This document shows positions 1-64,000 of a stretch of DNA of 64,000 nt, piece after piece (positions within the stretch are counted from its first letter, which is position 1; each line of letters starts with the position of its first letter). Below the pieces are notes generated by a model. The model searched no databases and had not been told where the DNA came from. It saw nothing but the letters and a program-made list of their open reading frames with translations. The stretch lies in the IMG/VR virus record IMGVR_UViG_3300021960_000046, positions 1-64,000 of that record; one strand, given 5' to 3'. The DNA comes from a virus. The position numbers were made by a program, and so were the translations under genes.

Positions 1-174
1 GTCACCAACTTGTTTTGTAGTTTGGTCAGTAAGAACGGAATTTACCTCAACGGTAGTTACAATTCCGCCGTTAGGTCCTGTGCCACCTACTTGATATTGT
101 TGGTCGTATGCTAGACTATAAGAGGAAAAGCAAAGACAAAATGCCAAGGCCAAAGCCCCAAGCTTTTGTTTCAT
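1..174 (-). CDS. Secreted protein, N-terminal part only (runs off the left edge)
   Basis: The reading frame opens at an ATG at 172-174 (a second ATG lies at 175-177) and continues past the left edge. A strong ribosome site (AAGGAG) stands 4-7 nt upstream. The start encodes a signal peptide: M-K, then a hydrophobic Leu/Ala/Phe/Cys run ending near Ser-Leu-Ala. A polar segment beginning YDQQYQVGGTGPNGG follows. The frame overlaps the end of the next exported protein by about 60 nt in another frame. I do not recognise a family. Placement beside the spanin-like genes suggests an envelope-related or structural role, which is inference. Confidence 0.6.
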   Translation of the reverse strand, partial: MKQKLGALALAFCLCFSSYSLAYDQQYQVGGTGPNGGIVTTVEVNSVLTDQTTKQVGD

Positions 175-664
175 CATTCAACTCCTTTTCTTTATCTTCC
201 AACTCATTCTCTTTCAACCATGCTTCGTAGTCTGGTCTCATGTCTGGATTTTCAGCCCAAGCTTTAGCGGCTTCGATACCGATTTTGCCTTTGTAAGGGC
301 AAGGAGTTCCTGCCATTTCCATTGCGTTAAAAACTCTTGCGTCCTGGCAAAGCATAGAAACAGCTGCGACCTTCATTCCCATTCCGTAAAGGGCTCTGGA
401 TAATTTAAGTCGTTCACAATTCAAATCTCTTATTGTAGTACCACCTGCGATACCTAAAATCTGTGTCTGTACTGCGGCTGATACACCTGTAGAACATACA
501 TCCTGATTATTAATCATTACATTTGGAGCATTAGCTGTAGGTGGAGTTTTGTCAACGGTAGTTGTACCTGTAACCGTTGATGATACGGTATTAGTTTCGG
601 CCATTGCGATTGTGCCGAATAATAATACGCTTAAAATTGCTAGTAATGTTGTTATTTTTTGCAT
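116..664 (-). CDS. Exported hypothetical protein, 182 aa
   Basis: The N-terminus (MQKITTLLAILSVLLFGTIA, then MAE) is a clear signal peptide with an Ala-x-Ala-like cleavage site. A Thr/Ser/Val-rich linker follows, then a folded part with four cysteines (DVC, LNCER, MLCQD, TPCPYKG) that could form disulfides in the periplasm. The C-terminus is a charged helix (residues about 145-165) ending in a short hydrophobic segment (GLGILSLLFLL), which might be a membrane anchor. The late-promoter octamer TATAAATA lies 77 nt upstream (741-748). Function unknown; an envelope or lysis role is inferred from the neighbours. Confidence 0.65.
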   Translation of the reverse strand: MQKITTLLAILSVLLFGTIAMAETNTVSSTVTGTTTVDKTPPTANAPNVMINNQDVCSTGVSAAVQTQILGIAGGTTIRDLNCERLKLSRALYGMGMKVAAVSMLCQDARVFNAMEMAGTPCPYKGKIGIEAAKAWAENPDMRPDYEAWLKENELEDKEKELNDETKAWGFGLGILSLLFLL

Positions 665-740
665 TGTACCTTGTAACCTGTTAATTAATTTACAAAAAAT
701 TACAAAGTCAATGTGTGATAATAGTTCAGTCCGTCAATAT

Positions 741-748
741 TATTTATA
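741..748 (-). promoter_or_regulatory. T4-type late promoter (TATAAATA)
   Basis: The minus strand carries an exact TATAAATA octamer, the gp55-dependent late-promoter -10 element of T4-like phages. It lies in the 88-bp gap upstream of the exported protein at 116-664. Confidence 0.6.
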
Positions 749-752
749 AGTG

Positions 753-1133
753 TTAATCTTTAGTCTGCTCTTCTTTCTCATAATAATCTTTATACTTGTC
801 AATAATATCATTCTGTATCTTCAATTGATTTCTAATACGAGCAAAGTTCTTTGCTATCAATTGATAATCATTGTCTGTTAGACCAAATAATACGGGGTCT
901 AAACCTTGTTCTTCCATTTTCTTAAATACTTCTTCAGCATTTTCAGAGGTCACAATAATCCATTGTATCTTCTCCATTTGTAATGGAGTAGGTTTCTCTA
1001 ATGCTAGAGGCTGTCTTTTAACTTCTTCTTTAAAAATAGAAAGTTCTTTTATAGACGAACAACTAGTAAGGAATATAGTTAGGGTTAGCAAGACTAGGAC
1101 ATTCAGTATTGATTTCTGACTTCTTAGTAGCAT
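753..1133 (-). CDS. Lipoprotein, candidate outer-membrane spanin (Rz1-like)
   Basis: The 126-aa product begins with a basic and hydrophobic signal and a lipobox (FLTSC-SS, Cys25), so it is probably lipidated after export. A Pro-containing stretch (RQPLALEKPTP) and a long helical, charged region follow, as in outer-membrane spanin subunits. Its first 71 nt overlap, in another frame, the end of the upstream gene encoding an N-anchored coiled-coil protein. That is the classical Rz/Rz1 arrangement. In that family the two subunits span the periplasm and fuse the membranes at the last step of lysis. The assignment rests on topology and overlap, not on sequence similarity I can verify. Confidence 0.55.
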   Translation of the reverse strand: MLLRSQKSILNVLVLLTLTIFLTSCSSIKELSIFKEEVKRQPLALEKPTPLQMEKIQWIIVTSENAEEVFKKMEEQGLDPVLFGLTDNDYQLIAKNFARIRNQLKIQNDIIDKYKDYYEKEEQTKD

Positions 1134-1533
1134 TCTTTTCCTCCTCAGTTAACGGTGACCCACTTGCAATTTCCATACATCTAGCAGCCTTGTCACTAGC
1201 TTTGTTTATAATTCTTTCAATGACCTTACTTTTTTCAATGGCCAATTTACCAACATCTCTATCACCTTTATTAAATCTTTTATCTAATTCATCTAAATCT
1301 TTTTTAAGATTATTAATAAGTTCATTCATTTGTTTATTAGTTTCAAGTATTTGAGCAAAGTCTTTCTTTTGGTTTTCAATTAAAGTCTTTTGTTCGTCAA
1401 TAGCACTCTCCATTTTAATGGCATTTGCCTTTAACATCTCATTGTCTGCCTTTAACTTATAGGTATAGGCCACACCACCTGCAAGGCCTGTAACTATAAT
1501 ACCTACCATTATTAGTTTTGCTGTTCCAAACAT
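1063..1533 (-). CDS. Candidate inner-membrane spanin (Rz-like)
   Basis: The 156-aa protein has one N-terminal transmembrane segment (residues about 7-25, IMVGIIVTGLAGGVAYTY). A long coiled coil rich in Lys/Glu/Asn/Leu follows (about 30-115), then a C-terminal part with two cysteines (ARCMEIAS, NTECPS). This is the topology of an i-spanin: type II inner-membrane anchor with a periplasmic coiled coil. The paired lipoprotein starts inside its 3' end. Its own start overlaps the stop of the next membrane protein by one base, so the three genes are translationally coupled. Confidence 0.55.
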   Translation of the reverse strand: MFGTAKLIMVGIIVTGLAGGVAYTYKLKADNEMLKANAIKMESAIDEQKTLIENQKKDFAQILETNKQMNELINNLKKDLDELDKRFNKGDRDVGKLAIEKSKVIERIINKASDKAARCMEIASGSPLTEEEKNATKKSEINTECPSLANPNYIPY

Positions 1534-1796
1534 TATTTGTTCCTCATTCTTTCAACTTCTTTTTTAAGTGTTTCTACTTCGTTCTTTAGCACTTGAATAT
1601 CTGTGTGTCCACGACTAGGTTGTTCTAAATAATTTGCAAAGTTGTTTTTGTTCATCATTGTGTTATGTTCTAATAAATCAAGTCTTTCTTCAATGTGAAA
1701 CACAAAAGCAGCCGCTGAAACAATAGCAATCATTACTACTGCTAATGTTTTCAGCGATACTCTTAATTCTGTTGTTTCATCAATCTTGTGTGCCAT
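1533..1796 (-). CDS. Small single-pass membrane protein with coiled coil
   Basis: The product has 87 aa. A charged N-terminus (MAHKIDETTELRVS) precedes one transmembrane helix (about residues 17-34), then a heptad-like Leu/Val coiled coil (residues about 62-86). Location directly upstream of the spanin-like pair makes an accessory lysis role or a holin-like role possible. A single membrane helix with a large soluble domain is not diagnostic. I do not recognise a family. Confidence 0.55.
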   Translation of the reverse strand: MAHKIDETTELRVSLKTLAVVMIAIVSAAAFVFHIEERLDLLEHNTMMNKNNFANYLEQPSRGHTDIQVLKNEVETLKKEVERMRNK

Positions 1797-1797
1797 A

Positions 1798-2481
1798 TTA
1801 CCAAAATTTCATTTTCTTAGCAGTTTTCTTAACTGCATTACCTGTTGCTTTAGCAGCATTTGCTACTGGAGTAACAACCGCTTTAGTTGCGTTTGCAACT
1901 GGTCTTGTATCAATGGTAATACTTGGTTGTAATGTAACACCAACACCTAGTGCTAATTTAACATCTGCACCTACAGTTAGTTTACCATCATCTACGGTTG
2001 CACCGCCACCTACTTTTGCACCAATCTGAGGACCTACTGAAACTTTTGCACCAATTGAGGCATTGTTTCTATCTGAACCGACTGTTGTACTTGCACCCAC
2101 TTCAGCACAAGAACCTGCAATAGCACCTGCGTGTCCTTCAGCACCATTAGTACCTATTGAACCACCTACTCCTACATCTGAATATACTTTTGTACCAGCG
2201 TGTGCTTCTGATTTAATCTTTGTATCACCCATAATAGGTGTTTCATTTTCTATTTTAGAATATGCACCTACTTCAGCGTGAGCGCCAACATTTGCACTTG
2301 CGTTTCCTTTTTCTGCTTTTGCAACTGCACCTGCTTCGGCTTCTGAATATGCACCTGCACTTGCTGTTGAATTTTTATCTAACTTCTTTGAAGTATCAGC
2401 ACTAGCACTTGCGCCAGTTGTTGCTGAAGCTGAATTCTTAGTTGTCTTAGTTTTACTTCCTGCTTCTGTATTTGTTGCCAT
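1798..2481 (-). CDS. Ala/Gly-rich low-complexity protein, 227 aa
   Basis: Residues 1-160 are built almost wholly of Ala, Gly, Ser, Thr, Val and Lys/Glu with irregular Ala-x-Ala and Gly-Ala repeats. Residues about 165-185 look like beta strands (LTVGADVKLALGVGVTLQPS). The C-terminus is strongly basic (KATGNAVKKTAKKMKFW). It has no signal peptide or membrane segment. The composition resembles disordered or fibrous phage proteins. Function is unknown; it sits 1 nt downstream of the DUF1353-like gene in the same operon. Confidence 0.6.
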   Translation of the reverse strand: MATNTEAGSKTKTTKNSASATTGASASADTSKKLDKNSTASAGAYSEAEAGAVAKAEKGNASANVGAHAEVGAYSKIENETPIMGDTKIKSEAHAGTKVYSDVGVGGSIGTNGAEGHAGAIAGSCAEVGASTTVGSDRNNASIGAKVSVGPQIGAKVGGGATVDDGKLTVGADVKLALGVGVTLQPSITIDTRPVANATKAVVTPVANAAKATGNAVKKTAKKMKFW

Positions 2482-2482
2482 T

Positions 2483-3064
2483 TTAATCCTCTATCTTTGC
2501 GTCAACTTTTCTGTGTTTATTCCATGCTAAAAATCCACCTATTCTTAATGCCCAATAAGCAAGGTAATTTAAAAAATGAAATCCGTTTATTTCTATGTTT
2601 ATATCTCTAAAAATTTTATCTGCCTCTTTTTGATTTAATACTAATAGAGGTCCATCTTTTCTAGGTTTTAAACAAGCATACTTATAAGCATAATCGTGTA
2701 TCAAACCACCAATTAATAATACACCAACTGGTGATAAAAAGGTTGCTAAGAATTTAGGTACACTTGCACCATCAAATTCAAAACCTTTTGGTATCACATA
2801 CTTTTGTCCTCTTATTTTGTAATTAAAGTTTTGTGTAATTCTCCACTTTCTTGTTCCTAATAACCACATTAAGATTGCACCCCAAAAACCTTTATCTTTG
2901 GTAGCAATTCTAATTGGTTGCATATGTGGATAATCTTCGTATTCAAAATCAATTCTTTTACCTGAAAACTTATCAAATAAATTTGCTATAAATCCTATAA
3001 GTATTAATGCGATTACTATTGTCCATTGCCAAAAACTAATCGCTAACTCGTAAATTATTTCCAT
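2483..3064 (-). CDS. DUF1353-like protein with N-terminal membrane anchor
   Basis: The 193-aa product starts with a transmembrane segment (residues about 10-30, FWQWTIVIALILIGFIANLF). The central region carries the blocks typical of DUF1353 phage proteins: an 'I-P-K-G-F-E-F-D-G-A-S-V-P' segment near residue 95 and 'G-L-I-H-D-Y-A-Y' near 125. The conserved HDY could be catalytic or metal-binding, but no activity is established for the family that I know of. It lies one base from the next gene upstream, within the lysis/envelope cluster. Confidence 0.6.
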   Translation of the reverse strand: MEIIYELAISFWQWTIVIALILIGFIANLFDKFSGKRIDFEYEDYPHMQPIRIATKDKGFWGAILMWLLGTRKWRITQNFNYKIRGQKYVIPKGFEFDGASVPKFLATFLSPVGVLLIGGLIHDYAYKYACLKPRKDGPLLVLNQKEADKIFRDINIEINGFHFLNYLAYWALRIGGFLAWNKHRKVDAKIED

Positions 3065-3065
3065 T

Positions 3066-3644
3066 TTACTCCTTAATTACTCCTTTTTCAATCATGTAAT
3101 TATATAGTGGAGTTTCTTTTATTGTTTCTTCTTTGACCATTTTAACTAATTTCCTAGGGTCAATATCGTGGAATGTTTGTGCTACAGCAGCCGCATAATA
3201 ACCAATATCGTGTCTTAATGGTAAACCTTCTCTTGCTCGTTCTACTTCTTTTCTATCAATGACATCTTGTAAAACTTTGGCTGCATATTCATATCTTTGT
3301 TTAGTAGTTGCCATTCTCTTTAATTTGTCATAGATACCTTTTGCAAATCTTTGAGCGGCCTTCTTAACATCTTGTAAAGATAGTTCTTCTAATTCTTCTT
3401 CTTTTAAATTTTTTTCGTTATCTGACCTAAAATCAGGTTTAATTGCTGGCGTTTTAATCTTTAATTTTCTGGAATGTTTGTCGTTAGGATTCTTATCGTT
3501 TGCTGTAAGACCCATTGCTCGACTATCTCTACCACCTTGACCTTTTGGTGGTGTATCACCTAAACTTGCCATTGGTTGCATACTATCTAAACCACCTACT
3601 CTGATAGTGGATAGACCTAAATATTCCTTAAAAGATTTAGCCAT
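3066..3644 (-). CDS. Putative virion-associated protein with MAKSFKEYL N-terminus
   Basis: I place the start at the ATG at 3642-3644 because an AAAGAGA ribosome site lies just upstream. A longer frame would only add a Lys-rich shadow of the upstream gene. The product (192 aa) begins MAKSFKEYLGLS, one of several proteins here with an M..F-K-x-Y start. It has a disordered charged middle (SRKLKIKTPAIKP, EEELEEL) and a helical C-terminal half. No enzyme motif is seen. An internal head or virion role is inferred from the N-terminus and neighbours. It overlaps the upstream gene by 8 nt. Confidence 0.55.
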   Translation of the reverse strand: MAKSFKEYLGLSTIRVGGLDSMQPMASLGDTPPKGQGGRDSRAMGLTANDKNPNDKHSRKLKIKTPAIKPDFRSDNEKNLKEEELEELSLQDVKKAAQRFAKGIYDKLKRMATTKQRYEYAAKVLQDVIDRKEVERAREGLPLRHDIGYYAAAVAQTFHDIDPRKLVKMVKEETIKETPLYNYMIEKGVIKE

Positions 3645-3966
3645 TATATTTCTCTTTGAATGTCTTATATTCTTTTTCTTCTTCGAAAACAATTGTGTTA
3701 TCAATTTTATTATATTGGTCACTAAGTTTTTCAATCTTATCAATGTTATCTAATACAGATTTTAAAGTAACATTATTATTGTCATTGTTTTCTTTAATCT
3801 TTTCACCTAATCTTTTCATAGGTTCTTTATTTTTTGTTAGAATGGTTTTCTTACCAGTTGGATTCATGTCAACACCACCACCTGCAACTGCATTGGCTGG
3901 TGCGTCTTCTTCTACAGGAATCTTATTGATAATTTCATCCATCATTTCTTTATAATGTTTTGGCAT
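3637..3966 (-). CDS. Conserved-type small virion protein, 109 aa
   Basis: The likely start is the ATG at 3964-3966 (MPKHYKEMMDEIINKIP), which overlaps the upstream stop by 17 nt. A 16-residue longer frame has no better ribosome site. The product has a short helix, then an 'APANAVAGGGVDMNPTGK' linker typical of small structural proteins of marine T4-like phages, and a C-terminal coiled coil (residues about 65-105). Function unknown. Confidence 0.5.
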   Translation of the reverse strand: MPKHYKEMMDEIINKIPVEEDAPANAVAGGGVDMNPTGKKTILTKNKEPMKRLGEKIKENNDNNNVTLKSVLDNIDKIEKLSDQYNKIDNTIVFEEEKEYKTFKEKYNG

Positions 3967-4423
3967 AATCGTACTCCGAAACCAGTTCTCCGTCAACTTC
4001 GTATATGTCCACACCGAAGCATGTCATATAAGGTTCTGCGTTAATCTCTGGTATTTCTCTACTTTCGTTTAAAATATCATCATACAAATTCTGTTCTTTC
4101 AAATATGTTATAACTGCGGCCTCTATGGTATCTTTATGTTGTAGATAGGTTTTGTCTTCTTTGATAAGCATTGCTAATGCAACACCGAATGTACCTAACT
4201 TACTGCCAAGACCTACTTTTGCAAGTATTCTTTTCATGTTAAAAACAAATCTATGTAAGTATGTATAGTGGACTTTATCGTTTCTAGGAACATCATTAAA
4301 CTTAATTAAGTTCTTACCATCAGCGTCAATAATACCTCTTTCATATGCCTTTGTTTTATTAAAAGGCGTAACAAGAAGTTTAATAACTCTGTATGTAATT
4401 AAAAAATCAATTGCTCTACTCAT
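3950..4423 (-). CDS. Conserved T4-like phage protein, 157 aa, unknown function
   Basis: The product begins MSRAIDFLITYRVIKLLVTPFNKTKAYERGIID, an N-terminal pattern I associate with conserved proteins of marine T4-like phages that sit beside baseplate or head genes. The remainder is alpha-helical with an acidic C-terminus. It overlaps both neighbours (4 nt and 17 nt), so it is co-translated with them. No catalytic motif is seen. A virion role is inference from context. Confidence 0.55.
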   Translation of the reverse strand: MSRAIDFLITYRVIKLLVTPFNKTKAYERGIIDADGKNLIKFNDVPRNDKVHYTYLHRFVFNMKRILAKVGLGSKLGTFGVALAMLIKEDKTYLQHKDTIEAAVITYLKEQNLYDDILNESREIPEINAEPYMTCFGVDIYEVDGELVSEYDYAKTL

Positions 4424-4782
4424 AACTCGTTTAAATATCCCTTAATTAATTCATCTTCAGGTATCTCATTTAGTTCATTCGGGTACAAGTACCCTAAGAA
4501 ATTAAAGATAGGTTTTAATAACGGCCAATATTCTTTATCAACTTTGAATAATAAAAGTGTTATACAACCTTCTACACCAAAGACATTTTGTAGAACAATA
4601 ATATGATTGATAACAAGCCTTAACTTAATATCGCCTGTGACTTTATATCTTCTAAACAATCGTTTAAGATATTTAAATCTTTTAATATCATCATAAAATT
4701 CTTCCTCTTTTTCAAGCGTTGGGTTATCATACATCTTTTGTGCATATAATAACCAATTATCCCTGGTAATTTCTTTAAACAT
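4420..4782 (-). CDS. Conserved phage protein, 120 aa, unknown function
   Basis: An all-helical, Leu/Tyr/Phe-rich protein (MFKEITRDNWLLYAQKMYDN...). It has a basic RRYK patch near residue 45 and a compact hydrophobic core without membrane segments. I do not recognise a named family, though similar-sized helical proteins accompany the previous gene in marine T4-like phages. Its stop overlaps the next start by 4 nt (ATGA). Confidence 0.5.
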   Translation of the reverse strand: MFKEITRDNWLLYAQKMYDNPTLEKEEEFYDDIKRFKYLKRLFRRYKVTGDIKLRLVINHIIVLQNVFGVEGCITLLLFKVDKEYWPLLKPIFNFLGYLYPNELNEIPEDELIKGYLNEL

Positions 4783-4802
4783 AATCTAGCTAAATTGTCC
4801 TA

Positions 4803-5231
4803 TTAAACTAATTTAGCGTAGACCTTGCAAGTACCTGATGTTAATGTTTCGTATTTAACCTCTAATTTAAGGCCACCTTCTTTTCTATGTGAAATACCAT
4901 CATCATTAATATCAGAACCGTCAATGTCCTTGCCAAATCTTCCACCGAATTGTACCACTTCAGCTCTAACCGTACCGTTGTCGCCTTCAATGTCGACCTC
5001 AGAAACCGTTAAGCCAATGTTTTTCAATTTCTCTCTCAATTGGTCTACAGCCGCTTGAGGGTTTAAATATTCTCTCTCTGCAACCGAACCAACGAAAGCA
5101 TTTACTTTTTTAAGAACATCAGCGTCTTGTATGTTGTGTAAACCTACTGCACCATCTTCGATATCGTTAGTAGCAGTTGTTCCAACACCAATAGTCTGAC
5201 CCTCTTTAATGTGTTGTTTAAATGTTTTCAT
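4803..5231 (-). CDS. Putative virion protein with MKTFKQHIKEG N-terminus
   Basis: The 142-aa protein starts MKTFKQHIKEGQTIG. This matches the M-K-x-F/Y-x-x-x-I-x-E pattern of the capsid-targeting peptide of T4 internal proteins (established for IPI-III; inferred here). The body is a mixed alpha/beta fold with Gly/Asp-rich loops (GRFGKDIDGSDINDDGIS) and a C-terminal strand region. The gene is preceded, with a 14-nt overlap, by a 49-codon gene whose product starts in a similar way. Confidence 0.55.
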   Translation of the reverse strand: MKTFKQHIKEGQTIGVGTTATNDIEDGAVGLHNIQDADVLKKVNAFVGSVAEREYLNPQAAVDQLREKLKNIGLTVSEVDIEGDNGTVRAEVVQFGGRFGKDIDGSDINDDGISHRKEGGLKLEVKYETLTSGTCKVYAKLV

Positions 5232-5367
5232 TTGCTTCCTCTTTTTCTTTATTAGTTTCTTCTACCTTCTTTTCATCCTTTTTTTCTTTACTAGGATGTG
5301 TAGGTAAAACATCTTCTTCAAAATCATCCATACTTTTTTCTTTACTAAATGTTTTAAAGTTTTTCAT
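5218..5367 (-). CDS. Small charged protein, 49 aa, MKNFKTFSKEK start
   Basis: A 50-codon frame runs from ATG 5365-5367 to TAA 5218-5220. The predicted product begins MKNFKTFSKEKSMDDFEEDV and then becomes almost entirely Lys/Glu/Asp. It overlaps the coiled-coil gene upstream by 14 nt and the next gene by 14 nt, so the frame fills an otherwise empty gap exactly as in neighbouring coupled genes. The start resembles the neighbour's MKTFKQ and the capsid-targeting pattern. Function unknown. The short length makes the call moderate. Confidence 0.5.
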   Translation of the reverse strand: MKNFKTFSKEKSMDDFEEDVLPTHPSKEKKDEKKVEETNKEKEEANENI

Positions 5368-5551
5368 TATCGTTCTCCTGAAGAGCACCAATTAATTTAT
5401 CTGTTTGTTGGATTGCACCATGAATAGCATTTAAATTCGCTCTCATACTACCTAAGTCCATCTCTAATTTTTTAATCTGTGCGTTCAAGTTATCAAACTC
5501 TTTTTTCAAAACTACTCTTTCATTCTGTAAATATTCACCATCAATTGTCAT
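5354..5551 (-). CDS. Small coiled-coil protein, 65 aa
   Basis: The whole protein (MTIDGEYLQNERVVLKKEFD...) is one amphipathic heptad repeat with Leu/Ile/Met at a/d positions. The pattern suggests an oligomeric rod or chaperone-like accessory protein. There is no signal or membrane segment. An AGGAG-like site precedes the ATG. Unknown function; co-transcribed with small virion proteins. Confidence 0.55.
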   Translation of the reverse strand: MTIDGEYLQNERVVLKKEFDNLNAQIKKLEMDLGSMRANLNAIHGAIQQTDKLIGALQENDNEKL

Positions 5552-5566
5552 TACAATCTCCTATAA

Positions 5567-6028
5567 TTAAACGGTTGTATAACCATGACCAGCAATAATA
5601 TTCCATGCTGAGTTTTTATACATCAAAGTTACGGTCTCACCTGGAGCATTTAATACTACCGAAGTATGGCCTCTTAAATTTGCAGGTGTAATTGTTACTG
5701 CGTTTGTATTTGCACTTGAAATATTAAGAACGGTTTTAATTTGTCCGTTACTACCATTTGCAAGTGTACAAGGTGCAGCCGCTGTTGTAGCATTTACTTC
5801 TGTGATTGCTGAAGTAATGTCAATAGCTGAAACGGTTGAACCGTCACCTGTAATTGCTTGTGAAGATTGTTTTAAACCAATAAAAGTTGGAATGTTATTG
5901 AATACATCTTCTGCTTTAACTGATTTGTTGATTGGTGTTCCTGTAGGGTCATCTACTACATGGAATAAATCAACGGATTCTAAGGCGTCACCTAAGTCCG
6001 TTAATTGCGTGATTTTCTTATCTGCCAT
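5567..6028 (-). CDS. Putative virion structural protein, 153 aa (MADKKITQL start)
   Basis: The N-terminus (MADKKITQLTDLGDALESVDLFHVVDDPTG) matches a head-binding or adaptor-like module seen at the start of many phage fibre and decoration proteins. It is followed by a beta-rich Ala/Thr/Asn domain ending in GHGYTTV. A strong AGGAG site precedes the ATG. Its 107-bp leader contains three small hairpins (described separately). A receptor-fibre tip or decoration role is inference. Confidence 0.6.
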   Translation of the reverse strand: MADKKITQLTDLGDALESVDLFHVVDDPTGTPINKSVKAEDVFNNIPTFIGLKQSSQAITGDGSTVSAIDITSAITEVNATTAAAPCTLANGSNGQIKTVLNISSANTNAVTITPANLRGHTSVVLNAPGETVTLMYKNSAWNIIAGHGYTTV

Positions 6029-6044
6029 TTTTTTCTCCTGTAAA

Positions 6045-6082
6045 CCCCTTAATGGGGAATTCTACTGACGGTATTTTCCGTC
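6045..6082 (-). promoter_or_regulatory. Two hairpins in the leader of the 6028 gene
   Basis: The leader shows CCCC-TTAAT-GGGG (6045-6057) and a 7-bp TGACGG-type stem (6066-6083, loop TATTTT). They lie between the upstream terminator-like hairpin and the ribosome site. They could stabilise the transcript or mark processing. No known riboswitch is recognised. Confidence 0.35.
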
Positions 6083-6099
6083 ATCATTAATAATATATA

Positions 6100-6120
6100 G
6101 GCGACCTCTAGGAGGCCGCC
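6100..6120 (-). terminator. Hairpin downstream of the 6136 gene
   Basis: GGCGACCTC/GAGGCCGCC pair in 8 of 9 positions around a 3-nt loop, just after the stop at 6136. Only a weak T-rich tail follows on the minus strand (TATATATTATT), so it may terminate partially or serve as a 3' stabiliser. Confidence 0.45.
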
Positions 6121-6135
6121 CATATGGTTTTAGTA

Positions 6136-6417
6136 TTAGTAACCTGACATACAAACTAGTGTTTCGTATTGGTCTCTGCTTGCTCTGCCGCCAGAGCCAG
6201 TAGTTTTCAATACCCAACCAGTATGTGCAATTTTACCAGATTGTGTTTCTGTGTCATCATAGTTGAATAAACCATGTGTTGCACCTGCAATAAATGTATC
6301 CGCAGTTGCGTTTTCAAACAATGATGTTCTGTTAGAGGTACTAGCCTCCACTTTAAGCTGTTGAGCCGCCCATAAAGGTGCGCCTGAAGCAGCGTCTGTA
6401 ATTGACCAACTTGACAT
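6136..6417 (-). CDS. Small virion structural protein, 93 aa
   Basis: The product (MSSWSITDAASGAPLWAAQQ...) is a Ser/Thr/Ala/Gly-rich beta protein ending in QYETLVCMSGY. Short proteins of this style are abundant virion components in marine T4-like phages. A TATAAATA late promoter lies 56 nt upstream of the start (6473-6480) and a hairpin follows the gene, consistent with an independent, strongly expressed late transcript. The precise position in the particle is unknown. Confidence 0.55.
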   Translation of the reverse strand: MSSWSITDAASGAPLWAAQQLKVEASTSNRTSLFENATADTFIAGATHGLFNYDDTETQSGKIAHTGWVLKTTGSGGRASRDQYETLVCMSGY

Positions 6418-6472
6418 ATTATTCTCTCCCTTTTAAGTTAAATAGGTACTCACATTATTAATATCGTACCAT

Positions 6473-6480
6473 TATTTATA
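6473..6480 (-). promoter_or_regulatory. T4-type late promoter (TATAAATA)
   Basis: Exact octamer on the minus strand 56 nt upstream of the 93-aa structural protein gene, in an intergenic gap. Confidence 0.65.
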
Positions 6481-6500
6481 AGGAAAAGATTAGGAAGGAG

Positions 6501-6995
6501 TTAAAAACCGAGTTTTTTCAACTCGGCGATAACTTGTGAAGCAGATTTGAATGTGATACCGATACCACCTCGAGCAGTAAACTCAGCGGTGTTCTTATCG
6601 TAATCATCAATTAGGATAGCAGGTTCGTTACCTACTTTAGCGTAGTCTTTCTTTTGACTTCTCATTACTAAGTTAATCTTACTTGCTGGTATACCAGCCT
6701 TAGACATTGCCCATTTCTTTTTGCCTGGAATGCAATTAGGATCATGTGCATGTTCTACATAAGCACTTAGAATGTGTGGATTATACTTCTTAACAAAGCT
6801 TAGAAGTTTCTTACCCTCGTTGTTCCAAGGAGCAGTAGACCAAAAGTCTTTTCTAGCAATGACTGGATCCCAACGCTTTCGTCTGTCGAGTTTCATCCAA
6901 TCTTCGATAGGCATTTTGATAGTATCTACCAATTGTTTCTCAAAGTCAACAAGGACACCATCCATGTCAAGGTATATTCTAGGTAAATTTTTCAT
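6501..6995 (-). CDS. HAD-family 5'(3')-deoxyribonucleotidase-like phosphatase
   Basis: The 164-aa protein opens with HAD motif I (IYLDMDGVLVDFEKQL, nucleophile Asp and acid/base Asp two residues on). It ends with motif IV (AILIDDYDKN). The length and the LSAYVEHAH/GKKKWA middle region fit the NT5C-like branch acting on deoxynucleoside monophosphates. In phages such enzymes adjust nucleotide pools during host DNA degradation. It has its own sigma-70-like promoter (7027-7055) and an AAAGGACA ribosome site, unlike its virion-gene neighbours, so it is probably expressed early. Confidence 0.7.
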   Translation of the reverse strand: MKNLPRIYLDMDGVLVDFEKQLVDTIKMPIEDWMKLDRRKRWDPVIARKDFWSTAPWNNEGKKLLSFVKKYNPHILSAYVEHAHDPNCIPGKKKWAMSKAGIPASKINLVMRSQKKDYAKVGNEPAILIDDYDKNTAEFTARGGIGITFKSASQVIAELKKLGF

Positions 6996-7026
6996 TAGTG
7001 TGTATGTCCTTTCATATTATGTGGAT

Positions 7027-7055
7027 ATAATAACACATAAAGGACCATTTGGCAA
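7027..7055 (-). promoter_or_regulatory. Sigma-70-like promoter of the HAD gene
   Basis: TTGCCA (7050-7055), 17-bp spacer, TATTAT (7027-7032). An A-tract (T8 on the plus strand, 7069-7077) lies upstream where an UP element would be. The same composite precedes the genes at 15518, 35890 and 38295. Confidence 0.7.
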
Positions 7056-7083
7056 CAGCTAATTTCACTTTTTTTTCAATAAA

Positions 7084-7104
7084 AAACCGTTATAAATCAA
7101 CGAT
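7084..7104 (-). terminator. Weak terminator-like hairpin after the 7109 gene
   Basis: A 4-6 bp CGTT/AACG stem is followed by GTTTTTTATT on the minus strand, immediately after the stop at 7109. The stem is short, so the call is tentative. Confidence 0.35.
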
Positions 7105-7108
7105 TTCT

Positions 7109-7582
7109 TTACTTATTGTAGTTAATTTTAGGCTCAGTTTCGACTTCGGTCGCTTTTGAACCTGTATCCGCTACCTTTTTCTTAGCTAATTGCTCTGATT
7201 CCTTCTTCTCTTCTGGAGTTTCGTCAGCTGCTTGACTAGCAGTTGCTTCTTGCCACATCTTTAAGATGGTTTCTTTTACAGAAATAGGTTTCACAACCTC
7301 TTTCTCACCACCTTTATCTAGTTGAGATTGGTTCTGAACCTTTCTTAAAGACATATGAGTTTCGTCTAAGCTTTCTTTAGTCATTTCATTTTTTGCTTTA
7401 TGCATTTTATCAAGTTTGTTAAAGAACGCTGTCTTCTCAACACTTGACATTGCACCGATACCTTTACCTGCTTTTTCTAATTCTTTTTTAAACATATCTT
7501 GGTAAGCACTATCATTGATATTCTTTGTCATACCTTTGACGATTTCTTCCAAGCTACCTGGTTTGTTTGTAAGATAACTCAT
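7109..7582 (-). CDS. Putative virion-associated protein, 157 aa
   Basis: The product (MSYLTNKPGSLEEIVKGMTK...) is helical, with a Lys/Glu-rich, probably disordered C-terminal third (residues about 105-157). The N-terminal pattern 'M-S-Y-L-x-N-K-P-G-S-L-E-E' recurs in uncharacterised proteins of marine T4-like phages. It abuts the 601-aa gene upstream without a gap, implying joint translation. No enzyme motif is seen. Confidence 0.55.
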   Translation of the reverse strand: MSYLTNKPGSLEEIVKGMTKNINDSAYQDMFKKELEKAGKGIGAMSSVEKTAFFNKLDKMHKAKNEMTKESLDETHMSLRKVQNQSQLDKGGEKEVVKPISVKETILKMWQEATASQAADETPEEKKESEQLAKKKVADTGSKATEVETEPKINYNK

Positions 7583-9388
7583 TTATTTTCTCCCTTTAAG
7601 TTTTTTGGATAGAATATCATCTACCAATTTTATAGCGCCTTCTGGTACACAATTAGGTACTTCTTTGCCGCCTTTTTTCTTCATGCCTACCATTTTATAT
7701 CCCTTCCAACAAGGGTCGTTTTCAATTCTATCTGAACCTTCGTTCTGTTCTAGTTTGCCACCTGCGTCTGTGAAAGCTGCGATAGCCATATTCTTTTTAT
7801 CTTCTTTTGACTTACCTTTAAACTGAGGTGCGTCTGAGTTTACAAAGTCATCAATCCAAGTACCTAAACCATCTGATACTTTTAATTTTTCATTGATAAC
7901 TTCTTCACCTAAAATAGTCTTAACGGTTTTTACATCTAATTTTAATGCTTTAGCAATTTCTTCAGATGATTTACCTGCGTCTTGCATTGCTGAAATAGCA
8001 GACATCTTACCTTCATCTACATTGTCCTCTCTGATTGGAGGGAATGGAGCGCCAGCATTTCCTACCATACCAAGATACTTTCTTAATAAAGCAGCTTGAG
8101 TAGGACTAATTTGTTTATTGCCAAACATTTCATTATATAATTTACTTTCTTTTAATTTAGGGTAATACTTTTTATCAAATGCATTTCTTTTTGAGTAATC
8201 TGGTTCTGTGATAGAACCTCTTTTCATATGTCTATCATAGATACCTTGCATTTCTTTTTTCTCAGCAGGTGTACCAAACTTCTTAACAAGTTCTAATGCA
8301 TTTAAAGAATGTTCGTTTTCATCTTCATTCTTGTCGTAATCTTTTTTATTAAATTCGTCTAGTGATTCCTCTTTTACTTCATCTTTTTTTACTTCATCTT
8401 TCTTCATCTTATCTTTGATAAGTTTATATGCTAGACCAATTTTTAATAGTGGTTCACCAGTCTCAGGATTTACCTGTACTTGTGTTTGTTTCTGAATTGC
8501 TTTTTGCTTTTCAGTTTCAATCTTTTGTTTTAACATTGCAACTTCACTATCTTTTTTTGCAAGGTCTTTTTTATCTTTCTCATCACCAGCAGCTTCTTTA
8601 GGTTCCATAGAAACTTTGGCTTCGGGGTCACTAGCTTTATCAAAAGGTTTCTTATCTTGTTTCTCATCTTTTGCTGGTTTAGTAGGGTTAACCACTTCAT
8701 TCATTTGATTTAGTTCTTCAACAGCAATATCAATACCTTCTTTTCTTAACGAAATAAGTTTGTCTGCTTTGTAACCGTGTTTAGAGATTAATCTTGCACT
8801 TGCTAAAGATGATACAAATGGAACATCTGCTTTATATAATTTTTCTAAAGCAGTTTTATTATTATCTATTGTAGATAACATTGCTCTTAACTTATTAGCA
8901 TTGTCAATAGAAATCTTTTTATCTCTTAAAGGTTCGTATGCCTTTTTAAGTTGTGCAATTTGAGTATCACTAAATGCTTCATCTAGTTCTTCGTTAGTTC
9001 TTTTTAAAACCTTTTGTACATCTGGATGATTTGATAACCCTTTTGCAATCTTTTCGATAGCTGAAACAGCACCTGTCATATTGCCACCTTTGTATCTCTT
9101 ATCGTTTGCAATACCGTATGCCATTTTAATTTGTTGGTCTGTGAAACCTTTATCTTCATTTACATCTTCTTTGATACGAACATAAAATCTGTTGTTAAAA
9201 GGAGATTGGTACACATCTGCGTCATGCCCCATTTCCTTATTTGCCTTGTCGGCCATTTGTTGTGCAACTGCTCTATTAGGTAAAGCATTGCCTAATACTT
9301 TTACCCCGTTACGCAACTTATTAATTTCTTTTTCGGACAAATGCACCATTTCCATTGCTTCTGCCATTGTTTGTCTGTATCTAGTCAT
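7583..9388 (-). CDS. Large Lys/Glu-rich putative virion protein, 601 aa
   Basis: A mosaic of helical and disordered segments. The N-terminal part (1-75) is a small alpha/beta module (VAQQMADKANKEMGHDADVY). Two helical repeats of similar length follow (FTDQQIKMAYGI..., FSDTQIAQLKKAYEPL...; residues about 80-225). A highly charged linker (230-345) leads to a segment with 'EEIAKALKLDVKTVKTIL' (about 490), which resembles a helix-turn-helix. The C-terminal 100 residues contain a Cys-bearing block (NDPCWKGYKMVGMKKKGGKEVPNC). Probably an internal or structural protein; the name cannot be assigned. Confidence 0.55.
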   Translation of the reverse strand: MTRYRQTMAEAMEMVHLSEKEINKLRNGVKVLGNALPNRAVAQQMADKANKEMGHDADVYQSPFNNRFYVRIKEDVNEDKGFTDQQIKMAYGIANDKRYKGGNMTGAVSAIEKIAKGLSNHPDVQKVLKRTNEELDEAFSDTQIAQLKKAYEPLRDKKISIDNANKLRAMLSTIDNNKTALEKLYKADVPFVSSLASARLISKHGYKADKLISLRKEGIDIAVEELNQMNEVVNPTKPAKDEKQDKKPFDKASDPEAKVSMEPKEAAGDEKDKKDLAKKDSEVAMLKQKIETEKQKAIQKQTQVQVNPETGEPLLKIGLAYKLIKDKMKKDEVKKDEVKEESLDEFNKKDYDKNEDENEHSLNALELVKKFGTPAEKKEMQGIYDRHMKRGSITEPDYSKRNAFDKKYYPKLKESKLYNEMFGNKQISPTQAALLRKYLGMVGNAGAPFPPIREDNVDEGKMSAISAMQDAGKSSEEIAKALKLDVKTVKTILGEEVINEKLKVSDGLGTWIDDFVNSDAPQFKGKSKEDKKNMAIAAFTDAGGKLEQNEGSDRIENDPCWKGYKMVGMKKKGGKEVPNCVPEGAIKLVDDILSKKLKGRK

Positions 9389-9671
9389 GTTCCTCTATCT
9401 CTATCTTTAGTTGACCGTTTCCTTTATGTAAACGGTGGTAAATTCCTTTTTCTATTTTTATCACATTACCTGGTTGTAACTCAAAGGGAAGTTCATTATC
9501 TTTTTGAAACTTCCATCCATCACAAATCAAAACTTTAAAACTTCTAGTTTTGTGGTCACGGTGCCATACTAATTCGTCATTATCAACATCATCAAATGTT
9601 CTGACAAAACCATTGTCGAACAAGTTTAATTGGTCTGAGTATGGTTTACCAGTAGAAATTTCCACCACCAC
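9381..9671 (-). CDS. Small cupin-like protein, 96 aa
   Basis: A single double-stranded beta-helix (cupin) is suggested by 'L-V-W-H-R-D-H-K-T-R-S-F-K-V-L' followed by 'P-G-N-V-I-K-I-E-K-G-I-Y-H-R-L'. The His residues at both motifs could bind a metal or a sugar. The frame starts with consecutive GTG codons (first at 9669-9671); no ATG exists in the frame. It overlaps the upstream gene by 26 nt. Small cupins of this kind are common in marine T4-like phages. The substrate is unknown. Confidence 0.55.
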   Translation of the reverse strand: MVVEISTGKPYSDQLNLFDNGFVRTFDDVDNDELVWHRDHKTRSFKVLICDGWKFQKDNELPFELQPGNVIKIEKGIYHRLHKGNGQLKIEIEEHD

Positions 9672-10191
9672 TCAATCCTAAACTCTTAGCATATCGTGGC
9701 AAATTACAAGCCCAATATGCGGCCTTTGTTTTATCTTTTTGCTGGTCACATCTGTGCCTAGCCGCAAAAGATTTTCTGGCCTCAGGATTATTTAACTTTA
9801 CTTTTAATCCAGTTGTGTCGCCCCAAGTAACTTTCTTAATCTTGTCACCGTCTTTGACGAACACATAAAACTTTTTAGGTCCACCTTTTTTTGGTTTATT
9901 TAAAGGCGGATTCTTTTCTTCTTCTTCTTGTATCGGTATATCTAGTGGTACTTTTTGTTCTTCATACACACCAAACTCACCAATATCACTCTCTAATAAT
10001 TGGATGTCCCAATCAGATAAACCATTTAGTACACCCTCATTATATAATTTTCTTGCCTCTGTAAATAGATTATAAAATTCTTCACTATGAATTCTATAAA
10101 TGTTTTCTGCAAAAGGTATTTTGTTCTCTACATGGTAGTGAACAGCCTCAGTAACATTGTTCTTATAATCTGCAAAACTAATTAGTTTCAT
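9646..10191 (-). CDS. Putative virion protein with Cys-containing C-terminal block, 181 aa
   Basis: The N-terminus (MKLISFADYKNNVTEAVH) fits the shared F-x-x-Y...E pattern. After a helical region and an acidic/Pro linker (EEEEKNPPLNKPKKGG) comes a conserved-looking C-terminal block: FYVFVKDGDKIKKVTWGD, then RKSFAARHRCDQQKDKTKAA, YWACNLPRYAKSLGL, and a Gly-rich end. Similar blocks occur at the ends of several marine phage proteins. The two Cys and clustered Arg/His could bind metal or nucleic acid. Coupled by ATGA to the next gene upstream. Confidence 0.55.
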   Translation of the reverse strand: MKLISFADYKNNVTEAVHYHVENKIPFAENIYRIHSEEFYNLFTEARKLYNEGVLNGLSDWDIQLLESDIGEFGVYEEQKVPLDIPIQEEEEKNPPLNKPKKGGPKKFYVFVKDGDKIKKVTWGDTTGLKVKLNNPEARKSFAARHRCDQQKDKTKAAYWACNLPRYAKSLGLSGGGNFYW

Positions 10192-12305
10192 AGTCTCTCC
10201 ATCATTTTAGCAACCACTTCATCTAGTCTTGCTTTCCATTCTGTTTTATATCTTTGCTTATATTTATCTATTACGGACTCTGAGGATGCCCATTCTTTTA
10301 CATCTTTATGAGTTACTTCTTTTTCAATGTCTGGTGACATTAACTTAGTAGGTTGTACAACCTTTTTATTACCCTCTGGTTCACTAGGTTTGTAGTTACC
10401 ACCTTGATAGTTCTTGTCATATAAGTGTTGACCTGGTGTCATTTTAGCTGTGTGTTGTGCATAATCATGGCCAATATCATAGGATTCTTTGAATGATTTA
10501 ATTCTTTTTGGTGGTTCTGATACTGCCTCAAAACCGTAGTCAACATTTAAATTATGTTCTCTTAATTCTACTTCTCTATCACTAGCCAATGGTACACAAT
10601 CCCATATCCATGCCTTATGTAGATTGTTTTTCTTATCTTCTACTACGATATAGTTTGTACTTCTTCTAACAACTTTACCTTTAATGTCTTCTTTAACATA
10701 GTGTACCTCTTCATTGATACCAAAAATCATATCTCTAACATAGAGGTCTCTGATTTGTTGTTGTTCAAACTCTTGTAAACTTGCAATAGGTTTATTGTCA
10801 TAACCCAAAGTATGATTAACCGAAGCAGCCAACTTCATACCCTTTCGTACATCTTTCATTAATGCGTCTGCGTCAACGCCACTTGGTAATCCTTTTTGAA
10901 ATGATTTTAAATCACCTTTAGCAGCTGCGTCTCTCATTTTAGAGGCAGACATACCAGTTGCACCTTCAGCGTCTGGATCTCTTTCGCCAGCAGACACAAC
11001 ATTAATCTTGTCAAAGTTATAATAACCATGGCGAGATTTTACATCATTGTATTTGTTTAAGATAGTATCAAATTCTCTTACTCTATCACTACCAACTACC
11101 ATAGATATTTCTTTATACCCTTTGTTGTGCAACATAGTAGCAATGTCTAACACCATGTTAGTGGTATTAATCTGTATGTTTCTTGCATGACTAGGGAACA
11201 TCTTTTTCATGTAAGATAGTTTTTGTTGTGGTGTTAATGGATTCTTTTTAGGGTCATTACTTCTACTTAAAAAGATTTTGTAATCATTAACAGGCAATGA
11301 CTTCACTTTATTAATTAGTTTTTCGTGGCCAATAGTTGGTGGATTAAATCTACCAAAAGTAAATGCAACACTCTTAGCTTCGTTTAATGGTTTTAGTAGT
11401 GCTGGTATTTCAGCATTTTCTTTTTTCAAACTATCAATCTCTGCGTCTGTTACTTCACCATCATCTAAAATCTTCTTACACTTCTTATAGAATTTTAGAT
11501 AGTGATACTTCTCTAACATTTTATAGATGACATTTTTAGGCAATCTGTTCTTAACACCATATTGTCTAATCTCATCTGGCGACATATCTTTATCAAAGGC
11601 AGCTCTTCTTTCTGCGTCCACATTATCACCTATTTTAACAATCTGTTTAATACTATCTTCAATCTCTTCTAGTTTTTCATTAATCTTATCTTGTAGGTCT
11701 AGTATATCATCTGGAGATAGTTCTGTCAACTCATCATAGTCAATAATATCTCTTTTTAATTCGCCTTTGACAACATCAAGTTCTTGCACTTTTCTATTGA
11801 AGTCTTGTAGGTACATATTAACATCAAAGGTAAAATCTTCTGGTCGTTTGATGAATTTGTTATTTTCAATATCGAATACTGCGTCAGCCTTTTTGTTTTG
11901 GTCTTCATAAGTTTTCTTATCAGTAATAAAATAGTAGTTAATAGGGTGTTTAGTTCCTGGTATTTCTTTACCTTGGATGTTGTCTGGATTATTAGCAGAC
12001 AAATATTGTTTAGAAAGTCTTACTCTTTCTTCTTCTTGTTTATCAGCAGGTACATCAAACAATACATTGATATCTAAGTCTGCGTCATTTCTATATCTCT
12101 TTGTAAGAATAGAACCAATTAAAGAAGTCTTTAATACAGGATATTCTTTTGAAAAAATCTTTAATTGGTCATCAATTAATTTCTTAACACTAGATTTAAT
12201 TTTAGGATTATTAGTGTTGGCGTCATCAAATACACCTGGCGCAAATGTCTTGCGAGGTATATCAATAATACTTTCTACAATATAATCTTTAAATTTCTTG
12301 TACAT
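10188..12305 (-). CDS. Two-domain nucleotidyltransferase (pol-beta-type plus NMN/cytidylyl-transferase-like), 705 aa
   Basis: Residues about 50-130 contain a polymerase-beta-type nucleotidyltransferase signature: G-S at 'SLIGSILT', then D-A-D-L-D-I-N-V with paired Asp. Residues about 315-480 contain an adenylyl/cytidylyltransferase fold: FTFGRFNPPTIGHEKLI (an H-x-G-H variant, T-I-G-H) and 'G-M-S-A-S-K-M-R-D' in place of the I-S-x-T-x-I-R motif. The rest is helical. It starts MYKKFKDYIVESI, the shared candidate capsid-targeting start. Known families with these domains transfer nucleotidyl groups to RNA, proteins or NMN; the substrate here is unknown. It adjoins kinase, adenylate kinase and ligase-like genes. 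Confidence 0.6.
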   Translation of the reverse strand: MYKKFKDYIVESIIDIPRKTFAPGVFDDANTNNPKIKSSVKKLIDDQLKIFSKEYPVLKTSLIGSILTKRYRNDADLDINVLFDVPADKQEEERVRLSKQYLSANNPDNIQGKEIPGTKHPINYYFITDKKTYEDQNKKADAVFDIENNKFIKRPEDFTFDVNMYLQDFNRKVQELDVVKGELKRDIIDYDELTELSPDDILDLQDKINEKLEEIEDSIKQIVKIGDNVDAERRAAFDKDMSPDEIRQYGVKNRLPKNVIYKMLEKYHYLKFYKKCKKILDDGEVTDAEIDSLKKENAEIPALLKPLNEAKSVAFTFGRFNPPTIGHEKLINKVKSLPVNDYKIFLSRSNDPKKNPLTPQQKLSYMKKMFPSHARNIQINTTNMVLDIATMLHNKGYKEISMVVGSDRVREFDTILNKYNDVKSRHGYYNFDKINVVSAGERDPDAEGATGMSASKMRDAAAKGDLKSFQKGLPSGVDADALMKDVRKGMKLAASVNHTLGYDNKPIASLQEFEQQQIRDLYVRDMIFGINEEVHYVKEDIKGKVVRRSTNYIVVEDKKNNLHKAWIWDCVPLASDREVELREHNLNVDYGFEAVSEPPKRIKSFKESYDIGHDYAQHTAKMTPGQHLYDKNYQGGNYKPSEPEGNKKVVQPTKLMSPDIEKEVTHKDVKEWASSESVIDKYKQRYKTEWKARLDEVVAKMMERL

Positions 12306-12998
12306 TTATTTTCTTCTTGCTCTTCGTTCTGTAGCCATCCATCTTTTTGCTGTGTATGACTTTATAGGTTGTGATAGTAAACCTCTTACTGATTTACTTA
12401 CTTTACTCATAACAATATCTGTTAATTCTTTATCTGATATATTGTTATCAATAATAATCATATTAGCTGCACCAAATAAGTTTTGAAACTTACCAATATT
12501 TGCTTGAACACCTTTCCAAGATGATGTTGTAATATCTTCTGGTACACTTCTATATCTTAATCTGTTTCTTTCTAACGCCACCTCTAAACTTGTGTTAACA
12601 AAAATCATATAGGTATCGTAACCTAATTCTTTTAACATTCTTGCTTGATAAGAAATCTTATCGTAATCTCTGCCTGTACCATCAATAACTAAACCTAATC
12701 TACCATTGATTGCCAAGTCCATTTGATTACCAATTATTGCCTTTGCTCTATCTCTTATCATATCTCTGGATTCTGCCTCATCATCTGGCATTTTTAAAGA
12801 TAGACCTGCCTTTTTCAATCCTCTTTCAAAGGCATTATCTGAATTAATCTGTTTTAAACCTGTACCACCAAATGCATTTTTAGTAACAAATGTTTTACCT
12901 GAACCAGGACCACCTGCTAAAAAGAATGCCTTAAAGATATTAGGGTCATATAGACCTTCGTTTAAAACATTAGTTGTTAATTCGTTATATGTTCTCAT
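12306..12998 (-). CDS. P-loop kinase (zeta-toxin / polynucleotide-kinase-like)
   Basis: The 230-aa protein has a Walker A loop (AGGPGSGKT, about residues 29-37), then 'INSDNAFE' and 'LVIDGTGRDYDKI', which resemble the substrate Asp and D-G-T segments of PNK/zeta-type kinases. Arg-rich lid residues (ALERNRLRYRS) follow. It therefore phosphorylates an alcohol group of RNA, DNA or a small molecule; the substrate cannot be read from sequence. The start (MRTYNELTTNVLNEGLYD) is similar to the capsid-targeting pattern. It overlaps the adenylate kinase gene by 4 nt. Confidence 0.6.
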   Translation of the reverse strand: MRTYNELTTNVLNEGLYDPNIFKAFFLAGGPGSGKTFVTKNAFGGTGLKQINSDNAFERGLKKAGLSLKMPDDEAESRDMIRDRAKAIIGNQMDLAINGRLGLVIDGTGRDYDKISYQARMLKELGYDTYMIFVNTSLEVALERNRLRYRSVPEDITTSSWKGVQANIGKFQNLFGAANMIIIDNNISDKELTDIVMSKVSKSVRGLLSQPIKSYTAKRWMATERRARRK

Positions 12999-13570
12999 TG
13001 TACTTTCTTAATAATTTCTGCGGCTATTTTCTCTGGTGTACTACCCTCTGCCTTAATATTAATAATTTCATTCTTATAGTAATCTAATAGAGGTGCTGTT
13101 TCTTTATGATAAACTTCTAATCTTTTCTTAATGATTTCTGGTTTATCATCTTCTCTACCTCTTGCTGTTAATCTTTTAATAACTTCTTCCTCAGATACTA
13201 CAAGATTGACAACATAATCGTATTCAATACCTTCTTCTTCCATTCGTTCTGCTTGTTCAACATTACGAGGGAAACCATCAAACACATATCCTTTTTGTGC
13301 GTCTGGTTTAGAAACTCTTTCTTTAACTGCATTAATAACAATATTTAATGGTGCAAATTTACCTTGTGATAACAAGTCTTTTACTTTCTTACCATCAGGT
13401 GTATTCTGTTTTGCTAAAGCTCTCATCATATCACCAGTATAAATGTGAGGTATATTTAATTCTTTGCAAATAATTTGTGAGTAAGTTGACTTACCTGCAC
13501 CAGGTCCACCAATCATAATGATTTTTGGTTTATTGATTGCTTCGAAAAAATATTGTTTAAATCCTAACAT
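12995..13570 (-). CDS. adk: Adenylate kinase-like nucleotide kinase
   Basis: Walker A GGPGAGKS lies at residues 21-28, AMP-site residues in 'IYTGDMMRAL', the D-G-F-P-R signature near residue 100, and a short lid around 'RLTARGREDDK' without zinc cysteines. This matches short-lid adenylate kinases (ATP + AMP = 2 ADP). It carries an N-terminal extension, MLGFKQYFFEAINK, before the first strand. The extension fits the shared F-K-x-Y/F...E pattern and is absent from cellular Adk. The 191-aa length is otherwise typical. Start overlaps the neighbour's stop by one base. Confidence 0.75.
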   Translation of the reverse strand: MLGFKQYFFEAINKPKIIMIGGPGAGKSTYSQIICKELNIPHIYTGDMMRALAKQNTPDGKKVKDLLSQGKFAPLNIVINAVKERVSKPDAQKGYVFDGFPRNVEQAERMEEEGIEYDYVVNLVVSEEEVIKRLTARGREDDKPEIIKKRLEVYHKETAPLLDYYKNEIINIKAEGSTPEKIAAEIIKKVQ

Positions 13571-14301
13571 TATACTTCCATAGTCCTAGGTACATCTACT
13601 AACAGACCATCAAAGGCTGCTGTATATCTACCGTTATTACTTCTTGTTGTTAATCTAAAATCTATATCTGATTTTTCTGGCACTCTAAATGGCACTTCAA
13701 ATTTATATTCATAACCATCTGAACCTGAAACTTCAAAAGTGTGTTGTATTCTAAATGATGTTTGGCCAAAAAATCTTACATAAAAGAAACCTGAAGCGTC
13801 AGCACCTGCTTGAGATGTACAAGCACCTTTTAATAATAATAAATCTTTACCAGCAGGTACGGTATAAACCAGCATTAAAGTTTGTGCTAAACCCACATTA
13901 ATATGCAACACGGTATCTGCACCTATTGTTACATCAATTGCACCAACATTGTTTTCTCCTGTTGAAATATAACCTCTATACACTCTTAAAAATTGTTTTG
14001 TTGTACTTGCTGTACCACTACTTGACAATGTAATTGTATCTGATATTTCATTATAGTTTGAATCCAATCCTAAAATTGTTAAAATCTTTCCGTTATCACT
14101 TGCGTTAACGGCCTGTGCTGTTAATACACTTGCACTTGTTAATGCTGACCAAGGATATAAAGTATCATTTTTATCCCAACAAGTACCTGTTGTGTTAATA
14201 GACAATTGAGGTACTGCACCAAATTTGTGTATGCTTGAAGACCCTCTTATAAGGCCTCTAGCAATTTGATAATTCTGTTCGTGTATATAACTTGTTGCCA
14301 T
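13570..14301 (-). CDS. Putative virion beta-structured protein, 243 aa
   Basis: I take ATG 14299-14301 (MATSYIHEQNYQIARGLIRG) as the start. It shares one base with the stop of the ligase-like gene and has a GGAA site upstream. The protein is beta-rich with many Thr/Ser/Gly, ending in a domain (FRIQHTFEVSGSDGYEYKFE...DIDFRLTTRS) typical of capsid decoration or fibre proteins. It has no enzyme motif. It is embedded among enzyme genes, so it may share their late-packaging role. Confidence 0.55.
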   Translation of the reverse strand: MATSYIHEQNYQIARGLIRGSSSIHKFGAVPQLSINTTGTCWDKNDTLYPWSALTSASVLTAQAVNASDNGKILTILGLDSNYNEISDTITLSSSGTASTTKQFLRVYRGYISTGENNVGAIDVTIGADTVLHINVGLAQTLMLVYTVPAGKDLLLLKGACTSQAGADASGFFYVRFFGQTSFRIQHTFEVSGSDGYEYKFEVPFRVPEKSDIDFRLTTRSNNGRYTAAFDGLLVDVPRTMEV

Positions 14302-15518
14302 TAATTCCAACCTTTAGGTAAAGTAAAGTTTGTTCTACTAAACTCTAACCTATCTACTAATTTAACTGCTCCCGCTTTTCTATCTACAGCAACAAAACCT
14401 TCTGGCGCTGTAACTCTATAACCTTTTCCGTCTCGTATAAAGTGACCAATACTTTGTATTTGTGACATCTTTTGTACTAAAGTATTCTTCGCATTGCCTA
14501 AAGTAATGTGACTTGCAATTGCAAAATATAAACCCGTTTGGTTACTATCAATAAATTTTAGACCGTCTTTTAGTGCTTGTCTATATTTAGACTTGCCGTT
14601 TTCTGTCTTCTTAGCGTCTATCTCTGCTTGTAACATATTCTCAAAGTAATCTCTAAATTGTTTTTGCATAACACGGACTTTATCCATGCCTGCATTTGAA
14701 TTCTTAATGTAGTAATTAAAGAATGTTTTTAATCTACCACCAACCGACAACATATCTGTGCCGTGTTTTTCCATTTCATCTAAAACTGGTTTTGCTTTTG
14801 ACAATGAACCCTCTGCCATTCTAATCTGTGCGTCAAACTTAGCTAAGTCTGCTTTGTCAAATGTTGCCTCACCAGACACATCTCTGTATGAAGCAGAGGC
14901 TAAAAATACTCTACTAGATGTATTACCTTTTACGGTACCAAAACTAGCATTTAAGTTTTTCATATCTTTGCCTGAATATCTAGTGTGAAATACTATACCG
15001 ATATTTGCTTTGTCAATTCGTTTACCAATAGCACTATCTACTGGTACTGCATATGTAATTGTGTTAGGTGTAAAAGTAATCATCTTCTCACCTTCTATGT
15101 TGGCAATTTTCTTATCGTCTGTAAACAACAAGTCGCCTTGTAATACATCTTTAATACCTAATCTTTTTAATTCATTGAACGCTGAGATGAGTTTTGCACC
15201 TGCACCAGATGTACCATGGTTCTTTTTAATATCTGCAATAGAGTAATTGATTTTAGGTGTTACATTGAATACTGATTTAGTACCAACAAAGAATTTACCA
15301 TTCTCTGGATTGATACCACAGATAATGGCAGGCGCACCGTCCCATTTAACCGTGATGTTGAGTTTACCACCAACACTACCGGCTAACATGTCTCGTACTG
15401 ACCTTAGAAAGTTTATAGCATTATCACCACCTTTAGAACCACGGTTGATGATATCATCTTCCAGATGTTCTAAGTGTGTGTTAGTACCACTTGATTGAAA
15501 CCCTTTAAAACTAAACAT
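14301..15518 (-). CDS. Covalent nucleotidyltransferase-like protein (divergent RNA/DNA-ligase fold)
   Basis: The 405-aa product contains T-V-K-W-D-G-A-P-A at residues 56-64. This is a match to the K-x-D-G motif I of ATP-dependent DNA/RNA ligases and capping enzymes, with K58 as predicted AMP-accepting lysine. Further ligase-like strands follow: 'FVGTKS', 'VLQGDLLF' (motif III/IV position), 'IGIVFHTRYSG'. A C-terminal 'VKLVDRLEFSR' is possible motif V. The remainder is helical. I recall similar proteins annotated only as a domain of unknown function. The start MFSFKGFQSSG fits the shared N-terminal motif. A sigma-70-like promoter precedes it (15540-15568). Confidence 0.6.
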   Translation of the reverse strand: MFSFKGFQSSGTNTHLEHLEDDIINRGSKGGDNAINFLRSVRDMLAGSVGGKLNITVKWDGAPAIICGINPENGKFFVGTKSVFNVTPKINYSIADIKKNHGTSGAGAKLISAFNELKRLGIKDVLQGDLLFTDDKKIANIEGEKMITFTPNTITYAVPVDSAIGKRIDKANIGIVFHTRYSGKDMKNLNASFGTVKGNTSSRVFLASASYRDVSGEATFDKADLAKFDAQIRMAEGSLSKAKPVLDEMEKHGTDMLSVGGRLKTFFNYYIKNSNAGMDKVRVMQKQFRDYFENMLQAEIDAKKTENGKSKYRQALKDGLKFIDSNQTGLYFAIASHITLGNAKNTLVQKMSQIQSIGHFIRDGKGYRVTAPEGFVAVDRKAGAVKLVDRLEFSRTNFTLPKGWN

Positions 15519-15539
15519 TTTTCTCTCTCATTTGTGTCC

Positions 15540-15568
15540 ATTATACAAAATTTCCATTCATTTGGCAA
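15540..15568 (-). promoter_or_regulatory. Sigma-70-like promoter of the ligase-like operon
   Basis: TTGCCA (15563-15568), 17-bp spacer, TATAAT (15540-15545), with A-tracts upstream (plus-strand T runs at 15573-15589). It starts the operon running leftward through 9381. Confidence 0.8.
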
Positions 15569-15627
15569 GCACTTTTTTGCTTTTTTTTCATAAAATCCAT
15601 CAATATAATCATCTAGTTATACACTAT

Positions 15628-16899
15628 TTATTCATTTAGACCATTGTACTTGACAGCTAAATTGAAAAATTGACCTAATTTATGCTCAACTCCAACCTTA
15701 TTTGACCTTACCGCCATACTCATAGTGCCTATCTTTTTGTTTTTATTGTACAAATGTATATCAAAATTCTGTTTTGAGGTCTGTGAAGCCTTTGCTTCCA
15801 CCTTGGTGACCTCTGATAATAAGACGCCTAGTCTGTTACTATCTTTGACCTCTTTGTGGTCATTACCATATGCTTTGACAATGGTAACAGGCACATCACT
15901 TTGTTTTAATATCTGACTTCTACAATAATTAATAAAGGTCTTAACATCTTTGGTCATAGTATAACCTAACTTGTTTCTAATAAGAGCCAAGTTTGCGTCA
16001 TAAAACTTTTCATACTTTTCAGGTTCATCTCTTTCAAACTTATCTAATACTTTATAAGTTTTACTTCGCCAAGCCGCTTCATCATAGTGTTTATCTAAAC
16101 CTGGTATTTTACTATAACTTGTTTTATACAAGTCTTCTCTCAGTCGTTTAATTTGGGTGCCGTTAGGTTCGAAATGATAATACACTTTATTAACATAAGT
16201 GTTTAACAAGGGCTCTTTTGTGGACTCACCACCTGCTTTTAAAGATACACCTAATATTGTACCATCTGAAAAGAATACTGCTATATCAGCTGGCGAGTTA
16301 GCAGGAACACCAGTTGGTTTTGCTCTGTAAGTCCAATAGACATTACTAATTGTTTTCTTTGCGTGTAATTTTTCTAAGTATCTTGTAATAGCAACTGCGT
16401 TTTGCATTTTCTCTTTGTACTTAGAGGACTCTGGCATTTGTTCTAAGAAATCTTTACCAGCCTTTGCGTCTGATTGATTAACATAACATTTTTGTGTTGC
16501 GTTATTTAATTTTAAAACTCTTTCATACAATCTTTGTGGATCTCTTTCTTTGATATTATTAAGAAAGGCCAAACAAGGTACGAGTTCTGTAATCGTGGAG
16601 TTTAAAGTGGTCTCTGTCATACCACCTGACATTGGTTTATATACCACTCTGACAACGGTAGTACCAATAGTTGTTTCTGTTATGTCTTCACTTGATAAAG
16701 AAGTTTTCTTTACAATAACAGGTAATTTTTTAGATTTGAAATGATTGCCTACATGTTTTCTTGCTGTAGCTCTATCAGCTGCTCTAGCAAAAAATACATC
16801 AACGGTCTTTGTTGATTTCTTTTCTTCGAAACTCAATATAGCCCCAGCCTTCTTAGCGGCCTGTTCTACTAATTGATATTGTGTTTTTGTAAGTAACAT
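15628..16899 (-). CDS. Possible PD-(D/E)xK-type nuclease-like protein, 423 aa
   Basis: No clear family. Residues about 200-235 read 'N-S-P-A-D-I-A-V-F-F-S-D-G-T-I-L-G-V-S-L-K-A-G', which resembles the core of restriction-endonuclease-like folds (Asp, two strands, then x-x-K), with Ser-Leu-Lys replacing Glu-x-Lys. An N-terminal basic module (1-60) and a C-terminal beta domain (about 370-423) flank it. It has its own promoter region containing both a sigma-70-like and a late element. The nuclease idea is tentative; the alternative is a virion protein of unknown role. Confidence 0.45.
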   Translation of the reverse strand: MLLTKTQYQLVEQAAKKAGAILSFEEKKSTKTVDVFFARAADRATARKHVGNHFKSKKLPVIVKKTSLSSEDITETTIGTTVVRVVYKPMSGGMTETTLNSTITELVPCLAFLNNIKERDPQRLYERVLKLNNATQKCYVNQSDAKAGKDFLEQMPESSKYKEKMQNAVAITRYLEKLHAKKTISNVYWTYRAKPTGVPANSPADIAVFFSDGTILGVSLKAGGESTKEPLLNTYVNKVYYHFEPNGTQIKRLREDLYKTSYSKIPGLDKHYDEAAWRSKTYKVLDKFERDEPEKYEKFYDANLALIRNKLGYTMTKDVKTFINYCRSQILKQSDVPVTIVKAYGNDHKEVKDSNRLGVLLSEVTKVEAKASQTSKQNFDIHLYNKNKKIGTMSMAVRSNKVGVEHKLGQFFNLAVKYNGLNE

Positions 16900-16915
16900 T
16901 TCTCTCTCCTATACA

Positions 16916-16945
16916 TATTTATAACATACCTAGGAGAGATGGCAA
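16916..16945 (-). promoter_or_regulatory. Overlapping early-like and late promoters of the 16899 gene
   Basis: TTGCCA (16940-16945), 16-bp spacer and TATAAA (16918-16923). The last bases extend into an exact late octamer TATAAATA (16916-16923). The ribosome site AGGAGAG follows. The gene could be read both early and late. Confidence 0.6.
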
Positions 16946-16951
16946 CAGCTT

Positions 16952-17215
16952 TTATATGTAGTTATAAAGAAAAGATGGAATACCACCGTTATTGACCCAT
17001 ACTTGATGTTTGTTTTGAAAAGAAGCAAGTCTCTCTGCGTCTTCTTCAAACTCATACTTAGCTACAATTTTATTAGTCGGTTCTTCCATTACTGCATGGT
17101 AAATGTTATTGCCTTCTTTTAAATCTACAACTTTATATTTCAAGTATTTTAGTCCTTCTGCTGGTCTTCTATCGCCTTTATGAAATTTTACTTTTTGTGT
17201 TTTTCTTTTTGGCAT
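16952..17215 (-). CDS. Small basic protein, 87 aa, unknown
   Basis: The product starts MPKRKTQKVKFHKGDRRPAEGLKY, strongly basic, followed by a small alpha/beta segment. It ends NNGGIPSFLYNYI. The basic head suggests nucleic-acid contact, but no motif is recognised. Its ATG touches the stop of the oxygenase gene downstream in the operon (one-base overlap), indicating coupled translation. Confidence 0.5.
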   Translation of the reverse strand: MPKRKTQKVKFHKGDRRPAEGLKYLKYKVVDLKEGNNIYHAVMEEPTNKIVAKYEFEEDAERLASFQNKHQVWVNNGGIPSFLYNYI

Positions 17216-17805
17216 TAAAAGTTATTTGTGAAGAAGTGTGTTATTGTGTATCTGCCCCAACCCACTTCGTTAGTCGGTGCCATTTGTATAGGTTTAACCT
17301 CATGTAAATACCATGACGGAAAGAATATCATTCTATTGTTTTTTAATCGAATAGTTGTATCAATGTCTGGTAAATATAGGTCACCACCTTCAAATTTTTT
17401 AGGTTCTCTAAACAACCATATTAATGCCGTAAACATACCATTATCATAATGTGGTTTGTAATGGTCTGAATTTTCATAATAAGATACTATTGTTGCATTT
17501 GTATTAGTGTCTTTAAAATTTCTAGCGTTAGGTATTTCTTTCTCTATTTTATCTGAGAATTCTTTACAATGAATTTTATCTATGTGATTTAGAATAGGTG
17601 AGATTAATCTACCTCTAGGTAAATATATTTCATTTAAAAATACTCTACCATTTTCCGCTAGTGTCTGACCACCAATTTTAGCTGTAGTTGGTTCTTCACT
17701 TGCTTTTACAAACACACCTGGATTTGTATAGAGGTCTAATTCTTTCCACACCTTTTGTAAGGTGAATTCATCATACCAATTATCTTCTAAATGAAACTCG
17801 TACAT
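17215..17805 (-). CDS. 2OG-Fe(II) oxygenase-like protein (prolyl-hydroxylase type)
   Basis: The ATG at 17803-17805 overlaps the neighbour's TGA (ATGA); a TTG 12 nt further upstream is less likely. The double-stranded beta-helix signature is visible: H-Y-D in 'DHYKPHYDNG', a distal His in 'PSWYLHEV', and Arg in 'VGWGRYT' to bind 2-oxoglutarate. Such enzymes hydroxylate proteins, nucleic acids or small molecules with O2 and 2OG. Adjacent to a second oxygenase; the target is unknown. Confidence 0.7.
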   Translation of the reverse strand: MYEFHLEDNWYDEFTLQKVWKELDLYTNPGVFVKASEEPTTAKIGGQTLAENGRVFLNEIYLPRGRLISPILNHIDKIHCKEFSDKIEKEIPNARNFKDTNTNATIVSYYENSDHYKPHYDNGMFTALIWLFREPKKFEGGDLYLPDIDTTIRLKNNRMIFFPSWYLHEVKPIQMAPTNEVGWGRYTITHFFTNNF

Positions 17806-18356
17806 CACCAAATCCAACTTATAAATGAATATCTTACACCTTTAGTAATTGGCATTACTTCGTGTGGATACATAAAGTTTGAAGGAAATACTAACAAATC
17901 TCCTTTTTGTAAATCTATTTTCTCCGAATTAATAATAAATTCGCCACCTTCAAAATCATCATTCAATAAACCTAATACACTTAGTATTGGTACACCAGAA
18001 TTCTCATGTTTAAATACAGAATGTATATGGTCACAATGTACCGCCATCTTTGTATTAACATCATACTTATTAAATCTTACATAAGAATAATTGTTATGAC
18101 TTGTAAACCAAGGTGTACTTAATCCTTGTATATATTGATGTGCTATTTTATCTACAATGTCATTTAATAATGGTCGTGTAGATGTTTCATGCCAAGCAAT
18201 GGATAACTCATTATCATTTGAATAAGTTTCATTTGTGGTTGGATTATAAAATGTATGTTTAGTAAACTCTTTATCTTCTAATTCTTTTATTGTATCTCTA
18301 CAAACTTTATCTGATACTCTATTATATTTTCTAACCCAATGGTTCAAGTTAATCAT
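17805..18356 (-). CDS. 2OG-Fe(II) oxygenase-like protein
   Basis: The 183-aa protein shows the Fe(II) triad: H-C-D in 'TKMAVHCDHIHS', the distal His in 'NFMYPHEV', and an Arg in 'KGVRYSFISW'. A 'DFEGGEF' turn and 'GDLLVFPS' are typical of the P4H-like branch. It is clearly related in layout to the neighbouring oxygenase, although the two are not close copies. It overlaps the replicative helicase gene by 4 nt, so it is expressed with replication genes. Confidence 0.7.
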   Translation of the reverse strand: MINLNHWVRKYNRVSDKVCRDTIKELEDKEFTKHTFYNPTTNETYSNDNELSIAWHETSTRPLLNDIVDKIAHQYIQGLSTPWFTSHNNYSYVRFNKYDVNTKMAVHCDHIHSVFKHENSGVPILSVLGLLNDDFEGGEFIINSEKIDLQKGDLLVFPSNFMYPHEVMPITKGVRYSFISWIW

Positions 18357-19711
18357 AATTTGAAATCACTAAACTTGTCGTATGCGTCCTCTTTATTTGT
18401 TTGACCACTATCTACAATGTTTTGTGCTGATTGTTCTACATCATACAATTTCATTTTACTTCTATCAACACCTACAATAAATGCTCTGTTCATACTAGGG
18501 TCATTATATCTGTTCTTCAATTGCTTGACTTTCATTTGACCTAGTTTTTCTAACTCTTCGTTAGACATTAAAGCAAACATAAAATCAGCAGTAGCAGGTA
18601 GACCAAAACTTTCTGAGGTATCTTCTAGTCCAATATCTGTACTGACAAAACCAGTTCTAGTAGTTTGTGTTGCACTAAAGATAGGTACATTATGTTCTAC
18701 AGCAAGACCACGCAATTCTTCAGCAATAGCCTTGATGTAGAAATAGGAGCTAATGTTACCACCTTTAAATCTACTTGAAGCACATATGTTAAGATAGTCG
18801 ATAAAGATAACATCTGGCTTAAATGATTTCTTTAATGCAAGTTCATTAATCAAAGATTTAAAATGGCCACTATGAGCAGAAGCGGTTGGGTATTCTTTGA
18901 TAATTAGTTTGCCGGCAGTTTTACTTTGTATCTTAGATACTTTATTATCATATAATTGTTTAGGCATATTATGTAAATCATCCATAGAAACATCAAATAG
19001 ATTTGCGTCAATTCTTTCAGCAATTCTTTCTTCAGCCATTTCTAATGTGATATACAATACATTTAAACCTTGTGTCAAATAACTTGAAGCGACATGACAC
19101 ATAAACAAAGATTTACCAACACCTGTACCTGCAAGAGCAATGTTTAATGTCTTACTTGGTACACCGCCTTTGGTAATCTTATTAAAGAATGATAAATCAA
19201 ATTGATATCTTTTCTCTTTTGTATGATAGAATTTAAATCTCTCTTCAGCGTCTTCGATATAATCATGGCCAACAGACTTGTCAAATGAAACAGCTAATGC
19301 CTCTGATAATATGTGGGGTATTGCCTCTGCTGTTCTAGCTTTGTCTTTGTTGTCTAAGATTTTAATACCGTCTATAACTGCATTGTGTACAGCACGGTCT
19401 TTACAAAACTTTTCTGTAGTATCTAACAACCATTGTTGTTCTTGTTTCTCATCTGATAAACTAGCAACTAATAGTTTGAGTTCTTTGTGTTCTTCTTCAT
19501 TGATATCTTTTCTATTATTAATCTCAATGAGGATTGTTTCTCTTGTAGGGCAATTCTTATACTTGTCAACAAACTTATACACTTCTTCAAATAAGAATTT
19601 CTCAATTCTGTTTGAAAAATAATCTTCTTTAAGAAAAGGTAATACTTTTCTGGTGTATTCTTCGTTGAAGAAGAGATTACTTAATATCGTTTGTTCAATT
19701 CTATTATTCAA
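18353..19711 (-). CDS. 41: Replicative DNA helicase, T4 gp41-like
   Basis: The 452-aa protein has a DnaB-family RecA core: Walker A 'LAGTGVGKS', 'LYITLEMAEERIAERIDAN', Walker B 'DVIFIDYLNI', and 'SATQTTR'. The N-terminus (ILSNLFFNEEYTRKVLPFLKEDYF) matches the T4 gp41 layout. It unwinds the lagging-strand template as a hexamer with the primase. The only in-frame start is TTG at 19709-19711, overlapping the upstream stop by 8 nt, with GGGG seven bases upstream. Confidence 0.9.
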   Translation of the reverse strand: MNNRIEQTILSNLFFNEEYTRKVLPFLKEDYFSNRIEKFLFEEVYKFVDKYKNCPTRETILIEINNRKDINEEEHKELKLLVASLSDEKQEQQWLLDTTEKFCKDRAVHNAVIDGIKILDNKDKARTAEAIPHILSEALAVSFDKSVGHDYIEDAEERFKFYHTKEKRYQFDLSFFNKITKGGVPSKTLNIALAGTGVGKSLFMCHVASSYLTQGLNVLYITLEMAEERIAERIDANLFDVSMDDLHNMPKQLYDNKVSKIQSKTAGKLIIKEYPTASAHSGHFKSLINELALKKSFKPDVIFIDYLNICASSRFKGGNISSYFYIKAIAEELRGLAVEHNVPIFSATQTTRTGFVSTDIGLEDTSESFGLPATADFMFALMSNEELEKLGQMKVKQLKNRYNDPSMNRAFIVGVDRSKMKLYDVEQSAQNIVDSGQTNKEDAYDKFSDFKL

Positions 19712-20051
19712 TTATAGCCCCATTGTTTAGTTGTTCATCTAGTAATTCTACCAGAATATCTCCAATATAATCTATAAACGCCTGATTGTCAAGCAAATCC
19801 TTATCATGTGGATTCTTAACAATAGTGTAATCAAAAATCAGAGGCAATGTACCATCTGGCTTTTCATCTTTACCGACACCAACATTACCGTATTTGAAAA
19901 TAACATCTTTGTATTCTCCTTCGGTAAGTTTGATACAGGTATGGTCTTCGCCCTCTTTTTGAGCAAAGACATATCGTCTATTCTTCTGTTGGTTCTTCTC
20001 TTGCTGGTTCTTCTTCTGATCCGTAGGAGAATTTTCTTTTTGTGTACTCAT
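19704..20051 (-). CDS. Conserved small protein coupled to UvsX, 115 aa
   Basis: The ATG at 20049-20051 lies 74 nt inside the 3' end of uvsX in another frame. The first 25 residues are a Gln/Asn/Lys-rich tail encoded by the overlap. The folded part begins at '[25 protein letters not shown]', followed by a [19 protein letters not shown] helix region and an acidic end. Similar small proteins lie between uvsX and the helicase gene in marine T4-like phages. Function unknown. Confidence 0.55.
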
Positions 20052-21027
20052 CAATCTTATCTAATACCTCTTTTGTAAAATATTTTTCAGGCTCGTCATT
20101 GATAGTTTTACCAAAAACTTTTGTGCCATCTGGCATTTCAAATCTTGTAGATACTTTCTTAAAGATACCAGCTTCTTCGCCTAGTTCTAAAAGACCATAG
20201 TATCTGTCAAGGCCTTCTTTATAAGTTAGTCTCACATCAATTTGTGCATTTTCTTTTGTCAATCTACTCTTATAATTTTTACAATGAATGATATTACCGA
20301 CTACCTCTGTACCATCTTTTTCTTTTCTCTTACCTAGGTAAACGATTGATGAAGCGGCGTATTTCAAACCTGAACCACCACCCATTTCTTTTTGAGGGAA
20401 CATTGAACCAATGACATCATAGGTATGATTGGTCATAATCATAGGAATACCTGCTTGTCCTAGTTTCAATGTCAAAACTCTAAATGCTGATTTAACAATC
20501 TGACTTCTTGTCATATCTCTTGTTTCTTTACCAGCGGCTGTATCTTCCATTTCTTTTGTGGTCGATAACATACCTAAACTATCTAATACAAACATCATAG
20601 GCTTACGAGACTTTTCATCTTGCTCTAAGTATTTGTCTAAGATTTTAATTGCTTGTGTTCTAAATTCTTGTACGGTTGCTACAGGCATAACAACTAATCT
20701 TGTACTATCTACACCACGGTTTTCTACCATAGATTTAGATACTGCACTTTCACTTTCAAAGTAAATGACACCTGCTTCTTTATTTTGGTCTAAGAAATTC
20801 TTAACAATACCCAATGCAAAGAATGTCTTTCCTGTCGCAGCCTCACCAGCAATTGCCGTAATTCTACTATCAGGTAGTCCGCCATAAATTGAACCACTTA
20901 ACAGAGCATTAAATGAATATGAACCTGTGTCGATAAAATTATCTACATCACCACCGGTACCATCACTTGCTAGTGTGGCATATTCATTGCCTGTTTCTTT
21001 AATTATTGATTTTAAAAAATCGTTCAT
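19978..21027 (-). CDS. uvsX: RecA-like recombinase UvsX
   Basis: The 349-aa protein has a RecA core: Walker A '[13 protein letters not shown]', Walker B '[11 protein letters not shown]', and '[10 protein letters not shown]', with the catalytic Glu in '[10 protein letters not shown]'. It forms the strand-exchange filament on ssDNA with UvsY (also present at 50302). The C-terminus is acidic ([14 protein letters not shown]) and overlaps the next gene. A strong promoter (TTGACA, 17 bp, TATAGT) lies 53 nt upstream of the start. Confidence 0.92.
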
Positions 21028-21079
21028 ACTCTTTTTGCTCCTTTTCAGTATAACTTATAGTATACCATTTTATACCCAT

Positions 21080-21108
21080 ACTATAACATAGTTGTTTAAT
21101 TTTGTCAA
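21080..21108 (-). promoter_or_regulatory. Sigma-70-like promoter of uvsX
   Basis: TTGACA (21103-21108), 17-bp spacer, TATAGT (21080-21085). The -35 hexamer lies in one arm of the inverted repeat at 21100-21125. Confidence 0.85.
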
Positions 21109-21125
21109 GCTCCTGAGGGACAAAA
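21100..21125 (-). terminator. Inverted repeat between the halogenase-like gene and uvsX
   Basis: TTTTGTC (21100-21106) pairs with GACAAAA (21119-21125). The hairpin could end transcripts of 21153-23515, but it also contains the -35 box of the uvsX promoter, so it may be an operator-like site. No long T-tail is seen on the minus strand. Confidence 0.4.
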
Positions 21126-21152
21126 TTGTGTGTCATATAATTGTTATATCCC

Positions 21153-22772
21153 TTATATATTGTTATCATCATATCTTGGATAAGTTAATGTAAAACCTCG
21201 TTTAGCCCATATCTCTACCTGTCCTGGTATATAATCCTCATACTTAATGGACAAATAATCACCATTTAATCTATGCAACTCCTGAATGTATCTCTTATGT
21301 GGAATATAACCAACAATGGTATCTGTTTGGTGTGCTCTCCACTTCAGGTGTCTTTCCCATAAAACATCATAAAATCCTATTTTATTTACTTTGTTAATAT
21401 TATCCCAATATGATTTCATAACTTCTGGTTTTAAAAATCCGTGTGCATAACCTATTAGATTAAAGTTGTCATCTTTAAACAAAGCATAATGATTACAATA
21501 TTTTTCAATATCCATTTCATCTAATGGTCTTTCTTTCCATATATCAATATAATCTAACAAAGTATCCGGTCTTGGAAGTTCAGAACATTTTTGCCAGAAT
21601 GGTGTATCTTTTCTATCTGACATGTAATGTAATGCTACAAAATCTCTGGTGTTTACCATGACCTCATCAACTAAATTATTGTAAGTATCTATTTCTCGTT
21701 GAGATGGTTTCTTTGTCAATCTATGCATTAACATAAATGATTGTTGAATTGATGTGCCAATAGAAGTAGCTTCTAAAGGTTCTAAGAAATTGGCAGATAG
21801 TCCTACTGCAATACAATTTTTAATCCAAACTTTATCTAGTTTACCAGGATCAAATTTAATATGTTTTGCTACTTCTGGTTCTTTGCCGTATTTTTTTGTA
21901 ATCTCTTCCACAGCCTGGTCTTTGTTAATGAAATCTGTATCGTAAATGTATCCGTTACCAGTTCTACCATAAGTTGGTATTTGCCAAGTCCAACCTGCGT
22001 CTAAAGCCCACGCTCTAGTTTGCAATGGATATTCATCTAAGTCCTCTGTAGGAAAAGCAATTGCTTCTTTTAATGGTAAGTATTTACCATAAGATTGCCA
22101 TTCAGCACCTAGTTCACCAATCAATAGTCTTCTAAAACCTGTACAATCAATATAGTAATCAGCTTCATAGGTCTTACCTGTTTTACATTTTAATTGTTTA
22201 ATGCCATTATCATCTACTATTACTTGTTCAACTTCTTCATCATGTAAAGTAATATCTCGTTGTTTCTCATTACACACTCTGGTTAACCAATTGTTAAGTT
22301 CAAATGTATTGAAATGATATTGTACAAATCCACCCATAACTTGTCGTTTACCATCTGGACCTAACCAATCACCTAGTTTGTTAGACCATAACTCTTCGGG
22401 TACAAGTTGTTTAGGACTTAAACCCTCTGCCATCATTTTTGCATAAGGTAAAGATGTCAGCCCCATTTTAGTAGTAAAATCACCACTAACGGAATGTATA
22501 TAATCACCTGTGGTCATCCAATCTTTAAAATGAATACCTGTTTTAATTGTACCTTTAGTTTGTAAGACACTATCTATTTCCGTTTTACCTATGTAACTAA
22601 TAAAATCGTGCCAATGTTCAGTTGAACCTTCACCAACACCAATAATTGGAATATTTTTAGGCACTAATACATCTACTTGTGCTTCTAATCTTCTTTGTAA
22701 TATAAGAGCAGTTACCAATCCAGCAGTACCGCCACCTACCACACATATTTTCATTTTTTGTGGAATGGACAT
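21153..22772 (-). CDS. FAD-dependent tryptophan-halogenase-like protein
   Basis: The 539-aa protein has the N-terminal FAD-binding 'CVVGGGTAGLVTALIL' (G-x-G-x-x-G), 'GVGEGSTEHW', and the G-W-x-W-x-I-P signature ('DAGWTWQIP', about residue 275), which marks flavin-dependent halogenases of the PrnA/RebH type. The start at 22772 has a GGAGA site six bases upstream; the later ATG at 22754 lacks one. These enzymes chlorinate or brominate indoles using FADH2. Homologs are known in marine T4-like phages, but the substrate is unknown. It overlaps the next gene upstream by 22 nt. Confidence 0.75.
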   Translation of the reverse strand: MSIPQKMKICVVGGGTAGLVTALILQRRLEAQVDVLVPKNIPIIGVGEGSTEHWHDFISYIGKTEIDSVLQTKGTIKTGIHFKDWMTTGDYIHSVSGDFTTKMGLTSLPYAKMMAEGLSPKQLVPEELWSNKLGDWLGPDGKRQVMGGFVQYHFNTFELNNWLTRVCNEKQRDITLHDEEVEQVIVDDNGIKQLKCKTGKTYEADYYIDCTGFRRLLIGELGAEWQSYGKYLPLKEAIAFPTEDLDEYPLQTRAWALDAGWTWQIPTYGRTGNGYIYDTDFINKDQAVEEITKKYGKEPEVAKHIKFDPGKLDKVWIKNCIAVGLSANFLEPLEATSIGTSIQQSFMLMHRLTKKPSQREIDTYNNLVDEVMVNTRDFVALHYMSDRKDTPFWQKCSELPRPDTLLDYIDIWKERPLDEMDIEKYCNHYALFKDDNFNLIGYAHGFLKPEVMKSYWDNINKVNKIGFYDVLWERHLKWRAHQTDTIVGYIPHKRYIQELHRLNGDYLSIKYEDYIPGQVEIWAKRGFTLTYPRYDDNNI

Positions 22773-23515
22773 TTATATTCTCCGTCTTTTCTCATTTGCT
22801 TTTGTTTTTCTTTGTACCCACCATTTAGACCATTAAACTTTGTAAAAATATTTAAAGCACTAGTCTTTCTTTCTTTTTCAAATTCAGGTGTTTCATCAAT
22901 ACATTCAAATTCAAATTCGTTTCTTTGAAAAGGTATGTACATACACAATGGTGTACCTCTTTTAATCTCTATTGTGCCTTCTTTTTTAACCATGACTTGT
23001 TGATTAATTTCGTAGTGAAAATCTGTGTCTATAATGCCAGGTAATACTTCAAAGTCTTCATTGAATTCATAGAACATTGGCATTTGTAACATAGAAACTC
23101 CTGGTGGAGTTTTTACAAACCAAGGACATTCTGTTTTCCAACAGAATTTATATGTATCTCTTTGATTGGCAGGTAAGTGGTCAATGAATTGATTGTCACC
23201 ATGAAATCTCCAAGGCAACTTATCGTTTGGTGTTTCCCAATTATAAACAACTTCACCGTCATTCAAAGTTTTAATAGTTAATCTACTATCACACCACATT
23301 TTCATTACATAACCAATTCTATGAAAATCTGGAAAAGAAGGACAATTCTTAACGGTTGGTAATTTTTCTTCTCCGTCCATGGTAAATCTAGGAGTTTTTG
23401 CAAACCATGACGGAATATATTTTGTTGCAACTTCTATAGGTTGAATATCGGCCAAACCTGGAACGGATGACCAGAAAGTTATTTTAGGTTGTTTCTTTTT
23501 AAAAAAGTTTATCAT
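22751..23515 (-). CDS. Conserved phage protein paired with the halogenase-like gene, 254 aa
   Basis: The protein (MINFFKKKQPKITFWSSVPGL...) has many Trp, Phe and Pro residues, a 'RGTPLCMYIPFQR' block near residue 195, and a basic end with Cys-Pro-Phe-His (YKCPFHKK). I do not recognise an enzymatic motif. Its strict coupling to the halogenase-like flavoprotein (22-nt overlap) suggests that it supplies or modifies the substrate; this is inference. Confidence 0.55.
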   Translation of the reverse strand: MINFFKKKQPKITFWSSVPGLADIQPIEVATKYIPSWFAKTPRFTMDGEEKLPTVKNCPSFPDFHRIGYVMKMWCDSRLTIKTLNDGEVVYNWETPNDKLPWRFHGDNQFIDHLPANQRDTYKFCWKTECPWFVKTPPGVSMLQMPMFYEFNEDFEVLPGIIDTDFHYEINQQVMVKKEGTIEIKRGTPLCMYIPFQRNEFEFECIDETPEFEKERKTSALNIFTKFNGLNGGYKEKQKQMRKDGEYKCPFHKK

Positions 23516-23522
23516 TAATTAC

Positions 23523-24629
23523 TCATCTTATAATATCAATATTACTATCTTTAGTCCATATCTCTAAATCATTTCGAATACGACCTTCTTCTTTTAACTT
23601 GTTATATCTTTTTGTGGCTAGTTTTCTCCACCATGAAACAATGTTATCTACATTGTATTTATCATAGTTTTCAGCCTTCTTTATTTCATCTGTTTTACCA
23701 TTTACTATATCAACAAAGTTTTCAATACCATAATTTGAAACATAATATCTTTTTTGTTCTGTTAAGTTCTTTGCGTTTGCAATAGTCACATCAAAGTTTT
23801 TACGGTCATCACCATCTAGTGCTTTCTTTACTAGACCAATAATACCTGTAGTCATTTTAAGTTTACGACTTGACGCACCTTCTTTTACAAGTTGTCCTTT
23901 GCCAATAATATCCTCAACATAGTCTACCATATCTAAGTAAGGTTTACCATGCAACATAGGAATAAAATCTGACATTGTATTGCCTTTGTATCTTAGAAAC
24001 GGTTTCATACCGTCATACATTGAGGCACCTTTTGTATTACCATAGAGTGATGTAGTTTCAAACATTACCAAGTTCATATCATATTTTTTGTTTAATCGTT
24101 CTCTAACAAAGTGTGAACAACATACCCCAGCAAGAAGTTTACCACCGAGGTAATTATAACCAAAGGGCTGGCAAGGAACAATAACAAAACCCATAATTGC
24201 TGTCTTATTGAAAGTTGTGAGGTTTGGTACACTTCCCAATAAATCATTTCTTGGTTTACAATTAATAACTGGACTCCCAAAACGCATAAAGCCCACAAAC
24301 TTATTAGTATTATTTTCTTTAACTGCAAGTTTCAATGCCTTTCCTGGAATACTGACCATATTACTATGACTTGAAATCATATTAATACAGGTGTCCCATG
24401 TGTAGTTATCTAATTCAACAACTTCTAAATCCATGTCCTCTGGTGACATAGTAAAGTCACTAAACATCTCGGAATCTAAACCCATACCAGGCAAAGATGT
24501 AGGCAGACTATCAATCTGTGCCATCTTTTGGTCACGCATGTACTGGTCTATTCTTTCAAACTGACCAAAATAGTCGTTGAAGATAGCTGCGACATGTTGT
24601 GCTTGTTCTTTACTTAGGGTCTTCGCCAT
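23523..24629 (-). CDS. DruA/DUF4338-like protein A, 368 aa
   Basis: The central block reads 'FVGFMRFGSPVINCKPRND', 'MGFVIVPCQPFGYNYLGGKL' and 'ETTSLYGNTKGAS'. The same blocks in the same order occur in the 434-aa protein at 40114-41418, so the two are paralogs. The layout (strand, P-x-Q-P-x-G-Y-N, G-G-K-L-L-A-x-x-C) recalls DUF4338 proteins, a family that includes DruA of Druantia anti-phage systems; I could not test this. It has a sigma-70-like promoter (24668-24696). Function unknown. Confidence 0.5.
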   Translation of the reverse strand: MAKTLSKEQAQHVAAIFNDYFGQFERIDQYMRDQKMAQIDSLPTSLPGMGLDSEMFSDFTMSPEDMDLEVVELDNYTWDTCINMISSHSNMVSIPGKALKLAVKENNTNKFVGFMRFGSPVINCKPRNDLLGSVPNLTTFNKTAIMGFVIVPCQPFGYNYLGGKLLAGVCCSHFVRERLNKKYDMNLVMFETTSLYGNTKGASMYDGMKPFLRYKGNTMSDFIPMLHGKPYLDMVDYVEDIIGKGQLVKEGASSRKLKMTTGIIGLVKKALDGDDRKNFDVTIANAKNLTEQKRYYVSNYGIENFVDIVNGKTDEIKKAENYDKYNVDNIVSWWRKLATKRYNKLKEEGRIRNDLEIWTKDSNIDIIR

Positions 24630-24667
24630 TCCACATCCATAATAATAAAACTGGTATCAATAATATA

Positions 24668-24696
24668 ACTATACTACAAAATATACTAAATGTCAA
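24668..24696 (-). promoter_or_regulatory. Sigma-70-like promoter upstream of the 24629 gene
   Basis: TTGACA (24691-24696), 17-bp spacer, TATAGT (24668-24673), directly after the DNA polymerase stop codon. Confidence 0.85.
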
Positions 24697-24698
24697 GC

Positions 24699-27185
24699 TC
24701 ATCCGAAGAAAGCCTCCAGACTTGCCTGTGGTTCTGCTTTCCAACCAATTGCGTCTAAGATAAATCGCATAGGGTCTAAGAAAGTCTTATCAAACATAAC
24801 ATCATAGTCTATGTATTGTTGTAGATTAAACTCGGTTGGTAGTGTACTAATATAACTGATAACATCAAACTTAAACGGATTGGCTTCTTTGAGTTTTAGA
24901 AACTTAATCTTGTCGCCTTCTTGTATCATAGGATACTTGTTATGTAATTTGAAATTATCAATCTGATGATTATATATCAAAGCACCTTTCACATGAATTG
25001 GTGTACCTTTGATGAATATGTTACTACTACTGGTATACTTTTTAAGATTGTTACAACTTCTAGGAAAAGCAATTGCTTCTGCCGGTAGTTTGAAAAATTC
25101 TGTTCTAAAGTCTGCAATAAATTTATGTAGGTCTGTTTGTTCTTTACCCATAATAATTTTAATTGCTTCTTTAATCTTACCTCTACAAACTTGTGGTGTT
25201 GAAGACTTAACGGCTTCGATACCCATAAGTTTAAGTTTAGGTTCTGCAAGTCTAACACCTTCTTCATCAAGTACATTTAGCATGTATCTCTTCTTTGCAA
25301 TCCAGATACCTTTGTTGGCAATTACTTCTCGTTTCATTACCATGGCATTTTTAAATGCATTAGAATAATCTGCTAGTTCATCAAAACATTTTTCAATATA
25401 TGGTTCAATCTTTTGTTCACAAACTTTATTTAAGAAGTCAACAATCTGGTCATTTGTTTTACCTTTGCATGTTACTTCAACTAATTTTTCTAATCGAACA
25501 TAGATACTATCTGTATCAGACGCCACAATATAATCTTCGTTATCTGTATTCAATACTTTGTTTAAATAATCATTTACTTTTTTTTCAATGAAACGAATAA
25601 TAAACTGACCAGCAGTTGTAATACCAGCAGCCTGTCTTACATCATAATACCTGAAGTATTGATTACCAACTGCACCATAAGCTGAGTTCAATGCAATCTT
25701 TCTTGCCCATTGAATATTATGGCACCTTGCAATCTCTTTAACTAATTCTGGATTCTTAGTTCTTTGATATTGTTCTTTTGCCTTCAACATTCGTTTCTTA
25801 TAAATCACTCGTTCTTTATACATGGTCTCCATCATTTCAGATAGAAACCCTTGGCTGTCTCTCATAAACAATGCACCGTTAGGTGTAATTGTTGCGTTCT
25901 TTTCTTTTAAGAAATCTAAATTAATTTCTCTATTCAACATCTTCTCAACACCAACGGCTGAATGATGAGAACCAATCAGTTTTTCTGGTGAGATGTTGTA
26001 TTGAATAAGAATATGTGGATAAAGAGAGTTGATATCAAATGAAACCATCCACTTGTGTTGGCCTGGTATAGGGTCTTTTACATAAGCGCCTTCATACTTT
26101 TCATTCTTAATGTGGTCTTCTCTTGGTGGTATGCAAATATTCTTCTTCATCAAATAGTTTGCAATCAAAGTATCCCACACTCGCACTTGTGAAAAGATAT
26201 CATCATAGTTAACTTTGGATTCATATGCAACGGTCAATGCCAGTTCAATCAAACCTAGTTTGTCTTCTAGTTTGTCAACAATCTCCACATCTTGTATGTT
26301 GTAATCTACAAACCTTTGAAAGTCTTTCTCATAAAATTCTTTGAATGTGCCATAAGGGTTATCGTTCTTGTTTTCATCTAGTTCTATTTCACCAATGAAA
26401 TCTAGTTTATAACTTTCTTGCCTTGTTGGAATAAACCACTTATACAAGTCAAGGTAATCTAACATAACGGTACCAAACAAAGTATAAACTCTTTGTGGTC
26501 GACCTTGTACATGAATTACTGCATTGTCAATCAATCCCCAAGGTGACATCTTTTCAATGACCTTTTGACCTGCAACAAGTTTAATTCTTTCCATCAAATA
26601 TGGTAAGTCAAAAAACTTGGTATTCCAGCCTGTGATAATATCAGGATGATTTTTCATCCAAAACTTCACAAACTCAAACATCAATTCTTTTTCACTCTTA
26701 CATTTAATATAAGTTACATCTGTTCTATCTGTATGATAATCGCCTACACCCCATGTAATGATGTGTTTGTTTGTTTGATTTTTTACCGTAATACATAACA
26801 ACTCTTCAACTGGATTTTCTACATCTGGAAAACCATTTTCACAAGTAGTCTCAATGTCTAGTGTAAAAATTTTAATTAGTTTTTTATCCCATTCAATCTC
26901 TTGTGGGAATTCTTGGCCAATATACTGATAATGAAACCTCTCTAAACCATAGACAGGTGTATTCATCTCAGACCTCTCTTTACGATATCGTCTGGCATCC
27001 ATAATATTATCAAATGTTATTGGTTGTAGATACTGACCTTGTAGGTTTTTGTAAGGAGATTTAGATGATGTTAGAGAATAGAAAGTTGGCATAAAGTCCA
27101 ACTTCTCTTTGTATTCTTTACCGCCGTGTATACCACGGACTAATAGTTTTCCTCTGTGTTCGATAACATTTTTATAAAAGTTCAT
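24699..27185 (-). CDS. 43: Family B DNA polymerase, T4 gp43-like
   Basis: The 828-aa protein carries all family B landmarks: exonuclease I 'FTLDIETTCE', polymerase motif A 'DINSLYPHI', motif B 'KIALNSAYGAVGNQYFRY', motif C 'ASDTDSIYV', and 'KKRYMLNV'. The C-terminus ends in a hydrophobic clamp-binding-like tail (ASLEAFFG). It replicates the phage genome with gp44/62 and gp45 encoded downstream of it here. Length is about 70 residues below T4 gp43. It overlaps the ferredoxin gene by 14 nt. Confidence 0.95.
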   Translation of the reverse strand: MNFYKNVIEHRGKLLVRGIHGGKEYKEKLDFMPTFYSLTSSKSPYKNLQGQYLQPITFDNIMDARRYRKERSEMNTPVYGLERFHYQYIGQEFPQEIEWDKKLIKIFTLDIETTCENGFPDVENPVEELLCITVKNQTNKHIITWGVGDYHTDRTDVTYIKCKSEKELMFEFVKFWMKNHPDIITGWNTKFFDLPYLMERIKLVAGQKVIEKMSPWGLIDNAVIHVQGRPQRVYTLFGTVMLDYLDLYKWFIPTRQESYKLDFIGEIELDENKNDNPYGTFKEFYEKDFQRFVDYNIQDVEIVDKLEDKLGLIELALTVAYESKVNYDDIFSQVRVWDTLIANYLMKKNICIPPREDHIKNEKYEGAYVKDPIPGQHKWMVSFDINSLYPHILIQYNISPEKLIGSHHSAVGVEKMLNREINLDFLKEKNATITPNGALFMRDSQGFLSEMMETMYKERVIYKKRMLKAKEQYQRTKNPELVKEIARCHNIQWARKIALNSAYGAVGNQYFRYYDVRQAAGITTAGQFIIRFIEKKVNDYLNKVLNTDNEDYIVASDTDSIYVRLEKLVEVTCKGKTNDQIVDFLNKVCEQKIEPYIEKCFDELADYSNAFKNAMVMKREVIANKGIWIAKKRYMLNVLDEEGVRLAEPKLKLMGIEAVKSSTPQVCRGKIKEAIKIIMGKEQTDLHKFIADFRTEFFKLPAEAIAFPRSCNNLKKYTSSSNIFIKGTPIHVKGALIYNHQIDNFKLHNKYPMIQEGDKIKFLKLKEANPFKFDVISYISTLPTEFNLQQYIDYDVMFDKTFLDPMRFILDAIGWKAEPQASLEAFFG

Positions 27186-27510
27186 TGTTCCTCAAATATG
27201 CAATTAAGCCATCATGTTTAGGTTCTAGTTCGATTTGACAGGACAACCTACTGAGTCCTGGTTTATAGTCTTTTTCGTATTCTAATAAGTCAATTTCAGG
27301 ACTATTATAAGCCATTTCATCTAATTTGTCAAGCCACCTTTCATCAATATACACATGACAAGTACCACACGCACAACAACCACCACAGGTGGCTGGTATT
27401 TCTTCGATAGGAACAGGTGAATGAAACTTGGCAGCCTCCATAAGAGTAGTACCTACAGGCACTTCAACTCTTATCTTGGAGCCGTCTCTGACAAAATATA
27501 CCGTAACCAT
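27172..27510 (-). CDS. 2Fe-2S ferredoxin
   Basis: The 112-aa protein has the plant/adrenodoxin-type ligand pattern: Cys in 'ATCGGCCACGTCHVY' (C-x4-5-C-x2-C) and a distal Cys in 'RLSCQIEL'. It could donate electrons to the oxygenases or to the halogenase flavin system encoded nearby, or to host ribonucleotide reductase. Phage ferredoxins are known in marine myoviruses. Co-transcribed with DNA polymerase (14-nt overlap). Confidence 0.8.
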   Translation of the reverse strand: MVTVYFVRDGSKIRVEVPVGTTLMEAAKFHSPVPIEEIPATCGGCCACGTCHVYIDERWLDKLDEMAYNSPEIDLLEYEKDYKPGLSRLSCQIELEPKHDGLIAYLRNNELL

Positions 27511-27511
27511 T

Positions 27512-27838
27512 TTAAAGTTTTGGTAGTTTTGCTTCTGTTATGAATTTACTTTCTTGAGCTGACGGTTGTAAAATACCTGAGGTATTTTCTTCGTAGTTCT
27601 TTTTGATATCTGATTTAGGATTAATCATTGTGATAACTTTATCAATCATCACTTTAACTTCGCCGTCATCTGTATAAGGTTGCCATGGTGACAACATCAA
27701 CTGAATTGGTTGTCCTGGTGCCATCTGTCTTGGAATTAAGACAAACGATTTTTTTAATACAATGTGGTCAGCATATTCATCAATATCACCGATTACATCT
27801 TCGCCTGTTGTTAGACGAATAATTTTAACATTCTTCAT
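27512..27838 (-). CDS. Sm-like fold candidate, 108 aa (paralog of 47780 gene)
   Basis: I choose ATG 27836-27838 because AAGGAG stands five bases upstream; a GTG two codons earlier overlaps that site. The start 'KIIRLTTGEDVIGDIDEYAD' with 'HIVLKKSFVLI' resembles the Sm1 motif, and 'VKVMIDKVITMINP' an Sm2-like strand. The gene at 47780 encodes a related pattern (IKIIKLVNGEDVICRI...KIMTITN). RNA binding is therefore possible but unproved. It has its own promoter. Confidence 0.5.
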   Translation of the reverse strand: MKNVKIIRLTTGEDVIGDIDEYADHIVLKKSFVLIPRQMAPGQPIQLMLSPWQPYTDDGEVKVMIDKVITMINPKSDIKKNYEENTSGILQPSAQESKFITEAKLPKL

Positions 27839-27857
27839 ATTCACTCCTTGTTATCAT

Positions 27858-27886
27858 AATATAACACAACTAATTCAATTAGTCAA
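27858..27886 (-). promoter_or_regulatory. Sigma-70-like promoter of the 27838 gene
   Basis: TTGACT (27881-27886, inside the end of the ATP-grasp gene), 17-bp spacer, TATATT (27858-27863). It should drive 27838 leftward through ferredoxin and gp43. Confidence 0.75.
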
Positions 27887-29267
27887 TGCTGTATTTGGTT
27901 GTTATTACATATTTTCTTTGAGGGTTAACCATTACATTTAATTTGTTCATAAATGCACGGTCAAATAGAATAAGACTTCTCTCATCTCTATCGTCCAAAG
28001 TAAATTCTACATCTTTATAGAGACCGCCTGCAAACTCCACATCAAGTTTGATAACATATCTGGTCTCATCATAATCTCTTAAGCCGCCTACTGATATGTC
28101 TTCTTTACGAATAATGTTTGAGGTTATAGTCTTACCCAAAAGAGTCCATCTAATTTGTTTACCATCCACCTTATACTTATCAGCGTGTATAACTGGCATG
28201 CCTGAATTACCAGTATCAAACTTAGCAACGATTTCCCCAAAAGGTTTAATTGTGACCACTTCTTTATAGCCACACTCCGTTGGTGTTTTATACCGGTTAT
28301 TTTTATCAGCAAAGTAGTTGATAACAATGTTAGATATATTAAGTTTAGTCGCATCCTCAATTCCCTCAGTACCAGGTGATGAATTCACCTCTAACATAAA
28401 CGGCGGTTCTTTCTCCCTATTTTTACTAGGTATGAAATCAACTGCCGACCAATGTCCGTTTACTGCCTTAGCAGCTCTTAGACTTTCTTCAATTTCTAAT
28501 TCTGTAAGTTCTATCTTTTCTGGTACAGAACCTTGTGATACATTTGACCTGAAGTCGCCTTCAATAACTGGTCGTTTCATAGCTGCAATTACTTTGCCAC
28601 CTAAAATATGTACCCTTACATCATAATCTGTTTTAATATATTGTTGTGCTAATAAATCTGTGTCTTCATCTTGTTTATGAATTAATTGTACAATACTATC
28701 TAAACCTTTTTCTGTATCAACAAATAATACACCAACACCTTTAGAACCTCTAAGTGTTTTTAGAATAATAGGAAACTTTAAACCAGCTTCTTCAACTAGT
28801 TCTACTGATTTTTCGGGGTCATTGATAAGAATAGTTTTAGGTTCTGTTAAACCATAATCTGCAAGTCTTAATGAAGTTCTATACTTGTCTGCACAAATAT
28901 TAATACTTTGTCTGTTGTTTACACAACATACATTGGCTCTTTCTAAGATAGACACAAAGTCCATCCAACTATCTTTTCTGACAACACTACCACGAATGAT
29001 TGCAACGGTATCACTATCAATTTCAAAACCTTTTTTATCATCTTGGTTATGAAATCTACGAACACCGTCCTCGTAAGTAGTATAACCGCCAGTAAGTTTA
29101 AAAAGATAGTGTGGATATTTTAACTTATCACACTCTTCTCTAAGTCTATCAGCAGTATGAAATTCTTTTGCCTTTTCTGGTTCATCTGTAATGATGAGCA
29201 GACGCAAGAATTTTTCTTTATCTACTTTAGCTTCTGTTAAATAGTCTTTAAATTTTGGTACTTGCAT
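27879..29267 (-). CDS. RimK-like ATP-grasp ligase fused to a retropepsin-like domain
   Basis: Residues about 95-330 form an ATP-grasp domain (FPIILKTLRGSKGVGVLFVD, LLAQQYIKTDYDVRVHILGG, PPFMLEVNSSPGTEGIE) of the RimK glutamate-ligase type. Residues about 345-462 carry 'GEIVAKFDTGNSGMPVIHAD', an aspartic-protease-like D-T-G in the context of RimB/Zn-protease-type retropepsins (DRDERSLILFDRAFMN). In Pseudomonas RimK and RimB act oppositely or jointly on ribosomal protein S6 tails. The start MQVPKFKDYLTEAK fits the candidate capsid-targeting motif. Target unknown. Confidence 0.7.
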   Translation of the reverse strand: MQVPKFKDYLTEAKVDKEKFLRLLIITDEPEKAKEFHTADRLREECDKLKYPHYLFKLTGGYTTYEDGVRRFHNQDDKKGFEIDSDTVAIIRGSVVRKDSWMDFVSILERANVCCVNNRQSINICADKYRTSLRLADYGLTEPKTILINDPEKSVELVEEAGLKFPIILKTLRGSKGVGVLFVDTEKGLDSIVQLIHKQDEDTDLLAQQYIKTDYDVRVHILGGKVIAAMKRPVIEGDFRSNVSQGSVPEKIELTELEIEESLRAAKAVNGHWSAVDFIPSKNREKEPPFMLEVNSSPGTEGIEDATKLNISNIVINYFADKNNRYKTPTECGYKEVVTIKPFGEIVAKFDTGNSGMPVIHADKYKVDGKQIRWTLLGKTITSNIIRKEDISVGGLRDYDETRYVIKLDVEFAGGLYKDVEFTLDDRDERSLILFDRAFMNKLNVMVNPQRKYVITTKYSID

Positions 29268-29702
29268 TTACTTGCCATCTGTTTCACTTTCGCCAGGTTT
29301 TTTACCTATATTATATTTAGCTGTCAAGTTCCAGTCATTTTTTTCTTTATAAGGTAAAACCTTTATCTGGCTTAGTGGTGCTTTGTTGTCAACACTATCC
29401 TTTTTAACGATATCAATTAAGTTCCAATCTTGTAATAGTAGCGCAATTGTATTTCTTCTTTGAATATCATTTTCAACCAAAGTAGATTTCTTACCATCTA
29501 AAGCAAATAACTCTTTAAAATGGGTAATATAATACTTACCTTGTTTGTGTAAAATATGACAAGATTGATATAGGGTTTTGTCTTTACGACTTGCAACACC
29601 TATTCTCGTCAAGGTCTCTCTAACCTTTAGAAAATCATCTGGTTGTTTGATTGTTACCTCAAGCATATCTGCCTGAGACCATTTTATAATCTCTTCACTC
29701 AT
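29268..29702 (-). CDS. regA: RegA-like translational repressor
   Basis: The 144-aa protein matches the T4 RegA pattern: 'LEVTIKQPDDFLKVRETLTR', 'DKTLYQSCHILHKQGKYYI', 'HFKELFALDG', 'LLQDWNLIDIV' and 'KYNIGKKPG'. RegA binds initiator regions of early mRNAs and blocks translation. As in T4 it sits between clamp-loader and polymerase genes. Its ATG overlaps gp62's stop by 4 nt. Confidence 0.92.
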   Translation of the reverse strand: MSEEIIKWSQADMLEVTIKQPDDFLKVRETLTRIGVASRKDKTLYQSCHILHKQGKYYITHFKELFALDGKKSTLVENDIQRRNTIALLLQDWNLIDIVKKDSVDNKAPLSQIKVLPYKEKNDWNLTAKYNIGKKPGESETDGK

Positions 29703-30094
29703 TTTTTTCTCCCACCCTTTTCCAAGGACTTTTTAATTAGTTCCAATTGTTCATCATTTAGTATGGTTAGAGCTTCTTTTGCTTTTTCATTACTATAGCC
29801 ATAATACTCTTTCACATACTCCATGTCTTTAATCTTCGATTGTGATAACCATTTACCACCAAATCGCTTTTTCTTACGGATACTATTTATATAAAAGTCA
29901 AATTGTACTTTTTTGTCAAGGAAGTGGAAGCCATTCATCTCATTGGCTTGTGCTATACAATCGTAATGCATTGACAGGCAACGATTGATAATGTAAGGAG
30001 AATATTTTTTCTCCCACATAATATCATCACTATCTAATAGTTTTTCTTTAGATGTATTGATAGCGTTTAGATAATCTTTTAGTTCATAACTCAT
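29699..30094 (-). CDS. 62: Clamp loader small subunit, T4 gp62-like
   Basis: The 131-aa helical protein (YLNAINTSKEKL..., YIINRCLSMHYDCIAQANEM, FHFLDKKVQFDFYINSIRK) has the gp62 layout and gene order 45-44-62-regA-43 as in T4. It forms the clamp loader with gp44. Shorter than T4 gp62 (about 187 aa), as in other marine T4-like phages. The C-terminus is basic (SLEKGGRKK). Two tRNA genes separate it from gp44. Confidence 0.85.
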   Translation of the reverse strand: MSYELKDYLNAINTSKEKLLDSDDIMWEKKYSPYIINRCLSMHYDCIAQANEMNGFHFLDKKVQFDFYINSIRKKKRFGGKWLSQSKIKDMEYVKEYYGYSNEKAKEALTILNDEQLELIKKSLEKGGRKK

Positions 30095-30110
30095 AATATA
30101 TTAACCTCAA

Positions 30111-30186
30111 TGGTGCCCTCTGACGGAATTGAACCGCCAACCTACTGATTACAAATCAGTTGCTCTACCAATTGAGCTAAGAGGGC
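30111..30186 (-). tRNA. tRNA-Thr (anticodon TGT)
   Basis: A 76-nt cloverleaf including an encoded CCA. The acceptor stem is GCCCTCT/AGAGGGC, the D-loop keeps G18G19, the anticodon loop TTTGTAA lies in an ACTGA/TCAGT stem, and the T-loop is canonical TTCAATT in a 5-bp stem with one G-T pair. Confidence 0.93.
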
Positions 30187-30191
30187 AAATT

Positions 30192-30266
30192 TGGAGCGGG
30201 TGACAGGATTCGCACCTGCGACATTTTCGTTGGCAACGAAATGCTCTACTCCTGAGCTACACCCGC
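30192..30266 (-). tRNA. tRNA-Gly (anticodon GCC) with unusual elbow
   Basis: A 75-nt cloverleaf with encoded CCA. Acceptor GCGGGTG/CACCCGC; anticodon arm TTTCG-TTGCCAA-CGAAA; T-stem GCAGG/CCTGT. The T-loop reads TGCGAAT (G at position 55 instead of U) and the D-loop AGGAGTA puts A at position 18. C56 and G19 remain. Confidence 0.9.
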
Positions 30267-30272
30267 TTATAC

Positions 30273-31217
30273 TCATTTAAATTTACAACTCGCCATAATC
30301 TCAGTTAGACAAGCAATTAAGTTAATTTCCTGGTCGGCAACAAAGGCAGCCTTGTATTGATAACCAGCGACAATTAATATCATCTGAGGTACAGACGAAG
30401 CCTCTAACGCATTGGTTAGAACATCATATACACCTCTGAATAAAGAAGATGGTTCTTTGTCTAAGTTCTGAACAACCCATTTACGCATATCATTAAATCG
30501 TTTCTCTTTTAAAGAAGCGACCAACTCTTTGTTATTGGCTTCAGATAAACTAAACAAAATACCACTATCAATTTTACCCCTTACAGAATATCTTTGTAGT
30601 TCATTTATAGTTCTACGAAAGTCTGGATAGTATTTCTGAATTAACTCAGCCAATACTTTAGGGTCATATTCAACCTCTTCTTTCTTTAGAATGTCCTGTA
30701 ATCTAGTTAGAAGTTGTTTGGCAGTTTTTACTTTCTGGCCATTAACAATTCTAAAATCAATTACGGTACATCTACTATGTAGAGGTTCAATGATTTTGTT
30801 TTTGAAATTACAAGTAAAGATAAATCTACAATTCTTGTAAAATGTTTCGATAAAATTACGCAAAGCAGGTTGTACGGACTCGGCATTCATATAGTCTGCC
30901 TCATCAATAATAACTACTTTGTGGTTTGCCTCTGCCGTTAGAGAAACGGTTGAAGCAAAGTTCTTAATCTTGTGTCGTAGTGTATCAATTTGACGGCCTT
31001 CATCTGAACCGTTAATGATAATATAATCTACGCCTAGTTGTTCACATAAAGCACGAGCAACGGTAGTCTTACCAGTACCTTGTGTACCTGATAATAGTAA
31101 ATTTGGTAACTCGCCTTGTTTTAGAAAACTTTTGAAAGTCTCTTTAGTATCTTCAGCTAAAATACAATCATCAATTGTCTTTGGCCGATACTTTTCTACC
31201 CATAAATGGTCTGACAT
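30273..31217 (-). CDS. 44: Clamp loader large subunit, T4 gp44-like
   Basis: The 314-aa AAA+ protein has Walker A 'LLSGTQGTGKTTVARAL', Walker B 'KVVIIDEADYM', the S-R-C arginine-finger motif in 'PLHSRCTVIDF', and a C-terminal collar domain. The start 'DHLWVEKYRPKTIDDCIL' is the RFC/gp44 signature. With gp62 it loads the gp45 clamp on primer ends using ATP. Confidence 0.93.
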   Translation of the reverse strand: MSDHLWVEKYRPKTIDDCILAEDTKETFKSFLKQGELPNLLLSGTQGTGKTTVARALCEQLGVDYIIINGSDEGRQIDTLRHKIKNFASTVSLTAEANHKVVIIDEADYMNAESVQPALRNFIETFYKNCRFIFTCNFKNKIIEPLHSRCTVIDFRIVNGQKVKTAKQLLTRLQDILKKEEVEYDPKVLAELIQKYYPDFRRTINELQRYSVRGKIDSGILFSLSEANNKELVASLKEKRFNDMRKWVVQNLDKEPSSLFRGVYDVLTNALEASSVPQMILIVAGYQYKAAFVADQEINLIACLTEIMASCKFK

Positions 31218-31239
31218 TTTTTCCTCACTTGTTTCATAA

Positions 31240-31797
31240 TTAATAATTCTTAAAGTATATATTGAAAGACAAACTTATTCTCTCGCTATCTGTTAAATTA
31301 GTATCTATACTATGTAGGAGATAACCAGGAAATAAAATTAATTTACCTACATTTGGTTTATGGCCAAATGGTCTTCCAGCATAATGTTTAAAGATTGATG
31401 AATTCGTTTGATACGCTGGTGTATAAAACTTTATATCGCCATCATCACCACTTGTTTGGTAATAATATACTCCAGATATATCAGCAGTACCATGGTCGTG
31501 TTTATGTCCATAATTACCAGGTTTGAATAATGAAAACCAAGATATGGTTTTATATTCAGGCATATGATAATTTATTTCGTTACAATAAACAGGTAAGTTT
31601 TCATCTAATACTTGTTGAAAGTGTTTGAATGTAAATGTACTATCAAAGTCACCTCCTAAGTAATGAGATTTCCACTCATCATGGTATTTGAATTCAACCG
31701 TTTTCAACAACTCAGATAATTCGGTTTGCACATTGTTTAATTGTGGACCTGTTATCTGATTATAATATATTGGTGTTGAAAAAGGTGTTTCAATCAT
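31240..31797 (-). CDS. 2OG-Fe(II) oxygenase-like protein (TIGR02466-like branch)
   Basis: The 185-aa protein carries 'FKPGNYGHKHDHGTADISGV' followed by YYYQ, with histidines at the usual metal-ligand position. 'LILFPGYLLHSIDTN' supplies the distal His and 'SERISLSFNIYF' the 2OG-binding Arg. This is the layout of short TIGR02466-type proteins. Related sequences occur at 42732, 44988 and 49691 in this window. Substrate unknown. Confidence 0.62.
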   Translation of the reverse strand: MIETPFSTPIYYNQITGPQLNNVQTELSELLKTVEFKYHDEWKSHYLGGDFDSTFTFKHFQQVLDENLPVYCNEINYHMPEYKTISWFSLFKPGNYGHKHDHGTADISGVYYYQTSGDDGDIKFYTPAYQTNSSIFKHYAGRPFGHKPNVGKLILFPGYLLHSIDTNLTDSERISLSFNIYFKNY

Positions 31798-32095
31798 TCA
31801 CTTGTTCATCTTCATCATAAGAAAAGGTAACTTCATATCCACCTTTTCTGTCTGTCCACCAATCATCTTCTCGTTCATAGTCACACTCACTTACAAACTC
31901 CCAAAACTTATCGTTTTCTTCGTCTGTAGGTTCTTCGCCAATAGGTTCTATTTTAGAACCAAACTGCTGTTCTTGGTGTGATAAGATTTCTTTAAATCTT
32001 TGTACTGAACCGAAATCTTGTATGATGAATTCATCATCTACATCATACTTGAATTCAGAAGCTACTTGGTGCCACTCAGTTTTGCTGAATTGCAT
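31790..32095 (-). CDS. Acidic protein beside gp45, 101 aa
   Basis: Strongly acidic and rich in Trp/Phe (SECDYEREDDWWTDRKGGYE). It shows no signal, membrane or enzyme motif. It lies 2 bases from gp45 and overlaps the oxygenase gene by 8 nt, so all are expressed together. The composition recalls DNA-mimic or clamp-associated proteins, but that is speculation. Confidence 0.5.
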   Translation of the reverse strand: MQFSKTEWHQVASEFKYDVDDEFIIQDFGSVQRFKEILSHQEQQFGSKIEPIGEEPTDEENDKFWEFVSECDYEREDDWWTDRKGGYEVTFSYDEDEQVND

Positions 32096-32097
32096 AA

Positions 32098-32763
32098 TTA
32101 AAACTCACTATCAGGTTCTACAGCAATCCAGTATTGCACTTTGGTTGTTTTGTTAATGAAATGACTAATCTTTTGTGAAGAGATAGCAACATCATAATCA
32201 CCATTAATTAACTTAAAGTTCTCTTTCTTAAAGAAAGCCTTAAAGGTTTTATCAGTTGTACCAATTTCTGATACATAGTCATTAGTAGAAGAATCCTTCT
32301 TATCAAACGCAACCAACTTAATAACCTTACCATCACCTTGAATTGAAATATCTGGTAGATTTAGTTGTGTAGCCACTTTCATAAGTTTATCGAATACACC
32401 CTTAACTAAAGTAAAGGTAACAAACTTATCTGGCATTGTGATTGATTTTGATGGCGTCATCAAAACGGATTTATCAGCGAATACATATTTAATCTTAGAC
32501 TTACTATTATCATCTACAATGTGTAGAGATTGTCCACCATTAAATTGTAATGTACTCTTATCAAACAATTCAATAGCTCGTAAGAAATCTGGCAATTTAT
32601 ATACACCAAATTCCTGTTCAAAGGTTTCATCAATTGTTGCTTCTGCTAATACATTCTTTTGATTTGAAATCGTAGAGATTGTATTACCAGGTTTGAACAA
32701 AATGTTCTCGTTAATATCAGCAAAGTTTTTTAATACTGACATTGTGTTAGCACTCAAATTCAT
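32098..32763 (-). CDS. 45: DNA polymerase sliding clamp, T4 gp45-like
   Basis: The 221-aa protein has the two-domain gp45 layout: 'MSVLKNFADINENILFKPGN', 'IDETFEQEFGVYKLPDFLRA' and 'YDVAISSQKISHFINKTTKV' with a terminal 'YWIAVEPDSEF'. The trimeric ring tethers gp43 and, in T4, couples gp55 late transcription to replication. A tRNA-Gly gene lies just upstream and they share a promoter. Confidence 0.92.
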   Translation of the reverse strand: MNLSANTMSVLKNFADINENILFKPGNTISTISNQKNVLAEATIDETFEQEFGVYKLPDFLRAIELFDKSTLQFNGGQSLHIVDDNSKSKIKYVFADKSVLMTPSKSITMPDKFVTFTLVKGVFDKLMKVATQLNLPDISIQGDGKVIKLVAFDKKDSSTNDYVSEIGTTDKTFKAFFKKENFKLINGDYDVAISSQKISHFINKTTKVQYWIAVEPDSEF

Positions 32764-32791
32764 AATATATTTTCTCCTTCATAATATTATT

Positions 32792-32865
32792 TGGAGCGGA
32801 TGAGTGGTACTGCCCCACTTTCATTTGATTGGAAATCAAATATAATACTTTTATACGACATCCGC
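32792..32865 (-). tRNA. tRNA-Gly (anticodon TCC), aberrant T- and D-loops
   Basis: A 74-nt cloverleaf with encoded CCA. Acceptor GCGGATG/CATCCGC; anticodon arm TTTGA-TTTCCAA-TCAAA; T-stem AGTGG/CCACT. The T-loop is GGCAGTA rather than TTCRANY, and A18 replaces G18 in the D-loop (AAAAGT). All stems pair, so it is not simply decayed. Whether it is translationally active is uncertain. Confidence 0.75.
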
Positions 32866-32872
32866 ATTATTC

Positions 32873-32919
32873 AATATACACTAGATGGCCGTCTTTGTCA
32901 AGCCTAGGACGGCCATCTA
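32873..32919 (-). promoter_or_regulatory. Promoter of tRNA-Gly(TCC)/gp45 embedded in an inverted repeat
   Basis: TTGACA (32896-32901), 17-bp spacer, TATATT (32873-32878). The -35 box lies in the 14-nt loop of a perfect 12-bp inverted repeat (32882-32893 with 32908-32919), and one arm forms most of the spacer. The repeat may also act as a terminator for 32930. Confidence 0.75.
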
Positions 32920-32929
32920 ATTTTACTTC

Positions 32930-33169
32930 TTAGTCTTTCTTAGTTACAAATGAATATAACTCAGCAGCCTGTTTCATCACCTCGGTTGGTGAATACATTT
33001 TAGGCAAATACTTTTCAGTATATTCAGTTATATCTTTGTTTGCTTCTTTTACTTTGTTTAGATTTTCATAAAAGATACCAACTTGTGTATCATATGCTTT
33101 ATCTAACATTTCTTTAGCCATTGCTAAAGTATCGAAACGAATTTCGAATGGGTTTTTTCCACTTGACAT
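32930..33169 (-). CDS. Small helical conserved protein, 79 aa
   Basis: The ATG at 33167-33169 has AAGGAG upstream, so I use it rather than a longer frame. The product (MSSGKNPFEIRFDTLAMAKE...) is helical, with a Tyr/Glu-rich middle and 'MYSPTEVMKQAAELYSFVTKK' at the end. The 'NPFEIRFDTLAMAKEMLD' segment recurs in marine T4-like phages next to gp45. Function unknown. Confidence 0.6.
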   Translation of the reverse strand: MSSGKNPFEIRFDTLAMAKEMLDKAYDTQVGIFYENLNKVKEANKDITEYTEKYLPKMYSPTEVMKQAAELYSFVTKKD

Positions 33170-33202
33170 AATTTTCTCCTTTGTGTCTGTGTTGTGTGTT
33201 AA

Positions 33203-33225
33203 GGTGGCGGAATATTCCCGCCACC
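33203..33225 (-). terminator. Stable hairpin between hsp20-like gene and 33169 gene
   Basis: GGTGGCGG (33203-33210) pairs perfectly with CCGCCACC (33218-33225) around AATATTC, right after the Hsp20 stop. There is no T-tract on the minus strand, so it may be a 3' stabiliser or factor-dependent terminator. Confidence 0.5.
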
Positions 33226-33242
33226 AATATATATCCAATTAA

Positions 33243-33686
33243 CTATTTAACTTCAATAGTCTTTGGTTGTTTGTGTTCTGGAATAATTCTTTCCAAAGAC
33301 ACTTTTAAAAGGCCGTCTTTTAGTTCGGCACCTTTAACTTCAACATCATCAGCGATTGTAAAAGCTTTAGAGAAATATCTTTTAGCGATACCCTTATGGA
33401 TAACACCATCTTCCTCGTTATCTTCTTTTTCTTCTTTGATTGATTTGATAGTTAATACACCATCTTCCAAAGATACATCAATATCTTTTTTAGAATAACC
33501 TGCTAATGCAAGTTCAACATCATAGGTATTTTTACCTGTCTTTACAATGTTGTATGGTGGGAAATTAGGGACAGAAAGTCCTCTAAAGTCGTCTTCAAAC
33601 ATTCTTTCGAAATGGTCAAAGACATTATCAAAACCGATTGTTACCGGTCTTAATTGATTGAATATACTTAGTGCTTTGTTTGTCAT
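33243..33686 (-). CDS. Small heat-shock protein Hsp20
   Basis: The 147-aa protein contains an alpha-crystallin domain (residues about 40-135): 'YNIVKTGKNTYDVELALAGY', 'DIDVSLEDGVLTIKS' and the conserved end 'AELKDGLLKVSLERIIPE' with G-x-L. Hsp20 holds unfolding proteins. Phage copies may aid capsid assembly or infection under stress. An exact TATAAATA late promoter lies about 70 nt upstream (33755-33762). A GGAGG ribosome site precedes the ATG. Confidence 0.9.
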   Translation of the reverse strand: MTNKALSIFNQLRPVTIGFDNVFDHFERMFEDDFRGLSVPNFPPYNIVKTGKNTYDVELALAGYSKKDIDVSLEDGVLTIKSIKEEKEDNEEDGVIHKGIAKRYFSKAFTIADDVEVKGAELKDGLLKVSLERIIPEHKQPKTIEVK

Positions 33687-33754
33687 ACAAACCTCCTTTT
33701 ATTAAGCAAAGTTTATTGTTATTAAATGAAAGCCCATTATGGCACTTTCACATT

Positions 33755-33762
33755 TATTTATA
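33755..33762 (-). promoter_or_regulatory. T4-type late promoter (TATAAATA) of hsp20
   Basis: Exact octamer on the minus strand in the 88-bp gap upstream of the Hsp20 gene. Confidence 0.65.
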
Positions 33763-33774
33763 TAGGTATTCATT

Positions 33775-34008
33775 TTAAAATGTCAACCCATAATGTATAA
33801 TTAATCCTACACCAAGAATTACTATCTGTGGTGTAAAATTGAGAAGAATACTCTTCTCTTGCCATTTGATACCCACATAGGTCCATAGAATAGCACCTAA
33901 CATGTGTACTATGACATTATAAGGGTATGCTTCTGGTATTGTGTGTAATGCTATCGCTATTAATATAGTCGAAGCAGCCACATACTTTATAATATTCACC
34001 ATTTTCAT
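33775..34008 (-). CDS. Small membrane protein, 77 aa
   Basis: The protein has three hydrophobic segments (residues about 8-24, 31-47 and 58-74) with few charges between, so it is an integral membrane protein. A GAGGAT site fits better with the second ATG (34000-34002, MVNIIKYV). No family is recognised with certainty. It is the gene directly downstream of the candidate structured RNA. Confidence 0.6.
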   Translation of the reverse strand: MKMVNIIKYVAASTILIAIALHTIPEAYPYNVIVHMLGAILWTYVGIKWQEKSILLNFTPQIVILGVGLIIHYGLTF

Positions 34009-34020
34009 ATCCTCATATAA

Positions 34021-34376
34021 GTGGTAGTTTCGGTTTAGGGTCTTAAACTACCAAAGAGAGCCGCAGCTTTAGTTTGGAGATTATAGAGGTGAAACTAAGC
34101 GCAAATGCTAAAACCCCTCTGTATCTGGTAGTGGTAGGCCTCACCCACTTTTACCCTAGTATCTACTTAAAGACACATTTCCCGAGGTCACGCTAGCGAC
34201 CTTTTACGGCTACGAAGGCCAATGGACCAGATAAGGTGGTAGTTTTGATAAAGCAGACTACCAACTGCTGACTATTCGGATTGAACCGAGGCGTCACCCC
34301 TTCCATCGCTGGAGGTCTTACGAATTGCCTCCACATACTATTTATTACACTTCACGGCACAGCAGATGGAACGAAA
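34021..34376 (-). ncRNA. Candidate structured RNA with two pseudoknots
   Basis: This 350-nt stretch has no ORF and a hand-counted G+C near 46%, far above its surroundings. Complementary segments on the minus strand are: 34360-34371 with 34301-34311 (11 bp, one bulge); an 8-bp long-range helix 34226-34233 with 34122-34129, extended by 34216-34220 with 34137-34141; and a closing 8-bp hairpin 34045-34052/34023-34030. One H-type pseudoknot uses 34265-34269/34252-34256 and 34257-34262/34238-34243. A second uses 34116-34120/34085-34089 and 34092-34100/34066-34075. It follows bS21. No tag reading frame, acceptor stem with CCA, RNase P or intron signature is seen. Confidence 0.55.
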
Positions 34377-34382
34377 TCTCTA

Positions 34383-34586
34383 TTATTTCATTCTTTCAAG
34401 TTTAGCTAATCGCTTTTTAGTATTTTTAATACCTTGCTTCTTAGCCTCTCTACGAATTTCTGAAGGTTTCATATAGTATTGTCTATCTCTAATTTCTTTG
34501 ATAAGACCCTCTTTCTGAACCTTTCTTTTAAGAACACGCATAGCCTGTTCTAAATTGCCATTTCTTACTTTTATTTCTATCGCCAA
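34383..34586 (-). CDS. rpsU: Ribosomal protein bS21
   Basis: The 67-aa product (MAIEIKVRNGNLEQAMRVLK...) aligns over its length with bS21: basic, with 'KRKVQKEGL', 'REAKKQGIKNTKKRLAKLER' and the SEIRREAKKQ block. bS21 sits near the anti-Shine-Dalgarno end of 16S rRNA and influences initiation; phage copies are known in marine viruses and may bias host ribosomes to phage mRNAs. The in-frame start is TTG (34584-34586), with AAAGG 13-17 nt upstream. A terminator lies directly upstream. Confidence 0.88.
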   Translation of the reverse strand: MAIEIKVRNGNLEQAMRVLKRKVQKEGLIKEIRDRQYYMKPSEIRREAKKQGIKNTKKRLAKLERMK

Positions 34587-34613
34587 ATTATACTTTAACC
34601 TTTCTTGTCCTTT

Positions 34614-34651
34614 TCAAAAAAGTGGTGGTAGGGACACTACCCCCTACCACC
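34614..34651 (-). terminator. Intrinsic terminator after the MoxR-like gene
   Basis: A 10-bp perfect stem (34624-34633 with 34642-34651, GGTGGTAGGG type) followed on the minus strand by ACTTTTTTG. A further 6-bp hairpin CTTCGC/GCGAAG sits at 34668-34684. Confidence 0.8.
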
Positions 34652-34693
34652 GTTTCGAAAGGACACTCTTCGCTTAATGCGAAGAATTGAGTA

Positions 34694-35890
34694 TTAGATA
34701 ACCTCTTGGTCATCTGAGGACTCCTCCTCACTCATTTGGGAAGCAATATCAGATTGTCTTTGCTGTTCTGCTATCTGCTCAGCAGTAGCACCAGCGTCAA
34801 CTTTCTGGTATAGTTCCATAAATGAATTCTTTGTATCATCATCAAATCTGTTTGTACACACTTCAATAGCTTTCATTTTGTTATTGAAGATAGCAAACGC
34901 TTGAATGATATGTACTAACCTTCTGGTTGAAATAATCTCATCAACACCACCATCAAAGTAGGTTTTTCTGATTACATCAGCCCAAGTTACCAACTTATTA
35001 CAAAAGTCTTTGTCTTTTTTACCAGACTTTTCTAAAGTATTGATAAGGATTTTCTCCTCAACCTTAGCAGTTGGATACTTTTGTTCAAAGGTAATTGGAA
35101 ATCTTTCCAAGAACGCCTCGTTCAATACATTAGTACCGATAAACTTACCATCATCACTACCTTGACCTTTTGTATTGGCAGTAGCAATGACATTGAAACC
35201 ATCAGCAGGTTTCACAAACTTGTTAATCTTTTTAACAAAGACACCAGAGCCTTCTAAGATTGGTTGTAAACACATAATCTTATTAGACGCAAGGTCAATC
35301 TCATCAAGTAACAAGACAGCGCCTCTTTCCATGGCTTCGATAACAGGACCATTTTGCCATACGGTCTGACCGTCTTTAAGTCTGTAACCACCTAAAAGGT
35401 CGTCTTCATCTGTCTCAATGGTAATGTTAACCCTAATAAGTTCTCTCTTATTCTCGGCACAAGCCTGAGTAACACCCATTGTCTTACCATTACCAGACAA
35501 ACCAGTAATGAAGATTGGATAAAACATTCCAGATTTAACAATCTGTTTAACATCTGGATAGTTACCAAATGAAACGAATACTGGATCCTTTTTAGGAACA
35601 ATATCGCCTGTTAGTGAAGACACAACATAAGCCGCCTCATAATTTTTTTGACTTTCTGGTGCCAAAATCTTTTCAGCAACCGGAGTAGTCTCACCAACTC
35701 CTTCACCATCAACTGGTAGTTTGAACATAGACTTACCAATTTTGTAGTCTGAGTTCTTAATCAACCATTGAGGTGCATATTTACAGCCAAACTTTTTGTT
35801 GGCTTCTTTAAGTTGTTGAACCGTTAACTCGGCAGTACCGAATTTTTGAACGGCATAATCAACAAACTCTTTTTGTTTAGTATTTAACAT
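34694..35890 (-). CDS. MoxR/CobS-like AAA+ ATPase
   Basis: The 398-aa protein has Walker A 'FITGLSGNGKTMGVTQACAE', Walker B 'VLLLDEIDLAS', sensor-1 'NVIATANTKGQG' and sensor-2 region 'EIISTRRLVHIIQAF'. This is the layout of MoxR-family ATPases including cobaltochelatase CobS. N-terminal residues 1-90 form a small helical domain. The partner VWA protein is encoded immediately upstream in transcription. Such pairs remodel protein complexes or insert metals. Cobalamin synthesis is unlikely to be the phage role. Confidence 0.8.
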   Translation of the reverse strand: MLNTKQKEFVDYAVQKFGTAELTVQQLKEANKKFGCKYAPQWLIKNSDYKIGKSMFKLPVDGEGVGETTPVAEKILAPESQKNYEAAYVVSSLTGDIVPKKDPVFVSFGNYPDVKQIVKSGMFYPIFITGLSGNGKTMGVTQACAENKRELIRVNITIETDEDDLLGGYRLKDGQTVWQNGPVIEAMERGAVLLLDEIDLASNKIMCLQPILEGSGVFVKKINKFVKPADGFNVIATANTKGQGSDDGKFIGTNVLNEAFLERFPITFEQKYPTAKVEEKILINTLEKSGKKDKDFCNKLVTWADVIRKTYFDGGVDEIISTRRLVHIIQAFAIFNNKMKAIEVCTNRFDDDTKNSFMELYQKVDAGATAEQIAEQQRQSDIASQMSEEESSDDQEVI

Positions 35891-35937
35891 AGTGTATGTC
35901 CTTTCATATTTAAGTTAATTTCTCACTTTATGGGTCC

Positions 35938-35966
35938 ATCCTACAGGAGTTTCCTGAAAATGGCAA
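35938..35966 (-). promoter_or_regulatory. Sigma-70-like promoter of the MoxR-like gene
   Basis: TTGCCA (35961-35966), 17-bp spacer, TAGGAT (35938-35943), followed by GGAC and preceded by A-tracts. The element CCTGTAGGATGGAC is repeated upstream of the partner gene (38325-38353). Confidence 0.75.
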
Positions 35967-36036
35967 CCATTATTTTCACTTTTTTTCAACTTTTTTTTCG
36001 TTGCCAGGTGTGACTTTCCAAGGTGCGACATCCTGT

Positions 36037-38295
36037 CTATGCAACCTCCGCTATAAATTTGTTTAAAATCACTCTGGAAACCAATCTATTTTGCATTGCT
36101 TTACCAAACATTCTCTTAAACTCACCAACGGTTTCTTTTTTAATTTCAGTATCAGACATATCAAAGTTCTCAACTTTAAGTCTTTTACCATCTAGTAAAA
36201 AGTATTTGTTATAACCAGGTTTGTCAACAGCAATGGCCTTGTTTTTGGTCATTTCTTTTCTGGCTAATTCAGTTTTTCTACTTCTTTCCATATAGTCTTT
36301 GCCTTCCATATACTTCTCAATATCCCACCTTTTAACTCTTTTAAGGATAAAGAAACCAAGTATGTTACAATCATATTTGTTTTTAATCATGGTCAACAAC
36401 TTGTCTGTTAAATCATAGTAACTATCTAATACAATCTTATTTTTACCACTTTGCAACACGGCTGTTTTATCATAATCAACCACACTTGATTTGTACCATT
36501 CATCACTACCAATCTCTGCTGGGTTATACATTTGCTTTCTAAAGCTGTTTGCCCCACCATCTGTTAAGGTAATAAAGGTCATTTTCTCAATACCATATTT
36601 GTCTTTGAACATTGGTATCAATTCATTACAAAACACCAACGCTTCGTTAAGTGGTGTATTACCTAAGTACAATGCATTAGGAACACCAAAACTATTGTAT
36701 CTAGCCATTCTTAAATCACTATCAAAATCTTTTTGATAACAATAATTAGCATTGTAATATTGTGCCATGTGGTACATATACATACCTGCTAATTCAAATT
36801 CTTTCTTAGTCATTCTGTGACTAAAGCAATTAACTAGATTGAAGTTCTCAAACGACCAATCACCTTCTTTGTAGTTAAATGACTTTTCTTGTTTATCACT
36901 TCTCTCACTAGTAAAGAAATAAACTTCAAAAGGAATATTTACTTTTCTAACAAACTCTACAAGGTTAAGTAATTGCTCAACGGTATTCATTAGAGTATCA
37001 CTCATAGAACCAGACCAATCAAGTAACATCATCATACCGTGGTTTTTACCATCAGGTATAATAGTCAATTTCTTAAAGATATCATCTGAGTATTTGTAAC
37101 TAGGTAGTTTTAAAGGGTCAATAATACCTGTCTTATCTGTTTGTGCTCTCTTGTAAGCAGTAGCAGCTTTCTTCATCTCAAACTCTTTAACAAGATACAT
37201 AACCGTTTTCTTGTTTTCTTTTTGAAACTTTTTAAATGTATCTTTTAACCATGACATATATGGCACATCTTCATAATTGTATGCTCTATGTCTAATTCTT
37301 TCTTCTTGCATTAATTGAAGAAACTTTTTGTAAGTAAAGATAGATTTAAGATTTGCTTTTGGTATAGAACCGTAAGTGAAACCTTTTGTCTTACTATCAA
37401 GTAGTTCTGATTTCTTTTCTTCGTAAGCTTGGTCAGTTACAGCTTTTAAAAGTTTGTTAGATGGTGTGCCATCTGAACCTTTACCGTATTGACCAGGTTC
37501 ACCAGTTTTTTCTTCTTTATTTTCTGTTTTTTCTTCTTGTGTACTAGATGAATTTTCATTAGCAGGTTTTTCATCATCTGCTTTTTCATCACCAAAGTTA
37601 TTGAAATCATTTTTTTCATCTGATTGGTCGTTATCATCAGCACTATCAAACTCATCTTCAAAGTCATCTTCATTACCAAGTTCATAAGTTTTAACAATAG
37701 ATAACTCATCAAAGTTAGGAAGTTTTTGCATTTCCTCAACTTGTTCTTTCTGCCATGCTAACATCTCTTTAGCAAGTGAAAGTACATCATCAAAGGTAGT
37801 CACTTGGTCAACTTTAGCCAACCAGTTATTATCTTGGTCGTTAAATGAAAAAGGTAGTCTGTTAAGTGATTTACTTCTTAGATTAATCTTGTCGATAATC
37901 ATTAAGTCTGTATTGATATCTTTACCATAAAGACCAAAGAAGTTCTTTTTTTCTAAGATATCAAAACCGTTTAGGTAGTTTTTAACTACACCAGGATATT
38001 TTGCTTGAATTAATTTGTCAATTCTTGTGTCTTCGATAACATTGACATATGACCTTAGTTCTTGGTCAGTAATGCCTTCCCATTCTTCATAAGGTGTATA
38101 TAATGCGTGTGAACATTCGTGTGCTATAAGCATGTCATAGACATCACCAGATTGTTCTTTGAAAATTGGTAGGGTTAGAATTCTGTTTTTGACATCAAAA
38201 GAAGCAGTCGCAACTTTGTCGTGTCTAACGGTAATATTTTCGTTTGCTAGAAGTTTAGCGAGATTACTCTTAACTTCTAAATTTATAGTGTTCAT
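36037..38295 (-). CDS. CobT-like VWA protein with HExxH zincin-like domain
   Basis: I choose ATG 38293-38295 (MNTINLEVKSNLAKLLANEN), which has AAAGGACA upstream. The N-terminal part contains 'DMLIAHECSHALYTPYEEWE' near residue 65, an H-E-x-x-H zinc-protease motif. An acidic, Asn/Glu-rich linker (about 205-265) and a coiled region follow. The von Willebrand A domain near residue 410 has the MIDAS D-W-S-G-S-M-S and 'FITLTDGGANS'. VWA proteins of this kind act with MoxR ATPases such as the one next door. Substrate unknown. Confidence 0.75.
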   Translation of the reverse strand: MNTINLEVKSNLAKLLANENITVRHDKVATASFDVKNRILTLPIFKEQSGDVYDMLIAHECSHALYTPYEEWEGITDQELRSYVNVIEDTRIDKLIQAKYPGVVKNYLNGFDILEKKNFFGLYGKDINTDLMIIDKINLRSKSLNRLPFSFNDQDNNWLAKVDQVTTFDDVLSLAKEMLAWQKEQVEEMQKLPNFDELSIVKTYELGNEDDFEDEFDSADDNDQSDEKNDFNNFGDEKADDEKPANENSSSTQEEKTENKEEKTGEPGQYGKGSDGTPSNKLLKAVTDQAYEEKKSELLDSKTKGFTYGSIPKANLKSIFTYKKFLQLMQEERIRHRAYNYEDVPYMSWLKDTFKKFQKENKKTVMYLVKEFEMKKAATAYKRAQTDKTGIIDPLKLPSYKYSDDIFKKLTIIPDGKNHGMMMLLDWSGSMSDTLMNTVEQLLNLVEFVRKVNIPFEVYFFTSERSDKQEKSFNYKEGDWSFENFNLVNCFSHRMTKKEFELAGMYMYHMAQYYNANYCYQKDFDSDLRMARYNSFGVPNALYLGNTPLNEALVFCNELIPMFKDKYGIEKMTFITLTDGGANSFRKQMYNPAEIGSDEWYKSSVVDYDKTAVLQSGKNKIVLDSYYDLTDKLLTMIKNKYDCNILGFFILKRVKRWDIEKYMEGKDYMERSRKTELARKEMTKNKAIAVDKPGYNKYFLLDGKRLKVENFDMSDTEIKKETVGEFKRMFGKAMQNRLVSRVILNKFIAEVA

Positions 38296-38324
38296 ATTAG
38301 TGTCCTTTTTCATCATATGTGTCC

Positions 38325-38353
38325 ATCCTACAGGCCTTTTCCATATAAGTCAA
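38325..38353 (-). promoter_or_regulatory. Sigma-70-like promoter of the VWA gene
   Basis: TTGACT (38348-38353), 17-bp spacer, TAGGAT (38325-38330). The first in-frame ATG of the longer frame lies near +1, which supports the downstream start at 38295. Confidence 0.75.
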
Positions 38354-38391
38354 GCGTTTTTGTGATTTTTTTTTAATTTTTTTTCAACAAA

Positions 38392-38414
38392 AAACCCTTA
38401 TAGGACAAGGGTTT
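38392..38414 (-). terminator. Intrinsic terminator after the NTase-cupin gene
   Basis: AAACCCTT (38392-38399) pairs with AAGGGTTT (38407-38414), and T-rich sequence follows on the minus strand. A second stem (AGCTG.GCG/CGC.CAGCT, 38419-38440) overlaps the stop codon. Confidence 0.85.
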
Positions 38415-38438
38415 ATGTAGCTGCGTCAAATCGCACAG

Positions 38439-39218
38439 CTAATTTATTGTATTTTTTCGCTCAATATCGTCTTCCGAGCAGTCCGTTCCATACTGGATTT
38501 CGATAATTTTAAGTGGTATATGTTCTTCATTACATAACTGGTGCCATTCACCTCTCTCTATATGTAAGTTATCAAACATTTTATACTCACCTAGTAGTTC
38601 TAAATCTGTGTTACTATTGATTGTATAGACGGTGGCCACACCTTTACTGATAAACCAATGTTCTGACCTATCTTTATGTTTTTGCATAGATAGTCTTTCG
38701 CCAGGCATTACAACTAATTCTTTTACTTTAACTACATTGAGTTCATTATGTATAACTCTATAATATCCCCACGGTCTTTCGGTCTGGTTTGTAGCCCATT
38801 TCTCTAAAATGCTTGATGAGGAGTTACGCTTCTCCGTACCTCCTACACCAAAAGCAAAGGTAATCCAGTCATCTGATTGGAAATACTTCTCTTCAGGTAT
38901 GTTCTCGGCAGTTCTATCACCACCATTGGCAAAGATAATGTGTGCTTTAGGGTAAAATCTTTTGACTTTTAGAATACACTCAATGGCCGTACCGTCCCAA
39001 TCATCAAACGGTATTACATTGTGTACAAACGATAGGTTTTCTACAACCTTTTCTCGTTCATAGAAAGGCATAAAGTATTTGCCTTTCTTTTCTTTTAACC
39101 AATTGTCTGAGTTAAGTCCTACAATCAAATGGTCGCCTAAGGCGGCGGCACATTTCAGGTACTCTATATGTCCTGAATGTAAAGGGTCAAAACCGCCAGT
39201 TGCAATGACTACTTTCAT
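38439..39218 (-). CDS. Cytidylyltransferase-cupin fusion (sugar-nucleotide type)
   Basis: Residues 1-130 are a nucleotidyltransferase (VVIATGGFDPLHSGHIEYLK with H-S-G-H, VGLNSDNWLKEKKG) of the RfaE/TagD kind. Residues about 140-259 form a mannose-6-phosphate-isomerase type II cupin: 'RPWGYYRVI', 'VMPGERLSMQKHKDRSEHWF', 'IERGEWHQLCN'. The combination suggests synthesis of an activated sugar or alditol, for example to change the host surface or decorate DNA; no substrate can be named. Ends with an intrinsic terminator. Overlaps the MazG gene by 4 nt. Confidence 0.7.
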   Translation of the reverse strand: MKVVIATGGFDPLHSGHIEYLKCAAALGDHLIVGLNSDNWLKEKKGKYFMPFYEREKVVENLSFVHNVIPFDDWDGTAIECILKVKRFYPKAHIIFANGGDRTAENIPEEKYFQSDDWITFAFGVGGTEKRNSSSSILEKWATNQTERPWGYYRVIHNELNVVKVKELVVMPGERLSMQKHKDRSEHWFISKGVATVYTINSNTDLELLGEYKMFDNLHIERGEWHQLCNEEHIPLKIIEIQYGTDCSEDDIERKNTIN

Positions 39219-39538
39219 CTATTGTCACCATTGCCACCGATAACACCTCGGTTCATTCGGTCTTGTAATTTAACTATATTGTTGTCAGCAATAGTTTGGA
39301 GGTCGCAGCCAATATCATCAGCCAATACAGCGATATACCACAGGCAATCGCCAATTTCAGCGGATATCTCTTTACGATAATCTTTATTCTTCTCATATCC
39401 ATCTCTTATTAATTTTTTAACTTTGTTCGCCACTTCGCCTGCTTCACCGGCAAGTCCTAACGCTGGATATAAAATCTGGTGTTTCTTGTCGTAGATAGCC
39501 GTTGTCTTGGCCATTTCTTGGTACTCATTGAAATTCAT
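39215..39538 (-). CDS. mazG: MazG-like nucleotide pyrophosphohydrolase
   Basis: The 107-aa protein has the MazG core: 'LAGEAGEVANKVKKLIRDG' (E-x2-E) and 'EISAEIGDCLWYIAVLADDI' (E-x3-D type), both binding Mg for hydrolysis of (d)NTP to (d)NMP. Phage MazG has been proposed to affect ppGpp or to sanitise dNTP pools. Single-domain length is typical for phages. Coupled to the downstream sugar-nucleotide gene. Confidence 0.8.
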   Translation of the reverse strand: MNFNEYQEMAKTTAIYDKKHQILYPALGLAGEAGEVANKVKKLIRDGYEKNKDYRKEISAEIGDCLWYIAVLADDIGCDLQTIADNNIVKLQDRMNRGVIGGNGDNR

Positions 39539-39550
39539 TTCTATTTAGTC

Positions 39551-40114
39551 CTAATTTGTTTTATACACATAACCCTCAGAAAGACCTAATTCTTTCCATG
39601 TACGATTACTTTCTTGTATATTTAAATCCGGATACACGCCATTGATTTTGTGGTATTCATCAACAAACTCTTTCTCTACCGTGTGAAAATCAATAGGTAT
39701 CTCCTTCTTGTATTTCTTACCATTGAATGTTGGTATCTCTACTTCAACAATCGGCAGTAGTAAAAAATAGACTTCTAACCTATTACCAGCAAGCAATTCT
39801 TGTTTCATATACTTACAGATTGCATAATTTCTCATACTCTCTGTCTTGCCAATATCGCCTCTGAAATAAGCCGAGATGGTCGCTTCGATACCGCCTTTGT
39901 CTTGCGAGCCACCAATCTTTACTATTTTACTATTGTTAGTTAAAATGTAAAGTCTTCCTCTTGGATTCTTTCTGTATTCTTTTAAACAAGTGGTGTTTAA
40001 TGATAACTTATTGTCGTTAAGGAATATCTCACCTAGTTTGACCCATTGAGATAAATCTAAACCATCAATAGAAGTTACTTCTTTGTAACCTAGCATTTCA
40101 GCTATCTTGTTCAT
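39551..40114 (-). CDS. GIY-YIG-like candidate, 187 aa
   Basis: After a helical N-terminus, residues about 50-85 read 'RGRLYILTNNSKIVKIGGSQ' and then Arg-containing helix material (ISAYFRGDIG). This resembles the compact GIY-YIG fold (strand, strand, K-I-G-x-S) found in nucleases, though the Tyr and Gly positions are not perfect. The C-terminal part has 'FHTVEKEFVDEYHKING', which could supply a Glu. The gene shares one base with the DUF4338-like gene upstream. Nuclease activity is a hypothesis. Confidence 0.45.
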   Translation of the reverse strand: MNKIAEMLGYKEVTSIDGLDLSQWVKLGEIFLNDNKLSLNTTCLKEYRKNPRGRLYILTNNSKIVKIGGSQDKGGIEATISAYFRGDIGKTESMRNYAICKYMKQELLAGNRLEVYFLLLPIVEVEIPTFNGKKYKKEIPIDFHTVEKEFVDEYHKINGVYPDLNIQESNRTWKELGLSEGYVYKTN

Positions 40115-41418
40115 TATCTTCCTACTTGCGACAGATACTTAGATTTACATTCTTCCCAACTCATATAGATAATATCATCATAGAAATGGCTTTCGGTTGA
40201 AACTCTATCTTGTTTCTTTAAAGACGCCAATCTCTTCTTAGCGTATTTGTTTTTCCATATCTCTGTTAATGCTTCTACTGAATTGTCAAACTTTCTAACT
40301 AACTTGTCTTCTTTAATTTCTTCTCTTAAAAATTCGTTTGTGTTATTAAATAATTCACCAAAGTAAATACCTCTAGCGTGTTCTGATTTAATTAACTTTT
40401 TATCAATACCTAATTTGTTATAGGTAAATGTTAAACTTCTATTTCTATGGTCTCTTTTATGAGGTTGACCACTATCTTTCTTTGCAACATACCATTCAAA
40501 GAATTTATATGTGTGGTTTTTCATCAACCATTGTTGAATAAGTTTCTGTGTTGGTTTTTCTGGTTCAAATGAAACTGAACCTGCTGTCCAACCCATTTTC
40601 TTCCAACCAAATAATCTATCGTATTGTGATAATGGTATTTCTTTTGTCTTACCATATAGTGATGTTGTTGTAACACCCACAAGTTTATCTTTGTATTGTG
40701 CTTCCCAAGTTTTCTCTACCGTATCTGATAAACATAATAGAGCAAGTAGTTTACCACCTACTAGATTATAACCTAATGGTTGAATAGGTACAATCGTACT
40801 ACCAATACAAGTATGATTAATCATTCGTTGAGTTTTAGCTTCTCGTTCCCAACCAATGTGTTTATCTCTTGGTGTTAAATCTAAGAAGTCTGAGGACATA
40901 CAAGTTACACCAAGAAATTTGCCTGTCTTCTTATCTCTAATTAAAAAGTTTAGATTTCTACCAATGTTACTATTGTTTTTCATTGTAGAAAGGAAAGTTC
41001 TTAGACCATTCCAAACGGCAGGACCTTGTGCGTTAGTAGCCTTAGATAATGTTTCGTTAGTGTCTGTGTAAACTAACTCAGGTTCTAAATCAATATATTC
41101 TTCGGGGTCTTCTGGCAACCAGAAGTTATTTTTAATCTCTTGTAGTAATTGACCTTGTGCTGGGTCTTTTAATGTTTTGCCTGTATCATCAAAAAAACTA
41201 TTAGTTTCAACCGTAGGATATTTGTGTTGTACTTCACACCATTTCTGATACAAAGTATATTCTTTTACATCCATAGCAGAAACAAAGGTCAAGTCTTTAA
41301 TAACTTGCGCCTTTAATTTTTCTGTATCTACATCTGGCACTTTGTCTAATGGATTGTTATCTGACCAACTTTGCCATTGGTCGTCAATCGACATGCCTTT
41401 TTTCCACGAATAACTCAT
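40114..41418 (-). CDS. DruA/DUF4338-like protein B, 434 aa
   Basis: The central block (FLGVTCMSSDFLDLTPRD, GSTIVPIQPLGYNLVGGKLL, VTTTSLYGKTKE) is shared with the 368-aa protein at 23523-24629, so the two are paralogs. The N-terminal 120 residues are different and helical. The C-terminal part is basic (KNKYAKKRLASLKKQDRVST). DUF4338 affinity is suggested by the layout but unverified. The promoter -10 is only 7 nt from the ATG, implying a very short or absent leader. Confidence 0.5.
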   Translation of the reverse strand: MSYSWKKGMSIDDQWQSWSDNNPLDKVPDVDTEKLKAQVIKDLTFVSAMDVKEYTLYQKWCEVQHKYPTVETNSFFDDTGKTLKDPAQGQLLQEIKNNFWLPEDPEEYIDLEPELVYTDTNETLSKATNAQGPAVWNGLRTFLSTMKNNSNIGRNLNFLIRDKKTGKFLGVTCMSSDFLDLTPRDKHIGWEREAKTQRMINHTCIGSTIVPIQPLGYNLVGGKLLALLCLSDTVEKTWEAQYKDKLVGVTTTSLYGKTKEIPLSQYDRLFGWKKMGWTAGSVSFEPEKPTQKLIQQWLMKNHTYKFFEWYVAKKDSGQPHKRDHRNRSLTFTYNKLGIDKKLIKSEHARGIYFGELFNNTNEFLREEIKEDKLVRKFDNSVEALTEIWKNKYAKKRLASLKKQDRVSTESHFYDDIIYMSWEECKSKYLSQVGR

Positions 41419-41425
41419 AATGTAT

Positions 41426-41454
41426 ATCCTAAACTAAAATTCTTAAAATGTCAA
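41426..41454 (-). promoter_or_regulatory. Sigma-70-like promoter of the 41418 gene
   Basis: TTGACA (41449-41454), 17-bp spacer, TAGGAT (41426-41431). The start codon at 41416-41418 is seven bases downstream of the -10. Confidence 0.75.
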
Positions 41455-41457
41455 GTC

Positions 41458-42036
41458 TCAAACGAAATTGCAATTAATTATAATACGGTTCTTATGTTTT
41501 GTTGGTGATTGGCCTGTATGCATATTGAGGCCATTGAATATGAATAGTCTGTTTGCCTTAGGAGATACTCTTTTTATCTCTGTAAAATCTTCTGGTTTAT
41601 ATGTGTACATAGGGTCTTCTTCATATTTCTTATCATATAATTCATCATAAACAATAGTATCACCATCACTATCATTTACATAATAGATTACTGACCAATG
41701 GTTTTTATTAGGCATATCAACATGTGGTTCGTGTGTCTTTTCTTTGTGGCTGTACATAGTCATATCAGCTCTTGCTCTTATGACTTCTTTTGCACCTATT
41801 GTGTCTATACAATCATAGAAGAATGGTGTAAAGAATTTACCATATGGAGAATTGTTATCTAACATATGAAAAAAACCATAACTAGTTAGTTCATCTGTTT
41901 TTATCATCTCACTAGGCAAAGATATATTACTCTTATAGAACCATGGAAACATATCACCTTCGAGTATTCTCTTTATCTCGTTATGATATGTTGGTTTTAA
42001 AAAGTTATCTATGACTTTAATATAATTCTTTTCCAT
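41458..42036 (-). CDS. 2OG-Fe(II) oxygenase-like protein (FPWFY group)
   Basis: The 192-aa protein carries Fe ligands H-V-D in 'THEPHVDMPN', the distal His in 'NGLNMHTGQS' and Arg in 'HKNRIIINCNFV', with 'VIYYVNDSDGDT' between. The N-terminal 'MFPWFYKSN' is shared with the proteins at 46657 and 62489, defining a paralogous subgroup. The targets are unknown. Followed by the DUF4338-like promoter. Confidence 0.7.
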   Translation of the reverse strand: MEKNYIKVIDNFLKPTYHNEIKRILEGDMFPWFYKSNISLPSEMIKTDELTSYGFFHMLDNNSPYGKFFTPFFYDCIDTIGAKEVIRARADMTMYSHKEKTHEPHVDMPNKNHWSVIYYVNDSDGDTIVYDELYDKKYEEDPMYTYKPEDFTEIKRVSPKANRLFIFNGLNMHTGQSPTKHKNRIIINCNFV

Positions 42037-42194
42037 TGTTTAAATCTTTCAGTATTCTTGGTACCCACATATTGTTCACCTGTTTCCATATCAACTATTT
42101 TCCATTTCTCAGGTACTCTTGTAAAGATTTCTAAACTCATAGGTCTGTTTAGTACATCTACCTCTTTACCATCTTTAAGCTTGCGTTTTGCCAT
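42009..42194 (-). CDS. Small basic protein, 61 aa
   Basis: MAKRKLKDGKEVDVLNRPMS... is Lys/Arg-rich with a 'MSLEIFTRVPEKWKIVDMET' core and a 'GEQYVGTKNTERFKQWKR' end. It overlaps the oxygenase gene by 28 nt and the peptide deformylase gene by 20 nt, the usual coupling pattern here. Function unknown. Confidence 0.5.
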   Translation of the reverse strand: MAKRKLKDGKEVDVLNRPMSLEIFTRVPEKWKIVDMETGEQYVGTKNTERFKQWKRIILKS

Positions 42195-42735
42195 ATTTCT
42201 TTGCCAGTTCTATCTGTTTCATGGCCTTCTTTCTAGCCAGGTCTAATTTTAACTTTGACATTCCCTCAGTAAACACTCTACCAATCGTATGGTCATATTC
42301 ATGTTGGAATATTCTACTCATCATACCATCTAAATGGCCTTCTTTTAAATCACCATTTTCATCTTCGTATTTTACCACTACTTTTCTTGGTCTTTTAATT
42401 GATAAGAATAAGAATGGAAAAGTTAGACAACCTTCTTTAAACATTACCTGTTCCTCACTTGAAGAAATAATCATAGGATTAAAACAAGTTAATTCTAATC
42501 CTCTTTCTATCTGTGGGTGTCCACCTAAAACAAACATATTGAAAGGCAATCCAACTTGATTGCATGTTAGACCAATGCCACCATATTTTTTCATAGTTGC
42601 AAACATAGCCTCTTTTAATTCGTGTCTATCTTTAAATCCATGTTCTGATAACATATCATCTTTAAATGGTGCAATAGCACTCAAAACTCTGGGGTCTGTA
42701 GGCGGTATTAACTTTAGTTCTTTTACTTCACTCAT
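42175..42735 (-). CDS. def: Peptide deformylase
   Basis: The 186-aa protein has the three PDF motifs: 'GGIGLTCNQVGLP' (motif 1 variant), 'EGCLTFP' (motif 2, metal Cys), and 'FQHEYDHTIG' (motif 3, H-E-x-x-H). It removes formyl groups from new proteins. Phage PDFs are known in marine myoviruses, where fast processing of abundant phage proteins is proposed. Together with bS21 and tRNAs it marks a translation theme. Overlaps the next oxygenase gene by 4 nt. Confidence 0.88.
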   Translation of the reverse strand: MSEVKELKLIPPTDPRVLSAIAPFKDDMLSEHGFKDRHELKEAMFATMKKYGGIGLTCNQVGLPFNMFVLGGHPQIERGLELTCFNPMIISSSEEQVMFKEGCLTFPFLFLSIKRPRKVVVKYEDENGDLKEGHLDGMMSRIFQHEYDHTIGRVFTEGMSKLKLDLARKKAMKQIELAKKYGKTQA

Positions 42736-43298
42736 GTAATTATCCTTCTGTAATTGTAAGCAATGCTAATTCTTGGTTCATCTGAGTTGTGCATTGTTAC
42801 TGCATGTTTTAAATGACTTCTAAAAATAATCAATTTACAATCCTCTGATTTATAAGAAACTTGTGTTGGTCCGTCTGCATAAATCATATCAGTATGTGGA
42901 TTATCAAATGACACCTTTGTATTCTCATCACCTGCCTTTAATATGAATATTGCTGATACCATATTCATTGCATGGTGGTGGTACTCTTGGTAGTCACCTC
43001 TCTTGTATATATTAAACCAAGATTGTTCTTTTGATAAATCACCAAACAAAAATTGTAATTCATTTGTATAGTCTTTTACTCTTTCATCAACCCATTTATT
43101 AAGTTCTTTAAAGTCATTATCGGTGTTTAAATCATATTTGTTAATTGTATTATATACATCTGATTGCCAAAACTCACCACCCTTTTCAATCTTACTTTGT
43201 ATTTCAAAACATTTGTCTTGTAATTTTTTTATATAACTTTTATCACCATCATAAAAAGTATATGCGATTGTCTGAGGAAACCACTTCTCTATAATCAT
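42732..43298 (-). CDS. 2OG-Fe(II) oxygenase-like protein (TIGR02466-like)
   Basis: The 188-aa protein has 'RGDYQEYHHHAMNMVSAIFI', 'CKLIIFRSHLKHAVTMHN' and 'EPRISIAYNYRR', the metal-His, distal-His and 2OG-Arg segments of the TIGR02466-like group. It is coupled to gp46 by a 4-nt overlap. The gene order (oxygenases interleaved with gp46/gp47) is repeated at 44988. Confidence 0.6.
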   Translation of the reverse strand: MIIEKWFPQTIAYTFYDGDKSYIKKLQDKCFEIQSKIEKGGEFWQSDVYNTINKYDLNTDNDFKELNKWVDERVKDYTNELQFLFGDLSKEQSWFNIYKRGDYQEYHHHAMNMVSAIFILKAGDENTKVSFDNPHTDMIYADGPTQVSYKSEDCKLIIFRSHLKHAVTMHNSDEPRISIAYNYRRIIT

Positions 43299-45010
43299 GC
43301 TGGTTGTAACCTCGTAAAGTTTTTATATTTCTCATACTTAATAATATTAGAAAATTTATCAAAAAGAATATCACCTTTATGTGATATAATAAAGATATTT
43401 TCTTTTTCTAATGCTTTAATAATTTTAAAGAAATCATCTGTGCCTTGGCCATCTAAACTACTATCAAAGATTTCATCTAGTATTAATAGATTAGTATTGG
43501 TACTATTTTTCATACGAGCAATGTCTCGCCATGTAAATAACAAAGCAAGGTCAATTCTCATCTTTTCACCTTCACTAAAATTATTATAGTTAAAGGTATC
43601 TCTAAATCTACTTTTTACCGTTTCATTAAACTCTTCATCTAAATGGAAAGATACAAAGAAATCCATTTGTTGTAAATACTTGTTGATTAAAGTATTCATA
43701 ATAGGTACATACTTACGAATAATCTGCGCCTTAGCACCTTTGTCATTTAAGATTTCTCTTAATACATCTACATATGATTTTTCTTCTTGTACATCTGTTA
43801 AATGACTTTCTGCCAGACCTAATTCAGCCGACATATCTTCTAATGATTTTTTAATACTTTCAATGTCAACACTTCTATTAGAAGATTGTCTTAACTCTTC
43901 ATGTATCTGGTCACTATAGTTTTTTAAACTATCAAGTGAAGTATTAATCTTTGCAACCTCTACACTCATCTCATTTATCTTAGATGATATTTTTGAGAAT
44001 TCGGTTACTCGTTCTTCCTGTTTAGTAATCTCTTTTACCAAGTCTAACATGCCTATTTCTAACTTGTCAATGATTTTTGTTTCTGAGTTACACTTGTCAC
44101 CTTTAAAATGTTCGTCTATTGGTTGTGTACAAGTAGGACAATTATCATTATCTAAAAAGAATTGTAATGTCTTCTTATGTGAATTAAGATTAGTCTCAAT
44201 CTTTGTTTCAATCTTTTGTAGTTCTCTTAATTTGGTATTAGTCTTTTCTTGTCCTTCTAGCTTGGATTTTGTTACGGCAATCTCTTCATTCAATTCTTGT
44301 AATTTTGTTTCAAATTCTATGGTTTTTTTGTTATATTCTTCTAGCTTATTTTGTTTAGCCGTCTGGATGTCATTTCCTTGCGCTTGGATGGTAGTTAGAT
44401 ACTTGGACTCTGTTTCGTACTTGGTCTTTATTAACTCCGCCTTATGACGCACCTCCGTCAATGTTTTTGTGAGGTCACTCTGTTGTGAACGCAAAATTAG
44501 GTCCATTAGGCCAAAAACTCTGATATCAAGTATCTCTTCAACAACTTCTCTTCGATATCGTGGTTTCATCTTCATAAACGGTTCGTATGATGAAGAACCT
44601 AGTATGACCACCTGAATGAATGAACGATAGTTCAACTTCATAATATTCTGTTCTAAGTATTTTTGATAGTCTATGTTATTTGCGTCTTGGTTTAGTTGTT
44701 CACCATTACAAATAATGTCAAAGATATTTGGTTTAATGCCTCGTTTGACGGTATAGTTCTTTGTGCCTACTTGAAAGTCTACCTCAACCAATGCGTCTTG
44801 ATTGTTGATAGTGTTTACCATCTGTTCTTTCTTAATGATACGAAATGGTTTATTGAATAATACAAAACATAAGGCGTCTAATAGTGTGGACTTACCACTA
44901 CCATTAGTACCAACAATCAATGTTGTAGGTGACTTATCTAAATCTATCTCAATAGGAATATTACCACTAGATAGAAAGTTTTGATATCTAATTTTTTTGA
45001 ATATTATCAT
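43295..45010 (-). CDS. 46: Recombination nuclease ATPase subunit, T4 gp46-like (Rad50/SbcC)
   Basis: The 571-aa protein has an N-terminal Walker A 'LIVGTNGSGKSTLLDALCF', long coiled coils, a zinc hook C-P-T-C in 'NDNCPTCTQPI', and the C-terminal ABC signature 'NNFSEGEKMRIDLALLF' with Walker B 'LLILDEIFDSSLDGQG'. With gp47 it resects DNA ends for recombination-dependent replication. The length equals that of T4 gp46. Confidence 0.93.
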   Translation of the reverse strand: MIIFKKIRYQNFLSSGNIPIEIDLDKSPTTLIVGTNGSGKSTLLDALCFVLFNKPFRIIKKEQMVNTINNQDALVEVDFQVGTKNYTVKRGIKPNIFDIICNGEQLNQDANNIDYQKYLEQNIMKLNYRSFIQVVILGSSSYEPFMKMKPRYRREVVEEILDIRVFGLMDLILRSQQSDLTKTLTEVRHKAELIKTKYETESKYLTTIQAQGNDIQTAKQNKLEEYNKKTIEFETKLQELNEEIAVTKSKLEGQEKTNTKLRELQKIETKIETNLNSHKKTLQFFLDNDNCPTCTQPIDEHFKGDKCNSETKIIDKLEIGMLDLVKEITKQEERVTEFSKISSKINEMSVEVAKINTSLDSLKNYSDQIHEELRQSSNRSVDIESIKKSLEDMSAELGLAESHLTDVQEEKSYVDVLREILNDKGAKAQIIRKYVPIMNTLINKYLQQMDFFVSFHLDEEFNETVKSRFRDTFNYNNFSEGEKMRIDLALLFTWRDIARMKNSTNTNLLILDEIFDSSLDGQGTDDFFKIIKALEKENIFIISHKGDILFDKFSNIIKYEKYKNFTRLQPA

Positions 45011-45602
45011 TTATCATTCTCAAATTGCCTGATACGGTTACTCTTTCTATATCAGATTTAAAAGGCATTACAAAATGTCTCAATTTTGCTGGAAATATAA
45101 ACATATCTCCTGTTGCCGGAAAGTGTGCATGACTTGAAACTACCCAATCGGAATCTTCACCATAAATAAAACTAATAGAACCAGGATCTGGACTATCTCC
45201 TTCATGTGCGTCTGCTTCTTTCTTCAATTCATCTGGCACTTCTACAAATATAACAAAAGATAAGTCAGCACCATGTATATGTGCAGGATTAAAGTCACCA
45301 CTTCTCATGTAATTAATCCATAGACCAACAGGTTCAAATTGTTTAATCGACCTCTGTTTAAAATGTGCGTCAAACAAATTTGAATATGCGTCAAACTCTT
45401 GTTTAAAGTTATCATAAAACCATAAGGACGATTGTTCATCAAAATAAAATTGTGACTTTAAATGACCTGCAAGTTTATGATTAAAACTTTGTTTGTTATT
45501 TCTAGCTATTGTACCATATTCTTTTAATTTGTCAAGTCTGGTTTGGTCTACTTTTGTTTGCATTAAAACAGGACCAAAGTAACTAGTTCTAACTGGTATC
45601 AT
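44988..45602 (-). CDS. 2OG-Fe(II) oxygenase-like protein (TIGR02466-like)
   Basis: The 204-aa protein shows 'SGDFNPAHIHGADLSFVIFV', 'GDMFIFPAKLRHFVMPFKS' and 'IERVTVSGNLRMI'. It is inserted between gp46 and gp47 with overlaps of 23 nt and 4 nt, so it is produced with the recombination nuclease. A functional link to DNA processing is only suggested by this position. Confidence 0.62.
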   Translation of the reverse strand: MIPVRTSYFGPVLMQTKVDQTRLDKLKEYGTIARNNKQSFNHKLAGHLKSQFYFDEQSSLWFYDNFKQEFDAYSNLFDAHFKQRSIKQFEPVGLWINYMRSGDFNPAHIHGADLSFVIFVEVPDELKKEADAHEGDSPDPGSISFIYGEDSDWVVSSHAHFPATGDMFIFPAKLRHFVMPFKSDIERVTVSGNLRMINDNIQKN

Positions 45603-46645
45603 TCACTTGCCTCTACATACAACTCTTTTGCAAATTGTTTTAGTTTTTGTTTATCTACATCTGTTTCTACTTGGTCAATATAATTATTTAAAAATGTTAA
45701 TGTATCTTCACCTTGTTCTAAAATATCACCTCTGATACTAGCATTTAAATCTGTAGGGTCTTCAATGATTTGTAGTTCGTGTACATTGATTGCGTTATAC
45801 ATCTTCTCAACAAATCTATTGTACATATCATCATCTGTTTTTTGTGAGATGAATAGTTTGACATGTGTATTATCATATTCTGATAAATCAAATTGGTTAT
45901 AATCTGTCTTCTTATCATCATAAACAATCTTTTTAAACATTCTAAGTGGATTGGCCACTCGTTCTATTTCTCTTGTTTCTGTATCAAAGATATGAAAACC
46001 TTTAGGACATTTGTAGTCTGACCATGTCATTTCATATTGCGTACCTAGGTAGTGAATACGGCCGTCATCTGACTTTTTATGAAAGTGGCCAGATAATACT
46101 TTTTCAAACTTAATAAATTGTTCTTTCTCTAAACCATGTTCATTGATATGGCCTTTATGCATTTCGAAACCTTTAATCTCTAAATGCCCCATACAAATAG
46201 GCGATTGTGATTGGTCAATAGTATGAATACTATCATCTAAATTATCATCACAAATCCAAGGAAGAAATAAGATATCAAGTCCATCAAATGCGACTTCGGT
46301 TGCCTTAGTATAAATGGTGCAATTTTTGTTTAAGTTTAAATTCTGTAATGCGTTTACTTCATTTGTATTCTTATAATATGTGTCGTGGTTGCCAATGATA
46401 ACATGAGTGTCAATGTTTAGTTCTTCTAGCCTGTTCCAGAATACTTGTTTGAAATTGTGTGCTGTTTTGTGGTTGATAAACTTTCTTCTATCAACTACAT
46501 CACCTAAGTGAATAAGTGTGGTGATATTGTTTTCTATTAGATATGGAAAAAACAAGTCATTATAAAACTTGTTCTGATATTCCATAAAAGCAGGACTATC
46601 GTTTCGCACCCCAAAATGGGTATCATTAAGTAAGGCTATCTTCAA
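45599..46645 (-). CDS. 47: Recombination nuclease subunit, T4 gp47-like (Mre11/SbcD)
   Basis: The 348-aa metallophosphoesterase carries 'LLNDTHFGVRND', 'HLGDVVDRR', 'IGNHDTYYKN', 'MGHLEIKG' and 'LSGHFHKKSD', the metal ligands of Mre11-type nucleases. Partner of gp46. The start is TTG (46643-46645), preceded by GGAG seven bases upstream; no in-frame ATG fits the conserved N-terminus. Confidence 0.93.
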   Translation of the reverse strand: MKIALLNDTHFGVRNDSPAFMEYQNKFYNDLFFPYLIENNITTLIHLGDVVDRRKFINHKTAHNFKQVFWNRLEELNIDTHVIIGNHDTYYKNTNEVNALQNLNLNKNCTIYTKATEVAFDGLDILFLPWICDDNLDDSIHTIDQSQSPICMGHLEIKGFEMHKGHINEHGLEKEQFIKFEKVLSGHFHKKSDDGRIHYLGTQYEMTWSDYKCPKGFHIFDTETREIERVANPLRMFKKIVYDDKKTDYNQFDLSEYDNTHVKLFISQKTDDDMYNRFVEKMYNAINVHELQIIEDPTDLNASIRGDILEQGEDTLTFLNNYIDQVETDVDKQKLKQFAKELYVEASE

Positions 46646-46656
46646 AGTTCACTCCG

Positions 46657-47154
46657 TTAATAATAATTTATATTGATGTTCATTCTACTGGCAGTATTTG
46701 TACATGTGGTACTTGAATGTGGCCTACTGCTATCGAATAGTAACAATCTATTCTTTACACTTTTTATTTTTGTACCGTCTTCTAATAAGGTATAACCATC
46801 ATTTGAATTTATATAAAACAAAGCACCCTTATGTGGGAAGTCAAAATCAGTATGCATTCCGTGTTCAATAATTTCAGGTGTTGCTTGATATAAATTACAT
46901 TTAATTCTAATAATTGCTTGTGCTTTAATTCTTCTTAGAATAGGTTGTGTCAAACTGAAGTATTGACTACTTGGTTGATACGCCTGATACATCAAATGTG
47001 CCATATAAAAATGTGGTATATTTGACTTTACTTCTTTGAAAGGCAAAGCAACTTGTTCACCATAGAACCATGGAAAGTAACTACTTGTTAATTGACTTTC
47101 AATATGTTCAAAGTCTGCCTCTGTCAAGGCATTATCTATTATTTCATATTGCAT
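46657..47154 (-). CDS. 2OG-Fe(II) oxygenase-like protein (FPWFY group), 165 aa
   Basis: The protein has 'SSYFPWFYGEQVALP', the Fe motif H-T-D in 'HGMHTDFDFP', 'FDSSRPHSSTT' for the distal His and 'ASRMNININYY' for the Arg. It is one of three paralogs with an N-terminal F-P-W-F-Y. It lies directly downstream of the late sigma gene. Confidence 0.65.
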   Translation of the reverse strand: MQYEIIDNALTEADFEHIESQLTSSYFPWFYGEQVALPFKEVKSNIPHFYMAHLMYQAYQPSSQYFSLTQPILRRIKAQAIIRIKCNLYQATPEIIEHGMHTDFDFPHKGALFYINSNDGYTLLEDGTKIKSVKNRLLLFDSSRPHSSTTCTNTASRMNININYY

Positions 47155-47655
47155 TTATTTTTTTTTCTTTTTCTTTACGACAATATCTGCATTGTCTGTA
47201 GGTAAATTCTTTTGTAAGAATTCGGTGAATTGATTTTTAAATTCCCTATCTTCACCTGGTTGTAAGGTCATATCATCATAGTTGGCCTCAGCAATCATTC
47301 TCTGTTTAATAGTCATCTGTTTCTTTTCTTTTTGTATTCTACGAACAAATGCATAGTAAATGATTTGTGTAAAATAAGCAAAAGGATTTTGACTTGTTTC
47401 AGGATTGAAGTTATCTAAGTATTGTAGGCAGTTTTCTATACCATCAGAAATCATATCGTCTCTAAAAGTATAGTTGATGAAATTTGGTTTGTAAGAAAGG
47501 TGATTGGCAATCTTTAAGAAACACTCACCAATATAATCTGTGACTGGTGGTTTCTCTTTACCAACTGATTTCGCCTCTAGTACGGTCTTTCTGTATTCGG
47601 TCATAGCCGCCAGAAATTCCTTGTTATTTACATAATGTTCTTTTTTTGCACTCAT
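47155..47655 (-). CDS. 55: Late-transcription sigma factor, T4 gp55-like
   Basis: The start is taken at ATG 47653-47655, where the product MSAKKEHYVNNKEFLAAMTE matches the gp55 N-terminus; a start six codons upstream would lie in the promoter -10. The core reads 'RDDMISDGIENCLQYLDNFN' and 'NPFAYFTQIIYYAFVRRIQK', a region-2-like helix set. gp55 directs host RNA polymerase to TATAAATA promoters, several of which occur here. The C-terminus ends in a Lys run. Confidence 0.88.
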   Translation of the reverse strand: MSAKKEHYVNNKEFLAAMTEYRKTVLEAKSVGKEKPPVTDYIGECFLKIANHLSYKPNFINYTFRDDMISDGIENCLQYLDNFNPETSQNPFAYFTQIIYYAFVRRIQKEKKQMTIKQRMIAEANYDDMTLQPGEDREFKNQFTEFLQKNLPTDNADIVVKKKKKK

Positions 47656-47664
47656 AATATCCTC

Positions 47665-47693
47665 ACTATACATTATTATTCATTTATTGTCAA
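47665..47693 (-). promoter_or_regulatory. Sigma-70-like promoter of gp55
   Basis: TTGACA (47688-47693), 17-bp spacer, TATAGT (47665-47670). The likely start codon is nine bases downstream, so the transcript should be nearly leaderless. Confidence 0.75.
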
Positions 47694-47718
47694 TGCTAGG
47701 TTGTATATCGTCCTAGGC

Positions 47719-47768
47719 TTGACATGCTTGCCTTAATCTGTATAATAGCGGTGTCCGCTTTGATTAAG
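47719..47768 (+). promoter_or_regulatory. Divergent plus-strand promoter and inverted repeat
   Basis: On the plus strand TTGACA (47719-47724), 16-bp spacer, TATAAT (47741-47746). Around it CTTAATC (47732-47738) pairs with GATTAAG (47762-47768), enclosing a 5-bp AGCGG/CCGCT hairpin. A transcript would run antisense to the 3' end of the 47780 gene. The only plus-strand signal found in the window. Confidence 0.5.
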
Positions 47769-47779
47769 ACATAGCTCCA

Positions 47780-48217
47780 TTAGTGTAGAGTTGTCTTGTC
47801 ATTAAACTCATCAAATATTTCATTCAACTCATTATTGTCCTCTTCGTCCAACTGCGAGCCCTTTTCGTCTACCTTATTTGGCAACGGCGAAACTGGCAAC
47901 CTGTCGTATGCATGAGAAAGGTTTACATAACTCTTACTCATCTCAACACTTGCATTTGTAATAGTCATAATCTTATCTTTAGGAATAGTAATTATTTTAT
48001 CTGGTGTATAGGCTGTCCACTTTGTTAAAGCAATATAGTCTCTGAATCCAGCCTCAGTAAATTGTGGAATGTATTTTATTAATAAAGGTCTTTCTAATCT
48101 TAAAAGAGGACCATTATCTGGTAATTGTTTTTCGCCAGTTAATATTCTACAAATAACATCTTCACCATTAACTAACTTTATTATTTTTATTTCTTCGTTA
48201 TTTTGGTGCATTTGCAT
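47780..48217 (-). CDS. Sm-like fold candidate, 145 aa (paralog of 27838 gene)
   Basis: The N-terminal half (EIKIIKLVNGEDVICRIL..., ERPLLIKYIPQFTEAGFRDY, LTKWTAYTPDKIITIPKDKI) shares its order and key residues (K-I-I-x-L-x-x-G-E-D-V-I; late 'x-K-I-M-T-I-T-N') with the product at 27512. These resemble Sm1/Sm2 strands. The C-terminal 40 residues are acidic and disordered. RNA binding is possible but untested. It overlaps UvsW by 20 nt. Confidence 0.5.
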   Translation of the reverse strand: MQMHQNNEEIKIIKLVNGEDVICRILTGEKQLPDNGPLLRLERPLLIKYIPQFTEAGFRDYIALTKWTAYTPDKIITIPKDKIMTITNASVEMSKSYVNLSHAYDRLPVSPLPNKVDEKGSQLDEEDNNELNEIFDEFNDKTTLH

Positions 48218-49691
48218 TTAACTCCACATTATGGATTTCATAATCAAAATCTTCTTCATTGTATATATTTATCCTTTCCCTAAAATGGGCTAGAGTGTAG
48301 TTCTCTTTCTCATTATAAGTTAAATCGTCCGATATGTCATATAAGGTTGCATGACTATTGTTATCTTTTAACCTAAGTCCACGGCCAATAGATTGTAAAT
48401 TTCTAATCCTGGACTTTGAAGGTGAAGCAAACACAATATTATGAAGATTGCGAATATTAATACCAGTTGAGAATGTTCCATAAGAAGCAACAATAATTGC
48501 ATTATCCGACTTCTCTGTGATTTCTCTGATTTTTTCTCTTTCATCTGCGTCAACGCCTCCGTAAACATAGAATACTTTTTTATCTTCTGCTTTGTCTCTT
48601 ATACTTTCATATAAATCTTTGCCATGTTTTTCTACATACTGAAATAATACTAATGAGTTGCCTTGTAAACCAGCGGCCAAGTTTCTAATAAACTTGTTTC
48701 TTTTATCTGATTGTACAATGTAATCCATTTCTTCTTGGTAGTTCATACCATGACAATGTTTTCTTTCATCTTTACCGTGTTTTAAAACTAAACATAATAT
48801 TTTTAATGCGGCCAGTTTTCCTTTTAATTGTAGTTCTGTCGTAGATACTACCTTGTTAACCGTACCGAATAGTCCTTCTAAGACTAATTTATGAGTTTTA
48901 GTTCCGTCTAATGTACCTGTAAGACCAATTCTATGTGAACAATTTTCTAACTTAGTTAATATTTTTGTTAGTGATACTGCTTTGAACAAGTGTGCCTCAT
49001 CACCTACAATACAACCAAATTGTTTAAACCATTTTTTAGGTTGATTATATATTGATTGCCATGTAGATATAATAACAGACTTATTAGTATCTTTGTCGTG
49101 TCCTTGATATATCTTGTGTACATTTCTTTCAGACGACCAACCATAGTCTTTAAAGTCTTTAAATAATTGTTCAACCAATGATGTAGTTGGTACAATAATT
49201 AAAATCTTATTGTTTTTATTTTCTTTTATTTTAAGTAAGAAGAACCTAATAAGAAGATAAACAATAAGAGATTTTCCACTAGCGGTGGGTGAAAGTAATA
49301 AACACCTATTTTTCTTAATACCATGTACAAATGCCTCTCTTTGATAATCTCTGACTTCAAAAGGTATCTTTAATGCTTTAATAAAACCATCAATTGCCTT
49401 TTCGTCAATCTTAGTGTCTTTAATCTTTGTGCCATCTACCACATGAACATCATTCTTTTGACACCAATCTAATATATATGGATATAGACCAACATAAATC
49501 TGGCCTGTCGCATATGAATATAATCTAATTTTGCCGTCCCATACTCTACTACGGTATTGTGGCATAAATTTAAAACCAGGTACTTCAAATGTAAAGTATT
49601 CTCCTAGTTCTCTACGAATACTATCGTCTGCTTCTATTTTTAAATAGACATCATCTTTCTTGTCTATAATCAAATATCTTTGTGAATTCAT
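48198..49691 (-). CDS. uvsW: DNA/RNA helicase UvsW
   Basis: The 497-aa SF2 helicase has Walker A 'LLLSPTASGKSLIVYLL', the D-E-A-H box in 'CIVGDEAHLFKA', motif III 'RIGLTGTLDG', and motif VI 'RNLQSIGRGLRL'. N-terminal residues 1-90 form the small UvsW DNA-binding domain (EFTFEVPGFKFMPQYRSRVW). It remodels branched DNA and represses origin R-loops in T4. Order uvsY-uvsW-55 is as in other marine T4-like phages. Confidence 0.93.
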   Translation of the reverse strand: MNSQRYLIIDKKDDVYLKIEADDSIRRELGEYFTFEVPGFKFMPQYRSRVWDGKIRLYSYATGQIYVGLYPYILDWCQKNDVHVVDGTKIKDTKIDEKAIDGFIKALKIPFEVRDYQREAFVHGIKKNRCLLLSPTASGKSLIVYLLIRFFLLKIKENKNNKILIIVPTTSLVEQLFKDFKDYGWSSERNVHKIYQGHDKDTNKSVIISTWQSIYNQPKKWFKQFGCIVGDEAHLFKAVSLTKILTKLENCSHRIGLTGTLDGTKTHKLVLEGLFGTVNKVVSTTELQLKGKLAALKILCLVLKHGKDERKHCHGMNYQEEMDYIVQSDKRNKFIRNLAAGLQGNSLVLFQYVEKHGKDLYESIRDKAEDKKVFYVYGGVDADEREKIREITEKSDNAIIVASYGTFSTGINIRNLHNIVFASPSKSRIRNLQSIGRGLRLKDNNSHATLYDISDDLTYNEKENYTLAHFRERINIYNEEDFDYEIHNVELNANAPK

Positions 49692-50305
49692 TAAAAGTTT
49701 CCAGAAGAATAATCGTCTGAGGATCCTAATTTTCCTCTGAACATAACATTGAACGAAATACTAACTCTATTAGTATCTGTTTCATTTACAGGAACATAAT
49801 GTTTTAACCAAGACGGAAATAACATTAATCTATTTTGTGTTGCATTGTATTGCCATAGAGATGAATTGTCTGTGTTATAATTCTTAATTGTAGGTACAAG
49901 TACATCTACTGCTGGCCTAGGGTCTAAAAAAGTAATACCTGGATGTGCGTCAATACTACTAACATAAAAAACTCCACTTAACATATTGTTTGAATGACCA
50001 TGTGTTCTGTGCATTTCACCTTTTTCATATACATTTGCCCACATGTCTGTAATTTCATAATCTTCATATACATACTGCATATTATCAAAATAATACTTTG
50101 TACTTTTTAATATAGTATCAGTTAATTCTGAATATAGTTTTTCATTGTGAAGATTGGCCTTTGATTGCCATTGTTTAAACTCTTCATTCTTTTTTTTGTT
50201 TTGTATATCTGATAGAATAGATAATCTTACATCATCAACTAAGATGTTATCTTGTATTTGAATAAGTGTAGGAAATAATCTATCATAGAATATAGTTTGT
50301 ATCAT
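49691..50305 (-). CDS. 2OG-Fe(II) oxygenase-like protein (TIGR02466-like)
   Basis: The 204-aa protein contains 'EKGEMHRTHGHSNNMLSGVF', 'RLMLFPSWLKHYVPVNE' and 'TNRVSISFNVMF', the three ligand segments of this group. It lies between uvsY and uvsW with 4-nt and 1-nt overlaps. Like the copy between gp46 and gp47, it is embedded in recombination genes. Confidence 0.65.
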   Translation of the reverse strand: MIQTIFYDRLFPTLIQIQDNILVDDVRLSILSDIQNKKKNEEFKQWQSKANLHNEKLYSELTDTILKSTKYYFDNMQYVYEDYEITDMWANVYEKGEMHRTHGHSNNMLSGVFYVSSIDAHPGITFLDPRPAVDVLVPTIKNYNTDNSSLWQYNATQNRLMLFPSWLKHYVPVNETDTNRVSISFNVMFRGKLGSSDDYSSGNF

Positions 50306-50730
50306 ATCGCACCACTAGTAAACTTACGCCATTCAATTGCGTTTCTTATTTGCCAATCTCTGCTTGAGATTTGTCTTAAAGTTTTATCTAAGTAATCTAC
50401 TATAGTTGACAGATAGTCAACCTTTTGTTTTGCTTTGACATATTCTACATCTGATTTAATGTATTGGTCAACATCTTGTTTCAATACTTTTAAATTAAAT
50501 GGATTGTCAATGTATGTTTGTTGGTCTGATTTGCCTGTGTAATATTCCCACTTGTCTCTTTGTGTGGTAATTAATTCAGCTTCAGCTCTGCTTAATAACA
50601 ACTTAAAGTTATTAAGATGTTTCATATATTTGTTGTGTAGTTGAGGAGTTTTCAGCGATTCCAAATCAAGTTCAGTATCGTTGAGTTTCATATCTTTCTC
50701 AACTAAATCTTGTAGTTCTTCTAAAGTCAT
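50302..50730 (-). CDS. uvsY: Recombination mediator UvsY
   Basis: The 142-aa helical protein (MTLEELQDLVEKDMKLNDTE...NKYMKHLNNFKLLLSRAEAE...KWEYYTGKS) matches the UvsY pattern and length. It loads UvsX on gp32-covered ssDNA. It has its own promoter (TTTACA, 17 bp, TATTAT). Confidence 0.85.
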   Translation of the reverse strand: MTLEELQDLVEKDMKLNDTELDLESLKTPQLHNKYMKHLNNFKLLLSRAEAELITTQRDKWEYYTGKSDQQTYIDNPFNLKVLKQDVDQYIKSDVEYVKAKQKVDYLSTIVDYLDKTLRQISSRDWQIRNAIEWRKFTSGAI

Positions 50731-50750
50731 AATATCTCCATAATCTTACT

Positions 50751-50779
50751 ATAATAACACAAAAACTTTAAAATGTAAA
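50751..50779 (-). promoter_or_regulatory. Sigma-70-like promoter of uvsY
   Basis: TTTACA (50774-50779), 17-bp spacer, TATTAT (50751-50756), in the gap upstream of uvsY. Confidence 0.65.
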
Positions 50780-50783
50780 GCTT

Positions 50784-51410
50784 TTAAGAGGTTACGGTAG
50801 TTGTTCTACTATCACCGGCACTTGCAAATTCATATTGTCTGTACTGAAATGAAACGGTAGCGGTTAAGTAATCCACATCTGTGGCTTGTTGTGTGTAGTT
50901 CAATCCACTCAATGATACTGGATAGATATCTGTAAATCGTACCTCAGTAACAGGATTGTTTTTACTTGTTAGTATTGTTAATGTTGCGTCTGAATATACT
51001 GCACCTTGTGATGTTGCACCATATTTAACTTTACCAGGATCCGTTGACAAATTGGCACCACTTGAAGTAGGAAATCTATCTCCGCCAGCTCTTAACAAAT
51101 CTCTGTATTGTTTATTATCTGTAGGAAAACCTAAGCCTGATAACCAACCAAATATTTCTTGGTAGTTTTCTAAGTTTTCATCTACTAAGAATGACATCTC
51201 AATATTAGAAAAGTCTAGTTTATCTCCAGGTAAAGGAATGTCAACTAGAGGTGTTTGAAAAGTTCTAGTTGGTAATGATACAGCTGGAATGTTTACAGCA
51301 GTACAGAAATATTCAACCTTAGGCAATTTAATAATATTAAACTTAAACTGCGTAGGTGAAGCATAGTCTGTTTTTGTAGGCTGTCTGCCATATGAATTAA
51401 TAGTAGTCAT
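50784..51410 (-). CDS. Tail-tube-fold protein (tail/baseplate tube or completion)
   Basis: The 208-aa protein reads 'ASPTQFKFNIIKLPKVEYFC', 'VNIPAVSLPTRTFQTPLVDI' and 'LDFSNIEMSFLVDENLENYQ', then 'GLNYTQQATDVDYLTATVSFQYRQY'. This is the tube-fold layout shared by gp19 and the T4 baseplate-tube proteins gp48/gp54. In marine T4-like phages a tail-completion or tube protein occupies this position after gp23. Exact T4 counterpart (gp3, gp48 or gp54) cannot be settled. Separated from gp23 by a strong terminator. Confidence 0.6.
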   Translation of the reverse strand: MTTINSYGRQPTKTDYASPTQFKFNIIKLPKVEYFCTAVNIPAVSLPTRTFQTPLVDIPLPGDKLDFSNIEMSFLVDENLENYQEIFGWLSGLGFPTDNKQYRDLLRAGGDRFPTSSGANLSTDPGKVKYGATSQGAVYSDATLTILTSKNNPVTEVRFTDIYPVSLSGLNYTQQATDVDYLTATVSFQYRQYEFASAGDSRTTTVTS

Positions 51411-51464
51411 TTTTTAACCTTTTATAATACAGGACTATTTATCCACTCCAGGAAAAAGGCCAAA

Positions 51465-51492
51465 AAAAAGGGGGCGTGAAAGCCCCCTTTTT
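51465..51492 (-). terminator. Intrinsic terminator after gp23
   Basis: An 11-bp perfect stem (51465-51475 with 51482-51492; five A, five G, C) closes a 6-nt loop and ends in T7-8 on the minus strand. It is symmetrical enough to act in both directions. Confidence 0.93.
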
Positions 51493-51513
51493 AATATAGT
51501 AACTAAACTGATA

Positions 51514-52854
51514 TTACATTAAGTTTGCAACTTGCACTCTTTGGTAGTATCTGTTTGAGTTAGCAGAACCAGCGTCATTTACTGCTGAAGCAGCACCTGA
51601 AATCGCACCAGTTTCCGCAAATGGGTTCGCTACTAGACCATATCTAGTTTTGAAACCGATTTTCGGCTGGAAAGTGTCCTGACCAACTGCTCTAACCATT
51701 TGTAAAGGTACATATGGGCAGTAGAATAAACCTGCGTCATATGGTGAAGTACCTTTGTAACCAATAACATAGTATTGTTTACTAGATGAGTTAGCAGAGT
51801 ACGGATCAATGTACACTTTGTATCTGCCGTTAAGAACACCAGCAAATGTATTGCCTGTGTCATCAACTGATAGATTGTTGTTTAATGCTGGAGTATAGTC
51901 TAAAACGCCTGCCATTTGTAATGCACTAGCAACATCAGCAGAACAGATAATAATATTACCTTTTCCTCTTCTTGTTCTTTGTGCAATTCTGTTAGCGTCT
52001 CTTTCTAATTGGAACATCAAACCTTTAAATCTTTCAACTGACCATCTTCCGTTGGAATCTGTGTCTAAGTCAAAGATACCTGGTGTTGTAACATTACCAG
52101 TTTGTGCGCCTTTTTCAGCATTGACATAAACCGTTCTTACAACTTCTCTGTTGATTTCCGCAAGGATCTCAGCAGATAGAATGTTTGCAAGTTCAGTCTC
52201 AGCGTCTAAACCATGGATTGCTTTTAAGTCTTGTGCAAGTTCCATAGTGTATTCTGCTTTAAGAGCTCTTGATTTAGCAGTCACCGTTGATTTCTCAATT
52301 GAGAATGCCATTTCAGCGAATTGGTTTCCGCTGTCATCACCTAGAGCTTCAGCAGCTGCTGTAGTCATTCCACCACCTTTTGTGTAAGTACCTGGTGAGC
52401 CGTCATTTAATACAGCTGGGTTAGTACCTGAGTGGTCTTCTGTAGTGAAGCCATCAACGCTTGAACCAGCAGCGTTTCGACCTGTATAGTCGGAATCTGC
52501 TTCGTCAAACATAGCTTCTTGTCCAGTTTGTGAAGTATATCTACTTCTCATTGCAAAGATAAGGCCAGTTGGTCCAGTCATTGGCTGAACGCCAGCGATA
52601 TCATATGCGATTAAGTTTGGCATAGCTCGTCTTACGAGTGAAATTAGGATTGGGTCCCAATTTGCTACACCACTACCTGTAGAGTTGGTAGGAGCTGCTT
52701 CAGACATAAACGCTCTGTCTTCTTTTAAAGCTGCTTCCTGGTTTTCCAAGATTACAGATGTAACGGCACGCCTATAAGGATCCGAGATTTTTGGTAAATC
52801 CGGATGCTCTAGGACTGGCTGCCATTTTTTTTCATGTGTTTCTGAAAGATACAT
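51514..52854 (-). CDS. 23: Major capsid protein, T4 gp23-like
   Basis: The 446-aa protein has the HK97-fold gp23 pattern: 'ANWDPILISLVRRAMPNLIA', 'DIAGVQPMTGPTGLIFAMRS', 'KSRALKAEYTMELAQDLKAI' and 'NANVINCADVAS'-like '...NIIICSADVASALQMAGVLD', with a C-terminal YGLVANPFAE. The N-terminal 60 residues are probably removed by gp21. Followed by a strong terminator, as expected for the most abundant virion protein. Confidence 0.93.
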   Translation of the reverse strand: MYLSETHEKKWQPVLEHPDLPKISDPYRRAVTSVILENQEAALKEDRAFMSEAAPTNSTGSGVANWDPILISLVRRAMPNLIAYDIAGVQPMTGPTGLIFAMRSRYTSQTGQEAMFDEADSDYTGRNAAGSSVDGFTTEDHSGTNPAVLNDGSPGTYTKGGGMTTAAAEALGDDSGNQFAEMAFSIEKSTVTAKSRALKAEYTMELAQDLKAIHGLDAETELANILSAEILAEINREVVRTVYVNAEKGAQTGNVTTPGIFDLDTDSNGRWSVERFKGLMFQLERDANRIAQRTRRGKGNIIICSADVASALQMAGVLDYTPALNNNLSVDDTGNTFAGVLNGRYKVYIDPYSANSSSKQYYVIGYKGTSPYDAGLFYCPYVPLQMVRAVGQDTFQPKIGFKTRYGLVANPFAETGAISGAASAVNDAGSANSNRYYQRVQVANLM

Positions 52855-52881
52855 GTATTTTCTCCCTATTGCTTTTTTCCG

Positions 52882-54066
52882 TTAAGATATTTTAATATCT
52901 TTTGTTTTACTTATAGCGGCGGTATAAGCAGCCATTGCATTTGATAGGTCAACATTATCTGTTGAACCACCAGCCGCCACATCCTCTAAACTCTCATTTA
53001 CATTTGATTTTTTGATTCCAAAGTATGATTCCTTAACGGTCTGTACCTTGTTTCTAAAATCATCAGCAGATGAGTATTCAATTTCTTCTGTCAGTTTGAA
53101 AAACTTTTCTTTAGATGTATCTGCTAAATCGTAAGCTGCTTCAGCTATGATTTGCGTTCTTACATACTCAGAGTTTTGTTTTGCAAGACTAACATTCTTC
53201 TCAACCTCTTCATTGAGTTTGTTTTCCAAAGTCTCAATCTTTTGTGCTTGGTCTTCTAGCACATCATATTTTTCATCTGGAACATCAATGTAGTGGTCTT
53301 CGAAAAGTTTTTTCAAGCCAGAAATAAAATCTTCAGCGATTTCGCCTTTGATTCCTCTTTCTAATGCAACTTCGTTGTCTTTCATCCACTCTTCTACTAC
53401 ATAGTTCAAGTAGGAATCAACTTTTTCAACGAGTTCTGCTTTAGCTTTAGTTGTCTCTTCTTCGAATTTAGTTTGAAAGTCTGTTTCCATCTCTTCAGCG
53501 ATTTCTTTTACTTTAGATTTAATCGCCGCTTCGAATACGGTTGCAGCTTTCTGTTTAAATTCTTCGGATAAGTCTGCTTCTCCAGCTACAAGAGCGTCAA
53601 CATGTTCAGTTACATCTAAGTCTTCTTGTTTAGATTTGTAACCTTCTTCTTTGTCGCCGTCTTTTTTATCTGCTTTCTTGTCTAAGTATTTTTTTAGACC
53701 GTCTGGCATTTCGCCTTCGTTTACAACTTCATCCGATTTTTCTGTTTCTTCGACTTTAGCACTTTGACCTGGTGTTGCAACCTTAGTTACACCAGCATCC
53801 GTGTCAGGATTACCAGCAGTATCAGGTGTTCCACCTTTGTCAGCAGTAGCGCTAATTTCGTCAGAAACTTTTTTAGTTTTCTTTGTTGCGTCAGGATTGC
53901 TGTCTGTAGGTTTAACTACCGCTGGACCTAAATCTTCTGCCTCATTTGACAAATGAGTAGGCTCAGCCGCTACAGCATTCTTTTTGGGAGCGTCCGCTTG
54001 TGGATTACTAGCCTCTGCCACAGCTGCCGCTTCTAACGCCTCAATTTTTGTTTCTGTATCGGCCAT
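52882..54066 (-). CDS. 22: Prohead core scaffold protein, T4 gp22-like
   Basis: The 394-aa acidic protein has a low-complexity Ala/Asp/Thr N-terminus (1-150) and a long charged helix (150-340), then 'IIAEAAYDLADTSKEKFFKL' and 'EIEYSSADDFRNKVQTVKES'. This is typical of the gp22 core in marine T4-like phages. It shapes the prohead and is degraded by gp21. An exact TATAAATA lies 68 nt upstream. Confidence 0.85.
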   Translation of the reverse strand: MADTETKIEALEAAAVAEASNPQADAPKKNAVAAEPTHLSNEAEDLGPAVVKPTDSNPDATKKTKKVSDEISATADKGGTPDTAGNPDTDAGVTKVATPGQSAKVEETEKSDEVVNEGEMPDGLKKYLDKKADKKDGDKEEGYKSKQEDLDVTEHVDALVAGEADLSEEFKQKAATVFEAAIKSKVKEIAEEMETDFQTKFEEETTKAKAELVEKVDSYLNYVVEEWMKDNEVALERGIKGEIAEDFISGLKKLFEDHYIDVPDEKYDVLEDQAQKIETLENKLNEEVEKNVSLAKQNSEYVRTQIIAEAAYDLADTSKEKFFKLTEEIEYSSADDFRNKVQTVKESYFGIKKSNVNESLEDVAAGGSTDNVDLSNAMAAYTAAISKTKDIKIS

Positions 54067-54133
54067 TGAGAATTCTCCCCTTTATTAGTCGTTTCTTAAA
54101 AATAAAAAACTAGTTTTTTGTTTTTTCATAAGA

Positions 54134-54141
54134 TATTTATA
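54134..54141 (-). promoter_or_regulatory. T4-type late promoter (TATAAATA) of gp22
   Basis: Exact octamer on the minus strand in the gap between gp21 and gp22. Confidence 0.7.
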
Positions 54142-54143
54142 CT

Positions 54144-54788
54144 TTATAGATTTTTAAGAAAGTTTGCAAAGACTTTTGCCTTAGCTTCCGCTAATGCTCT
54201 GCTCTTAGCACTCTTAATCTCATTCTTCCAAGCTTCAATATCTTTCTCAATTAAAACGCCATTATTCCAAACCCACTCTTTATTTTCCATAATGCCTTCT
54301 ACGAAAGCGTCTGGAGCTGAGGGGTCAGCAACAATGTCGGCGGCAGTAGCTAGATAAAAGTCATCTTTGACCACATTAGCTCCACCTGATTGCATAATAG
54401 AACCCATACCTCGACTAGATACTCCTAATTGAGCACCTTCATCAATAAGACTTTTTACAATCTTACCGTATGGTGTGTCCATTATCTTTGCTTCACCAAT
54501 AAAATTATTACCATCTGGATAGAGCTTGCTAATCATATGACTAACTCTCTCTAAGTTTACGGTTGGACCATCTGGATGACCTAACTCGCCAAAAGCTCTT
54601 TTCTTATTGATAAATTCTCTATTATAACGATTTACTTCTCGTTCTAAAATTTGTTTTGGATAAACTCGTCCATTTCTATTCTTCAATTCTGATTGAAGGA
54701 ATATACCTCTAATTTTGTATTCTTTTTTACCGTTATTCTCTTCTATAAGATATTCGGCATTTGATACTTCTTCGGAAATAAGTTTCAT
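54144..54788 (-). CDS. 21: Prohead protease, T4 gp21-like
   Basis: The 214-aa serine protease has the catalytic His in 'AFGELGHPDGP' and Ser in 'LGVSSRGMGS', with 'NRNGRVYPKQIL' upstream. It cleaves core proteins and the gp23 N-terminus, usually after a Glu in small-hydrophobic-x-Glu sites. Late promoter 19 nt upstream. Confidence 0.92.
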   Translation of the reverse strand: MKLISEEVSNAEYLIEENNGKKEYKIRGIFLQSELKNRNGRVYPKQILEREVNRYNREFINKKRAFGELGHPDGPTVNLERVSHMISKLYPDGNNFIGEAKIMDTPYGKIVKSLIDEGAQLGVSSRGMGSIMQSGGANVVKDDFYLATAADIVADPSAPDAFVEGIMENKEWVWNNGVLIEKDIEAWKNEIKSAKSRALAEAKAKVFANFLKNL

Positions 54789-54806
54789 AGTTCTCTCTCT
54801 GTCTAT

Positions 54807-54814
54807 TATTTATA
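54807..54814 (-). promoter_or_regulatory. T4-type late promoter (TATAAATA) of gp21
   Basis: Exact octamer on the minus strand, 19 nt upstream of the gp21 start codon. Confidence 0.65.
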
Positions 54815-54821
54815 AACTTTT

Positions 54822-55217
54822 TTACCTAAACTCTACAATTATTGTGTAATTATCGCCATTAGCAAAGTTTCTGGTTGATAATAATACATCTCCAGTAGCT
54901 TCTAAAGCGTTATTATTTAACTCATTACCAGCGGCTCTAAAGTCCCAATACCCATTTCCACTTAAAATAATCGCTGTGGTATTAGCATTTGTGCCTGCCC
55001 ATAGTAACTCAACAGCTGACTTAGGATTGGTACAATTGATAGAGTACCATATCTTACTAATCTTTTTAGTATTGTCTTCACTCATAAATGTTGTTGCTGA
55101 AGCGTCAACTTTAGTGACTAAGGATTCTCCTGTTCCATCTGAATAGTTGGTCATCTTAACAACATACTTAACACCTGAAGTGTCTGCTATTGTTTGTGTT
55201 GTAATCTGGTCTGCCAT
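54822..55217 (-). CDS. Virion decoration-type protein, 131 aa
   Basis: A beta-rich protein (MADQITTQTIADTSGVKYVV...) with 'KISKIWYSINCTNPKSAVEL', 'GNGYWDFRAAGNELNN' and a terminal 'NYTIIVEFR'. It is placed between prohead protease and a LamG-type protein inside the head gene block. A capsid decoration role is inferred. Confidence 0.6.
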   Translation of the reverse strand: MADQITTQTIADTSGVKYVVKMTNYSDGTGESLVTKVDASATTFMSEDNTKKISKIWYSINCTNPKSAVELLWAGTNANTTAIILSGNGYWDFRAAGNELNNNALEATGDVLLSTRNFANGDNYTIIVEFR

Positions 55218-55220
55218 TTC

Positions 55221-56186
55221 TTATAAACCCCATTTCGTTGTCAAGTATGATTCCACATCTGACATTTCTGCACTTGATAGTGCTTTGTTAAACATTAAAA
55301 ATTCTGCTACATCACCATTCATAAACTCAGCGCCATCATCACAACCTATAAAGATTGTTCCGTTACTTGCACTAGTTGTAGCACCTACGGTACCTGTGAA
55401 TGTTAAAGTTTCTGCTGTGCCATCAATTCTGTAAACTAATCTAGTAGCATTATCAGCTTGAGTACCATCAAATTTTAAAGTGTGAATATGAAAATCTGCA
55501 TCAGCAGCCGTACCTGTATCAGCACTTGCACCTGCCATTGATACATTATAATTTGTGTCTATAAAAATACCCATATCTTCTTGGTCAGTTGTTGTAAGTG
55601 TACGAGTTCCAGATGTACTAGTAAATTTTGAAACTGCTATTATTGTCATACCTGATAAACTTTGAGCCCACGCAACAGGATTAATACTTAAACAATCATC
55701 TGTTCCATCAAATCTTACAACTGACTTAGAATTTAAAACAGAAGTTCTAAATGTAGGTCTTGTTGTTGCACCACCAACAGAATTGGCGTTGTGAGCAAAA
55801 TTAGATTTATCTGTCCATTGTGTAAATATACTGCCGTCTGTAACAGCAGGAACAAATTGACTATTATCTGCACCATCAAACCAAGATTGTAGAGTTGTAG
55901 CTGCGTCTGATACAACTGCTGTAATCGTATCTAATCCACCGCCAGCTGCTAGTTGTACATCATAGTAACCTTTATAAAGTTCTCCACGCTCAACACTATC
56001 TGCTGTTGTTCTACATCTAATATAAACTTGTAGAGTATCACCAGTTACGGGTCTAGTCCATGTTCTTATGCCACTAACAATAACTGAATTCGCACCATCA
56101 GCTGAATCCGGATATGTGTTGCTAATTGTAGCAGCGTCATCATATTCCCAAATGCCGTTAGAACCAGGTACTGATACCCATGCCAT
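55221..56186 (-). CDS. LamG/concanavalin-like virion protein, 321 aa
   Basis: Residues about 120-320 form a LamG-type jelly roll: 'SVVRFDGTDDCLSINP', 'MTIIAVSKFTSTSGTRTLTT', 'FHIHTLKFDGTQADNATRLV' and 'IFIGCDDGAEFMNGDVAEFL' followed by 'FNKALSSAEMSDVESYL'. The N-terminal 100 residues are a smaller beta domain (GIWEYDDAATIS). LamG domains bind glycans, so the protein may decorate the head and hold the phage to surface polysaccharide. It is unusual within the gp20-gp21 interval. Confidence 0.7.
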   Translation of the reverse strand: MAWVSVPGSNGIWEYDDAATISNTYPDSADGANSVIVSGIRTWTRPVTGDTLQVYIRCRTTADSVERGELYKGYYDVQLAAGGGLDTITAVVSDAATTLQSWFDGADNSQFVPAVTDGSIFTQWTDKSNFAHNANSVGGATTRPTFRTSVLNSKSVVRFDGTDDCLSINPVAWAQSLSGMTIIAVSKFTSTSGTRTLTTTDQEDMGIFIDTNYNVSMAGASADTGTAADADFHIHTLKFDGTQADNATRLVYRIDGTAETLTFTGTVGATTSASNGTIFIGCDDGAEFMNGDVAEFLMFNKALSSAEMSDVESYLTTKWGL

Positions 56187-56188
56187 GT

Positions 56189-56434
56189 TTATACTTCTCC
56201 TAATTGTGTTTCTACTTCTTTATCAATATAGTTGTAGATAACACTTGTGTTTATATTATGAAACTCGGCAACTTTGTTAACTGCGTCTTCCACATTGTCA
56301 ACTATATTACCGTCTTCGTTATTACACAATTTAAAAAAGTCGTTGACCGCCTCTTTATGTAAAGGCGGTAAACCATTATATGTCTTTGTATCTATTTCTG
56401 ATTTAGAAAATAGATTACTTAGTTTCTGCTTCAT
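56189..56434 (-). CDS. Small prohead-core-type protein, 81 aa (gp68 position)
   Basis: Helical and acidic (MKQKLSNLFSKSEIDTKTYN...). It sits where T4 has gp68 between gp20/gp67 and gp21. No firm similarity can be shown by eye. It overlaps the gp67-like gene by 20 nt, supporting joint translation with core proteins. Confidence 0.5.
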   Translation of the reverse strand: MKQKLSNLFSKSEIDTKTYNGLPPLHKEAVNDFFKLCNNEDGNIVDNVEDAVNKVAEFHNINTSVIYNYIDKEVETQLGEV

Positions 56435-56708
56435 TTGGTGTAAACTCTATCTGTGAACCGTCTGTATGAATAATATCAGCGGTTGTTGGACTAGGGTCAG
56501 TCACATGTGGTTTAGGGTCAGAAAAAGCAGTAGCGCCATCTTGTGCGTTATCTGGTGCTTGTGCAAAAATACTTCCTGCAACTTCTTGCCTTTTCACATC
56601 CAAAGCAGAACCAACTTTGTCTCTTAATGCGTCTTTAAAATGTTCGCCAGCACCGACATTATCGCCAGTTGCTAATGCGTCTATAAAGTTTTTAGTAGCT
56701 TCACTCAT
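56415..56708 (-). CDS. Prohead core protein, gp67-like
   Basis: The 97-aa protein has the motif 'KNFIDALATGDNVGAGEHFK', 'DALRDKVGSALDVKRQEVAG', typical of small core proteins whose helical head repeats 'L..GD...A...F...L..K'. A low-complexity Asp/Pro/Thr tail follows. Assigned to the gp67 role by position directly downstream of gp20. Confidence 0.6.
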   Translation of the reverse strand: MSEATKNFIDALATGDNVGAGEHFKDALRDKVGSALDVKRQEVAGSIFAQAPDNAQDGATAFSDPKPHVTDPSPTTADIIHTDGSQIEFTPNEAETK

Positions 56709-56719
56709 GTTTTATCTCC

Positions 56720-58231
56720 TTAAAAGGTATCTTTCATAGCGCCTGTATCAGGTGCCGAAATAATACCATCTTCAACTTCTCGTTTAATTTGTTTGTTGAT
56801 ATCTTCCATTTCTCTATCGTTCTGTTTAAGAACCTGTCTTCGAATGAAATCAACTGAATAATACTTACCAACATAGTCTCTCATAGCGTCTGCAAGTCTT
56901 AATCTTTCTAACATCATTTCGCTTTCTTTTAACTCTGCAAAATGACCGTCTGCTAAGAAATCGTATTGTAGGGTATCTCTAATATCCATCCAATCTTTCT
57001 CAGCAATAACTTTCTTTAAAACTAACTGAGTTCTAAGTATGTCATTAAACAACTCAGTAAATTTCTTTCTTAGTCTTTGAACAAATTTAGTAAACTTTAA
57101 TTCATCTCTTGTAATTTCAGTAGAACGGCCAAGATTAAAACCTTGTGAACCTTCTAATCTACTTACTGGTACATTTAATGAACGATATAGTTTTGCTCTA
57201 AAGTATTCAATGTCTGCAATCTCACCTAAATTTTGACCGCCAGGCAAAGTAGTAATATCAGTACCTCTTCCACCTTCTCTACTCGGTAACCAAAAATCTT
57301 CCAACATTGACATATAGTTTCTGTCATCTCTGATTTCTCCTGTGTTAGCGTCATATACAAGTTTGTTTCTGTATCTTGCCATCACATCTCTAAGGTATTG
57401 TTCAGCCTTAACTTTAGGTAAATTACCTACATCAATCTTAAAAATTCTTCTTTCAGGCGCTCTAGCAATTCTGTAAATTACCGTAGCGTCTTCAATCATT
57501 CTTAACTGATTGACCGGTTTAATTGCCTTGTGTAAGTATGACAAGACTTGATTTTTATTTTGGTCAATTACACCAGACGGTACAAAAGCAATTGCGTCTG
57601 TAGCAATCTTAATACCACCAGATGTAGTGTTAGTTACACCTTTTTCATTGAAAAGGAAGTATTCTTCGAATTCATCAACAACTGATAGGCCATATGGTAA
57701 TGGACCATCAGGTCTTTTCTTTCTAACTTCTCTAATCTTTTTAATTTTACGAGGGTCAATATATCGTAACTCTGTGATACCTCGGACAGGACTATCCCTA
57801 TCAATTACTTTATGAAAATATACTCTACCATCAACATACCATCTTCTAAATATGTCGTGGCCTTTAGTATTAAAATTTAACAACCTTAATACTTCTTTAA
57901 ATTCGTCTTCGATTTTTCTACCAATTTCTCTGCCGAAAGGTAACAACTCAGTATTAACTCTTACTGCGTCTTTCATTTCGTTTGCTACGATAGCCTCATT
58001 AATAATATCCTCGATTGCCATGTCGCACTCGGGGTGTAATGAGATTTCTCTATATCTACGGATTAAATCTGCCTCAGTTTTGGCACTACCTTCCATATCA
58101 AGGTATTGACCAAAATAGCCACCGGCGGCGATGGTTTGTGTACCATCATCCGCCTGTGGTTGTGTGAAGCTTTGTTTTGGATCCGCCTCTTTTTTGAGAC
58201 GAGTGATAGAAAATCCAAATAGTTCAGCCAT
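56720..58231 (-). CDS. 20: Portal protein, T4 gp20-like
   Basis: The 503-aa protein contains 'LIRRYREISLHPECDMAIED', 'GREIGRKIEDEFKEVLRLLN', 'RWYVDGRVYFHKVID', 'IDPRKIKKIREV' and 'LNVPVSRLEGSQGFNLGRST', all landmarks of gp20. It forms the dodecameric entrance for DNA and docks the terminase and neck. Length is near T4 gp20 (524 aa). Confidence 0.94.
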   Translation of the reverse strand: MAELFGFSITRLKKEADPKQSFTQPQADDGTQTIAAGGYFGQYLDMEGSAKTEADLIRRYREISLHPECDMAIEDIINEAIVANEMKDAVRVNTELLPFGREIGRKIEDEFKEVLRLLNFNTKGHDIFRRWYVDGRVYFHKVIDRDSPVRGITELRYIDPRKIKKIREVRKKRPDGPLPYGLSVVDEFEEYFLFNEKGVTNTTSGGIKIATDAIAFVPSGVIDQNKNQVLSYLHKAIKPVNQLRMIEDATVIYRIARAPERRIFKIDVGNLPKVKAEQYLRDVMARYRNKLVYDANTGEIRDDRNYMSMLEDFWLPSREGGRGTDITTLPGGQNLGEIADIEYFRAKLYRSLNVPVSRLEGSQGFNLGRSTEITRDELKFTKFVQRLRKKFTELFNDILRTQLVLKKVIAEKDWMDIRDTLQYDFLADGHFAELKESEMMLERLRLADAMRDYVGKYYSVDFIRRQVLKQNDREMEDINKQIKREVEDGIISAPDTGAMKDTF

Positions 58232-58266
58232 AATAATATTCCTCTTTAGGACTACTTATCCAACGA

Positions 58267-58794
58267 TTAAGTAGTCGTATTTGTTTCAAAGTATTGATAA
58301 GCAAATGTAACGGAAAATTCTTCAACCGCTGTTGCTTCATCATATGTCAACTCAATAGGAGCAATTGTAGTAGGAAATACACCTCTTAAAGTGTAAGACT
58401 TAATAGTTGCACCGTTTCTATCTAACTGGTCAACAAATGCGTCAACTTGATAATCCGCTGGGTTAGTCAAGCCTTCGTTATCTGTCATATTATTGATACC
58501 ATTTGACCATCTTTCAAACGCATTTCTTAGTTTGAAATTTGTATCATTGATAACCGTAATTGACCAATCGTCAATCGTTCTATCTCCTGCAATCTTAATA
58601 CTTCTACCTCTGAAAGGCACATTAAAACTAGGTACGGTCATACCTGGCAATGATGTTGCTCTGCATAAGAAAGCAAGGTCTTCTATTTCGCCACCAACTT
58701 GTGCGTAACCAGGAAAAGGCATTGTTACCTTAAACTGATTGGCTCTTGCGCCGCCGCCAGCAAGTTTAGCTTTGAAGTCGTTAATGTTCGCCAT
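58267..58794 (-). CDS. 19: Tail tube protein, T4 gp19-like
   Basis: The 175-aa protein reads 'ARANQFKVTMPFPGYAQVGG', 'FLCRATSLPGMTVPSFNVPF', 'GRSIKIAGDRTIDDWSITVI' and 'IELTYDEATAVEEFSVTFAY', the gp19 pattern. It polymerises inside the sheath. Between sheath and portal genes as in T4. Confidence 0.93.
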   Translation of the reverse strand: MANINDFKAKLAGGGARANQFKVTMPFPGYAQVGGEIEDLAFLCRATSLPGMTVPSFNVPFRGRSIKIAGDRTIDDWSITVINDTNFKLRNAFERWSNGINNMTDNEGLTNPADYQVDAFVDQLDRNGATIKSYTLRGVFPTTIAPIELTYDEATAVEEFSVTFAYQYFETNTTT

Positions 58795-58808
58795 TTTCTA
58801 TTCTCCCC

Positions 58809-60725
58809 TTAACCTGCAACTTCGTCAAAAGAGACGCCAGTTCTAGTTGCTACGAATTGAAGTGTGATGAAGTTAATGCTTCTAGCAGGTTTAACGAAAA
58901 TCTCTGCTACGAATTCATTTCTATCAACAACTTCGCCTGTGTTATTTGTTTCATCACATACTACTAAGAAGTCTGTGATACCTCTTCGACCTTGTACTTC
59001 TCGTAAGAAAGGCTCTACAATGTTTCTAAAGTTCGCTCTTGTAAATTCATCATTGAATTCAAACAATTGGAATTTAGAAGCAGTAGCAATTGCCTTCTCT
59101 AATACAATGAATAGTCTTCTTACATTGATACGGTCAAACGCACTTGGAGCAGACAATCCAGTTTTGTCACCAAATAATACGGTGCCTTGTCCTGGGAAAG
59201 TAGCTACAGGATTAACTCTAGCTCTGTATAAGTCGTCTCTTTGTGTTTTTGTTGGGTTGTAAGCAAGTTTAACTGCACCTCTAACCACACCTCTATTCAG
59301 ACCTGCTGGTGAATACCAAGCGTCTGCGATAAGGTCAGTTCTAGCTGCTAGACCTGCTACATCACCATTTAGTGGAATGTATCTGTATGTATCATTGTAT
59401 CTGTCGTACATATATTTGTATCCGCTATCGAAAACAACATATGAAGATGAACGGATGCCATTGTAGAATGAAACTACATTGCTAGTCGCTGTGTTGCCAT
59501 CAACACCCACAACATCACTTCTTTCAGGTGAAGCAAAAACGATTGCGTCTTTTCTTCTTTCTGCGATTGTGATTAAGTTGTCGATATGAGTTGCGTCACC
59601 TTTACCTGCAATGATTAATCCTACATCAACGGTATCTGTGTCTTCAAACTTTTCGTATGCTGTTCTAACTTGACCGATAGTAGCTGCACCACCGTTGTTA
59701 CCGTTTTGTAAAGTAACTTCGATTGGGTCAGATACGGCAGTAAAAGTTGTACCAGAAGCTGCGTTACCCCAGTTAGCGCCACCTGAATTGTGGTCCATCC
59801 AATAGATGTAGTTTGATTTATTCATCACTACATTTGGATAGTAGTTTGTTTCGCCTTGTGGTAATTTTGCGTCTGAAGCTTTTGACAATCCGTCATATAC
59901 TTCTAACACATCGCCTTTAGTACCTGTGATAGTGCCATTAACATCTTCAACAACTATGTGAAGTTCGTCATTAGCGCCACCATTTTGATTTGAGTAAGTT
60001 GAAGTACCTGGAGCTTTCTTAACTAAATCGTAATATCTCCATCTTCTTCTAACATTTGATCCGTCAGATAAAGCGTCAACTAAACCTGAGGAATCACCTG
60101 CTGAGAAATAAGCTGGTTCATCTTTTCTTACGATTGTTAAGTCATTAGTAGATTTACTAATTACTCTGTACTCATAATTATCTCCAAAATTAACTATGTC
60201 GCCAACATTGATGTCTGTTCCAGATGTTACGGTAACAACGGTATCTCCTGCCGCTGTTGCTGTGTCATTGACGGTAGTTACAGCAGTTTGTTCATACGCT
60301 GTCGCACTTGGACATGTATGTACTTTAATGCTGTTACCCCATGCGCCTGCTGTTCTAGCAGCCCATTGACCAACTGAAGCAGAACCGTTAGCATAGTTAT
60401 CTTGGTAGTCTTGTAAATTTTTGATTACAAAAGCCGAGCCGGATTCGGTGGCTGTTGCAACCGCTGAGTTCTGTACACGAACAACTCTAAGAGCGTTAGA
60501 ATATTGTAAAAAGCTAGCAGCGCTAAAAAAATCTTCGAAATTATCAGCGTCTGGTTTGCCAAATACGGAAACTAACTCTTGCTCACTAGAAATAGTCACT
60601 ACCTCATCTAACGGTCCTTTTCTGAACGAGCCAGCAAAAGCGCCTGTAGATGTTGAAACGGCAGGAATAATTCTTGTTAGGTCTTTTTCCTGTACGAGAA
60701 CACCTGGTGATACTTGAAATGCCAT
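58809..60725 (-). CDS. 18: Contractile tail sheath protein, T4 gp18-like
   Basis: The 638-aa protein begins 'MAFQVSPGVLVQEKDLTRII' and ends 'RSINFITLQFVATRTGVSFD', the sheath signatures. 'FLREVQGRRGITDFLVVCDE' and 'RRLFIVLEKAIATASKFQLF' lie in the conserved C-terminal domain. A late TATAAATA stands 100 nt upstream. Confidence 0.94.
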   Translation of the reverse strand: MAFQVSPGVLVQEKDLTRIIPAVSTSTGAFAGSFRKGPLDEVVTISSEQELVSVFGKPDADNFEDFFSAASFLQYSNALRVVRVQNSAVATATESGSAFVIKNLQDYQDNYANGSASVGQWAARTAGAWGNSIKVHTCPSATAYEQTAVTTVNDTATAAGDTVVTVTSGTDINVGDIVNFGDNYEYRVISKSTNDLTIVRKDEPAYFSAGDSSGLVDALSDGSNVRRRWRYYDLVKKAPGTSTYSNQNGGANDELHIVVEDVNGTITGTKGDVLEVYDGLSKASDAKLPQGETNYYPNVVMNKSNYIYWMDHNSGGANWGNAASGTTFTAVSDPIEVTLQNGNNGGAATIGQVRTAYEKFEDTDTVDVGLIIAGKGDATHIDNLITIAERRKDAIVFASPERSDVVGVDGNTATSNVVSFYNGIRSSSYVVFDSGYKYMYDRYNDTYRYIPLNGDVAGLAARTDLIADAWYSPAGLNRGVVRGAVKLAYNPTKTQRDDLYRARVNPVATFPGQGTVLFGDKTGLSAPSAFDRINVRRLFIVLEKAIATASKFQLFEFNDEFTRANFRNIVEPFLREVQGRRGITDFLVVCDETNNTGEVVDRNEFVAEIFVKPARSINFITLQFVATRTGVSFDEVAG

Positions 60726-60824
60726 TTAGGTTTCTCCTTTAATTTGCAAATTAACGAAAGTAGTTTTTTTACTTTCAAATTTCGTAAGTTTTCTTACGCC
60801 CATAGTTAAATCTACTTACAATGA

Positions 60825-60832
60825 TATTTATA
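60825..60832 (-). promoter_or_regulatory. T4-type late promoter (TATAAATA) of gp18
   Basis: Exact octamer on the minus strand, in the 126-bp gap between gp17 and gp18. Confidence 0.7.
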
Positions 60833-60851
60833 ATAAACCGATATTACACAT

Positions 60852-62492
60852 TTAAAAACCCTTTCGGACAACGGGGTGCCATACGGTTCCATACTCATCA
60901 ATTATCTCTTTTTCTTCTTCTGGTGTACCATCATCTATGAAACCAAAGGGTGCCATGTCTTGTTCTATAAGGTTTTGTTGTTCCTCGTATAACATTTGTC
61001 TTGCGTTTGTGTCTGTCATCTCTTTAAAAAATGGTTGATTTGACAACCATCCAAAGATAACTAAACACATCATTAAATCGTCTGTATTACCCTCATCAGC
61101 CTGCCAACTCTGGCCTCTTCTAACAAAGGTACTCATCTCTTCAACGATATTAAAGTCATTAATTATAATTTTGTCACCTTCTACAAGTGACTTGATATTA
61201 GAACAACCAATCTTCTTAATCTGTTTGGTCATTTTAACACCAAAACCTGAACCTCTACCAGAGAAACCAGCACCTAATATTTGGCCAGCTCTACCTCTTT
61301 GTGTAGTCATTAACAGATTATCATACTCTAATTCAAATTGTAATGCCTCTGCCACTTGTTGACCAAGGTCATTTGTTTCAACTAATACATGTGCGTGATT
61401 ATACGCTTTACATACTCTATCAATAGTGTGTGGAAATAATAATGGTTTAATATCATTATCTCTAAACTTCGCAACAATCTTATATGGCATTTGCGTAACA
61501 TCTAATATTACAAACGCCGAATAGTCTTTAGTAACACCACGAGCCACATCAACGCAACAAACATATGTTGAAGTTTTTTTAGGGTCTTCATATATATCTA
61601 AACCTGCATTTGAAACCTTTGGTGTTTGAAAGGTCATAGTTTTAATTTTAGCAGGACTAATAAGTGTATTAACAGAACCTAAAAACTCACACTCAAACTC
61701 TTGTTGAAACTGCTCAGGTGAGGTGTTTCTAATTGTTGCCTCTTTCCAGGCCTCATCTCTTCCTGGTACCTCAGACCAATGTACTTCAATTGGTATGTAA
61801 TCGTTTCTTTTATTCTCTGCGTCTGTCCATAACTTATAAAACTGGTTCATACCGTATGGTGTAGATACAATAATCATCTTTGTTTTTTGTCCAGATGAAA
61901 TTGTAGGATAAACTGAGCTAAAGAACATCTCTGCAATATTGGCAGGTACGAAAGCAAACTCGTCTAAGAAAATAATATTAAATGAACCACCTCGAATTGC
62001 ACTTGAAGAAGTTGCAGCTGCGACAATCTGTGATTTATTTTCTAATTCAATATTACCTTTGTTCCAGTTGATTACTCCTTGTTGCAACCACTTAGGAAGA
62101 TTTTCGTATGCAAGTTGCAATCTTCCGAGAATGTCACGAGCTGTAGATGATTTATTTGCAAGTATAGCAATATTAGAATTAGGATTAAAAAGCGCATAGT
62201 GTAACAAGTAAGAAATAGTCGTTGTTGACTTTCCTGACTGCCTCGGTAGTTTACAAATAGTAAATCTGTTATCGTGTATGGTTCTTACAATGTGTTGCTG
62301 AAAAGGATACATCTTAAATGGTACAAGACCATGGTCAAGTGAAACCACTTTAATGTATTTTTCCATAAAGTAAACAGGATCCTCGGCGCACTTTTGATAT
62401 TCTACAATCTGGTTTTTAGTAAACTCTTGTGGTGTGTTTACTTTCTTTAGATTAGGATTGCCTAAGTATGCTGAATTATCTGTCGTACTCAT
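60852..62492 (-). CDS. 17: Terminase large subunit, T4 gp17-like
   Basis: The 546-aa protein has an N-terminal ATPase with Walker A 'CKLPRQSGKSTTTISYLLHY', Walker B 'FNIIFLDEFAFVP' and coupling 'IIVSTPYGMNQFY', and a C-terminal RNase-H-like nuclease (YVCCVDVARGVTKDYSAF, EGNTDDLMMCLVIFGWL). It cuts concatemers and pumps DNA through gp20. Overlaps the oxygenase gene upstream by 4 nt. Confidence 0.95.
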   Translation of the reverse strand: MSTTDNSAYLGNPNLKKVNTPQEFTKNQIVEYQKCAEDPVYFMEKYIKVVSLDHGLVPFKMYPFQQHIVRTIHDNRFTICKLPRQSGKSTTTISYLLHYALFNPNSNIAILANKSSTARDILGRLQLAYENLPKWLQQGVINWNKGNIELENKSQIVAAATSSSAIRGGSFNIIFLDEFAFVPANIAEMFFSSVYPTISSGQKTKMIIVSTPYGMNQFYKLWTDAENKRNDYIPIEVHWSEVPGRDEAWKEATIRNTSPEQFQQEFECEFLGSVNTLISPAKIKTMTFQTPKVSNAGLDIYEDPKKTSTYVCCVDVARGVTKDYSAFVILDVTQMPYKIVAKFRDNDIKPLLFPHTIDRVCKAYNHAHVLVETNDLGQQVAEALQFELEYDNLLMTTQRGRAGQILGAGFSGRGSGFGVKMTKQIKKIGCSNIKSLVEGDKIIINDFNIVEEMSTFVRRGQSWQADEGNTDDLMMCLVIFGWLSNQPFFKEMTDTNARQMLYEEQQNLIEQDMAPFGFIDDGTPEEEKEIIDEYGTVWHPVVRKGF

Positions 62493-63049
62493 TGTTTAAA
62501 ATCTATATTAATAATTAATCTTTTCCATTTTTTAATAGGATGTGAAGCTGCATGTAATAAGTTACCTCTAAAAAATAACCATCTGCCTTTTTTAGGCGAA
62601 ACTCTTACTTTTACTTTTTCATCTTTGTCAAACAACCAGGTATCACCATCACTATCGTTAACATAATATAACCCTACATAATGGTCTTCTTCTTGGTCAT
62701 AATGTGGTTTGTTGTGACTATCCAAGTTGCCGTTTGGTGCCGTAAACTTTAAGTTTGCCTTACATCTTATTACAGGACTTTGTATCTTTGTAGATTGTAA
62801 TAATCTATCTAAAATCTTTTTACAATAGTTAGAATTACCAACACCATCTCTTACAAATACATGTGACATTTGAATATAATCATAGTATTCATGGTTATAC
62901 TTAGTATAATGTTCACTTTCACCTACACTCAATTCGTTATAAAACCAAGGAAATGTATTAGAAAATAAAATATTCTCTATTGTATTTTGAGTATCTACAT
63001 CTACCAAATCATCAAACACTTGATACTCATTATTTACTAAATCAATCAT
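62489..63049 (-). CDS. 2OG-Fe(II) oxygenase-like protein (FPWFY group)
   Basis: The 186-aa protein has 'SNTFPWFYNELSVGESEHYT', the Fe motif H-Y-D in 'HNKPHYDQEEDH', 'GLYYVNDSDGDTWLFDKDE', the distal His in 'GNLLHAASHP' and Arg in 'WKRLIINIDF'. It resembles the proteins at 41458 and 46657. Its place between terminase subunits suggests late expression and perhaps a virion or packaging-stage target. Confidence 0.68.
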   Translation of the reverse strand: MIDLVNNEYQVFDDLVDVDTQNTIENILFSNTFPWFYNELSVGESEHYTKYNHEYYDYIQMSHVFVRDGVGNSNYCKKILDRLLQSTKIQSPVIRCKANLKFTAPNGNLDSHNKPHYDQEEDHYVGLYYVNDSDGDTWLFDKDEKVKVRVSPKKGRWLFFRGNLLHAASHPIKKWKRLIINIDFKQ

Positions 63050-63329
63050 TAACTACAACACCTTCAATATGTGTATAACCTAATTCTAAGGCCGCCTTTA
63101 CTCTTTGACTGCCACGCCATACACTAAATTCTTTTTCTGTATATTTAGTACCGTTTGCCCCGTATCTAATTCTATTGGAAATATGATGTCTGATTACTTC
63201 TATTGGATTTTCTAATTCTTCACCCTCTAATAGTTCTAGTAGAGGTGTCATAGACTTAATATGTACTAAATCGTCTAGTTTAAGAATTATCTTCTTTGGA
63301 TTCTGTTGCTTCGCCTTCAATAACTTCAT
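63042..63329 (-). CDS. ParB-N-like small protein, 95 aa
   Basis: The C-terminal half (YTEKEFSVWRGSQRVKAALELGYTHIEGVVV) resembles the ParB/sulfiredoxin nucleotide-binding motif (G-x-x-R-x-x-A-A-x-x-L-G-Y). The N-terminus is Lys-rich (MKLLKAKQQNPKKIILKLDD). No HTH follows, so it is not a full ParB. It overlaps the gp16 gene by 50 nt. Role in packaging or modification unknown. Confidence 0.55.
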   Translation of the reverse strand: MKLLKAKQQNPKKIILKLDDLVHIKSMTPLLELLEGEELENPIEVIRHHISNRIRYGANGTKYTEKEFSVWRGSQRVKAALELGYTHIEGVVVND

Positions 63330-63750
63330 TATCTTTCCTATTCAATAACTTTTGCAATTCTGCTGTAGAACCTACGAACAAAGCATTCTGTATTTTAGTA
63401 TCAGATTTCTTTGTTACTTCTTTTAAATCTTTTAGTTTCTTTTGTAAGTCTTGTAGTTTATCTGTTACTTGTGCAACTTGGCCAATTAATTGTCCTGCAA
63501 CTTCATAAGCTCTAGGGTGTTGGCCTTCTTTTGCAATTTCTAAAATACCTTCAATTGCTTGTTGACCTTTTTCAATTAGATTATAATAATTTTCTCTACT
63601 ATAATCATAATCATTATCAATGTCACCTTTACTTTCATCTACTTTTCTAACAACGGCTTTTGGTTGTTCAAAGTCTGTAACAGATATCTCTTTTTCTTTT
63701 TTAGGTTCTAATCCTAAAATTTCATTTACACTATCTTCTAATTTGCTCAT
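63280..63750 (-). CDS. 16: Terminase small subunit, T4 gp16-like
   Basis: The 156-aa protein contains the helical core 'DYSRENYYNLIEKGQQAIEG', 'AKEGQHPRAYEVAGQLIGQV' and 'TDKLQDLQKKLKDLKEVTKK', the gp16 pattern of antiparallel coiled coil. Gene order 15-16-17-18-19-20 is T4-like. It stimulates gp17 and recognises DNA for packaging. Confidence 0.88.
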   Translation of the reverse strand: MSKLEDSVNEILGLEPKKEKEISVTDFEQPKAVVRKVDESKGDIDNDYDYSRENYYNLIEKGQQAIEGILEIAKEGQHPRAYEVAGQLIGQVAQVTDKLQDLQKKLKDLKEVTKKSDTKIQNALFVGSTAELQKLLNRKDNEVIEGEATESKEDNS

Positions 63751-63752
63751 AA

Positions 63753-64000
63753 TTATTCATCTTGTCCCGTCGCTGGATTATATGACTTAGAGTCCGTAAA
63801 AAAGTCAATTGTTGTTGTAAAACCAAAATCATCATTTGCGTCAGCCGATAATGGGTCTGGCACTACGATAATTCGTTCTTGTCTTGCTGTATCTGGCAAA
63901 TCAACAGCCAAATCTGCTTGTGTCTTTTTAATAATACCTTGTTCTTGCATTGGACCATACAAATATGTTTTCGCTGTAAATTGCATTGTGTAAATCACAG
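63753..64000 (-). CDS. 15: Tail terminator, T4 gp15-like, C-terminal part (runs off the right edge)
   Basis: The frame is open at the right edge; the first candidate start inside the window is only a GTG. The visible part 'YTMQFTAKTYLYGPMQEQGI', 'RIIVVPDPLSADANDDFGFT' and 'TIDFFTDSKSYNPATGQDE' matches the end of gp15 of marine T4-like phages. It lies upstream of gp16 as in T4. gp15 caps the tail tube and sheath. Confidence 0.7.
   Translation of the reverse strand, partial: VIYTMQFTAKTYLYGPMQEQGIIKKTQADLAVDLPDTARQERIIVVPDPLSADANDDFGFTTTIDFFTDSKSYNPATGQDE

What the first reader, a model, noticed from the sequence alone, without database searches (positions are those of the whole stretch)
34021..34376. 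G+C-rich 350-nt intergenic region with long-range helices and two H-type pseudoknots: candidate new structured RNA
Between bS21 and a membrane protein there is no ORF, yet G+C by hand count is about 46% (167 of 360), against about one third nearby. Perfect or near-perfect complementary segments form an 11-bp helix (34360-34371/34301-34311), an 8-bp helix across 97 nt (34226-34233/34122-34129) with a coaxial 5-bp extension, a closing hairpin (34045-34052/34023-34030) and two interleaved pseudoknots. On the minus strand the first has a 2-nt L1 and an A-rich 8-nt L3, as real H-type knots do. High G+C in an AT-rich phage genome is a classic sign of a functional RNA. It could be a trans-acting RNA or a 3' element controlling bS21.
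Basis: partly seen in the sequence, partly recalled or inferred. Interest (0 to 1): 0.82.

Follow-up and report, generated by a model that had tools for sequence, protein, structure and literature searches.

The report
Pseudoknot-rich RNA beside phage S21 gene
Next to the ribosomal-protein S21 gene of ocean phages related to those that infect SAR11 bacteria lies a previously undescribed family of folded RNA, 110-350 bases long and full of pseudoknots; its shape is proven by matched mutations in more than 80 relatives, but what it does is still unknown.

Summary
Window 34022-34371 (minus strand) encodes a conserved structured RNA between phage bS21 and a DUF6552 protein. It is the most G+C-rich 356-nt stretch of the window (46.3% against 34.1%), has no ORF, and matches no Rfam family. 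The same place downstream of bS21 carries this RNA in every pelagimyophage-like relative examined, including the isolates Mosig and HTVC008M. In 86 aligned sequences 96.7% of proposed pairs form, 27 of 30 pairs show two-sided changes, and at least 145 such changes are needed on an independent bS21 tree. G-U pairs outnumber A-C mismatches 129 to 23, which fixes the strand.

The RNA is modular. A 5' core with an H-type pseudoknot is found only in the bS21 operon. A cloverleaf-like module (window 34122-34233) also occurs alone, often just after stop codons of unrelated genes, in other phages, including the SAR11 siphophage Kolga. A T4-type late-promoter box lies inside the core.

Best reading: a late, 3'-UTR/operon RNA whose pseudoknots protect a stable 3' end and whose core binds a protein, possibly bS21 itself. 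That function is inferred, not shown.

The parts
34022..34371 (-). whole structured RNA (long form, about 350 nt)
   Evidence: homologous regions downstream of bS21 in more than 80 loci; covariation
34383..34586 (-). phage ribosomal protein bS21 (67 aa, TTG start), always upstream of the core RNA
   Evidence: PF01165 E=3.5e-16; PHROG 21469
34361..34371 (-). P1 5' strand (TTCCATcTGCT)
   Evidence: pairs with 34301-34310; all 9 P1 pairs show two-sided changes in A4
34301..34310 (-). P1 3' strand (AGCGATGGAA)
   Evidence: as above
34339..34346 (-). AATAAATA box between P1 5' strand and P2; matches the NATAAATA/TATAAATA late-promoter consensus of T4-like phages
   Evidence: ATAAATA: 15 sites against 36.8 expected, 14 on the coding strand and all of those but this one 17-182 nt before a gene; consensus from PMC2984593
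34310..34333 (-). P2 hairpin TGGAGG-C-AATTCGTAA-G-A-CCTCCA; GGC...G-CC and loop nearly invariant
   Evidence: (pairs 63-112, 64-111, 65-109)
34269..34296 (-). P3 region (TGAC...GTCA enclosing TCGG/CCGA)
   Evidence: P3 covaries family-wide (helix 3); the window's own apical stem differs from the consensus, read by eye in the long forms
34237..34269 (-). PK1, H-type pseudoknot (S1 AGCAG/CTGCT, S2 TGGTAGT/ACTACCA, A-rich L3)
34122..34233 (-). Module C: closing stem TATCTGGT/ACCAGATA, inner hairpins, hairpin AGTGG/CCACT whose loop AGGCC (34137-34141) pairs with GGCCT (34216-34220)
   Evidence: model R2: window 86.4 bits (but its copy L001 is in the seed)
34070..34119 (-). Module D: hairpin AGC-ATTTGC-GCT plus TAGTTT/AAACTA, probable pseudoknot with GAGG/CCTC
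   Evidence: the crossing helix GAGG/CCTC is only 62% paired on that alignment
34022..34062 (-). PK2, H-type pseudoknot at the 3' end (S1 GGcTCT/AGACC, S2 TGGTAGTTT/AAACTACCA)
   Evidence: S2 100% paired; S1 exchanges read from the sequences
33775..34008 (-). next gene, 77-aa DUF6552 membrane-type protein (not constant among relatives; most have HSP20 here)
   Evidence: PF20189 E=5.2e-8; gene order

Best explanation
Shown: 34022-34371 (minus strand) encodes a member of an undescribed, modular, multi-pseudoknot RNA family in the bS21 operon of T4-like SAR11-type phages. Inferred mechanism: the RNA is made late in infection, as the 3' part of the bS21 transcript and probably also from an internal T4-type late promoter. 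Its pseudoknots, which form its 3' end, stop 3'-to-5' exonucleases and leave a stable RNA end. The 5' core, with near-invariant P2 loop NRYYCRUAAG and invariant G-C pairs, is the docking site of a protein, most likely phage bS21 itself, so that free bS21 is titrated or feeds back on its own transcript. Probabilities: real structured RNA family 0.99; transcribed from the minus strand 0.97; stable late RNA in the 3' part of bS21 transcripts 0.55; direct binding by bS21 0.3.
For: Structure. Family and genome place; the RNA stays in the bS21 operon even when one or two ORFs sit between (HTVC008M; L234). Late box. Phage bS21 is a late gene in other phages (PMC9723584). bS21 binds another large structured RNA, OLE, at a helix that mimics the SD/anti-SD duplex and depends on conserved G-C pairs (PMC12054373); P2 here is GGAGG/CCUCC in the window, and its GG/CC pairs are nearly invariant in the core. 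Module C sits 5-18 nt after stop codons of several unrelated genes, which suggests a 3'-UTR role.
Against: No transcript, 3' end, or protein binding has been seen. The exclusive bS21 link of the core comes from one syntenic locus in one phage clade, so common descent alone could explain it. P2 varies outside its GG/CC pairs, so the SD/anti-SD likeness is weak in many members. In 50 of 82 unique sequences the box is TATATATA rather than ATAAATA, so a late promoter there is not general. Control by ribosomal proteins normally uses 5' UTRs.
Confidence: 0.38

Rival explanations
1. It is purely a modular 3'-end element: folded domains that end, process and stabilise phage transcripts, with no special tie to bS21; the core is linked to bS21 only by common descent at one locus.
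For: Module C follows stop codons of unrelated genes (gp47-like, SSB, an ORF before a primase) in other phages. The RNA begins close after the bS21 stop in most loci and ends in a pseudoknot before the next gene's promoter. No U-tract terminator was found after it.
Against: Near-invariant unpaired sequences and a repeated loop in HTVC008M look like specific binding sites; a plain stabiliser would not need such complexity.
Confidence: 0.3
2. It is a trans-acting noncoding RNA released from the operon that acts on the host, for example on the ribosome or an RNase.
For: Large, folded, with conserved loops; an internal late promoter in part of the family; module C is shared between a myophage clade and a siphophage of the same host group.
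Against: No target was identified; the 3' modules vary freely between close relatives; no transcript has been seen.
Confidence: 0.2
3. It is a DNA-level element (origin, packaging or recombination site) whose inverted repeats only look like RNA.
For: Non-coding, conserved, repeat-rich.
Against: G-U pairs 129 against A-C 23 on the named strand, which a DNA element would not show; H-type pseudoknots with A-rich third loops.
Confidence: 0.02
4. It is a 5'-leader regulator of the downstream gene (DUF6552 here).
For: In the window the RNA ends about 13 nt before that start codon.
Against: The downstream gene varies (DUF6552, HSP20, a 972-nt ORF in Mosig) while bS21 upstream is constant; HSP20 has its own ATAAATA box after the RNA.
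Confidence: 0.08

Closest known systems
OLE RNA with bS21 (PMC12054373)
   Same: large structured RNA with a helix like SD/anti-SD and conserved G-C pairs; bS21 involved
   Different: about 600 nt, Bacillota; no Rfam match between them
L17 downstream element (RF01708; PMC2864571)
   Same: structured RNA just downstream of a ribosomal-protein gene
   Different: Lactobacillales/Listeria, other protein; no covariance-model match
GOLLD / ROOL and other orphan structured RNAs of phages and bacteria
   Same: large folded RNA of unknown function
   Different: much larger; no Rfam match
tmRNA (RF00023 and variants)
   Same: about 350 nt with a chain of pseudoknots (long form)
   Different: no tRNA-like end found, no ARAGORN or Rfam hit
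Plant-virus 3' UTRs (upstream pseudoknot domain plus tRNA-like structure; own knowledge)
   Same: chain of H-type pseudoknots and a cloverleaf-like domain in a 3' UTR: a working analogy only
   Different: no homology tested; different hosts

Membership tests
any of the 4227 Rfam 15 families | score above the gathering threshold | tested here: not met
   window and 12 related loci, no hit but tRNAs; region at E<=10: only sub-threshold chance-level matches
tmRNA | tRNA-like domain and tag ORF recognised by model or ARAGORN | tested here: not met
OLE RNA | OLE covariance model match | tested here: not met
OLE RNA | binds bS21 | not testable with these tools
   needs a binding assay
bS21-operon RNA (this family, core model R1) | R1 match downstream of bS21, with P1, P2, P3, PK1 S2 paired | tested here: met
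   window 34235-34374, 27.8 bits, E=0.0017, not in the model seed; 87 of 88 sources match, the exception being Melnitz L175
Module C family (model R2) | R2 match with closing stem, hairpins and loop pseudoknot | tested here: met
   window 86.4 bits (its copy L001 is in the seed); sequences outside the seed and away from the bS21 locus 70-81 bits
T4-type late promoter | NATAAATA at a promoter-like place | tested here: inconclusive
   sequence and genome-wide placement fit, but most relatives have TATATATA and no start site is mapped
cis-regulatory 3'-UTR element | effect on the upstream gene | not testable with these tools
   needs genetics

The most novel reading that the evidence does not exclude
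A new class of phage ribonucleoprotein: a modular multi-pseudoknot RNA that works together with phage-encoded bS21 to redirect the host ribosome late in infection, with an interchangeable cloverleaf-like domain that circulates among unrelated SAR11 phages.
Probability: 0.15. Interest if true: 0.93.

Novelty: categorically new. Interest (0 to 1): 0.78.

Why it matters
Phage bS21 is thought to bias host ribosomes, and an RNA kept in its operon in every relative examined offers a concrete partner to test. [quoted passage not shown] module C in Kolga), so it can be probed now. It is a new RNA family by sequence and structure; it is not claimed to be a new biochemical principle.

Tried and rejected
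Single-strand folding energy: not significant, set aside. Rfam at E<=10: chance-level matches only. Pattern scan of 84,980 prokaryote genomes: 14 hits, which look like chance matches in DNA of other bacteria and have no bS21 neighbour by the blast used. bS21 as a permanent neighbour of module C: rejected, since about 25 contigs carry module C with no bS21 found nearby. Anticodon-loop, T-loop and 16S 690-loop mimicry of the P2 loop: looked at by eye, not supported by the variation seen, not tested formally. RNAalifold on A1 found only two helices because of misalignment, so structures were drawn on tighter alignments. Papers: nothing describing this RNA was found in the library; most subscription papers are not covered.

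Full report
What was checked. The window is part of an 86.7-kb virus record with T4-like genes around the finding: AAA ATPase, bS21, the region, DUF6552, HSP20, sliding clamp and clamp loader, all on the minus strand. The region has no ORF and is the most G+C-rich 356-nt stretch of the window. Rfam and ARAGORN find nothing in it. Its folding energy is ordinary.

Relatives. The cultured phage Mosig (Kyanoviridae; host HTCC1062) has the same gene order and a similar region. A search with bS21 gave 80 viral contigs; reading downstream of bS21 showed the hairpin GGCNRYYCRTAAGNCC in 62 of 63 distinct loci, and a variant in the last. An independent scan for the RNA (hairpin plus GGYGTCGC) gave 78 contigs: two look like chance hits in unrelated DNA (L087, L124), and the rest lie downstream of bS21 or too near a contig end to see it. 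A scan for module D gave 80 contigs, again at this locus or at contig ends; the one apparent exception, L234, starts inside bS21 (its tail was read by eye) and has two ORFs between bS21 and the RNA. HTVC008M carries a short, divergent copy behind a 111-aa ORF, with the loop motif twice. Melnitz, whose bS21 is distant, lacks it.

Structure. On 22 sequences the proposed P1, P2, P3 and both stems of the pseudoknot pair in 93.9% of cells, with 60 two-sided changes against at most 13 in slid controls. A covariance model from these finds the region in 87 of 88 sources, including the window (E=0.0017), which has no close relative in the seed. On the resulting 86 distinct sequences 96.7% of cells pair and 27 of 30 pairs have two-sided changes, 399 such cells against 94 in shuffles; this alignment was fitted to the model, so it leans towards it. 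On a tree built from bS21 DNA alone, at least 145 changes from one Watson-Crick pair to another are needed. G-U pairs far outnumber A-C (129 to 23), so the transcript is from the bS21 strand. PK1 scores far above shuffled sequence. Long forms add module C, module D and PK2. The crossing helix of module D is the weakest part (62% paired). The loop pairing of module C rests on one covarying pair of five, the others being invariant.

Module C elsewhere. A scan for module C gave 73 contigs. Most are at the bS21 locus, but about 25 have no bS21, HSP20 or clamp nearby. There it follows the stop codon of a gp47-like ORF, of an SSB, of an ORF before a primase, or of an unknown ORF; in some it lies in longer intergenic DNA. 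The siphophage Kolga and its partial relative Aegir (host SAR11, PMC8163748) carry it about 260 nt downstream of their own bS21 and right after gp47. A model built from the bS21-locus type, plus one copy after an SSB gene (L302), finds these others at E about 1e-17 to 1e-20. The bS21 proximity in Kolga may be chance.

Expression. ATAAATA is depleted in the window (15 sites against 37 expected); 14 sites are on the coding strand and 13 of them lie 17-182 nt before a gene; the remaining one is in this RNA. The same box is a described late promoter of T4-like cyanophages. In relatives 30 of 82 have ATAAATA and 50 have TATATATA, so promoter use is likely in the window but not general.

Mechanism. 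Three ideas remain close: 3'-end stabiliser, bS21-binding RNA, and trans-acting RNA. The best single account joins the first two. bS21 is known to bind a large noncoding RNA, OLE, and phage bS21 is expressed late elsewhere. The link of the core to bS21 could be simple common descent, so it is not proof of joint function. No experiment bears on this yet.

Verdict. A real and new RNA family, with strong evidence for structure and weak evidence for function.

Noticed in passing
L252-L307 (about 25 contigs), L308, L309: Module C, a cloverleaf-like RNA of about 85-115 nt with a loop pseudoknot, occurs alone, often just after stop codons, in phages without a bS21 gene nearby; it is an RNA family of its own, not in Rfam.
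   Followed up: partly
window, 15 ATAAATA sites: ATAAATA is depleted overall but sits on the coding strand before genes: a predicted set of T4-type late promoters.
   Followed up: partly
window 34624-34651 (-): Terminator-like hairpin GGTGGTAGGGGGTAGTGTCCCTACCACC followed by ACTTTTTT, between the AAA ATPase and bS21.
   Followed up: no
window 32795-32865 (-): tRNA called by Rfam (43.7 bits) but not by ARAGORN.
   Followed up: no
MT647606.1, L002 2801-3049: The annotated Mosig proteins Mosig_00014 and Mosig_00015 lie inside the RNA and are probably not genes.
   Followed up: partly
L174 3206-3541 and L234: A 111-aa ORF of no Pfam family sits between bS21 and the RNA in HTVC008M, with a look-alike in L234; it reads like a helix-turn-helix protein (by eye).
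   Followed up: no
L174 3554-3610: HTVC008M has the P2 loop (CTCGTAAAT) twice in neighbouring hairpins, which suggests the loop is a binding site.
   Followed up: no
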